Origin: an uncultured Oscillibacter sp. | GTDB lineage: Bacteria > Bacillota > Clostridia > Oscillospirales > Oscillospiraceae | Length of the DNA: 45,832 nt | NCBI GenBank assembly: GCA_949959305.1 | Contig: CATLJA010000006.1 | Location: 1-45,832, forward strand | Reading direction: 5' to 3' | Shown: positions 1 through 45,832 of the stretch, piece by piece | How positions within the stretch are numbered: position 1 is the stretch's first letter | How the letters are laid out: the number at the start of each line of letters is the position of its first letter | The notes under the pieces: generated by a model | What the model was told of the DNA's origin: nothing | Databases searched by the model: none | The model's input: the letters and a program-made list of their open reading frames with translations, nothing else | Position numbers and translations under genes: made by a program

Positions 1-149
1 CCGGCCCCGGGCGCGGGGGGCCCCGCCCCGGGGGGGGCGGGGCCCGCCGGGGGGGCCTCTCCGGCGGGCGCGTTCCCCTCCGCCAGGGCCGGGGCCATGC
101 ACAGCGCCAGCGCCAGCGCCAGGGCCAGCGCGATTGTTCCTCGTTTCAT
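1..149 (-). CDS. Small secreted Pro/Ala/Gly-rich protein, N-terminus only
   Basis: The gene starts at an ATG at 149 behind an AAAGGAGAA ribosome binding site and runs off the left edge. The first 24 or so residues form a clear signal peptide: MKRG, then an Ala-Leu repeat core, then a cleavage-type APALA-E junction. The visible remainder is rich in Pro, Ala and Gly, and the underlying DNA has long runs of C and G. The gene lies 105 bp downstream of the TetR gene on the same strand, so it may be co-transcribed with it. Nothing in the visible part allows a function to be named. The repeated Ala-Leu codons are themselves a small DNA repeat. Confidence 0.6.
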   Translation of the reverse strand, partial: MKRGTIALALALALALCMAPALAEGNAPAGEAPPAGPAPPGAGPPAPGA

Positions 150-254
150 GTGATTCTCCTTTGCCTCGTTTTTCTATGTGATGATGGGGTTCCATCGGTA
201 TTTTGCCTTAGCGTATACCTTCCACCTGGGGGAAAGTCAAGGGTTTTTTTCAAA

Positions 255-866
255 TCAGGGGGCGAGGCAGCCGTCCCGGATGATTTCCAGCCGCAGGGCC
301 AGGGCGGCGCGGCAGGCGTCCCGCTCCTCCAGGTGGCAGAGGGCGTCCATGAAGGCGCTTCCAAGGGCCGCCATCAGCAGGGCGAAGACGTTGTATATGT
401 ATTCCCGGTCCTTGCGGCGGAAGGCCGTCAGATCCAGCAGGTCCCACAGGCCGTCCAGCAGCATCCGCCCCGGCTGGCCGGGAACGAGCTTTTGAATGTC
501 CACGCCCTGGTTGTTTTTCAGAAAGAGGACGCAGCGCCCCAGCACGGGCTCCCGTTCCAGGTCCTGGAGGGAGGTCAGCCCATCGAAGCAGGCCAGCTGA
601 GCCTGGAAGACGTCGCCCTCCGCCTGGACCAGGGCGGCGCGGTAGAGGTCCCGGACATGGGCCCGCACGCCGTCCAGCAGGTACAGGAACAGGTCTTCCT
701 TGTCGATGAAGTATTGGTAGAAGCTTCCCCGGGGGATTCCGGCCTTTTTGATAATCTGGTTGATGGACACGTCGGCGAAGCGGACCCGGACAAATTCCTC
801 CCAGGCCGCGTCCAGAAAACGGCTCCTCTTTTCCTCCGGCAGGCGGAAAAACGTCTCGCTGGGCAT
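255..866 (-). CDS. TetR/AcrR family transcriptional regulator
   Basis: This 203-residue protein has the usual TetR length. Residues 10-60 form the three-helix DNA-binding domain, with the helix-turn-helix around 33-52 (SINQIIKKAGIPRGSFYQYF). The rest is an all-helical ligand and dimer domain without a recognisable ligand signature. The ATG at 866 is chosen because a GGAGGG site lies just upstream and the TetR fold begins there; a longer frame up to 968 adds only low-complexity sequence and would run through the promoter and operator. A perfect consensus promoter and a palindrome at its start point suggest autorepression. The only visible downstream candidate target is the secreted protein at the left edge. 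Confidence 0.9.
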   Translation of the reverse strand: MPSETFFRLPEEKRSRFLDAAWEEFVRVRFADVSINQIIKKAGIPRGSFYQYFIDKEDLFLYLLDGVRAHVRDLYRAALVQAEGDVFQAQLACFDGLTSLQDLEREPVLGRCVLFLKNNQGVDIQKLVPGQPGRMLLDGLWDLLDLTAFRRKDREYIYNVFALLMAALGSAFMDALCHLEERDACRAALALRLEIIRDGCLAP

Positions 867-959
867 GGCAGTCCCTCCTGATGTAGTTGCCGCGGCGGGC
901 GGCTCCCGCGGAATTTCGGGGAAAGCGCTTCCGGCGAAACGGCGCGAACCGCGGCGGTT

Positions 960-974
960 TGTCACCATGTGACA
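960..974. promoter_or_regulatory. Operator-like palindrome, probable TetR site
   Basis: TGTCAC-CAT-GTGACA is a perfect 6-bp dyad with a 3-bp centre. It lies just downstream of the -10 box of the TetR promoter, across or next to the expected start site, which is the classic position for an autorepressor operator. Binding is inferred; the sequence shows only the dyad and its position. Confidence 0.55.
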
Positions 975-985
975 GGCTGTCGTTG

Positions 986-1014
986 ATTATACCCGCCGGG
1001 GCTCCCCGTGTCAA
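986..1014 (-). promoter_or_regulatory. Consensus sigma-A promoter for the TetR gene
   Basis: On the minus strand TTGACA (1014-1009) and TATAAT (991-986) are separated by exactly 17 bp, a perfect match to the housekeeping consensus. The predicted start is near 979, inside or beside the TGTCAC/GTGACA palindrome, leaving a leader of roughly 110 nt before the TetR ATG. Confidence 0.85.
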
Positions 1015-1251
1015 CTGGTTTTGGCCCGAAAAGCGTGAATGTTTTGTGAATATTCGGGGACAGGCGGGAGAGGAGGGCGGAGGGAAAGATGGCGGGAGCG
1101 GGGACTGCATAACGGGGCTGGGCTTTCGGAAGCGGCGGTTTGCGGGAGTCAGAAGGGCGCAAATTATTAAACAAAATCAAAGTTTTGTTCAATAAAGGGG
1201 AGAGGCAAAGGAAAAGACCCATGAGAGCCCGCTGTCCGCCGCCATGACCGG

Positions 1252-1287
1252 AAAAAGCGGGCCGCAGGAAAAATTCCTGCGGCCCGC
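1252..1287 (-). terminator. Rho-independent terminator of the 1.3-5.6 kb operon
   Basis: A perfect 14-bp stem (GCGGGCCGCAGGAA at 1257-1270 with its complement at 1274-1287) has a 3-nt loop and is followed on the minus strand by five T residues. It lies 70 nt past the stop codon at 1358. An outer 8-bp pairing (AGAGCCCG near 1225 with CGGGCTCT near 1289) could compete with it. Confidence 0.9.
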
Positions 1288-1357
1288 CCGGGCTCTGTTT
1301 CCATAATCTCATTTTGCAATCAGAAGCCGGACAGAACGAAACCCCTGTTTCGTCCGC

Positions 1358-4045
1358 TTATTCCGCCGGCCTGTTCCGCCGGGCGTTCCGAGGAACCGGG
1401 CCCGGCCCCTGAGAGCGCTCCTTTTCCTGCTGGAGCTTGTCCAGCATTTTCTTGCGGAACTGGGAGATGTGCTCGATCTGGAGGCTGCTCATGTATTGGC
1501 CGTCCTCCGTAATGGTGCGGTAGAGGGCCTGGATTTTCTCCCGCTCCTCCGGGTGGGCCCGGCTGATATCCAGCATCTTGTTCCGGCAGCGGTACAGGTA
1601 GTTGCAGATGGCGTAGGCTGCCTGAAAGTCGATAAAACAGCTTGTACCGTCCGGGTTCGTCAGGGGCTCCTCTCCCTCCGGGGTCACGTTCCGCAAATCC
1701 TGGCGGGCGTTCTTCCGGAACTCCCGGCAGTAAGCGGCAATCCAGCGGGACAGCGCCTCCGCGCCCTCCTCCGGCCCGCCCTCACAGAGGAACATGTCCG
1801 GCCCGCCGCCGGAGTAGTAGGAGACCATGATGACCAGCGCCATGCGCTGGATGACGACGGCCTTTTGAAACTGCTCCTGCCCCTCCCGGTTTTTCCGGGC
1901 CAGCTCCCCCTTGGGAAGGGGGTTTTCCATGGACAGGTAGATGTGATTGGTGAGGCTGAAATAGTCCTGCTCCGTCAAATCCAGAAGCTGAATCATGGCG
2001 ATGTCCGCGTAGCACTCCCGCAGCAGCATTTCAACCTCAATCAGGGTGGAGGCCGCCGTCTCCACGCCGTCCCGCTCCCGCTGGAGCCGGTAGCGCTCTA
2101 TAGCGCCGTCCAGCCATTGGAGCTTGGCCGCCTTATCCTGCGGCCTCCCGCCGGAGGAGATAGGACAGCCGGGCTCCTGCGCGGCGGCGCGGAGAAGCTG
2201 GTAAATGAACTCCTCGTTCCGGAACACCATGCGGCAGGACTTTTGCAGGGCGGGGGTCAGGTCCGCCATGATGAAGTAATCTGTATCCGGGCCCTTATGC
2301 TTCAGAAGGGTTTTTTGAAGCCTGAGGGCCAGGGCCCGCTGCCCCCGGCGGCTGTGCTGGATGCCCAGAAGCTGGCAGAGGAGGTAGGCGCAGATATTCA
2401 CGGCGGCGTCCCGGCGCTCCTTGCGGAAGCGGGCCGTCTCGCCGCTGAAATGGGCGATTTCGTGGACCAGCACCCGCACAATCAGGCCGGGGTCGCAGCA
2501 GCTTTCCAGAGGGATGCTCACATAGAGCAGGTAGGCGGGGCTGCCCTCCTTGTGGATCAGGTTTTTGATGCTGATTTTATTTTGCAGGGCAGGCACAATG
2601 GAGAAATAGAACCGGCGCTGCTCCGCGTCCTCCATCTGGAGGTAGTCCGCGCACAGGTCCACAAAGGCCAGGTCCAGCTCCATGACGGAGGCGGGGATGT
2701 GAAACAGCAGGGGCCGGGTCTCCGGGTGGTGGATGAGCTGGCTTTCCATGCGGATCATGTGCTCGGTGAGATAGGCCATGCCGTCCACATAGATTTGAAC
2801 GCCGGGCAGCAGGGGCGCGCCGCCGGGCAGCTTCTCCAAAAGGCCGTGGAAGCCGTCCAGAAGGACGTAGCAGAGCTGGTTGAGCATGCAGTTTTCGCTG
2901 ACGGATTCCAGGGTGCTGAGAATCTGGAGGAGAGGCCGGAACCAGTTGGGCTCCTGCTCCCAGTTCTGCCCTTCCTTCCAGTTCAGCAGGCCCTCGCGAA
3001 GGTAGTGGTACGCCTCCCGCAGGCGCTTGGCCCCTCCGGAGGGCGGGCCCGCCTGGGCCCCCTCTCCGTTTTCCCGGCTGGCGCCCTGGGGGTTCTCCCC
3101 CGCGTTTTTCTGAGCGCCGCCCTGGGGCTCCGCTTCTGCATTTTCCCGGGCATTGCCCGGAGAATTGCTGAACCGCTTTCCCAGGCGGGTGGTCATGTCG
3201 TCAAAGAGCTCCCATAGGCCGCTGTCCAGAATCACGCCCCGCAGAAGCTGGACCAGCCCCCGGGAGGTGATGCCCAGCACCAGGAGGTTCACGTCCTCGG
3301 TGCCGGTGACGAAAAAGCTGTCGTTCTCCGACAGCCGCCGCCCGTCCACCTCCAGCGCTTCCCAGGCCCTCACCTGGGCCCGGGCCTGTTCCATGCTGCC
3401 CTTGACGGCGAAGCGCAGGGACGCAAGGCCGATGGGATCGCTGGCGTCCGCCAGGTCCTCCCCGCCGAGCAGGGCGGCCTGGGAAATACAGAAGCAGGTG
3501 TAAGCGTCTCCCACGGCGGAGTGGTCGGAAAGCTGCTCCAGCAATTCCAGCAGCCGGGGGACGGAGCGGGATTTGCCCAGCAGAATCAGGTCGCTGAGCT
3601 CCAGGGTCTTGGCGTAATAATAGGGAATGTCCGGGTACTGCTTCAGAATCTCCCCCAGGGCGGCTTCCAAATCATCGGTGCCCGCGTCCTCCCTGGCGAC
3701 GGCGTGCAGCCGGGTGAACATCAGGAAGGGCGCTTCCTCCCCCCGGAACCCGGCGAAGCCCCCCGGCCCCCCGTTTTGAAACTGGGAGAGCCCCCCCGCC
3801 TTCCCGTCCAGCAGGTAGGTGGAGTGGCGGTAGGGCGGCGGATCCGCCGGATCGCCGGAGGGAGGCTGGCGGCACACGTCCTCCCAGATGGCGCTCAGGG
3901 CGGAGCCGGAGCAGGGCGGCTCGTCCAGGGTGAGGGTGTCGAAGTGGCCCAGGACCAGCCACTCGTCCGGGCGGGTGAAGGTAGGAAGGCCGGCCCTTCT
4001 GGGCTTTCGGTACATATTGACGGCCTGCATGGCCTGTGTGCTCAT
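1358..4045 (-). CDS. Large uncharacterised protein with a zincin-like HEIAH site
   Basis: This 895-residue protein belongs to no family I recognise. The main signature is HEIAH at residues 528-532 (VHEIAHFSGE), a zinc-peptidase HExxH motif, with RECYAD at 676-681 about 145 residues later in the form ExxAD, which often supplies the third zinc ligand in gluzincins. Residues 293-340 are a polar Asn/Gln/Gly/Glu-rich linker that separates an N-terminal half from the half carrying the HEIAH site. There is no signal peptide or TM segment. The start at 4045 has a good GGAGG site. Its ATG overlaps the stop of the upstream membrane protein (ATGA), so the two are translationally coupled and probably work together. 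Peptidase activity is inferred from the motif alone. Confidence 0.7.
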   Translation of the reverse strand: MSTQAMQAVNMYRKPRRAGLPTFTRPDEWLVLGHFDTLTLDEPPCSGSALSAIWEDVCRQPPSGDPADPPPYRHSTYLLDGKAGGLSQFQNGGPGGFAGFRGEEAPFLMFTRLHAVAREDAGTDDLEAALGEILKQYPDIPYYYAKTLELSDLILLGKSRSVPRLLELLEQLSDHSAVGDAYTCFCISQAALLGGEDLADASDPIGLASLRFAVKGSMEQARAQVRAWEALEVDGRRLSENDSFFVTGTEDVNLLVLGITSRGLVQLLRGVILDSGLWELFDDMTTRLGKRFSNSPGNARENAEAEPQGGAQKNAGENPQGASRENGEGAQAGPPSGGAKRLREAYHYLREGLLNWKEGQNWEQEPNWFRPLLQILSTLESVSENCMLNQLCYVLLDGFHGLLEKLPGGAPLLPGVQIYVDGMAYLTEHMIRMESQLIHHPETRPLLFHIPASVMELDLAFVDLCADYLQMEDAEQRRFYFSIVPALQNKISIKNLIHKEGSPAYLLYVSIPLESCCDPGLIVRVLVHEIAHFSGETARFRKERRDAAVNICAYLLCQLLGIQHSRRGQRALALRLQKTLLKHKGPDTDYFIMADLTPALQKSCRMVFRNEEFIYQLLRAAAQEPGCPISSGGRPQDKAAKLQWLDGAIERYRLQRERDGVETAASTLIEVEMLLRECYADIAMIQLLDLTEQDYFSLTNHIYLSMENPLPKGELARKNREGQEQFQKAVVIQRMALVIMVSYYSGGGPDMFLCEGGPEEGAEALSRWIAAYCREFRKNARQDLRNVTPEGEEPLTNPDGTSCFIDFQAAYAICNYLYRCRNKMLDISRAHPEEREKIQALYRTITEDGQYMSSLQIEHISQFRKKMLDKLQQEKERSQGPGPVPRNARRNRPAE

Positions 4046-5568
4046 TTCAGGGATTCCTCCTTTCCGGCGGGGGCGGGCGGAGGCCCTTCCGGGGGTTCGT
4101 CCCAGGAAGCAAAGCCGCCCGGGAAATCATCGTCCGGGAAATCCTCATCCGGGAAATCATCGCCCTGAAAGTCCGGGTGGACCCACCGGGAATCGTGGCA
4201 GCGTTCCCATTCGCTGCGGATGGCCGCTTTCATCGCGCAGCCTCTGGGAGACGAGCTCCAGTATTGAAAATCCCTTTGCGTCCAGGCGGAACGGTCCATG
4301 AAAATGAGCAGCGCCTGGGTGGCCAGAAATTGGAACTGCCCCGCGGAAACCGGGGAGGAGCGGGAATCGCAGGTGTCCATCATATTATCCAGGGCGGACA
4401 GGGTTTCCCTCTGCTCCAGGCCCAGGCGCTCCCCCACGGCGGCGGCCTGAATCTGTATGTACATGCGGCAGAACAGGCAGAGCTGGAGGAGCAGCGAATC
4501 CCTGGAGGCGTCGTTCAGGTATTCGTGGGTAAAATCGTTCAGCGTGGTAAGGTAATTAAGAAGCTGGATTCCCGGAGGGGCCTTTACGTCCGGCCAGAAG
4601 GGCGGGAAGCTGCTCTGGAGCAGGGCGCAGGCCCACACCAGGCTGTCGGTTCCGGCATTCCCGGAGCGGAAGCGGGCGTAGACGGCCCGGAACAGCTCCT
4701 CCCTGTTTTCGGGAGAGATGTACCGGGACAGCATGCGCCAGATTTTGAGATAGTAGTGGATCAGGGCGCAGTTCTTCTGCTCCAGGCTCCGGCCGCCCTT
4801 GGGAGAAGCGCCGCGGCAGGGCTCGTAGTAAAACTGGAGGTCGGGCAGGCGGCGCTCCGGCCCGGGAAAAATGTTCTCGCCCAGGGTATCCAGGGCCTGA
4901 AGAACGTCCCCCACGCCCTCGGCGTCATTGAGGCTGAAGCAGACGTTCAAATCGGCTGTCAGCAGCGCAAGGGAGCGCTCCTCATCCGGGGTGGAAAGAG
5001 ATCCGGTTTTGGAGAACAGGTAGGCGTGAAGCAGGCCCCGGTAAGCGGCGCTGCTGAAAATAAAGCAGCGGCACATGGCGGACATGACGAGAATGCCCAG
5101 CAGCGCACAGAGAAAAAGAAAGAGGAGCCGCCAGCTGAAAAGGTTGTCCTCCAAAGGCGTTCCCCAATAGAGGGTGAGACAGGTGCTGATGACGAAGAAA
5201 GCAAAGTTGAAAAGATAGCAGGGGCATGTCCAGTAGTAAAGCTCGCTCATGTTCACATTCCGCTCCGCCTGGGGGGCCCGCTCAGCCAGCCAGAGGAACA
5301 GGACGGCGGTCAGCCCGGTGGCGGTGGAGACGGCGGTGAGGCCCTGGGCGCGGCCAAGGGGAAGGAGCCAGCCGGGCGGCGGGCCGGCCAGGGGCCGGAG
5401 GGCCGCCAGAAGCAGCAGGGCCTGGGCGATTGCGCAGACGGCGGAGAGGGCCTTCATGCGGCTCCGCCGGGCCAGGGAGGCGCTTATGCCGGTGTTCTTC
5501 ATCCGGGCCAAAAGCTCCCGGAACCGCTGGGATAGAGGGGGTTCGACGCCGTTTTTTGTCTTTCTCAT
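4042..5568 (-). CDS. Four-TM membrane protein with large cytosolic domain, unknown function
   Basis: The protein has about 508 residues from the ATG at 5568; a TTG at 5583 would add five residues but has no better ribosome binding site. Four hydrophobic helices lie in the first 175 or so residues, arranged as two pairs, and the rest is a soluble helical region. The C-terminus is acidic, with a DDFPDEDFPDDDFP stretch encoded by three 15-bp tandem repeats. It is the first gene of a pair with the HEIAH-containing protein, which it overlaps by 4 bp. A plausible reading is a membrane anchor or sensor for that putative peptidase, but this is inference only. I do not recognise the family. Confidence 0.75.
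   Translation of the reverse strand: MRKTKNGVEPPLSQRFRELLARMKNTGISASLARRSRMKALSAVCAIAQALLLLAALRPLAGPPPGWLLPLGRAQGLTAVSTATGLTAVLFLWLAERAPQAERNVNMSELYYWTCPCYLFNFAFFVISTCLTLYWGTPLEDNLFSWRLLFLFLCALLGILVMSAMCRCFIFSSAAYRGLLHAYLFSKTGSLSTPDEERSLALLTADLNVCFSLNDAEGVGDVLQALDTLGENIFPGPERRLPDLQFYYEPCRGASPKGGRSLEQKNCALIHYYLKIWRMLSRYISPENREELFRAVYARFRSGNAGTDSLVWACALLQSSFPPFWPDVKAPPGIQLLNYLTTLNDFTHEYLNDASRDSLLLQLCLFCRMYIQIQAAAVGERLGLEQRETLSALDNMMDTCDSRSSPVSAGQFQFLATQALLIFMDRSAWTQRDFQYWSSSPRGCAMKAAIRSEWERCHDSRWVHPDFQGDDFPDEDFPDDDFPGGFASWDEPPEGPPPAPAGKEESLK
4121..4165 (-). repeat. Three tandem 15-bp coding repeats
   Basis: Three units of the form GGGAAATC(A/C)TC(G/A)(T/C)CC follow one another without gaps. 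They encode the acidic DDFPG/DEDFP/DDDFP stretch near the C-terminus of the four-TM protein. The array is in frame, so copy number could vary without breaking the gene. Confidence 0.8.
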
Positions 5569-5953
5569 CGTGTCCACATCCAACTATATCAATATGTATA
5601 GGTTCAGCCTTTTGAAAAGGCAAAGGGCCTGCTTAAAAAGCAGCGAAACGCGGTCCGGCGGCGTGGTTTTCCTCCGGGAGGGACCTGTGCCGGGCGTTTT
5701 ACTGTTTTTCAAGCAAGCCCTGCCTGCGGGGTTAAAACTGCTTCTTGCACTCAAAGCTGAGGAACGGCGTTCAACGCAGGCCGTCCCGCCGGATAAGGCG
5801 GTTGACGCAGAGCTGCGCGGCGGGCGGAAAGCCCGCGGCCAAACGGAAAGATCCGCTCAGACGTCATTTCACGGCTGTGAATGCAAGAAATTGGTAGGGA
5901 TTTGTTTCGGACGGTTTCCATCAATCCGAAACAGGGCTGTGGAAAGCTGGGAT

Positions 5954-6184
5954 TCACCAGCCTTCACAGCCAGGGAGCGCGTCGCAGATGCTCCAGCCTC
6001 CCGCGCTGGGAGGGAGGAACGGAACTGTTTGCAGGCGCTCGTGATTGCGGATGCAGGCCATTTCCATGTACGCGTCTTCATGGAGCGTTGTCTCGGCAGG
6101 GGCTCCGTAAGAGTCGATATACAGAGGCTCGACCTGCTTTCGCCGCTCAGGGTGGGTTGAGATGCACTCAAAGCTGTGGGCCAT
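5954..6184 (-). CDS. Possible small hypothetical protein
   Basis: A 76-codon frame starts at ATG 6184 behind GGAAGGAG with a short 3-nt spacing. The protein begins MAHSFECISTHPERRKQ, contains two Trp and four Cys, and has no TM segment or known motif. Codon third positions lean to G/C but not strongly. The first codons overlap one copy of the repeated GCACTCAAAGCTG sequence. It could be a real small gene or the leftover of a larger one; the evidence is thin. Confidence 0.3.
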   Translation of the reverse strand: MAHSFECISTHPERRKQVEPLYIDSYGAPAETTLHEDAYMEMACIRNHERLQTVPFLPPSAGGWSICDALPGCEGW

Positions 6185-6468
6185 AGACTCCTTCCTTTCC
6201 AGGGGCTGGAGAAATTCCAACGTTGCCCTGTCCGGCGGAAAAAGGACGCGTACCTTTACCGGGCGGGAGCTTGCAGCCGCAGGCGGCGTGCCGGCGGATA
6301 CAAGGCTTTGTTCCTTACCATCCTATTCACGCGGCCGTGTTTTAGTCCCTTCAACGCGGCGGCGCGGCGTACGGCTAAGGGGAGGCTTTTCCATCCAGCC
6401 CCTTCTTGGCTAGCCGGTTTTTCATAGCAGTGAGGATAAAAGGAACCCTCTGGAAAATGAAGATCGTT

Positions 6469-6528
6469 CAGGCGCGCCGGGTACGTCTGAACGGGGATAG
6501 ATGCATTGAGGCGCACCCGGCGCGCCTG
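6469..6528. repeat. Perfect 14-bp inverted repeat with 32-nt loop
   Basis: CAGGCGCGCCGGGT at 6469-6482 pairs perfectly with ACCCGGCGCGCCTG at 6515-6528. Four T residues follow on the plus strand, but the long loop and the lack of a plus-strand gene argue against a normal terminator. It could be a mobile-element end pair or a structured RNA. Confidence 0.6.
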
Positions 6529-6755
6529 TTTTGCGCCCTTCTATCATACCAAAATCTGCCCGCACTGTCAACACATTTTTCGGTACTTTTCGCAATATTT
6601 TGTTGCCTGCCGGAGGGAAACGCCCCGCCAGGGGGCGGGAATTCCGGGAGGAGACGCGCCCTCCCGGCCCGCTTGTTTTTACCGTGGCACCGTCATTACC
6701 CCTTTGGACATCCGGCGGGAAGCGTCCTCCCCGCCCCCCTTCAGCGGCGCAAGGT

Positions 6756-6948
6756 GTGTCCAACTTTGACACTCCCAAACAAGGGAATGTGCCCAATCCG
6801 GACACATTCCCTTGTTCACCGAAACCGAAAGCCGATTTCATACCGCTTCATAATCGCATTTGCTGTATGCCGCGATACCCCTATCCCTATTATAGCTTAT
6901 AGCATAAAACCAGGAACATAATACCGGCGGTGCGTCCAGCTTGGACAC
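6756..6948. repeat. Three 17-bp dyads and a nested 14-bp hairpin
   Basis: Three sites resemble GTGTCCAA-N-TTGGACAC: 6756-6772, 6789-6805 and 6932-6948, the last carrying the clean dyad GTCCAGCTTGGAC. A separate perfect 14-bp inverted repeat (AACAAGGGAATGTG at 6778-6791 and its complement at 6803-6816) surrounds the middle site. The arrangement looks like an operator cluster or the ends of a small mobile element. It lies just past the stop codon of the dehydratase gene. Confidence 0.5.
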
Positions 6949-6982
6949 AATTTAACACGGGGCGGGTATATCTCCGGCAGCT

Positions 6983-8911
6983 CTAAGCCTGCCGCCGGAA
7001 GGCCACGACCTTGCTTCGGGGCTCCTCCTCCTGCTGGGCCGGGATGTGAACCTCGGAGCCCTGGGAGCGGTTCAGCTCCTCCGGCTCGTGGAAGGTGGGC
7101 ACCACCTGGTGCAGGGCCTTGCGAATCACGCCGGGATCGTTCTTCTCCAGCGCGGCGGAGAGAATGGACAGCTTGGCCCCCAGCTCCTCCGGCGTAATGG
7201 CGGGCTGGCGCTCCACGAAAATCTGGTTGTTTTCTGTCTTTTCAATGTCCCGGCTGGCGATCAGCAGCTCCTCGTAGAGCTTCTCGCCGGGCCGGAGGCC
7301 CGTCTCCACGATGTCGATATCCTGATACGGCACGTACCCGGACAGGCGGATCAGGGTCTCCGCCAGGTCCAGAATCTTCACCGGGCGGCCCATGTCCAGG
7401 ACGTACAGCTCGCTCTGCCGGGCCATGGCCCCCGCCTGAAGCACCAGCTGGGCCGCCTCGGGGATGGTCATGAAGTAGCGGATAATCCGCTTGTCCGTAA
7501 GGGTGACGGGGCCCCCCGCCTCAATCTGGCGCTTAAACAGGGGCACCACGGAGCCGTTGGAGCCCAGCACGTTGCCGAAGCGCACCGCCGCGAAGTCCGT
7601 GGCGCTCCGGCCCTTCATGGACTGGAGAATCATCTCGCAGAGCCGCTTGCTGGCCCCCATCACCGAGGTGGGGTTCACCGCCTTGTCGGTGGAAATCTGG
7701 ATGAACTTCTTCACGCCGAACTCGTCGGCGGTCTGCACCAGGTTCAGCGTGCCGAAGACGTTGTTCCGCACGGCCTCCTGGGGGCTGTTCTCCATCAGGG
7801 GGACGTGCTTATGGGCGGCGGCGTGGAACACGACGTCGGGCCGGTAGCGGGCGAAAATCTGCCGCAGGCGCTCCCGGTCCCGGATGGAGGCGATTTCCAC
7901 CGACAAATCCAGCCGCCCGCCGTACTGGTAGAGCAGCTCCTGCTGGATATCGTAGGCGTTGTTCTCGTAGATGTCCAGCACAATCAGCTTTTTGGGGCCG
8001 TGCTTGACAATCTGGCGGCACAGCTCCGAGCCTATGGACCCCCCTCCCCCGGTGACCAGCACGGTCCGGCCGCCCAGGAAGGCGTCCACGGGAGCGGGGT
8101 TCAGGCGGACGGGCTCCCGGCCCAGCAGGTCCTCGATGCGGACCTTGCGCATCTGGGCGCGGATGGGCCTGCGGTCCAGCAGGTCCAGCGAGCTGGGGAG
8201 CACCGTGACCTTGACCCGGTTCAGGCTGGAGAGCTTGCGGAGAATTTCCTGCCGGCGGGCCTCGTCCACGGAGGGAATCGCCACCAGGATTTCCTGGACA
8301 TTCAGGGACTTGATCCGGCTCTGGATATTGCCGACGCCGCCCTTTACGGGCACGCCGTGGATGCGCTTGCCGTGCTTGCTGGGGTCGTCGTCAAAGAAGC
8401 ACTGGACGGAATAGCGGCTGTCTGGATTGCTCCTGAGCTCCTCCAGGAGCTGCACGCCGGCGGCTCCCGCGCCGACGATGGCGGCGGAGACCTGGTGGCT
8501 CCCCTTCCGGTACTGCATCCGGGTGCGGAACACCCGGTAGGAAAAGCGGATGCACAGCATCCCCAGTATCCACAGGGCGGCAATGGCCGTCAGCAGCAGG
8601 AAGGAAATCATGTTGACCCGGAGGACGTAGCGGGTCAGGACCTCATAGGAGAGAAAGCCCAGGAAAGCCGCCAGCAGAAGGGACAGGTACTCCTGGCTTT
8701 CGGCGTAGCGCCAGAGGCTGTCGTAGGTGCGCAGAAGCAGCTGGAAGGCCAGCGTGCAGACGTAAAGCAGGGCCAGGTGCTTGGCAAAGGTGCCCTGGCT
8801 CACCGCGTCGGGGATGTCGTAGCGCATGGAGAACCAGGCCAGGAGAACGGAGACGCCGATTAAAATCAGGCTGTCGCACGTAAGTACGACAAGTTTTCGA
8901 AGGTGCTTCAT
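6983..8911 (-). CDS. PglF/WbpM/CapD-type UDP-GlcNAc 4,6-dehydratase
   Basis: This 642-residue membrane enzyme converts UDP-GlcNAc to the UDP-4-keto-6-deoxy sugar, the first step toward bacillosamine or FucNAc-type sugars. Four TM helices lie in residues 5-125. A CoA-binding-like Rossmann domain follows (VGAGAAG at 146-152), then the SDR catalytic domain with TGGGGSIG at 287-294 for NAD binding and STDKAVNPTSVMGASKR, in which Met418 and Lys422 take the place of the usual Tyr-x3-Lys, as is known for the PglF/WbpM subgroup. Length and order are normal for the family. It is preceded by one copy of a 49-bp promoter repeat, so it is probably separately transcribed. Its natural partners, aminotransferase, PglD-like protein and sugar transferase, are at the far end of the locus. 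Confidence 0.93.
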   Translation of the reverse strand: MKHLRKLVVLTCDSLILIGVSVLLAWFSMRYDIPDAVSQGTFAKHLALLYVCTLAFQLLLRTYDSLWRYAESQEYLSLLLAAFLGFLSYEVLTRYVLRVNMISFLLLTAIAALWILGMLCIRFSYRVFRTRMQYRKGSHQVSAAIVGAGAAGVQLLEELRSNPDSRYSVQCFFDDDPSKHGKRIHGVPVKGGVGNIQSRIKSLNVQEILVAIPSVDEARRQEILRKLSSLNRVKVTVLPSSLDLLDRRPIRAQMRKVRIEDLLGREPVRLNPAPVDAFLGGRTVLVTGGGGSIGSELCRQIVKHGPKKLIVLDIYENNAYDIQQELLYQYGGRLDLSVEIASIRDRERLRQIFARYRPDVVFHAAAHKHVPLMENSPQEAVRNNVFGTLNLVQTADEFGVKKFIQISTDKAVNPTSVMGASKRLCEMILQSMKGRSATDFAAVRFGNVLGSNGSVVPLFKRQIEAGGPVTLTDKRIIRYFMTIPEAAQLVLQAGAMARQSELYVLDMGRPVKILDLAETLIRLSGYVPYQDIDIVETGLRPGEKLYEELLIASRDIEKTENNQIFVERQPAITPEELGAKLSILSAALEKNDPGVIRKALHQVVPTFHEPEELNRSQGSEVHIPAQQEEEPRSKVVAFRRQA

Positions 8912-8985
8912 ATGAACAGGGTCCTTTCATAGGTATCGCGGTTCCCCGGGAGAGGCCGCGTGCTAAGGACATTCGAACATATGAC

Positions 8986-9038
8986 AATATAGCACGTATC
9001 CCGGCGTTTGAAAAGGCTTTTTATCAAATTTCCGGGAA
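8986..9038 (-). promoter_or_regulatory. Promoter with 49-bp repeated upstream element, copy A
   Basis: On the minus strand TTTTCA (9014-9009) and TATATT (8991-8986) are 17 bp apart, upstream of the dehydratase gene. The whole stretch 8990-9038 matches 11593-11641 at 47 of 49 positions, including a TTTCCGGGAA dyad-like end and an ATTTGATAAAAAG tract upstream of the -35. Such conservation around two promoters points to a shared regulator. Confidence 0.7.
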
Positions 9039-9089
9039 TTAACGAAATCTGCCGCCCTGTTCCATTTCAGAGGCGCTCATCCGCCGCCC

Positions 9090-10052
9090 TCACGCCCCCA
9101 GCCCCAGACCCTCCAGGTCGGCGTAAAACCGCCTGCTGAACGCCTCCGCACCCTCCAGGTTCATGTGGCTCATGTCCCGGTAATAATCGTACCGCCCGGC
9201 GAAGTCCGGGTTGCGGGAGTAGTCCAGGTACGCCGCGCCGTACTCCCGGGCCAGGGGCTCCAGAAGCCCCCGCATCACGCCGAAATAGTCCGGGGAGAAC
9301 TCTGTGTAGCAGTCTGCGTACTCCTTCAAATACGGCGGCACCGCCAGCACCGCCCGCCAGCCCCGCTCCTGACAAAGGGCCAGCATCTCCCGGTATGCCT
9401 CCTCCAGGGCCGGATTGGCCTCCGGGAAGCATGCCTCCACGTGGGCGATCTGCAGGCTGAAAACGTTGGGCTTCCGGTTTTGGGCCGACTCCGGCGTCAT
9501 CTGGCTGCGCCCGCTCTCCTCGTCTATAGTGGGCTCCAGGGGCTCGTCCTCGAAAAAGGCGGAGAGGACGTCCTCGAAATCCTCCGTCAGCAGGGGCGAG
9601 AGCCGCCCCCGGAGATAGAGCCCCAGGTCCGGGTCTATGAGGTTCCCCGGCGAGAGAATCCGGTAATACCGGGGCTGCTGCTCCTGGAACTGCTCCTCCG
9701 GCTGGGTGTAAAAGGGGAAAAAGGGGCTGACGGCCAGGACCACCAGCGCGCCGGGGCGGATGCGGTCCTGATACTCCCGCATGAGCCGCAGGTCGTATTC
9801 CGGCGTTTGCAGGGCCATGGAAAAATTAAAAAGCGTCCGTCCCTCCGGGGGAAACTTGAAGTCCTCCCGGCCGTGGGACGCGCCGAAGACGGCGATATCG
9901 ACCGTCTCCGGCATATCGCGGAAAATCTCCGTGCCGTCCTCCCGCTCCAGGTTGCGGTAGGTGTTGGTCTCCTTGTACGCCTCTCCCCCGGCGTACAGCA
10001 GTCCGCCCAGGATCAGACCCAGCAGGGCGCATTTGAACAGCAGCTTTTTCAT
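9090..10052 (-). CDS. AlgJ/DltD-like SGNH O-acetylation partner protein
   Basis: This 320-residue protein has an N-terminal TM or signal anchor (residues 4-22) and an extracytoplasmic SGNH-hydrolase-like fold. FGASHG at 56-61 gives the nucleophile Ser59 and its flanking motif, and DMSH at 293-296 gives the Asp/His pair near the C-terminus. Together with the upstream MBOAT gene, 18 bp away, it forms the standard two-part system in which the MBOAT protein moves an acetyl group across the membrane and the SGNH protein places it on the polymer. The likely acceptor is the glycan made by this locus. A DltD-like role on teichoic acid is less likely because no dltA or dltC is present. Confidence 0.8.
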   Translation of the reverse strand: MKKLLFKCALLGLILGGLLYAGGEAYKETNTYRNLEREDGTEIFRDMPETVDIAVFGASHGREDFKFPPEGRTLFNFSMALQTPEYDLRLMREYQDRIRPGALVVLAVSPFFPFYTQPEEQFQEQQPRYYRILSPGNLIDPDLGLYLRGRLSPLLTEDFEDVLSAFFEDEPLEPTIDEESGRSQMTPESAQNRKPNVFSLQIAHVEACFPEANPALEEAYREMLALCQERGWRAVLAVPPYLKEYADCYTEFSPDYFGVMRGLLEPLAREYGAAYLDYSRNPDFAGRYDYYRDMSHMNLEGAEAFSRRFYADLEGLGLGA

Positions 10053-10070
10053 GGCCTCTTCCCTCCCCTC

Positions 10071-11534
10071 TCAGAACTGGAAATAGATGAACGGGGCGGA
10101 GCCCGTCTTGGGAATCAGCAGAACCAGCGCCAGCAGAAAGGCGGTATAGGCGGGCCAGCGGATATAAACCGGCCGGGCGGAGAGCTTTTGGATGGCGTCT
10201 CCCCGCTCGTTGGCCAGGTCGAAGGCGAACAGCAGCAGCAAAGAGCCCAGCACCGGGACCAGGGCGAGCCGGCCGGGGTTCAGGCTGGCCAGGGCCTCCC
10301 GGATATACGGCAGGGGCCGCCGCCAGCCGTCGGCGCTGCGCCGGAGAATGTACAGGGCGCTTCCAATGGAATCCGCCCGAAAGAAGACCCAGGAGAAGCA
10401 GCACAGGCCGAAGGTCCACAGCCGGGCCAGGAGGCCCCGGAGCAGGGCCAGCGGCGCCGGAGCGGAGGGCCCTCCCCTCCCCTTCCTGCGGAAGATGAAC
10501 TCCACATTCAGGTAGAGGGCCTGGAGGAGGCCCCAGATGACGAAGGTCCACCCCGCCCCGTGCCAAAGCCCGCTGAGGAAGAAGGTGACGGTGACGAACA
10601 GGACTTTTTTGGGGAGCCCCTTCCGGTTGCCGCCCAGGGGGATATAGACGTATTCCCGGAACCAGTTGGTCAGGGAAATGTGCCAGCGCCGCCAGAATTC
10701 CGTCAGGGAGGCGGCGAAGTACGGGGCTTTGAAATTGACCATCAGGTCCACGCCCATGGTCTTGGCGCAGCCCCGGGCGATGTCGGAGTAGCCGCCGAAG
10801 TCGCAGTAAATCTGGATGGCGAAGGCCGCGGCGGCAACGGCAAAAGCCCCGCCGGAATACTCCGCCGGGTTTTCAAAGACCGGGTCCACGAACAGCGCCG
10901 CCAGCCGGTCGGCCACCACCAGCTTTTTGAAAAAGCCCCAGGCCATGAGCTTCAGGCCCCAGGCGGCGTTGTCATAGGAAAAGGGGTGCTCCTGCTTCAG
11001 CTGGGGCAGGAGATTGGCCGCCGTCTCGATGGGCCCCGCCACCAGCTGGGGAAAGAAGGAGACGAACAGGGCGAAGCTGACGAAGTCCCGCTCCGGCTCC
11101 AGCCTCCCCCGGTACACGTCGATGGTGTAGCTGAGGGTTTGGAAGGTATAGAAGGAGACGCCCACCGGGAGGATGACCTCCAGGGCCGGGGCGGTGAAGG
11201 GGATGGAGACGGCCCGGCAGAGGGCCGTCAGGGTCTCGCCGAAGAAGTTGAAGTATTTGAAGAAGAACAAAAGCCCCAGGTTCATAAAGAGGCTCACGGC
11301 CAGGAAGGCCCGGGAGGCCCGGCGGCTTGTCCGGTGCTTCCCGATGCCCAGGCCGCAGAAGTAGTCGATGGCGGTGGAGAGGAGAATCAGGACGATGAAC
11401 TCCGGCTTCCAGCACATGTAGAAATAGTAGCTGGCGGCGAGGAGCATATACTTGCGGAAGCGGAAAGGCAGGGCGTAGTAAAGGAAGAAGACGCAGGGGA
11501 AGAAAATCAGGAACCGGAACGAGTTGAACAGCAA
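10071..11534 (-). CDS. MBOAT-family O-acyltransferase (AlgI-like)
   Basis: This 487-residue polytopic protein starts at a TTG at 11534, chosen because GGAGG lies 9 nt upstream and the residues MLFNSFRFL match the typical AlgI start; the frame upstream of it is not MBOAT-like. Family hallmarks are FFPQLVAGPIE around 160-170, the WRRWHIS block (His285) and SGLWHGAGWTFVIWG with the catalytic-type His325. It is expected to transfer acetyl groups across the membrane for O-acetylation of an exported polysaccharide, working with the SGNH protein downstream. A copy of the 49-bp promoter repeat lies directly upstream, so this pair seems to be its own transcription unit inside the glycan locus. Confidence 0.9.
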   Translation of the reverse strand: MLFNSFRFLIFFPCVFFLYYALPFRFRKYMLLAASYYFYMCWKPEFIVLILLSTAIDYFCGLGIGKHRTSRRASRAFLAVSLFMNLGLLFFFKYFNFFGETLTALCRAVSIPFTAPALEVILPVGVSFYTFQTLSYTIDVYRGRLEPERDFVSFALFVSFFPQLVAGPIETAANLLPQLKQEHPFSYDNAAWGLKLMAWGFFKKLVVADRLAALFVDPVFENPAEYSGGAFAVAAAAFAIQIYCDFGGYSDIARGCAKTMGVDLMVNFKAPYFAASLTEFWRRWHISLTNWFREYVYIPLGGNRKGLPKKVLFVTVTFFLSGLWHGAGWTFVIWGLLQALYLNVEFIFRRKGRGGPSAPAPLALLRGLLARLWTFGLCCFSWVFFRADSIGSALYILRRSADGWRRPLPYIREALASLNPGRLALVPVLGSLLLLFAFDLANERGDAIQKLSARPVYIRWPAYTAFLLALVLLIPKTGSAPFIYFQF

Positions 11535-11588
11535 GGCGGGACGCCTCCTTTTTTCCTTGCCGGAGGGCAGGCTGGTGGAACCTGTGCC

Positions 11589-11641
11589 AGTGTAGCACGT
11601 TTCCCGGGGTTTGAAAAGGCTTTTTATCAAATTTCCGGGAA
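11589..11641 (-). promoter_or_regulatory. Promoter with 49-bp repeated upstream element, copy B
   Basis: TTTTCA (11617-11612) and TACACT (11594-11589) are 17 bp apart on the minus strand, about 55 nt upstream of the MBOAT start. The region 11593-11641 is the second copy of the repeat seen at 8990-9038, with only two mismatches. The same -35 hexamer sits at the same distance in both copies. Confidence 0.7.
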
Positions 11642-11686
11642 ACGGCGGGGGCCTGCCGCAGGGCGGGGCTTGAAGGAAGGGCGCGA

Positions 11687-12540
11687 TCAGCCGTTCAAGA
11701 TCGTGTCGGAGTCAATATAGCGCAACGACCAGTTGCGGAGATCCTTGAGGCGGGACAGCGTTTCCGTGTCCAGTTCAGAGGTGGGATAGATCATAAAGGG
11801 CAGTCGCCATTCTTTTTTCAGGAAAAATCCGCTGTTTTTGAGGAGAGCGGGTTCAGCGCTTGACGGGTTGACCATAGGAATTGTAAGCAAATCGCAATAT
11901 GGCCGGAGCAGGGAGACGGCGCTTTTCAGCAGCCGTTTGGCTTCGGAACAGCCTTCCGGCAACATCCAGTCGCAAATTGTGCAGGTTCCGTTGGCGTGGC
12001 GGCGCAGGACAAGGAACGCGTGAAGCCGCTCCTCTTGCCGCGTATAAAGGCAGGCCGTTTCCCCCTCCAGCAGATAGTCAATTTTCCACTGATAAAAGGC
12101 TCGACTGCGCTGCAAATGGATACCGGGGCGGTTATTGATCAAGGTCAGGTCCTGCTCGGTAAAAGGACATCGGAGGGACAACATCCACTCCCGGTTTGAA
12201 GAGGAGAATGCTTGAAAGGAGGCCAGTGATGCGGCCCGCCCCGAGGCTTTACGAAGCAGCAGGTGAATGGGGCGAAGAATGAGAGCATATACCTCCAACT
12301 TCCCCAGTTCATAAAAGTTTAATTTGCGGTATCCAGGGTAGCTGTTTTTATTTGGAGTTGCAAATAGGAAATCGGCAGCTCCTTGATTGCAACTGTCGAT
12401 GCCACGAAGCTGAATTTCTGTAAAAATATGTTGTTCACGGTGTTTCAGAGAAACAGCGACATCGCAGGGGTGAACAGCATATAGCTTATGGCCGCAACAG
12501 GAAACTGCGTACCGCAGAAAAGCAATAGTTTTTTATCCAT
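11687..12540 (-). pseudogene. Frame-broken GNAT-family acyltransferase
   Basis: A strong GGGAGGA site and ATG at 12540 open the frame MDKKLLLFCG, which stops after 31 codons. The other frame is open from about 12529 to 11687 and encodes a GNAT-type protein: CDVAVSLKHREQQHIFTEIQ followed by FATPNKNSYPGYRKLNF, the acetyl-CoA-binding and NxSYPG region of Acetyltransf_9-like enzymes. The two frames meet at a run of six A residues directly after ATG-GAT; one extra A would join them into about 283 codons. Even then the first 60-70 residues typical of the family would be missing. It lies 15 bp after the hexapeptide/propeller gene, with its ribosome binding site touching that stop codon. A short product from the internal TTG at 12298 is possible. 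It is called broken unless slippage occurs. Confidence 0.65.
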
Positions 12541-12555
12541 TATGCAAAGTCCTCC

Positions 12556-13908
12556 CTATATTGCTTTTTGGTATAGAAAAAACCGGCCCTTTTGGTCCCG
12601 GGCAGAACATAGAATTGATTCTGGATTTTCTGTGAAGCAGGATTTGTATATATGCGCAATCTCTTTCTGCTCTGCTTCTGTCTGCGGCAGGTCCCGCTCT
12701 AAGTGCCAAATGTTTTCATCGGGAAACCAGGTGAAAAGGGCCAGCTTGCAAGTTACAGGCGATTTTTTCTCTCGCAGCAAAAAAAGGCCCCGGATGGTAC
12801 CATCCGGTAGTGTGGCACAATCTATGTGCCACACTAAAGAGGTATTGTCTAAACCCTCTACAGTGCAGATGGTTTTATCGCCCAACCCGTTGGAATGTTC
12901 AAAGGGAAACCGTACTAATTTGGAATCAATTCCGTTATATTCAACACAGAAAAGCGCGTTTCCTGCAATGGATGGAGAAATCAAAGTGTCTTTCTTCTGC
13001 TCCGCAAAAACCCTGGGGGCGGTCCAGGAAAGGCCATTTTGGCTGAAAGCAATATAGAGCTGGTCCACTTCCCCGCTTTTCCGGCGTTCACATTTGCGGA
13101 AAATCAATTCCAATTGACCATCCTTTTGGAACAGACAGGGATCGGAGTAGTGTTCAAAGCGTAGCTTCTGTGGACAGGCCAGCGGGAATGCCTCTGGGAT
13201 GAGCTTCCAGTGCCCTGAGGTCGTTTCCCGAATGTATAGACAGAGGTTTTCGGAATATTCGTTGTCGTATGGGTAGGGTGTGCAGGCCATGTAAGTTTTT
13301 CCTTGAAAGGCAGCGACGGAAAGATGGCAGCTTTGGCTGGAACCGTCGCAGGTGGGAATATTCACTTTTTTGAAGAGACGATTCTCAGTTAAATCACAGT
13401 TGTCTGCAGGTATAGCTGTGCCGGATTGAGTTCTCATGCTGATTAACCTGGCAGGAACGCCGCCATACACTCCATAAGCGATAGTATCATGCGTGACAAC
13501 CGCTCCTGCGCCGATGACGCTACCCTTTGCTATGATTACACCCGGTAGAATTTGCACGCCATAGCCTATCCAAACATCATCTTCAATAATAATATCCTTT
13601 TCTGAATGGCCCTGAAGCCGGATTAACTGATCCGCATCTTTATAGTTATGCATTTCGGTACGTATATGTACTTGGAATGAAATTAAGCAGTTTGCGCCAA
13701 TATAAATTTTAGCATTTGGGGAGGCAAGAATATCCCCGCTATTAATATAGGAATTTTTACCGATAAAAATATTTTCAGGATGAGAGAGGTTACATTGACC
13801 GCTAATCCTTCCTCCGGCGTTGTGTACGGAGCGGTTGTTTCTGATTCTGCGAAAACGATACATTAGGTAGCGAAGCATGGATATAAACTTACCAATTAAA
13901 TATAACAT
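12556..13908 (-). CDS. Hexapeptide acyltransferase fused to a beta-propeller-like glycosidase domain
   Basis: In this 450-residue protein residues 30-165 are a CatB/Maa-type left-handed beta-helix O-acetyltransferase, with DDVWIGYGVQILPGVIIAKG and GAGAVVTHD turns and the YGGVPAR end motif. Residues 190-450 are a separate domain with repeated beta-strand blocks, such as SDPCLFQKDGQLELIF and LYIAFSQNGLSWTAPRVF, that resemble five-bladed propeller proteins of the GH43/GH32/sialidase style, though I see no clear catalytic triad. The domain could bind or trim a sugar that the first domain acetylates. No strong ribosome binding site precedes the ATG at 13908; an in-frame ATG at 13878 is an alternative. 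The gene is AT-rich relative to the flanks. Confidence 0.7.
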   Translation of the reverse strand: MLYLIGKFISMLRYLMYRFRRIRNNRSVHNAGGRISGQCNLSHPENIFIGKNSYINSGDILASPNAKIYIGANCLISFQVHIRTEMHNYKDADQLIRLQGHSEKDIIIEDDVWIGYGVQILPGVIIAKGSVIGAGAVVTHDTIAYGVYGGVPARLISMRTQSGTAIPADNCDLTENRLFKKVNIPTCDGSSQSCHLSVAAFQGKTYMACTPYPYDNEYSENLCLYIRETTSGHWKLIPEAFPLACPQKLRFEHYSDPCLFQKDGQLELIFRKCERRKSGEVDQLYIAFSQNGLSWTAPRVFAEQKKDTLISPSIAGNALFCVEYNGIDSKLVRFPFEHSNGLGDKTICTVEGLDNTSLVWHIDCATLPDGTIRGLFLLREKKSPVTCKLALFTWFPDENIWHLERDLPQTEAEQKEIAHIYKSCFTENPESILCSARDQKGRFFLYQKAI

Positions 13909-14121
13909 TTTACATTAAGCCCTTCCCATCGTATATTTGCAAGTCAAGGTATGAAAGTCAACTATTCCAGTTTATGAATGAGGAACGCAAAGAGGAAAAC
14001 CTTTGCTTGCTTTGGAGATCGGCTGTCGGGTGGCAAATTCTTTCGGGCCTATCTTGGAGGGATCACATAGCTGGCTTTCGTTTAAAAATGTGAACTTAGT
14101 TCGCTTTCTTTTTATATTAAC

Positions 14122-15522
14122 CTACAATTGCTTCAAAAGAATATATGCTTTTTTTGTTTCTGGAATATTAAAGAGCACCAGAAGAAAAATACTGATGAAT
14201 GAAAAAAGATAGACTCCATAGCCGCTCCAAAATGTGTGAACAAAGCAGTTAGCAACCAAAATTAAAGAGTTTACAACAAAGTGGAGCAGAGGAAAAGAAT
14301 GCCATACTTTTCTCGAGATGAGCGTGCGGGCCCAAAAGAAAATGAGATAAGAGAGACCTGTAGCAATAGCGGCGCCTTTTCCGCCAAAGATCGGAATTAA
14401 CAAAAAATTTAGTAAAAGATTAGCTCCTCCAGAAACTGCTGATACAACTATATTCCAGCTTGTTTTTTTGGAAAACGCAATACCAATAGTGGTTGTTTCA
14501 GACATTAAATACATAATGGGGTAGAGTGCTAAAAAGGGAAAAATGTCAATTGCTTCTAGAAAGCCGCGGCCGAGGACCCAACCTACCAGATTCTTACACA
14601 AAAATATGAATAAACAAAAGACAGTGGCAAAAAAGCCAACGATACGCATAACCAGATTAAAATAAGAGTTGTTCTTTTGAGTAGAGTACCAGCGAAAAGA
14701 GACTGGAACCCAAAGAGTAGTAAAACAGGATTGAATGACTGCGATAACTGAAATGACCTTGCTGGCAGCTGTATATAACCCTAATTCTGTATAACTGCAC
14801 AGGAAGCGCAGCATAGCTTTGTCCGTTGAAGTGAGAATCCAGGCAATCATGCTGGCAGGAATTAGTGGCAGCGCGTACTGGAGCATATTGGAAAGCATAC
14901 ACCGATCCAGTCTGGCTTCCTTTATAGAAATTGACCGCAGGACAAAGACACCGATAAAAAGGGCGGACAGGATGCATGATACCGCTTTTCCATAGACAAC
15001 GCTGCGAAAGCTTTTTTCGTACAGTAAAAGTAACCCAATAGTTAAGATAAATCCTAGGACTTTTTCTAGGATGATAAATGTGGAGTGGTGGAGTCCATCT
15101 TCCTGCATTCGAAGCCGCATGAGGGAAAAAGTATAAATTACTGTACTGGGAAATGTAAATGACATGAGATAAATTGCCGTGCTCTCTCCACTGGTTCCAT
15201 AGAGAATTTGACTAAGCCATTCGTGTGAGATAACAGAAAAGAGAAGCAGGCTTAGGGAAATGAGCAATGGAAGAGAGATTGCGTTAAAAAATAGCTTGTC
15301 CTGTTTGTCCCCCGCTAAGATGAAGTCTCTTCCATAAGCCTGATTCATGGATAGGCAGACCATGGAAGGTGCTATCTCTTGCACAAGAAAGAACATACTG
15401 GCCCGGCCATACTCATCAGGAGAAAGGATATGTGTGGCCGCTGAAACCGTCAAAAAACCAAGCAGAGTAACACCGATGGGTCCAATGGAAAATACCCCCA
15501 TCTTTTTGAGAAGGTTTCTCAT
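14122..15522 (-). CDS. Wzx-type polysaccharide flippase
   Basis: This 466-residue integral membrane protein has about 12-14 TM helices and the MATE/MVF-type layout of lipid-linked oligosaccharide flippases: an N-terminal Gly-rich helix, SAATHILSPDEYGRASMFF near residue 30, and a mid-protein LGLYTAASKVISV block. The ATG at 15522 is chosen over an earlier TTG frame because AAAGGAG precedes it at 11 nt. It would flip the undecaprenyl-linked repeat unit for polymerisation by the Wzy-like protein encoded just upstream. The DNA is clearly more AT-rich than the rest of the window, consistent with an acquired cassette. The 265 nt before it hold no gene. Confidence 0.87.
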   Translation of the reverse strand: MRNLLKKMGVFSIGPIGVTLLGFLTVSAATHILSPDEYGRASMFFLVQEIAPSMVCLSMNQAYGRDFILAGDKQDKLFFNAISLPLLISLSLLLFSVISHEWLSQILYGTSGESTAIYLMSFTFPSTVIYTFSLMRLRMQEDGLHHSTFIILEKVLGFILTIGLLLLYEKSFRSVVYGKAVSCILSALFIGVFVLRSISIKEARLDRCMLSNMLQYALPLIPASMIAWILTSTDKAMLRFLCSYTELGLYTAASKVISVIAVIQSCFTTLWVPVSFRWYSTQKNNSYFNLVMRIVGFFATVFCLFIFLCKNLVGWVLGRGFLEAIDIFPFLALYPIMYLMSETTTIGIAFSKKTSWNIVVSAVSGGANLLLNFLLIPIFGGKGAAIATGLSYLIFFWARTLISRKVWHSFPLLHFVVNSLILVANCFVHTFWSGYGVYLFSFISIFLLVLFNIPETKKAYILLKQL

Positions 15523-15787
15523 AGCAATATAGACTCCTTTAGGAACGTTAAAAATCAAAGATAGGGGTGAAGCCGGAAAAGAAATTCGATTTAACTAAAA
15601 AGCATTTGGCCGACATCTGTGCAGGTTGAGAATGAAAGGGAACCTAAAATGACGATATGGAAAATGCGTGTTGCATCAAAAAAGGTAAACGATCGACTAT
15701 TTTCTTCTGCGTTTGTTCACTTATTTTTTTAAATGATCCATTTCAACTTTAATACAAATCCTTTGTTTTATCTTTTGCAGATGAAAT

Positions 15788-17197
15788 CTAATGCTTCAAA
15801 GTGCTTTTCGAAACAGCAGGGAAACGGATAACCAACGGCGATAGCGAAAGAAAGTATAGAAGGGTTAGGGAAGAGATAACGGGAGATATAAGGGCCTCCA
15901 TTACAGATTCCCCGCCATACGCGATAGCAATGGTAAAGGGCCACAATGCATAAATCAGCTCTCGCCGCTCTATGGCGTAGCGGATGGAGGCAAGTCCGGC
16001 CAAAATGTTGAGAATTAGGAAAGCAATCCCTGCCGGTGCGCCGAAGCTATACGCATACTGGATAATTGTAAAGTGGGAACTCCGTGACTCAACCTCGTTG
16101 CTTTGCTCCTTGTAGAGGACCTTTTCCGAAGAATTCCCCAGAAGGCCGACCTCTCTGAGATGAATGCGCCATAGGGCTACACGGCCGGAAGTGTAATAGT
16201 TTAAGTTTGGTTCCGTCGTTGTAAAGCGACGTTCGTTGTAATCTTTCATTTCATCGAGAACGGTGGAGGGGGGTGTGGCAGGGGAAACTGTTTCCGGGGG
16301 AATGACCTCCTCCGAGGGAGACGAGGGCTCTGGGGCGGAGGTGGCGGCTTGGATGGTAGCCTTCAATTGATATCCTCCCTGATAGATATAAATTGCAGTA
16401 GGCATCAAGAGAATGATGGCGGCGACAGCAGGGAGAACTTGGCGAAGCAGTACGGTTTGCCACGTCTTTCTGTAGATATAGAGTTGGAGCAGACAGGAAA
16501 GGATAAAGCTGAGCCCCGTGGCAAATATAGCTGCTCGGCAGTTTGTGTAGTAGATCGTTGCCGCAGTAAAGCCCAGCAGGATATCCGCTAACAAGGTACG
16601 GAGAGAGCATTTATGCGTAGCAAAAAGATATCCTGTGAGGCAGGTGAAAACAGTAGCACAGTAAACGCCTGTACGATTCCGGTTTAGGAAGAAGCTTGCG
16701 TAATTTATCTTGGTGATTGGAAAAAAGAAAATGCTTATTACAGAAAAGACAAGGAAGGAAAGCAGGATGCCGCAGATAATCGGGGAAACGGCCCGGTCAA
16801 AACCGGAACCGCTTAAAACTAAATAGAATACTGGTAGAATAGCTATCCAGACAATAGCCTCAGCTAGGGCATCGATTTCAACAAAGATCCCCGTAAGGGC
16901 CATAAAGACCGAAATAACCAGCCAGCAGACGGTGATAGGAAGGGAAAAATGTACGGGCTTGAGTCCTGGTACCAGGACGGCCAAGATCATAACGCCAAAG
17001 ACCAGATAAACGACAGCATATTGATATAAGAACCGTCCAGAATAGAGGCCACTGTACCTTGCAAACTCCAGCAGAACAATAGTGAGGATACATAGAGAAA
17101 ATACGATGTTTCGAATGTATCTGGGCACTTTTTCCACTACATGGGAGAGAGGCTCCAAAACCAACTGGATCAATTTTTCCTGTAGGAAAACTGACAT
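15788..17197 (-). CDS. Wzy-like O-antigen/EPS polymerase
   Basis: This 469-residue protein has about 11-12 TM helices and a long outside loop around residues 270-380 that is rich in Ser, Pro and Thr (SSPSEEVIPPETVSPATPPS), followed by the loop SGRVALWRIHLREVGLLGNS and a YAYSFGAPAGIAFLILN helix, the pattern of the Wzy_C/O-antigen ligase superfamily. Function is inferred from topology, position next to the flippase and this region. The ribosome binding site is weak (AAAGGTG far upstream). A 103-nt gap separates it from the GT4 gene before it and holds only a weak TTCTGT/ACAGAA dyad. Low GC matches the flippase gene. Confidence 0.75.
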   Translation of the reverse strand: MSVFLQEKLIQLVLEPLSHVVEKVPRYIRNIVFSLCILTIVLLEFARYSGLYSGRFLYQYAVVYLVFGVMILAVLVPGLKPVHFSLPITVCWLVISVFMALTGIFVEIDALAEAIVWIAILPVFYLVLSGSGFDRAVSPIICGILLSFLVFSVISIFFFPITKINYASFFLNRNRTGVYCATVFTCLTGYLFATHKCSLRTLLADILLGFTAATIYYTNCRAAIFATGLSFILSCLLQLYIYRKTWQTVLLRQVLPAVAAIILLMPTAIYIYQGGYQLKATIQAATSAPEPSSPSEEVIPPETVSPATPPSTVLDEMKDYNERRFTTTEPNLNYYTSGRVALWRIHLREVGLLGNSSEKVLYKEQSNEVESRSSHFTIIQYAYSFGAPAGIAFLILNILAGLASIRYAIERRELIYALWPFTIAIAYGGESVMEALISPVISSLTLLYFLSLSPLVIRFPAVSKSTLKH

Positions 17198-17300
17198 AAT
17201 ATAATCAACACCTTTGTTAAAGAATAACTTTTTTGCGTACCTTTTTGCTGGCTAAAGTTCTGTATTTGAAACAGAAAATCTTTTACAAATATCATGCAGT

Positions 17301-18449
17301 TTAGTTGCAATTAAATGCAAGCTGTTGAAAAAGAGCAATATACTGCTTGGCATTTTTCTCCCATGTTAAATTTAAAGCGTCCTGACGGCCCTGTTCCGCA
17401 ATAGCATCCGCCTCCGCTGGATGTTCTAGGCACCATTCGACGGCCCGGACGATAGCATCCGGATTATCCGGCGGGACCAGAAAGCCGTTTTTTCCAGATA
17501 TGATTAGGTCCGCAATGCCTTCACCCTCTGTACCGATGGTGACACAGCCGCAGGCCATGGCCTCCAAGTAGACGATACCGAAGCCCTCTTGGACGCTGGG
17601 CATAATGAAGAATCTGGACATAGACATTTTTTGTAAGGTTTTGTTATTTGGAAGGAAACCATGAAAATGGACTGCATCTGTCATGTTCAGCTCATGACAT
17701 AGAATTTGAAAGCGGGCCTGTTCATCCCCAGAGCCAATGATGTCTAAGGTAACATCGGGATACCGCTTCCGTAAGTGCGCGGCGGCTTGAATAGTCACAT
17801 CCGCTTTTTTTCGAGTTATCAGATATCCTACCTGGACGATGGAATGCGGTGGACTGTCCGCACGGAGAGACACATCTTTGACATGAAAACCGTTTAGAAT
17901 GACGGATGTGGAGATTGTGGCACCACAGTCCTCTAGCTGTCGTTTCAGCAACGAGCTGACGCAGACGAGGTGGTCGGCGCGGTTGGCGCGCTCTCTCAAC
18001 TGGATAAGCTTTCCTTCTTTAATTGGGATAAAGGAATCACCGCCATGAGTGGTGACCACTAGTGGGATTCCAAGCCGGTCCCGCAGCCAGGCTCCAATCT
18101 CACTGTCGAAGCCCAAGGTATGGGCATGGATAACGTCAGGAACAAAGTCGTTCAGAAGTGTATCCAGGCGCTTTCTGACGGCTCGAATGGCATTGGCGGT
18201 GTTAAACCACTTTTCTCCATATTTGGACAAAGAGAGATAGCGAAGCAGATACAGCTGTACGCCATTCTTTTCTCGCTGCTGAAGTGGTATAGAGGATCTG
18301 CTTCCATTCCAATCCTGCTTCCCGATAGCAATGGGGACAATTACACGTACCTGATGCCCCAGTGCTGCATAGGCTGTCGTTTGGGCGTGGACAAAGGAGG
18401 ACGAAAACTCCCGATACAAGCCGTAATGACAGACTACCAGAATATTCAT
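17301..18449 (-). CDS. GT4 family glycosyltransferase
   Basis: This 382-residue retaining glycosyltransferase has the GT-B fold. It begins MNILVVCHYG with the donor/acceptor domain, contains HAHTLGFDSE near residue 100 and THGGDS, then a Rossmann donor domain ending in PSVQEGFGIVYLEAMACG, the E-x7-E motif that binds the nucleotide sugar. No signal peptide is present, as expected for a cytosolic enzyme acting on undecaprenyl-linked sugar. Its ATG overlaps the stop of the oxidoreductase gene by 4 bp, so the two are coupled. Donor and acceptor cannot be told from sequence. Confidence 0.88.
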   Translation of the reverse strand: MNILVVCHYGLYREFSSSFVHAQTTAYAALGHQVRVIVPIAIGKQDWNGSRSSIPLQQREKNGVQLYLLRYLSLSKYGEKWFNTANAIRAVRKRLDTLLNDFVPDVIHAHTLGFDSEIGAWLRDRLGIPLVVTTHGGDSFIPIKEGKLIQLRERANRADHLVCVSSLLKRQLEDCGATISTSVILNGFHVKDVSLRADSPPHSIVQVGYLITRKKADVTIQAAAHLRKRYPDVTLDIIGSGDEQARFQILCHELNMTDAVHFHGFLPNNKTLQKMSMSRFFIMPSVQEGFGIVYLEAMACGCVTIGTEGEGIADLIISGKNGFLVPPDNPDAIVRAVEWCLEHPAEADAIAEQGRQDALNLTWEKNAKQYIALFQQLAFNCN

Positions 18450-19525
18450 TTGCCGAATCTCCCCATAAAATCCACACTGGCCACGCCCTTCAGCGGCAGC
18501 TTCACGGGCCTCCCCGTGGCGGCGGACTGGTAAATGGCCAAAATCATCTCCAGTGCGTTCCGTCCCGCCACAGCGTCCACATAAGGTTTCCGGTCTTGCT
18601 CAATGGCCTCAATCATGTCGGCAAAAAGGCTGGTGTGTCCATTGCCGTAGACGTTGCTGGTGGCCTCCTGAAGGCCCTTGTTCTTCTCGTCGGCCTCGCC
18701 CTCTTCGGCGAAGTCCCACACGTCGATGTTGTTGGTGGAGGTCCCTCCCAGCTTCACCGTGCCGGTCTCGCCAAAGAGGTAGAGCGTTTCCTCCAGGTTC
18801 TTCGGATAGACGTTGGTGGTGCCCTCGATGGTACCCACGGCCCCGTTTTTAAACTTCACCACCGCCATGCCGATATCCTCGCACTGGAGGTAGTCGTGGA
18901 ACTGCTGCTTCGTAACGCCGTAGACCTCCTCCACCTCGTCCCCCATCATCCAGCGGAGCAGGTCAACGCCGTGAATGCACTGGTTCATGAGGCAACCGCC
19001 GTCCTGAGCCCAAGTGCCCCGCCAGGGGGCCTGCTCATAGTATCCCCGGTTCCGGTTCCAGCGGACGTGGATGGAGCCGTGGGAAATCCGGCCGAAGCGC
19101 CCAGCCTCCACGGCGCGGCGCAGCTCCTGCACCGCCACGTTAAAGCGGTTCTGGTGGCAGGCGGAGACCTTCACGCCCTTTTCCCCGCTCCGGCGGATGA
19201 TTTCCTCCGCGTCGGCCATGCTCATGGCCATGGGCTTTTCAATGATGACGTTTACCCCCGCGTCGATGCAGCGCAGGGCGATTTCCGCGTGGATGCCGCT
19301 CTCCGTGGCGATGCTGGCGAGGGTGGGCTTTTCCGCAGCCAGGAGCTCCTTATAGTCGGTGTAACGGCGGATGTTCTCGTCCTTTTCCAGGCCGTATTTG
19401 GCAAGCAGGGCCTCCATGGCCTCCGGCTTCACGTCGCACACGGCGCAGATTTCCAGGTGGTTATTCAGGGCGGCTTTGATGTGGTTCACGGCAATGCGGC
19501 CGCAGCCGATGAGGGCGTATTTCAT
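18446..19525 (-). CDS. wbpB: WbpB/WlbA-like UDP-GlcNAcA 3-oxidase (Gfo/Idh/MocA)
   Basis: This 359-residue enzyme has an N-terminal Rossmann domain (ALIGCGRIAVNH at 4-15) and the EKP motif at 96-98 of the Gfo/Idh/MocA family. The C-terminal part (WAQDGGCLMNQCIHGVDLL, then GHTSLFADMIEAIEQDRKPYV) matches the WlbA/WbpB branch. It would oxidise C3 of UDP-GlcNAcA, the step before the WbpE aminotransferase. The start at 19525 has GGAGGTAACCACC directly before it. All four other enzymes of the UDP-ManNAc3NAcA route lie within the next 7 kb upstream in the operon, which supports this substrate over other members of the broad family. Confidence 0.82.
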   Translation of the reverse strand: MKYALIGCGRIAVNHIKAALNNHLEICAVCDVKPEAMEALLAKYGLEKDENIRRYTDYKELLAAEKPTLASIATESGIHAEIALRCIDAGVNVIIEKPMAMSMADAEEIIRRSGEKGVKVSACHQNRFNVAVQELRRAVEAGRFGRISHGSIHVRWNRNRGYYEQAPWRGTWAQDGGCLMNQCIHGVDLLRWMMGDEVEEVYGVTKQQFHDYLQCEDIGMAVVKFKNGAVGTIEGTTNVYPKNLEETLYLFGETGTVKLGGTSTNNIDVWDFAEEGEADEKNKGLQEATSNVYGNGHTSLFADMIEAIEQDRKPYVDAVAGRNALEMILAIYQSAATGRPVKLPLKGVASVDFMGRFGK

Positions 19526-19530
19526 GGTGG

Positions 19531-20511
19531 TTACCTCCAGTTCTTTCCCCATTTATTAATATAGAAAGTGAAAATATCTTCATGCTGGATGCTGTCGAGC
19601 GCTTGCAGCTGCTGAACGTGCAGAATATGGTATTTTCGGTCTCGAAGTCTATCCAGAGGAGGGTGTGTGATGTGGGATAGATCGTAAGAAGAAAGCCCAT
19701 CCCCATCATAAAGAGGGAGAACCGCCTTGACGGTTTGAAAGCCGCTTTGAAACAGATGCTCAGCCCGGTCGTCGTGAAAGACTTGTGAAGCGTCATAGAG
19801 ACCGAACAGGCAGAAAATGAAGCCATTTAGAGTGTAACTGGGAGGAAGTGTGGGATATTCCTCAAAAAAATCATATCTATCCAGCTTAGATAAGAGCCCT
19901 CCCTCGTTAGTCGGAATCTCCAGGAGGTCCAATGCTCGGTGGGCGGCGCTTTGATAAGCGGAATCCGGTTCCAGGGCATTGGCTCTGGCAAATAAGGAAA
20001 TTACTTGACCCTGCGCCATGGCAGAATACCAGCCGCTTTCTAGCGAAGCTACTCTTGTTGGATAATCGATTAGATTTGGCCATCCTCCTTGCTTATCTTG
20101 AAGTTGCAGTAGTCCTTTCGCTGCCCGCAGACAGTTTTCTCGATGCTGTTTGCTATTTGTGCTCATGTAATAGCCATATTCGGCGATCCCATACTGAGCG
20201 ATTATGACGGCGTTATAGAAAAAAGTGCCAGTGGCTTTGTATAATGTCTGAGGGAGGCCTTGCTCATCAAAACGATAATGAGCAAGATACCGCCTGTACC
20301 ACTTGCGGGAAGGCGGGGTATCGTAAAGAGTAGGATAAATGCCAAGCGGATGATAGGGAGAGGCGCTGGAAATATGCAGATCATTGATGACTGCCAGATG
20401 GAAGAAAACGCAGCGTGTAAGCAAGGTGGATAGTGGCGGTAATGCAACGTCCAAGACTTCCATGACCGGGTAAGCAACCTTTTTTGCGATTGATTTAAGC
20501 TTTGCATTCAT
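19531..20511 (-). CDS. D-glucuronyl C5-epimerase-like protein
   Basis: This 326-residue protein matches the C-terminal catalytic domain of glucuronyl C5-epimerases (C5-epim_C, as in heparosan epimerase). Conserved blocks are YGIAEYGYYMST near 107-118, GWYSAMAQGQVISLFARA at 160-177 and EEYPTLPPSYTLNGFIFCL at 217-235, with the Tyr and Glu residues characteristic of the fold. Such enzymes invert C5 of uronic acids within a chain. No clear signal peptide is visible, although residues 20-42 are hydrophobic, so it may act on a lipid-linked oligosaccharide inside the cell. The surrounding genes make a di-N-acetylated mannuronic acid, which may be the substrate or may precede it. It overlaps the upstream GT gene by 17 bp and is AT-rich. 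Confidence 0.78.
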   Translation of the reverse strand: MNAKLKSIAKKVAYPVMEVLDVALPPLSTLLTRCVFFHLAVINDLHISSASPYHPLGIYPTLYDTPPSRKWYRRYLAHYRFDEQGLPQTLYKATGTFFYNAVIIAQYGIAEYGYYMSTNSKQHRENCLRAAKGLLQLQDKQGGWPNLIDYPTRVASLESGWYSAMAQGQVISLFARANALEPDSAYQSAAHRALDLLEIPTNEGGLLSKLDRYDFFEEYPTLPPSYTLNGFIFCLFGLYDASQVFHDDRAEHLFQSGFQTVKAVLPLYDGDGLSSYDLSHITHPPLDRLRDRKYHILHVQQLQALDSIQHEDIFTFYINKWGKNWR

Positions 20512-21616
20512 CGACCAATACCTCCTTGTACAGGGCCAGAAGCTTTTTCTCCTCCACGTCCCAGTTAAATTCCTCTTTCACGGCCCTCCGGCCGTTCTCC
20601 CCCATCTGCCGGGCTTCCTCCGGGTGGTCCAGCAGATAAGAGACGGCGGCGGCAATGGCCTCCGCGTCCCTCGGGTCGATACAGATTCCGCAGTGGTATC
20701 GCTCCACAAATTCCCGCCACAGCACGAAGTCCGTGCAGATCACAGGAAGACCCGCCAGCATCTCCTCGAAAATCTTTGTATTGCCCATAGTGCCGTTCTT
20801 CCAGTCGGAGTTCCGGCTGTAATCCACCGCCGCCATGCCAATGGCGCTTTGCGCCAGCAGTCCGGCCACTTCTCCGTGAGGCACCCTACCGAGGTAGCGG
20901 ACCCGCTCCCAGGCGGGCAGAGCTTGAAGCTCCTGAAGATAAGGATCGTCGGGAATGCCGCACAGGAGATATTCGCAGTCCGGCAGCTTCTCCAGGGCCT
21001 TTATGATTGTGTGGTGGTTCCATTGGCGGGAGATGCCGCCGGCAAATACCAAGGTACAGCTCCCCCGATCAGGGAGAGGGGGCATTTTTGCAGGGAGGAC
21101 AGGGAAGTTTGCTACCTGAACCGTCCGGGGGTTAATGGAACGGAAGTATTCCACAATATTGGGCGTTACGGAAATTACAGCGTCAAGCTGCCGGCAGACG
21201 CTTTCCTGTTGAGCCTTAAACCAGTGATACACCATTTTCCGCAGGGGAGCCGGAATCCACTCTTTTTGCAGGATGGAGTCCAGCGTATTCTCGTGGCTGT
21301 CGAAGAAAACCTTCTTCCCCTTCTTTTTCAGCTTCAGCCCGTAAGGCAGGAGCTCCGGGTCATGGAAATGATAAATGTCCGCGTCCACCGACAAAGCCGT
21401 TTGATAAGCGCACCGGGCTATCTGCGTCATTCGCTTGAGACGTCCCCCGGTCACCTCACCGAAGCCAACGATGTGGACGCCGTTTTTTTCATAGCTCTCC
21501 CCTCGCTGGACCAGATAGGTTTCATATCCATTCCGCGCCAGGGAGACGCATTCCTTGTGGAAGATACGCACGTCCTCCGGACCATGGGCGCTGGTGATGT
21601 GGCAGACTTTTGTCAT
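20495..21616 (-). CDS. GT4 family glycosyltransferase
   Basis: This 373-residue GT-B glycosyltransferase starts MTKVCHITSAHGPEDVRIFHKEC, a beginning shared by many EPS-cluster GT4 enzymes, with YHFHDPELLPYGLKLK near residue 82 and FEEMLAGLPVICTDF in the donor domain. The usual E-x7-E is less clear here, with only KIFEEMLAG visible. It overlaps the 2-epimerase gene upstream by 4 bp and the C5-epimerase gene downstream by 17 bp, so all three are translated together. Linkage and donor are unknown. Confidence 0.87.
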   Translation of the reverse strand: MTKVCHITSAHGPEDVRIFHKECVSLARNGYETYLVQRGESYEKNGVHIVGFGEVTGGRLKRMTQIARCAYQTALSVDADIYHFHDPELLPYGLKLKKKGKKVFFDSHENTLDSILQKEWIPAPLRKMVYHWFKAQQESVCRQLDAVISVTPNIVEYFRSINPRTVQVANFPVLPAKMPPLPDRGSCTLVFAGGISRQWNHHTIIKALEKLPDCEYLLCGIPDDPYLQELQALPAWERVRYLGRVPHGEVAGLLAQSAIGMAAVDYSRNSDWKNGTMGNTKIFEEMLAGLPVICTDFVLWREFVERYHCGICIDPRDAEAIAAAVSYLLDHPEEARQMGENGRRAVKEEFNWDVEEKKLLALYKEVLVDECKA

Positions 21617-22695
21617 TGCAAAAACTCCCCGATTTTTTCCACAATTTTCTCCCCGCTGTGTCCGTCGCCGAAGGGCTGGTACGCCGGGTCAAAGGACACG
21701 GGCGCGGACAGCTTCTCCAGAATATCCACTTTATCCGGCTTTGCCAGCTGGTTGCAGCTGTTTACCATGGTCTCCGGCCAGGCGACGTAGTCGAACACCG
21801 TCACGCAGGGCTTCCCGGCGAAGAACGCCTCCCGCTGCAGCCCGCCGGAGTCCGTTACTATTTTTTGGGCCCGGTTTACCAGGGAGATGGAGCACTGGTA
21901 GCCCACCGGCCGGGACAGCAGGATATTCCGGAAGCCCCTCTCCCGGACCAGCCGCTCCGCCCGGTCGTGGTTCCGGGGATGGACGGGATAGACCGTGGGG
22001 GCGTCCAGAGCCTCCATGGCTTGGAAAATCTGCTCCAGCTTTTCGTCCGTGTCCGTGTTCTCTTGACGGTGGCAGGTCATATAATAGAATTTCTCCGGCA
22101 GGGCCAGGGGCTTCCCGTCAAAGTCCCGGAGCTCCGAGAGCTCCGTACCGTCCAGCCGCTCCGTATAGTACCGGAACGCGTCGTACATGGGGTCTCCTGT
22201 CAGATAGGAGCGTTCCTCCAGCCCCTCCCGCCGCAGAAAGTCCATGCCGGAGGCGGTGCAGGCCAGCCGCAGGGCGGACACGTGGTCCGTTACGATGCGG
22301 TTGACCTCCTCGGGGTTGTCCAGGGTTCCCAGACGGCCGCCCGCCTCCACATGGCACACGGGAATATGGAGCTTCACCGCCGCCAGGGCCGCCGCCAGGG
22401 TGGAATTGGTGTCGCCGAAGACCAGCAGCATGTCCGGCCGCTCCGCCAGGAGGATCTCCTCAATCTTTATGAGCATCTGCCCGGTCATGCTTCCGTGGCT
22501 CCCGCCGGAGACGCCTAGGTTATAGTCCGGCTTGGGGACGTCCATCTCCTCAAAGAACACGTCGGACATATTGTAATCGTAGTGCTGCCCCGTGTGGACC
22601 AGCACCTCCCGGAACCGCTTGCGCAGCACCCGGGACACCACCGCCAGCTTGATGAACTGGGGCCGGGCCCCGACGACCGTGCAGATTTTCTTCAT
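21613..22695 (-). CDS. wbpI: Non-hydrolysing UDP-sugar 2-epimerase, probably WbpI-type
   Basis: This 360-residue enzyme belongs to the WecB/WbpI family: VVGARPQFIK at 7-16, CHVEAGGRLGTLDNPEE in place of the WecB HVEAGLRS block, and SGGLQREAFFAGKPC near 280. WecB makes UDP-ManNAc; WbpI makes UDP-ManNAc3NAcA from UDP-GlcNAc3NAcA. Because the dehydrogenase, 3-oxidase, aminotransferase and 3-N-acetyltransferase are all encoded next to it, the WbpI role is preferred, and GGRLGT instead of GLRSGD agrees with a non-WecB specificity. It starts one base after the stop of the dehydrogenase gene. Confidence 0.82.
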   Translation of the reverse strand: MKKICTVVGARPQFIKLAVVSRVLRKRFREVLVHTGQHYDYNMSDVFFEEMDVPKPDYNLGVSGGSHGSMTGQMLIKIEEILLAERPDMLLVFGDTNSTLAAALAAVKLHIPVCHVEAGGRLGTLDNPEEVNRIVTDHVSALRLACTASGMDFLRREGLEERSYLTGDPMYDAFRYYTERLDGTELSELRDFDGKPLALPEKFYYMTCHRQENTDTDEKLEQIFQAMEALDAPTVYPVHPRNHDRAERLVRERGFRNILLSRPVGYQCSISLVNRAQKIVTDSGGLQREAFFAGKPCVTVFDYVAWPETMVNSCNQLAKPDKVDILEKLSAPVSFDPAYQPFGDGHSGEKIVEKIGEFLQ

Positions 22696-24015
22696 TTACA
22701 GCACCTCAATATTTTCCCGGTTTTCGAGATTTTTACACACGTTCTTGCAGTCAAACACCGGCACGCCGCAGCCGCAGACCATCTCGTAATCCACCTTCGT
22801 ATGGGCGGTGGCGATGCAGACCAGATCGTAGCCCTTCACGGCCTCCGCCGTCAGGGCGGGAATCCCCTCGTACCACACGCCGCCTTCCCGGTATTTGGGG
22901 ACGTAGGGGTCGTAGTAATCCGCAAGGGCTCCCGTCTTGCGGAACTCCTCCAGCACCCGCACGGCGGGGCTCTCCCGGTAGTCGTCGATGTCCTGCTTGT
23001 AGGCCACGCCCAGCACCAGCACCTTCGAGCCGTTCAGGGACTTCTTATGGCGGTTCAGAATCTTCCCCGCCCGCTCCACGGTGTACTCCGGCATCCGGTC
23101 GTTGACCATCATGGACGCCTCAATCATGCTGGTGTGGAAGCCGTACTCCCGGGCCTTCCAGCTGAGGTAATAGGGGTCCAGGGGGATGCAGTGGCCCCCC
23201 AGGCCCGGGCCGGGATAAAAGGCCTGGAAGCCGTAGGGCTTGGTCTTGGCCGCGTCGATGACCTCCCAGATATTGATGCCCATCCGGTTGCAGAGGATGG
23301 CCAGCTCGTTTACAAGACCGATGTTGATATTGCGGTAGGTGTTCTCCAGAATCTTCTCCATCTCGGCGACGGCCGGAGAGGAAACGGTGGTCACGTCCCC
23401 GTCCAGGATGGCCCGGTACACCATGGCGATGACCTCCACCGCGTCCTGGCCGATGGCCCCGACAACCTTGGGGGTGTTGCTGGTCTTGTAGATCAGGTTG
23501 CCCGGATCAATCCGCTCCGGGGAGAAGCCAAGGTAAAAGTCCTCCCCGCACTTGAGGCCGCTGCCCTCCTCCAGGATGGGCTTTAAAAGCTCCTCGGTGG
23601 TGCCGGGGTAGGTGGTGGACTCCAGCACCACGATGGACCCCCGGGTCAGGTGCCTGGAGATGGCAGCGGTGGAGTCCCGGACGAAGCTGATGTCCGGCTG
23701 CTGGTGCTTGTCCAGGGGTGTGGGCACGCAGATGGCGATAAAGTCCACGTCCTTTACAAAGCTGAAATCGGAGGTGGCCCGGAGCATGCCGCTGTTCACC
23801 AGCTCCTCCAGATCGGCGTTCACCACGTCGCCGATGTAGTTCTTCCCGGCGTTCACCAGGTCCACCTTCTCCTGCTGCACGTCGAAGCCGATGGTCTTGA
23901 AGCCGTGCTTGGCCTTGTCCACCGCCAGGGGCAGCCCCACGTAGCCCAGGCCGCACACGCCCATTACCAGGGTCTTGTCCTGGATTTTCCGAATCAGTTC
24001 TTCCTTGATGCCCAT
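22696..24015 (-). CDS. wbpA: UDP-GlcNAc 6-dehydrogenase (WbpA-type)
   Basis: This 439-residue enzyme is of the UDP-glucose/GDP-mannose dehydrogenase family: GLGYVGLPLA at 22-31 for NAD, VPTPLDKHQQPD at 97-108, and GPGLGGHCIPLDPYYLSW with catalytic Cys276. The last block in this exact style is typical of the WbpA/TviB group that oxidises UDP-GlcNAc to UDP-GlcNAcA. The start at 24015 follows AGGAG at 10 nt; a longer frame to 24060 would overlap the acetyltransferase gene. It provides the uronic acid that enters the WbpB-WbpE-WbpD-WbpI sequence encoded around it. Confidence 0.9.
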   Translation of the reverse strand: MGIKEELIRKIQDKTLVMGVCGLGYVGLPLAVDKAKHGFKTIGFDVQQEKVDLVNAGKNYIGDVVNADLEELVNSGMLRATSDFSFVKDVDFIAICVPTPLDKHQQPDISFVRDSTAAISRHLTRGSIVVLESTTYPGTTEELLKPILEEGSGLKCGEDFYLGFSPERIDPGNLIYKTSNTPKVVGAIGQDAVEVIAMVYRAILDGDVTTVSSPAVAEMEKILENTYRNINIGLVNELAILCNRMGINIWEVIDAAKTKPYGFQAFYPGPGLGGHCIPLDPYYLSWKAREYGFHTSMIEASMMVNDRMPEYTVERAGKILNRHKKSLNGSKVLVLGVAYKQDIDDYRESPAVRVLEEFRKTGALADYYDPYVPKYREGGVWYEGIPALTAEAVKGYDLVCIATAHTKVDYEMVCGCGVPVFDCKNVCKNLENRENIEVL

Positions 24016-24016
24016 G

Positions 24017-24601
24017 TCAGTCCAACTCCTTGATGGTGTAGTCTTTCTCATCCATTTCATAGGCCTTCCCGCAGGCGGGGCAGACGGCCCGCAGGTCGGA
24101 GAATTTCAGCTGCTCCCCGCATTGGCAGACGTAGCCCCGGATCTCGGCGGGACAGCCGTAGACCATGGCGTAGTCCGGCACGTCCTTGGTCACCACGGCT
24201 CCGGCCCCCACCAGGGCATAGCGCCCGACGTCGTGGCCGCAGACGATGGTGGCGTTAGCCCCGACGCTGGCGCCCTTTTTGACGACGGTTTTCCGGTACT
24301 CGCTCTTTCGCTCGATGAAGGCCCGGGGATTGATCACGTTGGTGAACACGCAGGAGGGGCCCAGAAACACGCCGTCCTCGCAGACCACGCCGGTATACAC
24401 CGAGACGTTATTCTGGATTTTCACGCCCTCCCCCAGCTCCACGCCCGGGGAGATGACCACGTTCTGCCCGATGTTGCAGCGCTTTCCGATTTTGCAGCCC
24501 TTCATGATGTGGGAGAAGTGCCAGATTTTGGTCCCCTCCCCAATCTCGCAGCCCTCGTCCACATAGCTGGACTCGTGTACGAAATATCCGCTTTTCATCA
24601 T
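24017..24601 (-). CDS. wbpD: WbpD-type UDP-GlcNAc3NA 3-N-acetyltransferase
   Basis: This 194-residue left-handed beta-helix acetyltransferase contains [34 protein letters not shown] and [17 protein letters not shown], all hallmark WbpD/WlbB segments, and [21 protein letters not shown] at the end of the helix. A C-terminal zinc-ribbon-like tail follows (CQCG, then CPACG). It would acetylate the 3-amino group made by the WbpE aminotransferase. Two ATGs are adjacent; the second, at 24598, has the better distance from GGAGG. The ribosome binding site lies in a small hairpin. Confidence 0.9.
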
Positions 24602-24605
24602 GCGG

Positions 24606-24619
24606 CCTCCTTTTGGAGG
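24606..24619 (-). promoter_or_regulatory. Ribosome binding site inside a 5-bp hairpin
   Basis: In the mRNA CCTCC-AAAA-GGAGG places the GGAGG ribosome binding site of the wbpD gene in a perfect stem. It could lower initiation unless the upstream gene is being translated, keeping the enzyme in step with its operon. The effect is inferred. Confidence 0.45.
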
Positions 24620-24641
24620 TCAGGCTGCGTGGCGAAAGTGG

Positions 24642-25589
24642 TTAGGATTCCCCGGAATGTCCGCGGGGGGGGGGCGTTTGTCCGCTAACTGTGTCCTCTC
24701 CCAGAGACTCCCTGAGATTACGCATAAATAAACGATGAGGAACAGCAAAGTTGCCCGTGACGGTTTCACCGTCGGGAACGTCCTTTGTCACGACTGCGCC
24801 CAAGGATATTTTCACGTCATTTCCGATGGTTATGGCATTGGAAATAGTAGCGTTTACTCCAATCCAGAGACGGTCGCCCAAAACGCAGTTTCCACTGATC
24901 TCTGCCTCGGCCGCAATTAAACCGCGCTTTCCGATCACGGTACCGTGACCAACGAGCACGCCGTTATCAATCATAGAATAAGCGCCAATGCGGGTGATAT
25001 CAAGTTGAAGGGCACCACATTCGATATTGCAATTGCTTCCAATTTGCACCCCTTCTTCGATAATTGTATGCCCAGCATCTAAGCCAATAAAAGCGCGGTC
25101 CGATCCCTCCTTTATAACGGTGTAGCCCTGAGCTCCGATTACAGTTCCGCTGCAAATGCGTACATGGTCTTGAATAATGCTCCCCTCGTTAAGGACTACA
25201 AATGGCTGAAGCTCTACATATTTTCCAATCACTACATTGTAAGGGGCTACATAGGCCAGCGGGCTGACATAAGCAGTGGGGTCAATAATTGTGGGCCGCT
25301 TTTCTCCATGACGGACTAAATAATTGTGAAGCATAAAAAAAACTGCTTTTGGAGATTCCGTTACGACTACGCCGGCAATATGAGAAGGAATAGACGGCTG
25401 AATCTCCGGCGTACAGATTACACAGGAGACCCGGGAATTTTCCAGGGTATGCAAGTACTTGGATGCTTCTAAATAGGTCAGGGCCTTTTCCCCCCGGATG
25501 CGGGAGCACTGTTCTAAGGACGTAAATGTGCCGTCGGAAATTAGAGAACAAGTACACTCTATTTTTTTTAAATAATCAGACAACTTCAT
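24642..25589 (-). CDS. LpxD-like hexapeptide acyltransferase
   Basis: This 315-residue protein has an N-terminal alpha/beta domain (1-95) like the uridine-binding part of LpxD, then hexapeptide repeats from about 97 to 285 (PTAYVSPLAYVAPYNVVIG, AFIGLDAGHTIIEEGVQIGS, GRL-type turns ending [20 protein letters not shown]). LpxD makes lipid A in Gram-negatives; here, in a Gram-positive-type glycan locus, it more likely N- or O-acylates a nucleotide-linked sugar. It is one of three such proteins in the operon and overlaps the aminotransferase gene by 4 bp. Its DNA is more AT-rich than that of the neighbours on both sides, so it may be a separate acquisition. The C-terminal tail is low-complexity. 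Confidence 0.78.
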   Translation of the reverse strand: MKLSDYLKKIECTCSLISDGTFTSLEQCSRIRGEKALTYLEASKYLHTLENSRVSCVICTPEIQPSIPSHIAGVVVTESPKAVFFMLHNYLVRHGEKRPTIIDPTAYVSPLAYVAPYNVVIGKYVELQPFVVLNEGSIIQDHVRICSGTVIGAQGYTVIKEGSDRAFIGLDAGHTIIEEGVQIGSNCNIECGALQLDITRIGAYSMIDNGVLVGHGTVIGKRGLIAAEAEISGNCVLGDRLWIGVNATISNAITIGNDVKISLGAVVTKDVPDGETVTGNFAVPHRLFMRNLRESLGEDTVSGQTPPPRGHSGES

Positions 25590-26719
25590 AAGCTCAGTGC
25601 CTCCAGAACCGCGTCAATGACCTGCTGCTGTTCCGCTTCCTCCAGATAGGGGTGCATGGGCAGTGAGAAGGTCCGGGCGCAGTAATCGTCCGCGTTTTGG
25701 AAGGTCTCGCCGTACCGGGGCTCGTCCCGGAAGACCGGCAGGGCGTGCTGGGGCTTGGGGTAGTAAACCATGTTGGGAATGCCTTTTTCCGTTAGATGGG
25801 CGGTGATTTTATCCCGCTGGGCCGTGTCCTTCGCCAGCAGGGCGTACTGGGCCCAGGCGGAGACGCAGCCCTCCTCCACAAAGGGGGTGACGAGCTTTCC
25901 GGCGAAGGCGGCGTTGTAGCGCCCAGCCACCTCCTGCCGGCGGTCGATTTCATAGTCCCCCAGGGCCTTGAGCTTGGGCAGGAGGACGGCGGCCTGGAGG
26001 GTGTCCAGCCGGGAATTCATTCCCACGCGGACGTTATCGTATTTTCCGCCGGGGCCCTTGCCGTGGACGCAGAGGGAGCGGAACAGGGCGGCGGTTTCGT
26101 CGTCGTCGGTGAAGACCGCGCCGCCGTCGCCGTAGCAGCCCAGGGGCTTGGCGGGGAAAAAGCTGGTGGTGGCCACATGACCGAAGGCGCAGGCCCGCTT
26201 CCCGTGGTAGGACGCGCCGAAGCTCTGGGCCGCGTCCTCAATGAGGGTGAGGCCGTATTTTTCGCAGATGGGCTCCAGGGCGTCGTAGCCGCAGGGGTTC
26301 CCCAGGATGTCCACCGCCACCACGGCCTTCGGCCTCAGCTTCCCCTCCGCCAGGACGGCCTGGATCTGCCGCTCCAGGCTCTCGGGGCTGAGGCAGTAGG
26401 TGTCCGGCAGGATGTCACAGAAGACGGAGGCGGCCCCGAACATCTTGGACGGCTCCGTGGAGGAGATAAAGGTCATGTCCGGGCAGAAAACCGCGTCCCC
26501 CTTCCCTGCTCCGGCGGCCATAAAGGCCAGCTGGAGCGCGTCGGTGCCGTTGGCGCAGGTGACGCAGTGCTTCCGGCCCACGAAGGCGGCCAGCTGGGCC
26601 TCCAGCTCCTTTACCTGGGGCCCGCTGATGAACTGGGCGGCGTTGAGGACGCTTTGAATGCTGGAGTCGATTTCGGCTTTCAGGGCTTTGTACTGGGCTT
26701 TCAGGTCGATGAATTGCAT
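25586..26719 (-). CDS. wbpE: DegT/DnrJ aminotransferase, WbpE-type
   Basis: This 377-residue PLP enzyme of the DegT/DnrJ/EryC1/StrS family starts MQFIDLKAQYKALK, contains NGTDALQLA at 58-66, EDAAQSFGA at 161-169 and SFFPAKPLGCYGDGG with the PLP lysine at 191. SFFPxKxLGCYGDGG is typical of WbpE/WlbC, which install the 3-amino group on UDP-3-keto-GlcNAcA using glutamate. The presence of WbpA, B, D and I homologues makes this the best assignment. It lies 3 bp after the stop of the second LpxD-like gene and overlaps the start of the first. Confidence 0.88.
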   Translation of the reverse strand: MQFIDLKAQYKALKAEIDSSIQSVLNAAQFISGPQVKELEAQLAAFVGRKHCVTCANGTDALQLAFMAAGAGKGDAVFCPDMTFISSTEPSKMFGAASVFCDILPDTYCLSPESLERQIQAVLAEGKLRPKAVVAVDILGNPCGYDALEPICEKYGLTLIEDAAQSFGASYHGKRACAFGHVATTSFFPAKPLGCYGDGGAVFTDDDETAALFRSLCVHGKGPGGKYDNVRVGMNSRLDTLQAAVLLPKLKALGDYEIDRRQEVAGRYNAAFAGKLVTPFVEEGCVSAWAQYALLAKDTAQRDKITAHLTEKGIPNMVYYPKPQHALPVFRDEPRYGETFQNADDYCARTFSLPMHPYLEEAEQQQVIDAVLEALSL

Positions 26720-26722
26720 GGG

Positions 26723-27664
26723 TTATTCCTTCTTTCTTACCCCCTGCGGGGTCTGAGCTATGGGGCGGTCCGCCTTTTTAATAAGCGGTTTTGCGGGGTT
26801 TCCCGCCACGGTTTCGCCGGGAAGAACATCCTTCAAGACGACGGACCCCATCCCCACAAAGCCGTTTTCCCCTACGCTTGTCTGGTTTTTGATAACGCCG
26901 GTGGCAAAATAGGCGTTTTTTCCAAAACGGCAGGAGCCGTATAGCTGACTGCCGCAGATGAAAGCGGAGTCTTCTCCAATGATGCAGTTATGCCCCACAC
27001 GGACCTCCGCGTCGATCTTTGTGCCGCTTTCGATCACCGTGTCGTCGATAACGCCGCGGCTGACGCTGCAATTTTCCAAAATCGTAACCCGGTCGCCAAT
27101 GGTCACGCCGCCGAAGTGCTTGACCATGGTTTTTTTGTGGCGGGCATCCTCGGTGTAGCCGAAGCCGTCGTGTCCAATGACCGTGCCGGAGGCAATCTCG
27201 CAGCCTTTTCCAATCACAACCCGGTTCATAATAACCACATTATTCCAGATGACGGTGCCGTCCCCAATGGTAATATCCCCGTCCAGGGTGCAGTTATGGC
27301 CGATGTGGACGTTTTTTCCCAGCTTGACCTTGGGGGAAATGTAGGTGAACTGCCCCACGGCGGGCCGCTCCTCCGCCTGTCCGTAGAAGTGCTCGATGGA
27401 GGAGAAGAAGGCCCGTTTGCTCTCGGTTGTGCGGATGACGTTGGGAGCGGCTCCGGCGTTTACCTCCTCAGAGACGATTGCCAAGGCAACGCGGCTGAGG
27501 CCGAAGCCCTCCGGGATGTTCTTCTCGGCCTTAATCCAGGTAAAGGAGCCGGGCTTGTAGTGGGCCAGGGAAGAAAAGCCCTCCACGGCGGCCCCTTTGT
27601 CTCCGGCGAAGGTGAAGGGAATGCCCGCCCCGTTCAGGAAATTGAGAATCTCTGAAATCTTCAC
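26723..27664 (-). CDS. LpxD-like hexapeptide acyltransferase
   Basis: This 313-residue protein has the LpxD layout: an N-terminal domain with GDKGAAVEGFSSLAHYKPGSFTW-type strands (1-100), then a long left-handed beta-helix with NCTLDGDITIGDGTVIWNNV, GTVIGHDGFGY (the LpxD-type catalytic His segment), NCSVSRGVIDDTVIESG and SVVLKDVLPGETVAGNPAKP at the end. The HDGFGY block is intact, so activity is plausible. The acyl donor and sugar acceptor are unknown in this non-LPS setting. The gene overlaps the last codon of the deacetylase gene by 4 bp. Confidence 0.8.
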   Translation of the reverse strand: MKISEILNFLNGAGIPFTFAGDKGAAVEGFSSLAHYKPGSFTWIKAEKNIPEGFGLSRVALAIVSEEVNAGAAPNVIRTTESKRAFFSSIEHFYGQAEERPAVGQFTYISPKVKLGKNVHIGHNCTLDGDITIGDGTVIWNNVVIMNRVVIGKGCEIASGTVIGHDGFGYTEDARHKKTMVKHFGGVTIGDRVTILENCSVSRGVIDDTVIESGTKIDAEVRVGHNCIIGEDSAFICGSQLYGSCRFGKNAYFATGVIKNQTSVGENGFVGMGSVVLKDVLPGETVAGNPAKPLIKKADRPIAQTPQGVRKKE

Positions 27665-28403
27665 CCTATCTCATCCTCCTTTAAAATGGATTCCATATCC
27701 GTGATATTCTCCGCCATCTGCCCGTAGCGCTCCCGGCTTGCCGAGCGGACAAAGTCCCTCACGGTCCGGGAGATGTCCTGATCGTCCTTGTGATACCAGA
27801 AGGCGTGGGTCAGGATATGCAGGCGGTCATATGTACCGGAGCGGACGATATCCTCCACTGGTTCCCGCCACCTCCGGCGACTGTCGGAGAGATATTTGAA
27901 ATCATGGAAAAAAGTCTGGCCGTAGGAGTTTACAATGCCGGGGATGTCATAGTCTGCCTCCAGCGTGGCTTTCGACGGCCGGTGCATGGAAACGCAGGAA
28001 ACGCTCGGCGGGGTTCCCCGCCGAGGAGTGCGGACAGGAGTCCGCACTCCTTTATAATGTTTTGCACTACCCCGTCCGGCGGCAGGGCCGGGACGTAGGA
28101 CGCCTCGTCGAAGTGCAGGCCGATTTCGTGGCCCAGGGATTGAATGCGCCGGAGCTTCTCCAAGCCGTCCCGGGAGGCGGGGTTGTAGAAATCTGTCCTA
28201 AGCAGGACGAACCAGGTGGAGCGCACGCCCTCCTCCGCCTCAAGCTCCGCAAGGCGCACCGCCTGGGACAGGCTGTTGTCGATGTCGTGGCGGAGGATTA
28301 CGCAGCGGGGCTCGTCCTTGTAATCGTGGTAATTTCGGAAGGCATAGCCCCCATCCCGGAGCAGGGAAAGCAGGCCCCGGTACGCCTGGTAGGTAAATTC
28401 CAT
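27661..28403 (-). pseudogene. Polysaccharide deacetylase, single-base frameshift
   Basis: Two overlapping frames encode one protein of about 247 residues. The first (28403 to 27930) has the NodB-type start with ILRHDIDNSLSQA and GHEIGLHFDEASYVP. The second (open to 27661) continues with VSCVSMHRPSKATLE, FKYLSDSRRRWRE and YDRLHILTHAFWY. They meet in a palindrome around 28004-28025: one extra base in its G4 or C4 run joins the frames and gives a normal-length deacetylase. The start and stop of the joined gene overlap both neighbours in tight operon fashion, so the gene was intact until recently, or the base is a read error in a strong hairpin. The enzyme would remove N- or O-acetyl groups from the glycan. 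Confidence 0.82.
28004..28050. repeat. Two abutting perfect hairpins inside the deacetylase gene
   Basis: CTCGGCGGGG/CCCCGCCGAG with a 2-nt centre (28004-28025) directly abuts GGAGTGCGGAC/GTCCGCACTCC with a 4-nt loop (28025-28050). The frameshift lies in the first hairpin. The encoded stretch is the expected length for the family, so this is not obviously an insertion. Confidence 0.75.
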
Positions 28404-29641
28404 TATTTCTGAATCCCTTCTATGACGTTAAAAAGCTTTTCTGTAAGCTTTTTAAAATCGTATTCCTCCGCCGTTCCTCTGGCGGCCCGGCAAACCGCTT
28501 CATATTCCTCACGGGGAAGTTTGTACAGCTCCAGTACAGCCTTGGCGTAATCCTCCGCGCTGGAAGAAGATGCGGAGAAGCAACAGTGGGTGTGGCTTGC
28601 CGGATTATAGGCCATCTTTATGTTGGACAGTAAGGGCTTTCCGCTGGCCAGGTATTCAAAAAACTTATTTTGGCTATTGCCAAAGCGGTAGATTTCTGCG
28701 GCCTTCGGATCGTAGTTTACTAGGTTTACATTGCTTTTTGAGAGGATATAGGGGATATTTCGCTTATCCACCCGTCCCTTGAAACATAGGTTATTCAAGC
28801 CCCTCTCCCGGCGGGCTGCCTCCAATGATTCCAAATCATCTCCGGCACCATAAATTAGAAACCGGATTTGCGGATAATCTCGGAGCAGTTCTGCACATGC
28901 CAAAAGCTGGGAACCCCCGTTAGCCTTGCGGATGCTTCCGGTATAAATGAGCTTGAATGTGCCGGGGTCCTCCAAATCAGGATCATCCAGATGGAAGTGT
29001 TCCCGATCAGAATCGAATTGCTCCAAATCCACGCCGTTATTGATATAGAAGACCTTGGAGTGGGGAACAGCCTTCTCCCATTTCCGCTCCTTGATATAGT
29101 CGTAAGCGCCTTCCATGGTGAAGACCACAGCATCTGCTTTCCTGTAAATCCACTTTTCCAGACAGCGCAGGGCAAGGACTGCCGGGTTATGAGGACCCGC
29201 CATGCCGGCAACTACGATGCCCTCCGGCCAAAGATCCGCGATCTCCGCCACGCCCCGGCACTTGTACTTCCGAGCCAGGTGGATACCTACGGCGCAGGAG
29301 GTAGGGGGTATGGAGGTGGCAACGATGGCATCAGGGCGGGGGAATTTTTTGCACACTCCTGGTAGTTTCCAGGCAAATTCACAGATGTTATACACCCGCT
29401 TTAGGCCGTTGCCTTGGTAGTCCAAGCACTTGATATAGACATAGTGGACACCTTCCAACGTCTCCTCCCGCCAGTGGGAACCGTCGGTGATGAGGTTGAT
29501 GTCTGAGTTATGCACTGTACTGGCGGCAAAAATGGTAACCGTATGCCCCATCTCCATCAGGTGTTTTGCGAAATAGGTTTGCCGAGCCAGGGGGTAATAT
29601 TTCGGCGGCACGGCGTAATGATTGATCAGCCAGATATTCAT
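28403..29641 (-). CDS. GT4 glycosyltransferase, WbuB-like
   Basis: This 412-residue GT-B enzyme begins MNIWLINHYAVPPKYYPLARQ, the characteristic start of WbuB-type transferases that add a deoxy-amino sugar in O-antigen and EPS clusters. It contains AIVATSIPPTSCAVG near 105-120, ADAVVFTMEGAYDYI near 180 and FFEYLASGKPLLSN in the donor domain. The ATG at 29641 follows AAAGGAG. Its stop codon shares one base with the ATG of the deacetylase gene. A 117-nt spacer with no gene separates it from the sugar transferase gene. Confidence 0.88.
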   Translation of the reverse strand: MNIWLINHYAVPPKYYPLARQTYFAKHLMEMGHTVTIFAASTVHNSDINLITDGSHWREETLEGVHYVYIKCLDYQGNGLKRVYNICEFAWKLPGVCKKFPRPDAIVATSIPPTSCAVGIHLARKYKCRGVAEIADLWPEGIVVAGMAGPHNPAVLALRCLEKWIYRKADAVVFTMEGAYDYIKERKWEKAVPHSKVFYINNGVDLEQFDSDREHFHLDDPDLEDPGTFKLIYTGSIRKANGGSQLLACAELLRDYPQIRFLIYGAGDDLESLEAARRERGLNNLCFKGRVDKRNIPYILSKSNVNLVNYDPKAAEIYRFGNSQNKFFEYLASGKPLLSNIKMAYNPASHTHCCFSASSSSAEDYAKAVLELYKLPREEYEAVCRAARGTAEEYDFKKLTEKLFNVIEGIQK

Positions 29642-29758
29642 GTTTTCTCCTTTATGACGGCACATGGTCAGTTCCTGTTTGGCCCCATCCTGTTTTCTTA
29701 GCTGTCTGGTTTTGCCGCTTCTTCCGCTACGGAAAGGGGCTGCCGCAGAATTCCATTT

Positions 29759-30433
29759 TCATTTTACTGCCGGTTCCCGCTCCTCCTGGTCGGAGAGGAT
29801 TTCGCTGGCGGGAATCTGCTCGTTGATGAGGTCTACGGTGTTCTCCTGGGAGAGCACCACGGGAATGGTTTTGAAAAAAATTTCAGCGTCGATTTTGAAC
29901 CCGATATGCCGGACATAATAGACATCCAAGTCGTATTTCTCCTGAACAGCGATCATGTTCCTGCCGTGAATGGCCGTCCAGCTTGTGATCCCCGGGAGGA
30001 CTTCAAAGCGGATGAGCTGCTCCTCGGTGAACGTTTCCAGGTCATTAATGAGCTGAGGCCGGGGGCCAATCAGGCTCATCTCGCCCTTGAGAATGTTGAA
30101 AAGCTGGGGCAGCTCGTCGATGCTGGTTTTTCTCAGGATTCGCCCCGATTTGGTAATCCGTTCCTCATCGGACAACGGCACGCCGTTCCGCGTCGTTTCC
30201 ACCCGCATGGAGCGGAATTTATAAATAGAGAAAATCTTCTGATGATACCCTGGCCTGCGCTGGGAATAAATGGCTGGCCCAGGGGACTCCAGCTTCACCC
30301 AGAGCGCTGCCAACAGCATGATTGGCCACAGCAGGAGAAGCAGGAGCAGTGCGAAACAGACGTCAAACAGACGCTTATATTTTAAGTAACGTTTCTGACT
30401 GGCCGTCAGAACATCTTTGCTGATATAGGACAT
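29759..30433 (-). CDS. Phosphoglycosyl transferase (PglC/WcaJ-type initiating enzyme)
   Basis: This 224-residue monotopic enzyme moves a sugar-1-phosphate from a UDP-sugar to undecaprenyl phosphate, starting the repeat unit. A membrane helix lies at 22-48, followed by SPGPAIYSQRRPG, KFRSM at 72-76, RKTSIDELPQLFNILKGEMS with the catalytic Asp106-Glu107 pair, and GPRP at 123-126. Its short length matches PglC-type rather than full WcaJ/WbaP proteins. The ATG at 30433 follows AGGTGG. With PglF, PglE and PglD homologues in the locus, a bacillosamine-type sugar is a reasonable substrate, but this is inference. Confidence 0.9.
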   Translation of the reverse strand: MSYISKDVLTASQKRYLKYKRLFDVCFALLLLLLLWPIMLLAALWVKLESPGPAIYSQRRPGYHQKIFSIYKFRSMRVETTRNGVPLSDEERITKSGRILRKTSIDELPQLFNILKGEMSLIGPRPQLINDLETFTEEQLIRFEVLPGITSWTAIHGRNMIAVQEKYDLDVYYVRHIGFKIDAEIFFKTIPVVLSQENTVDLINEQIPASEILSDQEEREPAVK

Positions 30434-30482
30434 GTTGTAAACCACCTGTTATATGTTATCTTGCATTCCGCCGGCCTGGTGC

Positions 30483-31418
30483 TCAAAAGATGGAGCCTTT
30501 CTCTGGGTCAAATGTGCCTTCCCGGATTGGCTTTGCCGGAGCTCCGTACGCAACCCATCCATCCGGAATATCCTTGGTTGCGACAGAACCCATGCCCAGG
30601 GACGCGCGCTCCCCAACGCGTACATAATTCCCAACCATGCATCCGCCGGAAACCTGGGCCTGCCGCCCGGTAGAGGCGCTGCCAAACAGGAAGGCCGTTC
30701 CGACTACAATAGACTCCTCCCCTACGCTGACATTGTGGGAGATAAGGGCCAGGCTGTCAATCTTACAGCCCCTGTGCAGGACTGTGTCGTCAATGGCGCC
30801 CCGCTGAATTACCGCCAGCGCCCCGATCCGGACATCATCTTCAATCACGACGCCGCCGAATTGGGGCATGGGCACCGGGTGGCCCTCCCCATCCCGGTCT
30901 GTGGTCATGCCGTCCATACCGATTACCGTATTCTCCCGAATCCAGACCCGGTTTCCGATGTGGGTCCTCCCCAGGATCTTCACCCCCGGGCCGATGTAGC
31001 AGTCGTCCCCGATGGTAACCTCCCCGCCGATGTAGCAGCCCGGAAAAATCACGGCCCGCTCCCCAATTTTCGCCGTTTTGGCGATGTGGGAGCCGTTCCG
31101 CTCAAAGGTCTCCTCCAGCGCGGGAAGCCCGGTGATTCCATGCCGCCGGAAAAACCGGCAGTACTCCAAATGGGGATTCCGGCAGGGGCACACCGCGTTT
31201 TTTACGGAAATACTTTCCGGTACCTCCCAGCTATCCGGCCAGAAGACCAGACAGCCGGAGACAGACAAAAACACTTCCCGCCATTCCGGGTGCCCCTCCG
31301 TGAGGAACATAACCGCATGGTCCTTCGGGTGGTTAATCGACGCGGGACGGGTAACCCAGTAATCCGTTCCCGGAACATGGCCTCCAGTGTTAACACGGAA
31401 AAAGTGCAGATCCTCCAT
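30483..31418 (-). CDS. Hexapeptide acyltransferase with divergent N-terminus
   Basis: This 311-residue protein has a 110-residue N-terminal domain with no match I recognise and a left-handed beta-helix from about 115 to 295 (AVIFPGCYIGGEVTIGDDCYIG, TVIGMDGMTTDRDGEG, QRGAIDDTVLHRGCKIDSLA, ATKDIPDGWVAYGAPAKP). The helix resembles LpxD, but the LpxD-type HDGFGY block is replaced by MDGMTTD, so the usual catalytic His is missing and the activity may differ. It lies 11 bp after the PIG-L deacetylase gene, which could expose the amino group that this enzyme then acylates. Confidence 0.72.
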   Translation of the reverse strand: MEDLHFFRVNTGGHVPGTDYWVTRPASINHPKDHAVMFLTEGHPEWREVFLSVSGCLVFWPDSWEVPESISVKNAVCPCRNPHLEYCRFFRRHGITGLPALEETFERNGSHIAKTAKIGERAVIFPGCYIGGEVTIGDDCYIGPGVKILGRTHIGNRVWIRENTVIGMDGMTTDRDGEGHPVPMPQFGGVVIEDDVRIGALAVIQRGAIDDTVLHRGCKIDSLALISHNVSVGEESIVVGTAFLFGSASTGRQAQVSGGCMVGNYVRVGERASLGMGSVATKDIPDGWVAYGAPAKPIREGTFDPEKGSIF

Positions 31419-31429
31419 GCCTATCTCCT

Positions 31430-32089
31430 TTACCGGCTGTTTCTTTTAAGCCTGCGGACGGTCTTGAACGCTTCGGCAGAATCCATGCAGCACTGGTTTC
31501 CGAAAAAGTGCGCCGCATAACGGAGCGCGTCGCAGGAGCGGGGATGGGGATATTCCCGGACCTCACTGCGGTAACAGGAAAAGGCCTGAATCTTTTTCTC
31601 CAGCACGGCGCTGATGTCCACCCACGTATCCGGGACAAAACTATGGGGACAGCCCCACTCGCTGCTGCTCACCGTGTAAAAGGTGAGAAACTCCTCTATC
31701 CACGGGTCCAGGGGACGGAAAGCCACATTCGCGGCCTCAAACAGGAGCTGGTGGTCCCGGTTGATATCACCGCCGTACTGGCAGTAAACAACGTTGGGGT
31801 GCAGTTCCTCCGAGAGCTTTTCCAGCGGTGTAATCAGCTCTGTCAGCGTAAAGGTGTCCAGCCGCTGATCGGGAAAGCCCAAGGGATAGACCCGCTTCAC
31901 ACCCAAAATCTCTGCGGCCCGCTCCATGGCGGCCCGCTGCCCCATATCTTTTTGATACCGCAGGGATTCCCCCTCGCACATGATGGCGGAATACACATTG
32001 TCCCCAGCCGCGGCGTGAAGGGCGGCGGTTCCCGCTACGCCCAGCAGCTCGTCGTCCGGATGAGCGGCCACAATCAAAACGGTTTTCAT
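31430..32089 (-). CDS. PIG-L/LmbE family deacetylase
   Basis: This 219-residue zinc-dependent N-deacetylase has AAHPDDELLG at 8-17, the metal-binding AHPDDE motif, and DINRDHQLLFEAAN with the second metal-binding His near residue 110. Family members remove N-acetyl groups from GlcNAc-type sugars or small thiol precursors; the glycan setting favours a sugar substrate. The start has GAGGGAGAA at a good distance. A decayed sugar-transferase fragment lies between it and the methyltransferase gene upstream. Confidence 0.87.
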   Translation of the reverse strand: MKTVLIVAAHPDDELLGVAGTAALHAAAGDNVYSAIMCEGESLRYQKDMGQRAAMERAAEILGVKRVYPLGFPDQRLDTFTLTELITPLEKLSEELHPNVVYCQYGGDINRDHQLLFEAANVAFRPLDPWIEEFLTFYTVSSSEWGCPHSFVPDTWVDISAVLEKKIQAFSCYRSEVREYPHPRSCDALRYAAHFFGNQCCMDSAEAFKTVRRLKRNSR

Positions 32090-32126
32090 AGCAAGTCATT
32101 CTCCCTCGAAAGTCCTCTGTTTTCGG

Positions 32127-32228
32127 CAGCGCGGAGTAAGGCGGAGGACCTGCGGCGAACATGTCCCCTTTTAGAATTATCCATAACTGCGGCAACATAT
32201 CCAAGCTAGTAGTAGGACTTTGCGGCAA
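32127..32228 (-). pseudogene. Relic of a bacterial sugar transferase
   Basis: A 34-codon stretch reads SPTTSLDMLPQLWIILKGDM then a GPPP turn. This is the conserved catalytic segment of initiating sugar transferases (TSIDELPQLFNILKGEMS and GPRP in the intact gene at 30.4 kb), with Glu of the DE pair changed to Met and GPRP changed to GPPP. Nothing before or after continues the homology. It is the remains of a second initiating transferase gene, left between the methyltransferase and PIG-L genes. Confidence 0.75.
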
Positions 32229-32241
32229 ATCTTGCGCTTAA

Positions 32242-32949
32242 TCATTTTTTCGCAACGACTGAAATGATATATTTCGCGTTATCCGGAAGCAGACAGTCAA
32301 ATATCTGGTCAATCCGTCCTAAGAAACGCCGCTGCCTCTCGCTGCGTCCAAGCGTGCCCAAGAAACCGAAACATCGCCAACGCACGTCGGAAAAGTCTGA
32401 GCAGAACGCCTGAACTTCCGCTATAGTGATATACCGCCAGGAGTTCCATCGGTTAAACTTTTTGCGCAGAAATTGGTGAACCCGCGTTGCTGCCAGATTC
32501 TCGGCAAATACCAGATAGCCACCTGGCCTCAATGCCCGATACATATTTCGTACGGCAGCTTCCTGCGCAGCTTTGTTGTCACCATATCCAATCCCGCCCA
32601 ATACGCTTTTGAAGCAAACCACGTCGTATTCCTCTACAGCTTCTAATTCCACCGCATTTACCACCGCATAAGATACCCTACTTTCCAGGCCATATTTTTG
32701 ATGCAGTGGGCCGGCTGTTTCGCTCGGATTTGACAAATCCGAGCAGACTATACTTGTATAGTCTGCTATTCCCTCTTGCCCGGCACATCCAAACAAAAGG
32801 GAAAGCCCGCCGCTCCGGGCACCCACATCCAGCACCCGCAAAGATTTCCCTTGACAGATAGACGCGACATCCCAAAAATCAACCGCCCGCCGCCAGTTTA
32901 CCGTATCCCATTCTAGCACATCCTGCTGAAACTCCTTCGTCCACTTCAT
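32242..32949 (-). CDS. Class I SAM-dependent methyltransferase
   Basis: This 235-residue protein has motif I VLDVGARSGGLSLLF near 39-53, an acidic ribose-binding Asp in VCSDLSNPSE, a KSVLGGIGYGD block near 114 and RALRPGGYLVFAEN near 140. This is the standard small-molecule methyltransferase fold; in glycan loci such enzymes methylate sugars or lipid-linked intermediates. It lies 16 bp after the PglE-type aminotransferase gene. The DNA is less GC-rich than the aminotransferase gene before it. Substrate is unknown. Confidence 0.83.
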   Translation of the reverse strand: MKWTKEFQQDVLEWDTVNWRRAVDFWDVASICQGKSLRVLDVGARSGGLSLLFGCAGQEGIADYTSIVCSDLSNPSETAGPLHQKYGLESRVSYAVVNAVELEAVEEYDVVCFKSVLGGIGYGDNKAAQEAAVRNMYRALRPGGYLVFAENLAATRVHQFLRKKFNRWNSWRYITIAEVQAFCSDFSDVRWRCFGFLGTLGRSERQRRFLGRIDQIFDCLLPDNAKYIISVVAKK

Positions 32950-32965
32950 TCCTGTACTGTTCCTT

Positions 32966-34168
32966 TCACATTGCCCGCAGCATCGTTTCCGCCACCCGCT
33001 CCGCGTCCTCCTCCGTCAAGGCGGAGTACAGCGGCAGGGTCAGCTCGTTTTGGTACTGGGCCAGGGCTTGGGGATAATCCTTGATATCAAAGCCTAAATT
33101 TTTATAAGCCGTCAGCATGGGCAGGGGCTTGTAATGGACATTGGCGGCCACGCCTTCCCGGGCCATCGCCTCAATCATCGCGTTCCGCTCCGCCTCTCCC
33201 CTGCCTGTCAGCCGGGTCAGGTACAAATGGAAGCTGGACTCCTCCCCCTCCCGGATGTGGGGAGCCGCCTCCACACCCCGGTCCGCTAAAAGGCTGTTAT
33301 ACAGCTCCGTCAGGCGGCGGCGCTTCGCCAGTAGCTCCGGGTAACGGTTCAGCTGGACCAGCCCGACCGCCGCGCAGATATCCGTCATGTTGCATTTGTA
33401 CAGCGGGGCCACAATGTCATATTCCCAGGCTCCCAGCTTCGTTTTGGCCAGGGCGTCCTTGCTCTGCCCGTGGAGGCTCATCAGCTGGTACTGCTTGTAA
33501 ACCTCCCCGCCGTCCAGCCCCAGGTCCTTTCGCCAGGTCACCGCTCCGCCTTCGGCAGTGGTGAGGTTCTTCACCGCGTGGAAGGAGAACGAGGTAAAGT
33601 CCGCGAAGGCGCCCGAGCGCTTTCCGCCCCGATGGGCCCCAAAGCTGTGGGCGGCGTCCGCCAGCACCAGAACCCGTCCCAGCCGCTCCTGCATTTCATT
33701 GGCGGCGGAAAACAGGCCCTTTTTCTCCTCCACAATGGAAAACACCCGCGCATAATCACAGAGGACGCCTCCCACATCCACAGGAATAACCGCCTTGGTC
33801 CGGGAAGTTATGGCGTCGGCCAGGGCATCGTAATTCATTTCATAGGAGCCGGGAGCCGTATCCACCAGAACAATTTTCGCACCCACATGGGCGATTACGC
33901 TGGCGGAGGCGGTGTAGGTATAGGCGGAGGTGACCACCTCGTCCCCCGGTCCGACGCCAAACAGCCGCAGCGTCAGCTCCAGACAGGCGGTGGCGGAATT
34001 CAAACACACCGCCTGTTCCGTACCGCAGTACGCGGCAATCCGCTTTTCAAATTCCTTCGTCCGGGGTCCGGTGGTAATCCAGCCGGAACGCAGGGCCTCC
34101 GCCACCTCGAAAATTTCCTTCTCCGTAATATCCGGCGGAGAAAAGGGTATCTTTTTCTGCTCGTCCAT
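32966..34168 (-). CDS. DegT/DnrJ aminotransferase, PglE-type
   Basis: This 400-residue PLP enzyme has RSGWITTGPRTKEFE at 27-41, the standard PglE/WecE/ArnB start, NSATACLELTLR at 58-69, DAAHSFGA at 171-178 and SFSFHAVKNLTTAEGG with the PLP Lys200. It would aminate the 4-keto group produced by the PglF-type dehydratase, giving UDP-4-amino-4,6-dideoxy-GlcNAc. Being next to the PglD-like gene supports this. It is distinct from the WbpE-type enzyme at 26 kb, which has the SFFPxKxLGCYGDGG block, so the locus carries two aminotransferases for two sugars. Confidence 0.87.
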   Translation of the reverse strand: MDEQKKIPFSPPDITEKEIFEVAEALRSGWITTGPRTKEFEKRIAAYCGTEQAVCLNSATACLELTLRLFGVGPGDEVVTSAYTYTASASVIAHVGAKIVLVDTAPGSYEMNYDALADAITSRTKAVIPVDVGGVLCDYARVFSIVEEKKGLFSAANEMQERLGRVLVLADAAHSFGAHRGGKRSGAFADFTSFSFHAVKNLTTAEGGAVTWRKDLGLDGGEVYKQYQLMSLHGQSKDALAKTKLGAWEYDIVAPLYKCNMTDICAAVGLVQLNRYPELLAKRRRLTELYNSLLADRGVEAAPHIREGEESSFHLYLTRLTGRGEAERNAMIEAMAREGVAANVHYKPLPMLTAYKNLGFDIKDYPQALAQYQNELTLPLYSALTEEDAERVAETMLRAM

Positions 34169-34216
34169 GTTCTGCTTCCTCCCATGCTGTCCGTTTTGCG
34201 ATTTCTCCCCAGTGCG

Positions 34217-34849
34217 CTATGCTTCCTTGGGAATGTGGCGCACCACCCTGCCGCAGTCCACGTGGGTGCCCTCCGGCAGGACGGCGCAGCGCTCAATGGT
34301 GGCGGCGCTGGAGATGATGCAGCCCGGGCCGATTTCCGCCCCGCTGCCCACGGCGGCCCGGGCGCAGACCACCGTTCCATAGCCCAGAACCGCGCTGGGG
34401 GACACAGTGGCGTCCGGATGGACCAGCACCGGCAGGACAAACCCCGCCCGAGCCAGCTCCCCCAGCCAGCGCATCCGCAGGGCCCGCTCCCCCACCGCCG
34501 GGATGGCCACCGGGAATTCCTCCGCCCAGCGCTCCAGGTTGGAGCAGGGCCCCAGCGTTTCCGTCTTCCCCGTGTCGTCGTCCAAAAAGGCGATCCGCCG
34601 GAACACGTTCAGCCGCTGGGCCAGCTCCCGCACCTCCTGGCCGTGGCTGCCCGCCCCTAAAATCAGCAGGTTCAGCTCCCGCACCCGGATATTCCGGCGG
34701 AGAACCTCCTCCCGCTTTGCCGCCGCCTCCTCATAGCTCCTGCCGTAGCAGCAGCCGTACAGCAACCGGCCCTCCGGGCTCCGGCCCTTGGGGTAGCGGG
34801 CCTCAAAGCGCCCGTCCGCGCGTTTTCTGATATTGTCGCCTTGGCGCAT
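34217..34849 (-). CDS. PglD-like acetyltransferase with integrase-arm-like N-terminus
   Basis: This 210-residue protein appears to be a fusion. Residues 1-52 (GDNIRKRADGRFEARYPKGR, then YGRSYEEAAAKREEVL) look like the arm-type DNA-binding domain at the N-terminus of tyrosine recombinases. Residues 58-210 resemble PglD: LLILGAGSHGQEVRELAQ for UDP-sugar binding and hexapeptide turns from 144. Where C. jejuni PglD has the catalytic IEHEC, this protein has IERCA, so the His is absent, and the beta-helix stops about 50 residues early. The ATG at 34849 follows GGAGGG at 7 nt. As first gene after the locus promoter, it could be a regulator as much as an enzyme. Confidence 0.7.
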   Translation of the reverse strand: MRQGDNIRKRADGRFEARYPKGRSPEGRLLYGCCYGRSYEEAAAKREEVLRRNIRVRELNLLILGAGSHGQEVRELAQRLNVFRRIAFLDDDTGKTETLGPCSNLERWAEEFPVAIPAVGERALRMRWLGELARAGFVLPVLVHPDATVSPSAVLGYGTVVCARAAVGSGAEIGPGCIISSAATIERCAVLPEGTHVDCGRVVRHIPKEA

Positions 34850-34916
34850 CCGGGCTCCCTCCGTTTCGTGGTCATTCGTGGTCAACTTGGGCGCAACAAC
34901 GCTTTTTCTGTTGCTC

Positions 34917-34945
34917 AGAATAACACAGACTCTTCAAGAATGCAA
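34917..34945 (-). promoter_or_regulatory. Main promoter of the glycan locus
   Basis: TTGCAT (34945-34940) and TATTCT (34922-34917) are 17 bp apart on the minus strand, giving a leader of about 60 nt before the PglD-like gene. The leader contains a GCAACA/TGTTGC dyad and a CGTGGTCA direct repeat. The -35 and the next bases, TTGCATTCTT, are identical to those of the SLH-protein promoter. Confidence 0.8.
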
Positions 34946-34992
34946 GCCTTTTCGTCGCATTTTTTCATTCAGGAAGAAGTTTTCTGCGTATG

Positions 34993-35029
34993 AAAAAAGC
35001 GAGAGACCATTTTTTAAATGGTCTCTCGC
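34993..35029 (-). terminator. Terminator of the O-antigen ligase-like gene
   Basis: A perfect 14-bp stem (GCGAGAGACCATTT at 34999-35012 and its complement at 35016-35029) with a 3-nt loop is followed on the minus strand by six T residues. It lies 27 nt past the stop codon at 35056 and upstream of the glycan promoter, so it separates the two units. Confidence 0.92.
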
Positions 35030-35055
35030 CTCGGCACATAGGACTATACTGAAAT

Positions 35056-37548
35056 TTATTCCGCCGCAAACTCCGGCACCGTGTCAAACGCGCCGGAAAG
35101 ATACAGGTACATGGCCTCGGCGGGAAGACCCTGGGCATGGCCGTCCCGGACCCGCTCCAGGAATACCTGGTTTTCCTCTGAGAGCTGGATTTCCTCCAGG
35201 CGGCCCTCGCTCCACTCCTGCAAAAAGTTGTCCAGGGCCAGCACGCCGCCCATAAACACGTCCATCTGCTCCACTCCGGCGGCAGGCAGGACCTCGTTTC
35301 GGTAGAAATTCAGCTGGAGGTTCCAGGCCTCGTTGGTGGAGGCCTCCTGGGCGACGCCCTCCCGGGAGCACTCAAAGAGCTGCTCCAGCTCTCCCCGGGG
35401 CAGATAGTAGTACCGGGCCAGGCCGGAACAGGCGGTGTAGGTGCCGGACTTCCGCATTTCCTCCACATACTGGAGCCGCTCCCGGTTATAGCGGCTGTCG
35501 TTTACCGTAGCGACGGCGGCCACGTACTCCAGCTGATAGCTCTCGTGGTCGAACACGTCCCGCCGGGTGAAGTCCCGGAGCTTGTCCAGGAACTCCTGGG
35601 CGCTGCTGGTGGAGAACTCCGAGGCCTCCTGGACAACCATCCGGTGACTGATCAGAAGGCCGCCGAAGACCAGCAGGAACAGCCACAGCGCCACTCCCAG
35701 GAACCAGCCTCCCAGCTTCAACGCCCGCTCTCCCGCCGCCAGAGGCTTCCCCCACAGCAGGACGGGCAGCAGCAGCAAAAACCAGGCCGCGCACTGAAAC
35801 GCCCGGATGGAAAAGTTGATTTCCATCAAGCTGTGGACGTTCAGTAACACCCAGCAGGCCAGCAGCGCCGCCGCCAGCGGGTCGCGCTCCTCCCGGAGCC
35901 GCCGGAGAATCAGCCACAGGCTGCCCCCGACGACGCTAAGCAGGGACGCCAGCCCAAAGAGGCCCATGTCCGTCATGGCCTGGAGCAGGTGGTTGTGGAC
36001 GTAGAGGGACTCGTAGAAGAAGGGCTGGACGGAGGTGTAGAGGCCCTCCGTGGCCCCCAGGCCGTGTCCGATTATGGGACTGGTCAGGAAGATTTTCCAG
36101 GCGTCTTTCATAAACTGAACCCGGACCAGGAAGCTGTAGCTGCTGAATAAGCCCTCCTGAAGACGGTCCATCAACACCGAGGGGGCCAGCTTATAATCCA
36201 TGGGTATCTCGTACTCCCGGCTCCCGTCGAAGAATGCCATACGGCGAAGTTCAAGATTCTCCTCGCTGGTGCTGTAAAAGGTAATATAAACGCGGGTCTC
36301 CTTCTCCAGCTCAAAGCTCTGCTCTGACAGGCTTGAGGGTTTTGTCAAATCGCTATATTCATTCATCAGCGCCTGCTCCTGCGTACGGCTGGTAACATAG
36401 GACCGCACATTCTCGCCACCGTCCCAATCGCCAACCACCGTATAAGTTCCAGCAGGAAGCGTTACTCCTCTTGTCAAATGGTCCGCCTGTCCTATAAGAG
36501 TATACGGTCCCATTACTCGAAATGCTGCGAAAACGTAAGCACCGCAAAGAACCGCCAAGCCTGCCAGCACCACGGCAACTACTTTCCCCCGGCCCGCCAG
36601 CAACCCGGCCAGACGCTCCGGCAACAGCAAATCCAGCGGGAATATTACCAGCCCCGAAACCAGCGTCAGCGCCAGGGGCTGGAGCGTCGTCCGGCCCAGC
36701 ATAGGCATGATAATGACGGAGAATCCCACCGTCACGGCAGCGGACAGGAACATCAGGAAAAACAGCCGGAGGCGGCCCTCTTTGCCCTCCGCTGCAAGCC
36801 ACACCACCAGCGCCAGGCCAAAGCACAAAATCGCGCCCCGGCTCATGGAGAGGAAAAACACCTGGGCATTTATCCCCAGCAGCAGGCAAGACACAAGCCG
36901 AAAACAGCGCTTTTCCTCCGTGTGTATCAAATAGAGGGAGACAAGCGCTCCCAGAGCTAAAATACATCCCGAAACATTGGCGTCATTATAAAGTCCAACC
37001 AACCGGCCGCTGGCCTTCTGAGGTATATCAGAATACGTGGCCCCCGCCCGCTCAATCAAGCTGTTGAACGCCTGGAACACCGCGCCGTTTCCCGCCGCGT
37101 CCAGGCACAGCAGTCCGATTACCGCACTGACGGCGGCGAAGCCCCATAGAAGGCCACGGACGTGCCGCTTATCAAACCGAGCCAGCAGCACCGCCGCCAC
37201 GGCAAAGGACGCCGCCAGCTTATAAAACTCCGGCACGGCGGAATCGCCGAAGGGCGAGTAAACCGCCGCAAGACCGTTCATCAGGGCATACGCCCACAGT
37301 CCCAGCACGGGAACGCAGAACCGCTCCCGGAAACGGCGGAGCGGCCCGCGGCCCAAAGACAGCAGCACCGCCGCCGCCATCAGCATAATTGAGACCCTTC
37401 CGGTCTGCACCGTCATGCCCACCAGCAGGAGCAGACTGAACAGCACAACCGCCACGGTATCTAAATACGGATTTTCTTTCTGCACCGCCGCAGGGACGGG
37501 GGCGGCCTGGACGGCCTCTGTCTGAGGCACGGGTTTCTTTCGTTTCAT
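35056..37548 (-). CDS. Large O-antigen ligase/polymerase-family membrane protein
   Basis: This protein of about 830 residues has a dozen or so TM helices. The Wzy_C/WaaL region is visible as KIFLTSPIIGHGLGATEG, then YVHNHLLQAMTDMGLFGLAS, with the His residues typical of the family. Between TM helices about 120 residues form an outside beta-rich insert (TYTVVGDWDGGENVRSYV, ETRVYITFYSTSEENLELRR), like a small sugar-binding module. The last 200 residues are helical and outside, possibly TPR-like (GLARYYYLPRGELEQLFECS). The start at 37548 has AGGAGG. With its own promoter and terminator, it may attach the finished glycan to the S-layer or cell wall; that role is inferred. Confidence 0.83.
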   Translation of the reverse strand: MKRKKPVPQTEAVQAAPVPAAVQKENPYLDTVAVVLFSLLLLVGMTVQTGRVSIMLMAAAVLLSLGRGPLRRFRERFCVPVLGLWAYALMNGLAAVYSPFGDSAVPEFYKLAASFAVAAVLLARFDKRHVRGLLWGFAAVSAVIGLLCLDAAGNGAVFQAFNSLIERAGATYSDIPQKASGRLVGLYNDANVSGCILALGALVSLYLIHTEEKRCFRLVSCLLLGINAQVFFLSMSRGAILCFGLALVVWLAAEGKEGRLRLFFLMFLSAAVTVGFSVIIMPMLGRTTLQPLALTLVSGLVIFPLDLLLPERLAGLLAGRGKVVAVVLAGLAVLCGAYVFAAFRVMGPYTLIGQADHLTRGVTLPAGTYTVVGDWDGGENVRSYVTSRTQEQALMNEYSDLTKPSSLSEQSFELEKETRVYITFYSTSEENLELRRMAFFDGSREYEIPMDYKLAPSVLMDRLQEGLFSSYSFLVRVQFMKDAWKIFLTSPIIGHGLGATEGLYTSVQPFFYESLYVHNHLLQAMTDMGLFGLASLLSVVGGSLWLILRRLREERDPLAAALLACWVLLNVHSLMEINFSIRAFQCAAWFLLLLPVLLWGKPLAAGERALKLGGWFLGVALWLFLLVFGGLLISHRMVVQEASEFSTSSAQEFLDKLRDFTRRDVFDHESYQLEYVAAVATVNDSRYNRERLQYVEEMRKSGTYTACSGLARYYYLPRGELEQLFECSREGVAQEASTNEAWNLQLNFYRNEVLPAAGVEQMDVFMGGVLALDNFLQEWSEGRLEEIQLSEENQVFLERVRDGHAQGLPAEAMYLYLSGAFDTVPEFAAE

Positions 37549-37607
37549 GGTTCCTCCTGGAGAACAGGCCGGAATGGCCTGAAATCGCTTTTTCAGCAAG
37601 CCGTCTT

Positions 37608-37636
37608 ATTATATACCGAAAAGCGCCGTAATTCAA
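37608..37636 (-). promoter_or_regulatory. Promoter of the O-antigen ligase-like gene
   Basis: TTGAAT (37636-37631) and TATAAT (37613-37608) are separated by 17 bp on the minus strand, close to consensus. The start point would be near 37600, about 50 nt before the ATG at 37548. Confidence 0.82.
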
Positions 37637-37670
37637 GAACGGATTATGAACAACCGCCTTGCTTTTACGG

Positions 37671-37707
37671 AAAAGAGGCCCCGCTCCAAAAGGAGCGGGG
37701 CCTCTTT
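37671..37707 (-). terminator. Terminator of the SLH-protein gene
   Basis: A 16-bp perfect stem (AAAGAGGCCCCGCTCC at 37672-37687 and its complement at 37692-37707) with an AAAA loop lies 48 nt past the stop at 37755. It ends in a short run of T on the minus strand. It is strong enough to insulate the next promoter, 35 bp away. Confidence 0.9.
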
Positions 37708-37754
37708 CACTCAGTCAGGCTGAATAACTTTCAAACGGCTTGTAAGCGAACCGC

Positions 37755-40517
37755 TTAGTAGTCCATTCTCCAGTAGATAGCAGTGACCTCGAAGTCGCTG
37801 TTGTAGGACAGAGCCACGTAGTCATAGCGGACGCCGATGTCGCCCTTGCTGATGCCCTTCCAGGTGCTCTCAACAATACGGGTGTTGGTGGCATTGCCGT
37901 CCACACGGTAGAACTTGCAGCCGTCAGCCAGGTCGTAGGTATCGCCGCCATCGACCTCGATGGTCTCGCCGGTAACCTTATCAACGCTGGTAGCAACGAC
38001 ATAGCCCTTGCCGTCAGCGGCGATCTCGTCGGCCATGTCGGCCTCATACAGACCGTCCTCAATGCTGAAGGTGCTCAGGGTGACGTTGGTGCCGCCCAGC
38101 AGCTGGGCAATGACGCTCTGGGTCTTGGTGTCGTTCCAATTCAGCTTGATGCGGTTGTTGATGGTGCCGTCCACAACGCCCTTGAAGGCATAGTACTCGT
38201 TGCTGCCGTCGCTGCTGAGCTTCTGGTTGGTGTTGGCAACCAGGAACAGGTCGGTGTTGGTGCGGTTGCTCACATCCAGAGTAGTAGAATCGCTGGCGTC
38301 AACATACAGGAACTTGGCATAGGTCTGGTTGGCGCGGGTCATGGCGCTGTACAGGATCTTGCCGGAGCCAGTGCCGTCCTGCTTGCCGTCCACACTGGTG
38401 ATCTCAGGCAGGTTCTTCACGCCCTCGTACACCTTAAAGGTGTCGGCCTTGGTCTTCACGATGATGACGGTAGCGCTGTTGACACGGACAGTGTTGCTGT
38501 CAAGCTCGACGTTGCTGGCAGCCTTAGCGCTGGTATCGCCGATCTTGAAGTTGTTGGTGCCTTCGCTAGCGCGGTCAGCATCCTCATGGGTGTTGCTGTT
38601 CATCATGTTGGTGCAGGTCTTGCCGTCCGTGGTATTCACAGAGGGCTTGGTCAGCGTGTAGCGGCCGTTGGCGTTCTCGCGGTAGGTGACCCACTGACCA
38701 ATCCAGCAGGTATCGCTGCCGCCGGCATGGCTGGCGCTGTTGCTGTTGCCGTAGAGCTTATCGGTGCTGACAACCTTGGTGGTGCCGTCGGCAAACAGGA
38801 GCTCAGCCTCGTAGGTGTTGCGGCCCACGGCGCTGCGAACGCCGGCGTCCAGAACCAGAGCAAAGTTCTTGTTGTTGTCCTTGCCCTCGTTGAAGTACAG
38901 GACGTTGCCCTGCTTGTCGAGGTAAGCGGTGATGCTGGTGCGGATATCCTCGCTCTTAACCTTCTGGGTAGCCATCTTGCTGTACTTGTACTCGGTGGAG
39001 CCCAGGGTGAAGCTCTCCTGGTCGGTGTAATCCTTGACCTCGCCCTCAACGGTCTCGGCCTTGGCCAGCTTCTTCACGGAAGCCTTCGAGCCATCCAGCT
39101 TGTAGGCATAGTTGAAGGTCACGATGTCGCCAACATCGAACTTGTCGGTGTCGAAGGTATCGCCGTACTTGTCGCCATCCAGGAACTTGCCGGTCATGGC
39201 GCTGATGGTAGTGGCATCCTCCCAGTCGTCGCCCACGGGAGCGATCTCGACGTTGGCGGCGTGCTTGCCCTCGGCGGCGTTGACGGAGACAACCTCGCCG
39301 ACGTAGGTGTTGATCACCACGATGGTGCCAGCCACCTTCTGGGTGCCGCTCTTGAAGGCCTCAATGGTGCAGCCGGCGCCGGTGCCGATGCGCTCGCTGT
39401 CGGCGATGCTGTTGTCGTCGATAGCCAGAATCATGTCCGCGGCATAGGTCCTGCCACTGCTGTCTTCATTATCCAGGTCACTCAGCCAGTCGGGACCCTC
39501 GTCCTCATAGTCGGTACCAGCACCCAAGGTGTAGAAGTTCTGGGGAGCAGCGCCGTCGATGTACACAGCAAACTCCTTGGTGGTGGAGGTCAGGTTCAGG
39601 TCGTCGTACAGGTCGGCCATGGTGACATAGCCCTCATAGCTGACGTCGGCGGTATCGGTGTAAGAGCCGATCTTGTCGCCCTTCCAGGTCCACATGTGCT
39701 CGGGACGGCCGAAGCTGTCGCGCTCGCCGCTGTTCAGGATCAGGCGGGGGAAGTGCTCCTCGGCGAACTCAATGTAGCCGCCGCTGGAGATGTTGCCGTC
39801 GTTGCGGTCGGTGGTGGTGCCGGTGACAGTGGTGTCATAGGTGCGGTAGGTGGCGTTGCTGGCCTTCTGGCTGATCTCAACGCCGCCGACAACGATGGTG
39901 CTGCCGGGGACCTTGTACTCCACGGTCCGGGACTTCAGGGTGTTGAAGGCGTAGAGGCAGGCCTCCTCACGGGTGACAGCCTTGGAGCCGACAAAGTCGT
40001 CCTCCAGGTCTTTGTCCAGGCCGACGCCGTTCACCAGCTTGGCAACCTGGATGCTCCAGTTGGCGCCGGACAGGCCCTCGTTGGCGGAGTCATAACCCAG
40101 AGCGCCCAGCAGCATCTTCATGAACGCATAGCCGGTCAGGGTAGCGCCGGGCTGGAAGGAGCCGTCGCCGTAGCCGCCGATGATGCCTTCCTTCGCGCAG
40201 TAGGCGATGTAGCCCGCGAACGTGCTGTTGGCGGGAACATCCTTAAAGGGAGCGGTGCTGGCCGTCAGGTTGCTGGCGGCAGCGGGGCCCAGGATCAGGT
40301 TGCAGATGATCTTGGAAGCGGCGCCGCGGGTCAGGGTCGCTTCGGGACGGAAGTCGCCGTCGGCATAACCGTCGACAACCCCGATGGTGGAAATCACGTC
40401 GATGGCCTCATCATAAGTGATGGAGTCCGCGTCCGTGAAGTCCTTGGCGCTGGCGCCCAGAACGGTCAGGGACATGACCATAACCAGAGCCATCACCAGA
40501 GAAAGGAACTTCTTCAT
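37755..40517 (-). CDS. SLH-domain S-layer-type surface protein
   Basis: This 920-residue secreted protein has a signal peptide ending around residue 24 (VMSLTVLGASA-KD) and three S-layer-homology domains in residues 25-205: DGYADGDFRPEATLTRGA, GGYGDGSFQPGATLTGYA and a more divergent third ending in AVTREEACLYAFNTL. The rest, 210-920, is a Thr/Asn/Asp-rich beta-structured region without known motifs. SLH domains bind pyruvylated cell-wall polysaccharide. Uniform codon use, a strong promoter, a long leader and a strong terminator suggest very high expression. GGAGG is 12 nt from the ATG, rather far. It lies next to the glycan locus, whose product may serve as its anchor or decorate it. Confidence 0.92.
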   Translation of the reverse strand: MKKFLSLVMALVMVMSLTVLGASAKDFTDADSITYDEAIDVISTIGVVDGYADGDFRPEATLTRGAASKIICNLILGPAAASNLTASTAPFKDVPANSTFAGYIAYCAKEGIIGGYGDGSFQPGATLTGYAFMKMLLGALGYDSANEGLSGANWSIQVAKLVNGVGLDKDLEDDFVGSKAVTREEACLYAFNTLKSRTVEYKVPGSTIVVGGVEISQKASNATYRTYDTTVTGTTTDRNDGNISSGGYIEFAEEHFPRLILNSGERDSFGRPEHMWTWKGDKIGSYTDTADVSYEGYVTMADLYDDLNLTSTTKEFAVYIDGAAPQNFYTLGAGTDYEDEGPDWLSDLDNEDSSGRTYAADMILAIDDNSIADSERIGTGAGCTIEAFKSGTQKVAGTIVVINTYVGEVVSVNAAEGKHAANVEIAPVGDDWEDATTISAMTGKFLDGDKYGDTFDTDKFDVGDIVTFNYAYKLDGSKASVKKLAKAETVEGEVKDYTDQESFTLGSTEYKYSKMATQKVKSEDIRTSITAYLDKQGNVLYFNEGKDNNKNFALVLDAGVRSAVGRNTYEAELLFADGTTKVVSTDKLYGNSNSASHAGGSDTCWIGQWVTYRENANGRYTLTKPSVNTTDGKTCTNMMNSNTHEDADRASEGTNNFKIGDTSAKAASNVELDSNTVRVNSATVIIVKTKADTFKVYEGVKNLPEITSVDGKQDGTGSGKILYSAMTRANQTYAKFLYVDASDSTTLDVSNRTNTDLFLVANTNQKLSSDGSNEYYAFKGVVDGTINNRIKLNWNDTKTQSVIAQLLGGTNVTLSTFSIEDGLYEADMADEIAADGKGYVVATSVDKVTGETIEVDGGDTYDLADGCKFYRVDGNATNTRIVESTWKGISKGDIGVRYDYVALSYNSDFEVTAIYWRMDY

Positions 40518-40736
40518 AGGTGGTTGTTTCCTCCTTTTTCGTTGGCCGGCCGCTTCCGCCCTTCCGCCTCCGGGAGGCTGCGCTTCCTCCCCTCCGCGGT
40601 CCGGCTTCGGCCTCCGGCCTTTTCAATTTTTGAAACAGCGCCGCCTTTCCCGGTCGCCCCGGTATACATACCGCGGCTAGCCAATACCAGTATCTGTACC
40701 GGCGCTTCCAGCGGAGCAGGGCTGTTCCATGTGCGT
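40518..40736 (-). other. Long structured leader of the SLH-protein mRNA
   Basis: From the promoter to the ATG is about 210 nt without a gene. The middle is GC-rich and can form several stems (for example CGGCCGGCC near 40547 and CCTCCGGGAGG near 40566), and the end carries AAAAAGGAGGAAACAACCACCT before the ATG. Long leaders of this sort are known to stabilise S-layer mRNAs. Confidence 0.55.
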
Positions 40737-40765
40737 ATCATAGCAGACCGTTTCGAAGAATGCAA
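40737..40765 (-). promoter_or_regulatory. Promoter of the SLH-protein gene
   Basis: TTGCAT (40765-40760) and TATGAT (40742-40737) are exactly 17 bp apart on the minus strand. The ten bases TTGCATTCTT are the same as at the glycan-locus promoter at 34.9 kb. Confidence 0.85.
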
Positions 40766-40845
40766 GAGGGTTGGGGGGAGTGTAACAAAACTGTAACAAA
40801 GCGGGAAACTCCCGTTTTTTTGTCCAAACGCTGGCGAAACTGGCA

Positions 40846-40872
40846 GGCGCGGCCTCACGTGAGGCCTGTCCG
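40846..40872 (-). repeat. 27-bp inverted repeat bracketing the replication module, left copy
   Basis: It carries the perfect palindrome GGCCTCACGTGAGGCC flanked by CGGACA on one side and CGCGCC on the other (minus-strand reading). It matches 44593-44619 in inverted orientation at 26 of 27 positions. It lies 10 bp past the stop codon of the primase-helicase gene. Confidence 0.8.
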
Positions 40873-40882
40873 GGCGGAAGCC

Positions 40883-42700
40883 TCACCGCCCCTCCTCGAA
40901 GCAGGAGAACGCCGGGTAGTACCGCAGCGGCGAGGGGTCCCCCAGGGCGGCGGAGCGGTTTTTCAAAATTTTCAGCTCCAGCTCCCGGGGATCCTTTTTC
41001 TTTTCTTCCTCCAAATTGAAGTCCCGGCCTCCCGCCCCCCGGGCCTGGAGGCCCAGCAGCACGTCCGCCGAGTAGTCGATGCCGCCGGACTCCTTGAACG
41101 CCGCCATGGTGGCGGAGGCGTTGTAGTTCTCTCTATTAAAAGAGGAGATGGCCAGCACCGTCAGCCCCCGGCTCCGGGAGAGCTTTTTCAGGGCGCAGAC
41201 CGCCCGGTCCAGGTTCTGCTTATCGGTGAAATGCACGTCGGCGGGGGCGATAATCTGGAGGTAGTCCAGGAAGACCACAGGCTTCCGCCCCGTCTCGGCG
41301 ATATGCCGCTCCACGCCCCTGCGGATGTCCTCCAGGCCCGTCTCGTGGTCCCCCTCTACAATCCAAATCCGCTCCGCCAGCTCCGCGTAACGCCGCTGGG
41401 CCGCCTCCAGGTGGGCGGCCTCCTCCGGCGCGGCCTTCTTCCTCCGCCGGGGGTCCAGCACCCCCCGGACCGTTTTCGACAGGGTCCGGCCCCGGCTGGC
41501 GTCGGTCTGGAAGGTGATGCGGGAGATGGAGCGGGCCATCAGCTCGAAGGCGCTCATTTCCAAGGTGAAGACCAGCACGTCCGTTCCGGCGGCGGCCAGC
41601 TGGTCCGCAAGCTGCATGCAGAAGGCCGTCTTGCCCAGGGAGCTCACCGCCCCCAGGACGTAAAGCCCCTCGTAAAGCCCGCCGTCCAGGGCCCGGTCCA
41701 GGCCGGGGAAGCCCGTGGGCCGGGGGGGCGGCGCGCGCCGGATGTGCTCCAGCAGGGCGGGCATGCGCCCGGCGGCGGAAAGGCTTTCATAGGGCGGGTG
41801 GGCGTTCTCCCAGGCCCTGACGCAGTCCGCCAGGAAGGCCCCGGCGGCGGCCCGGTCCGCCAGGAGGAATTCGTTTAAATCCTTCCCCTGGGGGAGGGGC
41901 GGGCACCGGCTCAGCCAGGGGAGCTCCTCCAGCAGGGCGGAGGCCCACGCCTCCCCCGGGCCGTCGCTGTCCGGCAGGACCAGCACCGGGCCGGGCGGCT
42001 CCAGCTCCCGCAGGATGGCGGCGGCCTTCTCCCGGTTCCCGGCCCCGTTCAGCGCGGCGGCGGGGAAGCCCAGTTCTTCGGCGCTGAGGGCGTCGAAGGT
42101 CCCCTCCGTCAGGAAGACGGGGCGGTCCTCCCGCAGCAGCTCCGGCTGGAACAGGGGCGAGGGCGCGCCCTTTTCGTTGAGGTAGCGCTTTTCGTCCACG
42201 CTCCGCCGGACGGCCCGCCCCCCCTCGCAAGGGAGCACCACGCAGCGGCGGGCCGGGTCGTAGCCCAGGCCGAACCGCAGGACGGTTTCCGGGGACAGGC
42301 CCCGCCGGGCGAAGTAGTCGGTTTTGTCCGCGTGGGCGGCGCAGTCCTCCAGGTAGGACGGGGACGGCGGGGGCGCGGCGCTTTCGGGAGGCTTCCGCTT
42401 CGGAGCGGCCCGCTTCCGCCCCTCCGGCTCCACGGTTCCCGTGCCGTAGCGGCGGCTGGCCTCCGCCAGGGCCTCCCGGGGGGAGGGGAGGTTTTCGTCC
42501 ATGGCCAGGAGGTCGAACAGGTCGTAATCCGCCCCGCAGGCAAAGCAGTGGACCTTGTGCCGGCGGGAATCGTAGCCCATGGAGGGGTTCCGGTCCAAGT
42601 GCTCCGGATTCAGGCAGCGGAAACGCTTGGCGGGGTTGATCCCCCGCTCCCGGAGGTAGTCCGCCAGGCGGGGGCGGAGGGAGTAAAAGGTGTCGGGCAT
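40883..42700 (-). CDS. Plasmid/phage-type primase-helicase
   Basis: This 605-residue protein joins a primase and a DnaB-type helicase, as in phage T7 gp4. A CHC2-like zinc finger is at 29-55 (Cys29, His34, Cys52, Cys55). The TOPRIM primase core has TEGTFDALS at 198-206 with Glu199 and LPDSDGPGEA at 242-251 with Asp244 and Asp246. The helicase has Walker A AVSSLGKTAF at 351-360, an LEMSAFELMAR motif near 380, and Walker B VVFLDYLQ with Asp479. The start at 42700 follows AAAGGAGG; the longer frame upstream runs through the origin. It lies downstream of iterons and an initiator-like gene, the organisation of a plasmid replicon. Confidence 0.88.
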   Translation of the reverse strand: MPDTFYSLRPRLADYLRERGINPAKRFRCLNPEHLDRNPSMGYDSRRHKVHCFACGADYDLFDLLAMDENLPSPREALAEASRRYGTGTVEPEGRKRAAPKRKPPESAAPPPSPSYLEDCAAHADKTDYFARRGLSPETVLRFGLGYDPARRCVVLPCEGGRAVRRSVDEKRYLNEKGAPSPLFQPELLREDRPVFLTEGTFDALSAEELGFPAAALNGAGNREKAAAILRELEPPGPVLVLPDSDGPGEAWASALLEELPWLSRCPPLPQGKDLNEFLLADRAAAGAFLADCVRAWENAHPPYESLSAAGRMPALLEHIRRAPPPRPTGFPGLDRALDGGLYEGLYVLGAVSSLGKTAFCMQLADQLAAAGTDVLVFTLEMSAFELMARSISRITFQTDASRGRTLSKTVRGVLDPRRRKKAAPEEAAHLEAAQRRYAELAERIWIVEGDHETGLEDIRRGVERHIAETGRKPVVFLDYLQIIAPADVHFTDKQNLDRAVCALKKLSRSRGLTVLAISSFNRENYNASATMAAFKESGGIDYSADVLLGLQARGAGGRDFNLEEEKKKDPRELELKILKNRSAALGDPSPLRYYPAFSCFEEGR

Positions 42701-42915
42701 GGCGGGGCCTCCTTTCAAAAAGAAGGGCTTGCGGCGGACGAAGGAGCCGCGAAGCCCGTAAGATATCTTAATATATCTATAAGGGGCGGGAGACGCTTTT
42801 GGGCGGGCTTGAAAAAGATGGCGGCAATTCTGGAAATTCCGGCGGAAATTTCCGTTTTGACGGTTTAAAGGTTGGAAAAACCGGGAAGAATGCCAGGGGC
42901 GGATTCTTCCCTTCT

Positions 42916-42996
42916 GCACGGGCCCGGGTCGGAGGAGCACGGGTTGAAGTCGGCTTTGCACGAAACCGGGTGTGGTTCTGCACGGGTTGAAGTCGG
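42916..42996 (+). repeat. Four iterons with 21-22 bp period
   Basis: Units start at 42916, 42937, 42958 and 42980. The second and fourth are identical, GCACGGGTTGAAGTCGG; the first (GCACGGGCCCGGGTCGG) and third (GCACGAAACCGGGTGTGG) share the GCACG start and the G-rich end. Spacings of 21, 21 and 22 bp put the units on the same face of the helix, as expected for initiator-binding iterons. Confidence 0.75.
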
Positions 42997-43021
42997 AACC
43001 GGACGGCGGACGGAGGGCGGC

Positions 43022-43134
43022 TGTGGAAAGAAACGCGGCGGTTTTCCACATTCGAGGCGGTTTTTACTCTCGGACCGCCGCGTTTGGGGCGGGGAGCGCC
43101 GTTTCTGTGGAAAAGGTCCGGCGGGCTTTCCACG
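43022..43134. promoter_or_regulatory. Cluster of four DnaA-box-like sites
   Basis: TTTTCCACA occurs at 43042-43050 (plus) and 43106-43114 (minus), CTTTCCACA at 43022-43030 (minus) and CTTTCCACG at 43126-43134 (plus). The first two differ from the TTATCCACA consensus at one position. The alternating orientation and closeness to iterons suggest host DnaA helps at this origin. Confidence 0.55.
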
Positions 43135-43192
43135 AGAGCCGGTGACAGCCATGACGGGCTTCCGGGAAGTCAGACCTGGATTCGTGCGGGGG

Positions 43193-44458
43193 TCATTCCT
43201 CCGGGGGCTCCGCCTGGGCGGGCAGCCTTTTCCGCTTTGCCTCGGAGGGCTTGACGGGCTTGTCCAGCTTTTTGACGTAGCCGTTGACGGCCTCGTCCAC
43301 TTGAACGGTCATCCGGGCGGCAAGGAAGGTGTTGATGTTGTCGTAGTCCAGCTCCAGCCGCAGGGAGTTGCCGGAGACGGCGGCGATTTCCTCCATAGCC
43401 TTCCGGAAGGGGCGGAGGATGGCCTCGTCGTAATTGCGGTTTTTGACCTCCTCCTTGGTGGGAAGGCCGATGTAGCGGATGATGTCCTCCACCCGGACGC
43501 GGAAGGTGCCGTCCTCCGCCAGGGGGGCCTTGCGGGCCCGGTAGAATAAGTAGAAGGCCATGCGGTAGGCGTTTTCCCCCAGGTGGCCCATCCAGTCGGG
43601 AATGAGCTGGTAGTACTGGGTCAGGAAGTGGCGCACGTTCTCGGCGAAGGCGATGCGGACCTCTCCGGTGTATTTTTTGATGCTGGCCTCCGTGGCGAGA
43701 TGGGTGATGTAGAAGGATTCAAAGTATTTTTTGAAGGACTCCGCCGTCAGCTTCATGCCCGTGATGGACTGCACGTCCTTCTTCAGCTGGCGGTAGGCCG
43801 CGTCCCGGGATTTCAGCCCCGCCCAGTCCATGTATTCCTTGATGTTGAATACGGCGGAGTTGTTCCTCCAGTTCTGGCTGTTGCCCTGCATGAGGGTGTA
43901 TATGAGGAGGCGGTGGGCCGTCCAGCTGAGATTCCGGGTGTACTCCTGCACCGCCTCGAAAATCAGGGTCATCTCGTAGTCCTTGTTCCGGTAGCGGATG
44001 TTCTGGTTTCCGTAGGCGTCCGGCTCCGAGTAGGTGACGGTGATTCCGTTGGAGGCGGGGTGGAACTCCCGGCCCCGCTTCATGTTGGCCCACACGCCGC
44101 AGATGAAGTAGGTGGCGGGGCTGTTGCCCAGCACGTCGTACTCCGTGGCCTTGGCGGTGAGGTTCTCCTCAAAGACCGCCAGCAGCGCCGCGGCCAGGGC
44201 CTCCGCGTCCGGGTCCCCTCCGGCGGCGGCCTCCGGCAGGCGCTCCGGCCCCCCGTGGGCCTCGAAAAAGCTGTCCAGCAGGGGGTAAATCTGCTGGAAG
44301 TCGTATTGGGCCAGCTGGCGCTTGAAGGCGGCGGGCTTCTTCTCCTGGAGGGGCTTCAGGCGGCGGTAGGTCTGGAGCATCTCCTGGAACTGGTCGCTTT
44401 CCAGGAAGCGCAGCGGCGCGTCCTTCAGCGCCTCCAGGGATTCCGGCGATTGGGTCAT
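43193..44458 (-). CDS. Replication initiator-like protein
   Basis: This 421-residue protein has central and C-terminal winged-helix-like regions: NLSWTAHRLLIYTLMQ, then NIKEYMDWAGLKSRDAAYRQ, and VEDIIRYIGLPTKEEVKN later on, a pattern like Rep_3/RepA plasmid initiators, which bind iterons with two winged helices. The N-terminal 130 residues are helical and unassigned. The ATG at 44458 follows AAAGGAGG with the same GCCC-GCC spacer as the helicase gene, suggesting a common origin for the two. The iterons lie directly downstream. Family assignment is by pattern, so moderate; the context of iterons and a primase-helicase supports it. Confidence 0.7.
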   Translation of the reverse strand: MTQSPESLEALKDAPLRFLESDQFQEMLQTYRRLKPLQEKKPAAFKRQLAQYDFQQIYPLLDSFFEAHGGPERLPEAAAGGDPDAEALAAALLAVFEENLTAKATEYDVLGNSPATYFICGVWANMKRGREFHPASNGITVTYSEPDAYGNQNIRYRNKDYEMTLIFEAVQEYTRNLSWTAHRLLIYTLMQGNSQNWRNNSAVFNIKEYMDWAGLKSRDAAYRQLKKDVQSITGMKLTAESFKKYFESFYITHLATEASIKKYTGEVRIAFAENVRHFLTQYYQLIPDWMGHLGENAYRMAFYLFYRARKAPLAEDGTFRVRVEDIIRYIGLPTKEEVKNRNYDEAILRPFRKAMEEIAAVSGNSLRLELDYDNINTFLAARMTVQVDEAVNGYVKKLDKPVKPSEAKRKRLPAQAEPPEE

Positions 44459-44526
44459 GGCAGGGCCTCCTTTGGCGGGCGGGGTGGTTTTGGAAATGGA
44501 AAAGCTGCATGGAAAGTTTGATATGA

Positions 44527-44535
44527 AGTATAGCA
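44527..44535 (-). promoter_or_regulatory. Extended -10 promoter of the initiator-like gene
   Basis: TGCTATACT on the minus strand is a good extended -10 element about 70 nt before the ATG at 44458. No good -35 is present (TTTCCT at 17 bp). Confidence 0.6.
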
Positions 44536-44592
44536 TAAAAGGGGGAAAAAGGAAAGGGAAAGTTTTCGGGCGGGCGCTTCGGGCGGAGAGGC

Positions 44593-44619
44593 CGGACAAG
44601 CCTCACGTGAGGCCGCGCC
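44593..44619 (+). repeat. 27-bp inverted repeat bracketing the replication module, right copy
   Basis: CGGACAAGCCTCACGTGAGG followed by CCGCGCC. It is the inverted partner of 40846-40872 with one mismatch. It lies between the Mor-like gene (stop at 44637) and the initiator-like gene. GGGCGGAG and CTCCGCCC arms outside it can extend the hairpin. Confidence 0.8.
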
Positions 44620-44636
44620 CCGGGGAGCTCCGCCCC

Positions 44637-44912
44637 TCAGCTCCTGGTCCCGCTGAGAATTTTCCGAATCTGCCGCTCGCTGAGGCCGAAGCGGATTCCC
44701 AGCGCCCGGAAGTTTCCCCCGTCGAACCGGGCCCGGATGTCCCGGTCCCGGGCCTCCCGCTCCAGGGACTCCGTTTTGGGGATGTAGAGGCTCTGCCCGC
44801 CCCGCAGGCGGGTGAGCCGGAGGAAGCCGTCCAGCCCCAGGCTGTCCGCCAGGTCCCGGTATTCCGCTGGAACGTCCTCCGGGAGAATGGAGTGAAAAAA
44901 CGTGCCGCTCAT
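44637..44912 (-). CDS. Mor-family small transcription regulator
   Basis: This 91-residue protein has the whole Mor pattern: LPEDVPAEYRDLADSLGLDGF at the start, GGQSLYIPKTE in the middle (the dimer strand), RDIRARFDGGN and a C-terminal helix-turn-helix ALGIRFGLSERQIRKIL at about 69-86. Mor proteins activate middle genes in Mu-like phages; small stand-alone versions are common in Firmicutes. The ATG follows AAAGGAGC at 6 nt, and TATAAT at 44939-44934 is a likely -10. It might control the replication module directly downstream. Confidence 0.85.
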   Translation of the reverse strand: MSGTFFHSILPEDVPAEYRDLADSLGLDGFLRLTRLRGGQSLYIPKTESLEREARDRDIRARFDGGNFRALGIRFGLSERQIRKILSGTRS

Positions 44913-45121
44913 AAAAAAGCTCCTTTCGGTTTTATTATAATGACTGCGGGCGGACGGCGGGTCCGTATGGCGCCGCCCTCCGGGCGCGGAAGGACGGCCC
45001 TCAAGGAAGGAAGCCCTTCTATAAAGAGAGGGCGCGGGGCCGGAGATTGCACGGCGGTATGCAACTTCCGGCCGGGTCTATTAAAAATTTGTTAAAAACA
45101 GGCGGCCGGAGCGGCGGGGGC
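44913..45121. other. Divergent intergenic region with a long dyad
   Basis: No gene is seen. It separates the Mor-like gene (minus) from the exporter gene (plus). A dyad at 45038-45073 pairs GGCCGGA with TTCCGGCC and TTGCA with TGCAA around a short loop, and includes TGCACGG, reminiscent of the iteron start. It could be a Mor-protein operator or a hairpin. Confidence 0.45.
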
Positions 45122-45150
45122 TTGCAAAAAAGGCCGGGCTGTGCTATGGT
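45122..45150 (+). promoter_or_regulatory. Promoter of the small exporter gene
   Basis: TTGCAA (45122-45127) and TATGGT (45145-45150) are 17 bp apart on the plus strand; the start would be near 45157. Confidence 0.7.
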
Positions 45151-45207
45151 AGGACGGTAATTTTGACAGAAAAAGGAGAAAGGCGGGCCTCGGCCCGACG
45201 GAAAGCG

Positions 45208-45678
45208 ATGTTTGGCGAAAGTGCGTTTGGAAACTTGGCGGCGGTGTTTTTCATGTCCATGGTCCCGGTGGTGGAGCTGCGGGGGGCCATCCCCTTCGGC
45301 ATTGCCGCGGGGCTTCCGGCGTGGGAGGTGTACTGCGCCGCCGTGCTGGGGAACCTGGTTCCGGTTCCCTTTATATTTCTTCTGCTGCGGCATGTGTTCG
45401 CCCTGCTGCGGCGGGTTCCCTGGCTGGGGGAAAAGGTGGACTGGCTGGAGCGCCGGGCCCATTTGAAGGGCCGGACCGTGCGGAAGTACCGCCTTTTGGG
45501 GCTGGTGCTGTTGGTGGCGGTGCCCCTGCCGGGGACCGGGGCCTGGACCGGAGCCCTGGTGGCCGACGTGCTGGACATCCGGGCCAGGACGGCCCTCCCC
45601 GCCATCGCCATTGGAGTGCTGGTTGCCGGGGCGCTGGTAATTGCCGCCTCCTGCGGCGTGGCGGAGCTGTTTTTCTGA
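45208..45678 (+). CDS. COG2426/Sm_multidrug_ex small membrane protein
   Basis: This protein of about 156 residues has four or five TM helices and the family signature VPVVELRGAIPFGIAAGLP near the start, then VPVPFIFLL, a KYRLLGLVLLVAVPLPGTGAW block and a small-residue final helix. The family is annotated as putative small multidrug export protein, but its function is not established. The ATG at 45208 is preferred; a TTG at 45163 would be almost leaderless. A GGAG site lies 30 nt before the ATG, separated by a CGGGCC/GGCCCG hairpin that may bring it closer. It is the only plus-strand gene here. Confidence 0.85.
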   Translation: MFGESAFGNLAAVFFMSMVPVVELRGAIPFGIAAGLPAWEVYCAAVLGNLVPVPFIFLLLRHVFALLRRVPWLGEKVDWLERRAHLKGRTVRKYRLLGLVLLVAVPLPGTGAWTGALVADVLDIRARTALPAIAIGVLVAGALVIAASCGVAELFF

Positions 45679-45692
45679 GCGCTTGAAAAGAG

Positions 45693-45730
45693 CCGCCGGA
45701 CCTGTGGTTTCAGGCCCGGCGGTTTTCTTT
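45693..45730 (+). terminator. Terminator of the small exporter gene
   Basis: CCGCCGGACCTG and CAGGCCCGGCGG form a 12-bp stem with one mismatch and a 6-nt loop, followed by TTTTCTTT on the plus strand, 15 nt past the stop codon. Confidence 0.9.
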
Positions 45731-45832
45731 ATGGGTGGATGTTCCGGCGTGGCCGCCGCCCTGGGGCCCCCGCGAAGCGGACAGACAAGCCGGACATACC
45801 CCGCCCCGCCCGGCGGAAAAAACAGGCCGCCC

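Follow-up and report, generated by a model that had tools for sequence, protein, structure and literature searches.

Secondary replicons that encode their own ParABS system and use variant parS sites have been described in the Burkholderiales (PMC5450999) and among repABC replicons (PMC9040568), as far as the available portions of these reports extend. The accessible part of PMC7157519 describes extrachromosomal mycobacterial prophages that carry repA together with parABS, and their parS consists of short direct repeats. Literature searches for an Oscillibacter phage-plasmid found none, and those for an Oscillibacter plasmid with an S-layer returned nothing on topic as judged by titles and the start of abstracts. 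A search for CTCACGTGAG with ParB returned only unrelated work, and none of the matches listed concerned the rep–pri element described below.

Here, we focus on a replication module at positions 40846–44619 of the window, the whole 45,832-nt stretch of DNA from an uncultured Oscillibacter sp. that was analysed, and compare it with 86 genomes of the genus and with strain MSJ-31, which lies outside the 86. Some Oscillibacter-group gut bacteria probably carry a low-copy plasmid of the theta type that encodes its own ParABS system, and the module would be its replication core. Surface coats decide the encounters of gut bacteria with phages and with the immune system, and a partitioned plasmid carrying a coat locus would, if this reading holds, account for a possible exchange of coats in this group. 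The module would also supply vectors for commensals that are hard to engineer with a candidate origin and centromere, and provide a second natural test of the divergence of ParB/parS pairs within one cell.

Replication module and candidate origin

The genes and candidate sites of the module and its neighbours are listed in table 1. The initial annotation described an initiator-like protein, four iterons and a fused primase-helicase, and all three stand. In a Pfam profile search the initiator matches Rep3_N (PF01051) with an E-value of 3.5e-12 and 47.3 bits against a curated cut-off of 22.4, which identifies a WH1 initiator domain; for a second winged-helix domain, the Rep family profile found no match among PDB sequences. 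The primase-helicase matches DnaB_C (1.7e-26) and Toprim_2 (1.3e-8), and its CHC2 zinc finger scores under the cut-off.

Table 1. Features of the rep–pri module and its surroundings (positions in the window).
Feature	Position	Strand	Remarks
S-layer-homology (SLH) surface protein	37755..40517	-	cargo side of module
Left parS-like site, core CTCACGTGAG at 40854–40863	40846..40873	.	just beyond primase stop codon; putative ParB-binding site
Fused primase-helicase (zinc finger, Toprim, DnaB-type helicase), 605 aa	40883..42700	-	domain matches
Least GC-rich origin tract, weak candidate unwinding element	42761..42800	.	lowest 40-nt GC, 37.5%
Four iteron units, 21–22 nt phase, consensus CCGACTTCAACCCGTGCA	42915..42996	-	between rep and pri
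DnaA-box-like 9-mer (weak)	43042..43050	.	degenerate box pattern
DnaA-box-like 9-mer (weak)	43106..43114	.	degenerate box pattern
Rep_3-type replication initiator, 421 aa	43193..44458	-	Pfam Rep3_N PF01051
Right parS-like site, core 44602–44611	44592..44619	.	between rep and Mor-family gene; predicted to bind ParB
Mor-family transcription activator	44637..44912	-	also adjoins rep in several phage-gene-bearing relatives
Small multi-drug export protein, PF06695	45208..45678	+	also beside phage capsid gene in some relatives

The iteron units occupy 42915–42932, 42936–42953, 42957–42974 (degenerate) and 42979–42996. Three of them match the consensus at 12 or more of 18 positions, against a mean of 0.27 and a largest value of 3 in 200 shuffles. 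This consensus was derived from the window's own sequence, and conservation across relatives is therefore stronger evidence for iterons than the shuffle test. All ten rep–pri intergenic regions compared, the window's and nine from relatives, contain two to four iteron matches spaced at 21–22 nt or approximate multiples thereof; L021, which ends inside rep, was left out, as was L029, where a contig end cuts rep and pri has no match. One additional, overlapping iteron match is seen in L031. Two further origin elements in the initial annotation fare less well: the two DnaA-box-like 9-mers are present and remain weak, since their degenerate pattern occurs in only five of the ten regions, and the AT-rich tract is likewise weak. 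An Rfam scan of the window at gathering thresholds gave no match. During initiation, the Rep_3 protein would bind to the iterons of the rep–pri interval and open the origin, after which the plasmid's own primase-helicase would load and prime the fork.

Palindromes flanking the module

The interval is bounded exactly by two 28-nt inverted repeats, 96% complementary, which are absent from the initial annotation. When one mismatch is allowed, both contain GGCCTCACGTGAGGC, which gives four strand matches in the window where 0.12 are expected. The motif occurs nowhere else in the window's genome at this stringency, so a genome-wide repeat is ruled out; at two mismatches there are three more, against seven for the control. 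Around rep in relatives the CTCACGTGAG palindrome recurs, with one to five copies per locus in six loci, and G029 has five variant sites over about 11 kb. The longer motif GGACARNNCTCACGTGAG gives 23 strand matches at 21 places in nine of the 86 genomes, including all seven that carry rep, where the control gives none. Within those seven genomes the ten-letter core CTCACGTGAG is found at 27 places (reversed control, 1), of which 21 are on rep contigs and six on other contigs, some with poor arms. Of all 86 genomes, 16 have the core and 14 have its reversed control, and the weight therefore rests on the longer pattern and on the rep-positive genomes only. The longer motif is present, with close ParB absent, in G093 (85% complete) and G022 (87% complete).

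Canonical parS, with at most one mismatch, is found in 82 of the 86 genomes, the seven rep-positive ones included. Its 14-letter core is absent from nine rep-bearing sequences, all of which contain the variant; the variant core lies on eight of eight rep-bearing contigs of the Oscillibacter group and on the Butyricicoccus contig examined. By sequence, the variant parS-like sites are a set separate from the canonical chromosomal parS.

Distribution of Rep and ParB

Rep was found in seven of the 86 genomes, so the same genes do not stand at the same place in all relatives, the pattern that the initial annotation had named as contrary to its proposal. A close ParB (75–100% identity) is encoded in exactly these seven, the next best ParB being 33% identical; the hypergeometric probability of this co-occurrence is 1.9e-10 assuming independent genomes, which these are not. 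Rep identity follows that of chromosomal glmS (Spearman 0.76, against 0.55 for parB and 0.50 for pri; 21 pairs from seven genomes), and shared ancestry thus accounts for part of the co-occurrence. Rep and ParB are on one contig, 13–35 kb apart, in four of the seven genomes, and they also share a contig in MSJ-31. In the window's genome parAB lies on contig C7, apart from rep (GC 58.1% for the window versus 64.2% for C7), and separate contigs are also seen in G007 and G029. These separations and the GC difference count against the plasmid reading.

The ParA encoded next to ParB in G086 matches AAA_31 at 1.4e-44. Against the TIGR00180 ParB domain (cut-off 58.45 bits) the proteins score 65.9 (MSJ-31), 57.6 (G086) and 47.9 (G000:C7), and ParB matches the structures of Spo0J and Noc. 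For the closest pair, G029 and G007, pN/pS is 0.095–0.117 for rep, pri, parA and parB; on this sequence evidence the replication and partition genes are intact and under purifying selection. Among 72,556 plasmid records Rep has no match at E 1e-5, which counts against a plasmid; relatives of the primase-helicase, which speak for one, occur in 48, with at least 80% coverage in six.

A probable plasmid and its cargo

Contig G086:C20 carries rep, pri, parAB, an SLH gene and glycan genes. The two terminal 122-nt stretches match each other at 117 positions, flush with both ends, and closing the contig yields a 497-aa flippase ORF whose residues 4–485 align with the G066 flippase at 28% identity. 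It is probably a circle of about 44 kb, although its end overlap holds five mismatches where an assembler overlap is expected to be exact. Circularity had been proposed as a check for the window's contig, whose ends do not close; the ends of this contig and of C7, the latter from base 4000 on, share no exact overlap of at least 15 nt.

Rep and ParB occur in the same genomes, with a motif of their own and separate canonical parS, and the core of a low-copy plasmid is therefore the most likely identity of the module. Protein families, iterons and palindromes are seen in the sequences, as are the shared distribution of Rep and ParB, the purifying selection and a probably circular relative; we infer binding at these sites and autonomous replication at low copy number, and we lean towards a free rather than an integrated state for the window's own copy. 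The replicon-specific ParA and ParB, encoded here on C7, would segregate the copies via the variant palindromes that bracket rep and pri, and the S-layer and surface-glycan genes would ride on the replicon as cargo. Eight named-contig loci contain rep together with pri, and an SLH-protein match is present in four of them (L022, L023, L025 and L026). That plasmid replication and partition functions stand next to coat genes here suggests that a separate DNA circle, open to exchange, can harbour the coat genes in these bacteria. The initial annotation was right to place an SLH gene on one side of the module; on the other side lie the Mor-family and export-protein genes rather than just ordinary ones.

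It had also offered a large plasmid or chromid, and of these two the evidence points to the plasmid. The chromid reading is not supported: there are no tRNA genes on the window or on C7:4000-45657, and a non-systematic look turned up no core gene whose sole copy is on the replicon. The glmS of G020:C129 was considered as such a gene and ruled out, being a second copy. In G029 a glmM copy stands beside ParA, and that type of glmM is on a 265-kb contig in G007; this could point to a chromosomal place and is ambiguous as a core gene, which leaves some doubt about the chromid reading.

Alternative explanations

The palindromes may be operators, terminators or recombination sites instead of parS, or the whole interval a transposon with terminal inverted repeats; near-exact inverted repeats at both ends, several copies just 3′ of genes and two G020 copies that flank MBOAT-type genes would suit such readings, which we consider improbable. 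The repeats are unlike transposon ends because each holds the parS-like core that recurs around rep in relatives, at other places there than here, and transposon ends are ruled out with no transposase recognised among the ORFs; no target duplication was seen by eye. An RNA terminator is disfavoured because the two arms vary independently of each other around the half-site RHCTCAC, and the presence of the motif in seven of seven genomes with close ParB counts against these readings. A plasmid core integrated into the chromosome, the other option in the initial annotation, would make rep–pri–parABS a chromosomal locus with the glycan and S-layer genes as normal neighbours, rep and par having been lost in some lineages. 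This is rather unlikely, and it keeps some weight for the window because the contig is open and parAB lies on another one. A similar glycan locus is found in rep-negative G066 (71% complete) beside recR, on a contig that also holds phage genes, rpe, hrcA and dnaK, and in G021 (77% complete), where by eye its neighbours look like recR and rpe. The divergence of Rep along with glmS fits integration as well, and part of PMC5450999 provides a precedent in an integrated Burkholderiales plasmid that retains five parS repeats. Against it stand the overlapping ends of the G086 contig, the intact state of rep, pri and par under purifying selection, and, for the window, G086 and MSJ-31 alike, a capD-like gene that by eye does not adjoin recR.

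A further reading, which overlaps the others so that the probabilities do not sum to one, takes rep–pri for a lysogeny or replication module from a temperate phage or phage-plasmid, of which the window would retain a decayed portion. Several relatives have phage structural genes on the contig that bears rep. In G029, G007, G094 and G075, terL, capsid and tail genes stand together with pri, rep and mor, and the window itself has the Mor gene. The capsid gene (at least 73% identity) is present in nine of 86 genomes, five of them rep-positive, or in 30 once distant matches are counted; a close full-length portal match occurs in seven of 86, with a fragment in G020; and a 4,866-nt ‘Bacteriophage sp.’ record has mor and rep. 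As to a virus-particle origin of MT838800, the accession prefix is absent from the main text of PMC8361208. The reading is nonetheless unlikely, as the window's genome (79.5% complete) and G086, the best case for a circle, both lack capsid and portal matches; four capsid-bearing genomes lack both Rep and a close ParB; stop codons interrupt the G020 capsid and G093 portal genes; and portal and capsid lie 19–34 kb apart with surface genes between. A bolder and very doubtful idea is that phage-derived Oscillibacter plasmids capture whole surface-glycan and S-layer loci and shift them between chromosome and plasmid, and that, with the portal gene on one flank of the glycan cargo and the capsid gene on the other, contractile-tailed particles could package coat loci and transfer them between strains. 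If true, this would be a coat switch that moves by itself and takes along the surface genes of its own host.

Comparison with known systems

The low-copy plasmid reading places the module beside several described systems. Like Rep_3 iteron plasmids (PF01051), it has an initiator domain above the cut-off and 21–22-nt iterons beside rep; unlike them, it has a fused primase-helicase, surface-coat neighbours and a Rep without a match in plasmid records. Plasmids of Streptococcus, Limosilactobacillus and Anaerotruncus (e.g. NC_010859 and NZ_CP094683), compared on the primase-helicase alone, match that protein over 91–99% of its length, but at just 36–39% identity. Burkholderiales and repABC secondary replicons, as the available portions of their reports portray them, share 16-nt palindromes with a central CG that are separate from chromosomal TGTTTCACGTGAAACA, whereas the core here is CTCACGTGAG and parAB lies 13–35 kb from rep on shared contigs. 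Mycobacterial prophages, to the extent that their report is accessible, resemble the module in combining a RepA-type initiator with parABS, and some relatives here carry phage structural genes; they differ in that glycan and S-layer genes are the neighbours here and phage genes may be wholly absent, as in G086.

Replication module and its proposed partition partner

The initial annotation described a replication module in the window, and that observation is sound: a Rep_3-type initiator gene (rep), a fused primase–helicase gene (pri) and, between them, four iteron units phased at 21–22 nt are all present. The DnaA-like boxes and AT-rich tract reported with them are there too, but weak. All ten rep–pri intergenic regions in the comparison, one of which is truncated where its record stops, have two to four iteron matches spaced at 21–22 nt, or at about multiples of this. 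The window spans all of contig C6 (45,832 nt). The assembly to which it belongs is fragmented into 163 contigs and is 79.5% complete, with 5.5% contamination; it bears parAB on another contig, C7, alongside carbon-metabolism genes such as citE (GC content 64.2%, versus 58.1% for the window).

The partner ParB resembles Spo0J and Noc, and ParA adjoins it. Some distant ParB match is found in all 86 genomes compared, and a close one (at least 75% identity; next best 33%) in the same seven that carry Rep. Both proteins are encoded on one contig in four of these seven, and also in MSJ-31, a strain outside the 86.

Coordinates of the features discussed
Feature	Location	Strand	Length	Remark
Rep_3-type initiator	window, in 40846–44619	minus	421 aa	
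Primase–helicase fusion	window, in 40846–44619	minus	605 aa	
Arm-binding-like/PglD-type fusion	window, 34217–34849	minus		
Further copy listed of this fusion	L019:12004–12654			
Similar arm-binding-like start	G020:C129:11069–11710			by eye
Contractile-tailed phage structural cluster, portal/capsid split	G029:C77, G066:C39, G021:C110, G093:C13			loci L100, L013, L099, L206, L098, L205, L210, L066
Integrase-like ORF	L013:4223–5407 (G029)			between SLH gene and primase; weak FtsK_gamma and MarR-type matches
tRNA-Arg (acg), ARAGORN	L018:2309–2390			within G094 primase gene
parS-like sites	L012:9725 and L012:12839 (G020)			either side of MBOAT gene and neighbour, beside decayed phage region
CTCACGTGAG cores, different arms	L189:2694–2748; L190:2604–4048			two cores 45 nt apart in each locus

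Phage and surface genes

Behind rep–pri, four relatives (G029, G007, G094 and G075) carry mor, terL and genes for the capsid and a contractile tail, the families being named from the copies in another relative, G093. A close capsid gene occurs in nine of the 86 genomes, five of them with Rep, and a close full-length portal match in seven, with a fragment in G020. Portal and capsid are separated by 19–34 kb, with surface-glycan genes between them, in G029, G066, G021 and, within the sequence retrieved for it, G093 (table). The window's genome has no capsid or portal match; it retains a Mor gene and an export gene, which are found in this region in relatives. An SLH gene of G093 adjoins mor with no rep–pri between, an empty-site layout. 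We read this as recombination between the coat locus of the host, a cluster of phage structural genes and the backbone of a plasmid.

The names capD in the window, MurJ-type flippase, glycosyltransferases, VanZ-like and Cas9, and recR and rpe in G021, were given by eye. One window gene joins a start of ~60 aa, resembling by eye an integrase arm-binding domain, to a PglD/hexapeptide acyltransferase domain, and G086 has the same fusion.

Free or integrated replicon

Overlapping ends were found in one of nine contigs tested, G086:C20, where 117 of 122 nt agree, flush with both ends. Closing it creates a 497-aa flippase, of which residues 4–485 align to a relative's flippase at 28% identity. The contig carries rep, pri, parAB, an SLH protein, a capD-type gene, a sugar dehydrogenase, a DegT aminotransferase and an O-antigen ligase. 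From its ends, this reading frame and its gene content, G086:C20 is therefore probably a plasmid of ~44 kb with a surface locus, despite five unexpected mismatches in the overlap.

The initial annotation proposed either a large plasmid or chromid, or a plasmid core integrated into the chromosome, readings that overlap in part. Chromid status is not supported; the plasmid is the reading towards which we lean, and integration of the rep–pri–par backbone in the chromosome appears rather unlikely. In favour of integration, and against a plasmid, the rep-negative genome G066 has a related glycan locus and phage genes on the same contig as recR, rpe, hrcA and dnaK, so a glycan locus of this kind can be chromosomal. 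Divergence of Rep tracks that of glmS (Spearman 0.76; parB 0.55, pri 0.50; 21 pairs, seven genomes), and the replicon has therefore either resided in close relatives or passed between them. In the closest pair, G029 and G007, pN/pS is 0.095–0.117 for rep, pri, parA and parB, purifying selection which argues that all four still work.

No tRNA lies on the window, or on C7 from base 4000 on, and 25 loci of related contigs together gave a single tRNA call, inside the G094 primase gene (ORF of 706 aa, versus about 605–623 in the others listed). In G029 (L142, G029:C22) ParA lies next to a glmM of a second type, which shares about 43% identity with the usual glmM and recurs on a 265-kb contig of G007 (L212, G007:C11).

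Palindromic sites and their relation to parS

The interval that the initial annotation gave for rep and pri coincides at its ends with two inverted repeats of 28 nt (96% complementarity), each enclosing the palindrome CTCACGTGAG; no further copy of the 15-mer, allowing one mismatch, occurs in the window's genome. Its core appears one to five times per locus in six loci of relatives, where its neighbours are rep, mor, terL and tail genes. A set of 37 sites, selected for an exact match to the ten-letter core, gives RHCTCAC as the half-site beside it; in 27 of them, by manual count, GGACA stands in one arm or both. The ten-letter core alone says little, because its control is nearly as frequent (14 versus 16 of the 86 genomes); within the seven Rep-bearing genomes it falls at 27 places, 21 of them on rep contigs, against one for the control. 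The extended pattern is found in nine of the 86 genomes (21 places, 23 strand hits), and its reversed control in none of them. The cores in two rep-negative genomes, G005 and G084, are possibly sites of another element.

Canonical parS, with at most one mismatch, is present in 82 of the 86 genomes, every Rep-bearing one included, and none of the nine rep-bearing sequences examined contains its 14-letter core. We infer that ParB would bind the variant palindromes. In PMC5450999, chromosomal parS is given as TGTTTCACGTGAAACA, and secondary replicons have their own 16-nt palindromes with CG at the centre; chromosomal parS and the variant palindrome here have the inner TCACGTGA in common.

What the first reader, a model, noticed from the sequence alone, without database searches (positions are those of the whole stretch)
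40846..44619. Iteron plasmid-type replicon beside an S-layer gene
An initiator-like protein, four 21-22 bp iterons, DnaA-box-like sites, an AT-rich tract and a fused primase-helicase make a complete replication module. It sits between an SLH surface-protein gene and ordinary genes. Either the window belongs to a large plasmid or chromid carrying a full surface-glycan locus, or a plasmid core has integrated into the chromosome. Both would be unusual for this group.
Basis: partly seen in the sequence, partly recalled or inferred. Interest (0 to 1): 0.75.

Follow-up and report, generated by a model that had tools for sequence, protein, structure and literature searches.

The report
Phage-derived plasmid with S-layer locus
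This stretch is a complete plasmid-style replication origin descended from a virus-like plasmid; it most likely drives a separate circular DNA in a gut bacterium (Oscillibacter) that carries the cell's surface-layer and surface-sugar genes, which relatives keep on the chromosome.

Summary
Window 40846-44619 holds an intact Rep_3 initiator (model matches pi, RepE, RctB), four 21-22 bp iterons, a conserved AT-rich element and a CHC2-Toprim-DnaB primase-helicase. The interval's ends are inverted-repeat arms, each with the palindrome GCCTCACGTGAGGC, the only two copies in the 2.37 Mb assembly. In four other genomes the same core overlaps the end of a plasmid-type parB, so I read it as parS.

Relatives show the source: a phage-plasmid-like element (parAB, contractile-tail, capsid, terminase, Mor, rep, helicase). 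Origin and partition genes stay intact where phage genes are broken or absent (G020, G331, G000); G021/G022 show the reverse.

Which replicon? In relatives lacking the module at this site the flanking genes are neighbours on chromosomes (G341, G357). But G331's 44-kb module contig appears circular, and this genome's C6 and C7 appear to join at both ends, giving a circle of at least 91 kb. GC skew steps up at the module in 6 of 6 contigs. No closed genome settles it. New variant of a known kind.

The parts
40846..40873 (.). left arm of inverted repeat; palindromic parS-like site, core 40852-40865 GCCTCACGTGAGGC
   Evidence: same core overlaps the end of parB in L037-L040
40883..42700 (-). primase-helicase (CHC2 zinc finger - Toprim - DnaB C domain), 605 aa
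42759..42784 (-). conserved AT-rich element (candidate DNA-unwinding element) before the helicase gene
   Evidence: recognisable by eye in 9 of 9 loci
42913..42933 (-). iteron
42934..42954 (-). iteron
42955..42975 (-). iteron
42977..42997 (-). iteron
43042..43050 (+). DnaA-box-like site (TTTTCCACA), weak
   Evidence: recalled consensus
43106..43114 (-). DnaA-box-like site (TGTGGAAAA on + strand), weak
   Evidence: recalled consensus
43193..44458 (-). rep: Rep_3-type replication initiator, 421 aa (ATG start)
44592..44619 (.). right arm of inverted repeat; parS-like site, core 44600-44613 GCCTCACGTGAGGC
44637..44912 (-). Mor-family transcription activator, 91 aa (phage regulator type)
   Evidence: Pfam PF08765 E=7.1e-15, PHROG late transcriptional activator
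45163..45678 (+). smdr: small multidrug export family gene, right-hand flank gene
   Evidence: PF06695 E=5.7e-42; beside SLH in G341 and G357
37755..40517 (-). SLH-domain (S-layer) protein, left-hand flank gene
   Evidence: PF00395
35056..37548 (-). Wzy/O-antigen-ligase-like gene of the surface-glycan locus, used as marker
   Evidence: sub-threshold PF04932
255..866 (-). TetR-type gene at the left end; with the signal-peptide start beyond it, first part of an efflux operon that seems to continue at the left end of contig C7

Best explanation
The module is the origin of a circular secondary replicon (large plasmid or chromid) descended from a phage-plasmid-like element; the replicon now carries the S-layer and surface-glycan locus that related strains keep on the chromosome. 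Working: Rep (WH1-WH2) binds the four iterons and opens the AT-rich element; the replicon's own primase-helicase is loaded and starts forks without host DnaB/DnaG; ParB, encoded with ParA on contig C7, binds the palindromes as parS and segregates the circle. In other species the element also has capsid, terminase and contractile-tail genes; in this genome none was found on C6 or C7. Shown: gene content, iterons, parS-like sites, intact frames under purifying selection, conserved cyclic gene order. Inferred: Rep and ParB binding, origin firing, circularity (two draft genomes, neither closed).
For: Rep fold, iterons, helicase. parS: in 4 of the 6 genomes hit the core overlaps the end of parB; 24 cores in 465 kb of module contigs (with G022C59), 0 in 480 kb of G341, 0 in 389 kb of G335 C1. 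Circle 1: G331C20 (44,075 bp), last 122 bp match the first at 117 of 122; a MurJ frame split over the ends reads through (497 aa), and glycan-MurJ-CapD is the order of G341. Circle 2: C6 left end has TetR plus a signal-peptide start, C7 left end the rest of an OEP gene, HlyD and RND; the operon is whole in G335 C4. C7 right end has copG-parA-parB-VanZ, which in G332C25 precedes tail...rep. Cyclic order parA-parB-...-rep-hel holds on one contig in G020, G331, G332, G334, G335. GC-skew step at 15-kb arms 0.034-0.161, 6 of 6 upward. 1 doubtful tRNA in 446 kb; controls 7 in 400 kb, 3 in 389 kb. dN/dS: rep 0.157/0.687 (G000-G020).
Against: No rep-positive genome is closed. G331C20's end overlap has 5 mismatches, so two MurJ copies on a chromosome could mimic it; C6 and C7 share no exact overlap, and that join rests on a split operon. 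In G341 (one 3.58 Mb contig) and G357 (with obgE, recG) smdr-SLH-wzy is chromosomal. Rep, hel and ParA identities track DnaA (Mantel r 0.735, 0.613, 0.684; p 0.0006, 0.0034, 0.0032; 7 genomes), as for a chromosomal locus, though also for a stably kept chromid. G021 and G022 lack rep and the ParA ortholog but keep phage genes. The skew step is weak in G334 (0.034), partly follows gene orientation, and the widest same-genome control (ten G335 contig starts) has sd 0.074, maximum 0.121.
Confidence: 0.6

Rival explanations
1. The element is integrated in the chromosome between smdr and the SLH gene and has been inherited there, with phage genes decaying; the origin may be silent or a second chromosomal origin.
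For: Site and glycan order chromosomal in G341; smdr-SLH-wzy chromosomal in G357. One wzy match each in G000, G020, G029, G342. Identities track DnaA. DnaA present in 8 of 9 rep-positive genomes searched.
Against: Apparent circles in G331 and G000; skew step; rep/par kept while phage genes are lost; smdr lies between TerL and MCP in G007, G029, G020, so no simple insertion explains the order.
Confidence: 0.3
2. A live phage-plasmid that still makes particles and has picked up host surface genes.
For: G007, G029, G332/G342, G334, G335 keep full-length capsid and terminase matches and most tail genes.
Against: No portal or tape-measure gene recognised; the CHAP endolysin was matched only in G334; G000 and G331 have no capsid or tail match on the module contigs.
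Confidence: 0.05
3. The palindromes are transposon ends or operators of the Mor-like protein, not parS.
For: They bracket rep-hel exactly in the window; in L041 two lie just upstream of a mor gene with no parAB match within that 17 kb.
Against: Up to five copies per contig, some inside genes; G331 has a site but no mor match on its contig; overlap with the end of parB in L037-L040; no transposase seen in the interval.
Confidence: 0.1

Closest known systems
Iteron plasmid origins with Rep_3 initiators (pi of R6K, RepE of F, RepA of pPS10); RctB of Vibrio chromosome II
   Same: WH1-WH2 fold, tandem 21-22 bp iterons, AT-rich element
   Different: About 145 residues before the matched fold; own fused primase-helicase gene follows at once
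Phage-plasmids and their plasmid or integrated derivatives (PMC10879196, PMC11652158; passages read)
   Same: Phage capsid, tail and terminase genes joined with rep and parABS; gene loss in either direction
   Different: Oscillospirales host; compact contractile-tail set; parS scattered through the element; carries or adjoins an S-layer/glycan locus
Chromids such as Vibrio chromosome II (PMC6090056, search listing only)
   Same: Iteron initiator, own ParABS, host-type genes on board
   Different: Much smaller (about 44 kb and at least 91 kb as judged here); phage-plasmid descent; circularity unproven
T7 gp4-type primase-helicases
   Same: Zinc finger, Toprim and helicase on one chain
   Different: Helicase part nearer DnaB than gp4

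Membership tests
Rep_3 iteron initiator | WH1 domain | tested here: met
   Pfam PF01051 47.3 bits, cut-off 22.4
Rep_3 iteron initiator | WH1-WH2 fold | tested here: met
Rep_3 iteron initiator | tandem iterons next to rep | tested here: met
   4 in the window, 3-4 in each of 8 other loci
Rep_3 iteron initiator | iteron binding and origin activity | not testable with these tools
   needs footprinting and replication assays
ParABS partition system | ParA ATPase and ParB with ParB_N and HTH | tested here: met
   in this genome on contig C7
ParABS partition system | parS near operon or origin | tested here: met
   palindromes flank the module; overlap parB end in L037-L040
ParABS partition system | ParB binds the site | not testable with these tools
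   inferred from position only
Phage-plasmid | capsid, terminase and tail genes together with plasmid rep and par | tested here: met
   met in relatives G332, G334, G335 on one contig
Phage-plasmid | same gene set in the window's genome | tested here: not met
   no MCP match in G000; no capsid, terminase or tail match on C6 and C7; genome 79.5% complete
Plasmid or chromid | separate circular molecule | tested here: inconclusive
   apparent closure in G331 and G000, no closed genome; other contigs show no terminal overlap
Chromid | carries core genes | tested here: inconclusive
   full glmS on G020C129, pflB on G331C20; copy number elsewhere not searched

The most novel reading that the evidence does not exclude
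A chromid born from a phage-plasmid: in several Oscillibacter species the sole copy of the S-layer/glycan locus (and in places glmS or pflB) has moved from the chromosome onto a phage-plasmid-derived circle with its own iteron origin, primase-helicase and ParABS, so a former phage replicon now holds the cell's surface identity, and selection keeps its replication and partition genes after the phage genes decay.
Probability: 0.4. Interest if true: 0.87.

Novelty: new variant of a known kind. Interest (0 to 1): 0.65.

Why it matters
Phage-plasmids are known to turn into plasmids or prophages by gene loss. Here one element family in one genus shows both outcomes: rep/par kept with phage genes lost or broken (G000, G331, G020), and phage genes kept with rep and ParA not found (G021, G022). 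If a phage-derived replicon carries the only S-layer/glycan locus, surface type, phage sensitivity and host contact of a common gut bacterium could change with one molecule. Cultured strains make this testable.

Tried and rejected
Rechecking (the start of G331C20 recurs near its end) led, and the odds were changed for that reason.

Contig-length cap as a plasmid test: the 120 listed rep clusters reach 115.6 kb, but wzy of the same region has the same cap, so it says nothing. Equal longest-contig lengths (74087, 51345, 115601) in both lists suggest rep and wzy share contigs in other assemblies; this is an inference. PLSDB: no plasmid with this Rep; 48 records match the helicase, all under 60%; among the 20 listed the best is 43% over half its length, 40% over nearly its whole length. 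Phage collections: one unannotated 4.9 kb clone, one 8 kb IMG/VR contig. A pcrA-like frame on G334C9 is only a C-terminal fragment and was dropped. The tRNA in G332C25 lies inside the helicase frame. Rep against solved structures by sequence: none. No Rfam match in 40400-45832. Rep was not searched genome-wide in G341, G355 or G357: there the evidence is no ParA ortholog and no rep, phage or parS match in the 60-80 kb fetched. att sites were not searched. Integrase genes: none seen in the window interval; G029C77 has one between wzy and SLH (over cut-off) and a sub-threshold one between SLH and helicase; G335C14 has a sub-threshold one about 12 kb beyond parA. Papers: 'phage-plasmid' with 'Oscillibacter' 0 in the library; 'Oscillibacter', 'S-layer', 'prophage' 1 paper, listing only. 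Strand-controlled skew agrees on both sides in G029, on the one side comparable in G020 and G331, hardly in G007's left side, not in G334's left side; G335's left side (one opposing gene) goes the other way.
Full report
What is there. The window is the whole of contig C6 (45,832 bp) of a 163-contig, 2.37 Mb assembly, 79.5% complete. Its genus includes O. valericigenes An890 and other Oscillibacter records (G007 and G020 have contigs of the same lengths and parA coordinates as those named records). The interval contains rep (43193-44458, -) and a primase-helicase (40883-42700, -), with four iterons (42913-42997), DnaA-like sites and an AT-rich element (42759-42784) between them. Its ends are the arms of a 28-nt inverted repeat; the core CTCACGTGAG occurs nowhere else in the assembly. 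Outside lie a Mor-family gene (44637-44912), smdr (45163-45678), and on the other side the SLH gene and a long glycan locus.

More than chance. The iteron core occurs 5 times against a mean of 0.77, with 0 of 300 shuffles reaching 5. All 9 rep loci examined carry 3-4 iterons at that place, 30 in all. Rep is 55-78% and the helicase 57-69% identical to the window's; 8 reps, 7 helicases and 6 ParAs have no internal stop.

The palindrome. AANCTCACGTGAGNTT hit 6 of 295 genomes of the order; the reversed control hit 3, once each. In four of the six (L037-L040) the site overlaps the end of a plasmid-type parB, in three copies in one. In the other two (L041, L042) no such parAB lies in the 17 kb fetched; in L041 two sites are just upstream of a mor gene. 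ParB matches Spo0J and Noc structures, and the core resembles the chromosomal parS (recalled). In Oscillibacter contigs with the module I counted 22 exact cores, and 2 more on G022C59; none in 480 kb of G341 or 389 kb of G335 C1.

Source. Relatives have rep and helicase at one end of an element with copG-like gene, parA, parB, tail and baseplate genes, sheath, tube, capsid, terminase and usually mor: G332C25, G334C9 and G335C14 on one contig (mor not matched in G335); G007 and G029 with parAB on another. No portal or tape measure was recognised. G020 has a capsid frame with three stops and a broken terminase. G331's contig and C6 plus C7 of this genome have copG, parA, parB, VanZ, rep, helicase (and mor in C6), but no capsid, terminase or tail match. 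G021 and G022 (77% and 87% complete) keep capsid and tail genes but have no rep match and no ParA ortholog. The ParA ortholog (80% identity or more) is in 5 of 61 genus genomes, own included; next by score are ParAs of 36-37%.

Chromosomal counterpart. In G341 (3,576,111 bp, one contig; dnaA at 1.97 Mb) smdr and an SLH gene are 548 bp apart, followed by wzy, the glycan genes, MurJ, CapD and VanZ (MurJ and VanZ there by eye or by similarity to the others). In G357 smdr and SLH are neighbours with obgE and recG upstream, smdr pointing the other way. So the surface locus has a chromosomal home in relatives without the module at that place. In the window mor-rep-hel lies between smdr and SLH; in G007, G029 and G020 smdr lies between TerL and MCP.

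Signs of a separate circle. G331C20: its last 122 bp match its first 122 bp (117 of 122), and a MurJ frame split over the ends reads through; the joined order (glycan, MurJ, CapD) is that of G341. On that contig also pflA-pflB and parAB. G000: C6's left end has TetR and the signal-peptide start of the next gene; C7's left end has the remainder of an OEP gene, HlyD and RND; the four genes form one operon in G335 C4, 40%, 42%, 61% and 60% identical. C7's right end runs parA-parB-VanZ, as in G331 and, before the tail genes, in G332C25. If both joins hold, C6 and C7 (91.5 kb) plus a gap form a circle with the cyclic order of G331 and of the single-contig relatives. No exact end overlap supports the C6-C7 join.

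Other signs. With 15-kb arms GC skew rises at the module: 0.141 (G335C14), 0.161 (G020C129), 0.125 (G029C77), 0.111 (G331C20), 0.082 (G007C16, one short arm), 0.034 (G334C9); the sign changes in 5 of 6. With 10-kb arms the range is 0.039-0.139, with 20-kb arms 0.039-0.163. Controls at 15 kb: G341 370 positions, sd 0.037, maximum 0.117; G335 C1 359 positions, maximum 0.062; ten G335 contig starts, 110 positions, sd 0.074, maximum 0.121. G341 shows no such step at its smdr-SLH junction. Gene orientation confounds this. Module contigs (446 kb) hold one doubtful tRNA. Rep, helicase and ParA are under purifying selection. Against: identities track DnaA.

Reading. I favour a phage-plasmid-derived large plasmid or chromid that has taken over the S-layer/glycan locus, about 0.6, over integration, about 0.3. 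PMC10879196 (passages read) reports P1-like phage-plasmids turning into plasmids or integrated prophages; the integrated ones it describes still encode replication and partition genes, so keeping them is no proof of a free circle. PMC7198777 (passages read) recounts an integrated plasmid origin taking over in S. elongatus lacking dnaA; here DnaA is present in 8 of 9 rep-positive genomes searched.

Noticed in passing
L044:17645-18871 and equivalents in G334C9, G335C14, G332C25, G029C77, G020C129, G022C59: Arrays of iteron-like repeats (TGCACGA...TCGGA, often 33, 45 or 78 bp apart) are written into the reading frame of a tail-region gene (protein repeats like LHEITSEF), with a parS site among them in some. 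The pattern has 0 hits in 400 kb and 2 in 389 kb of control sequence. Possibly Rep-titrating sites inside a phage gene.
   Followed up: partly
L011 5800-6680 and 8852-8873 (Butyricicoccus): Iteron-like 45-bp repeat array upstream of rep, and a parS palindrome inside the helicase reading frame.
   Followed up: partly
window 34217-34849: A PglD-type gene begins with about 50 residues that look by eye like the start of a phage integrase; similar proteins in G020 and G331 (by eye) and G022.
   Followed up: no
G020:C129 47795-52342 (L107); G007:C39 (L112): Cas9 (NCBIfam; Cas1, Cas2 and array by eye) lies near parAB in G020, and a Cas9 fragment lies on the parAB contig of G007.
   Followed up: no
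G000:C7 36992-41805 (L110, L111): Next to parAB: a serine resolvase and a TIR/SEFIR-domain protein, then a citrate lyase-like operon (by eye).
   Followed up: no
G020:C129 22882-25761 (L106): A DltB-like MBOAT gene (below its cut-off) and a DHHW-like gene (by eye) lie between rep and the broken terminase; a similar DHHW-like frame lies beside mor in G022C59.
   Followed up: no
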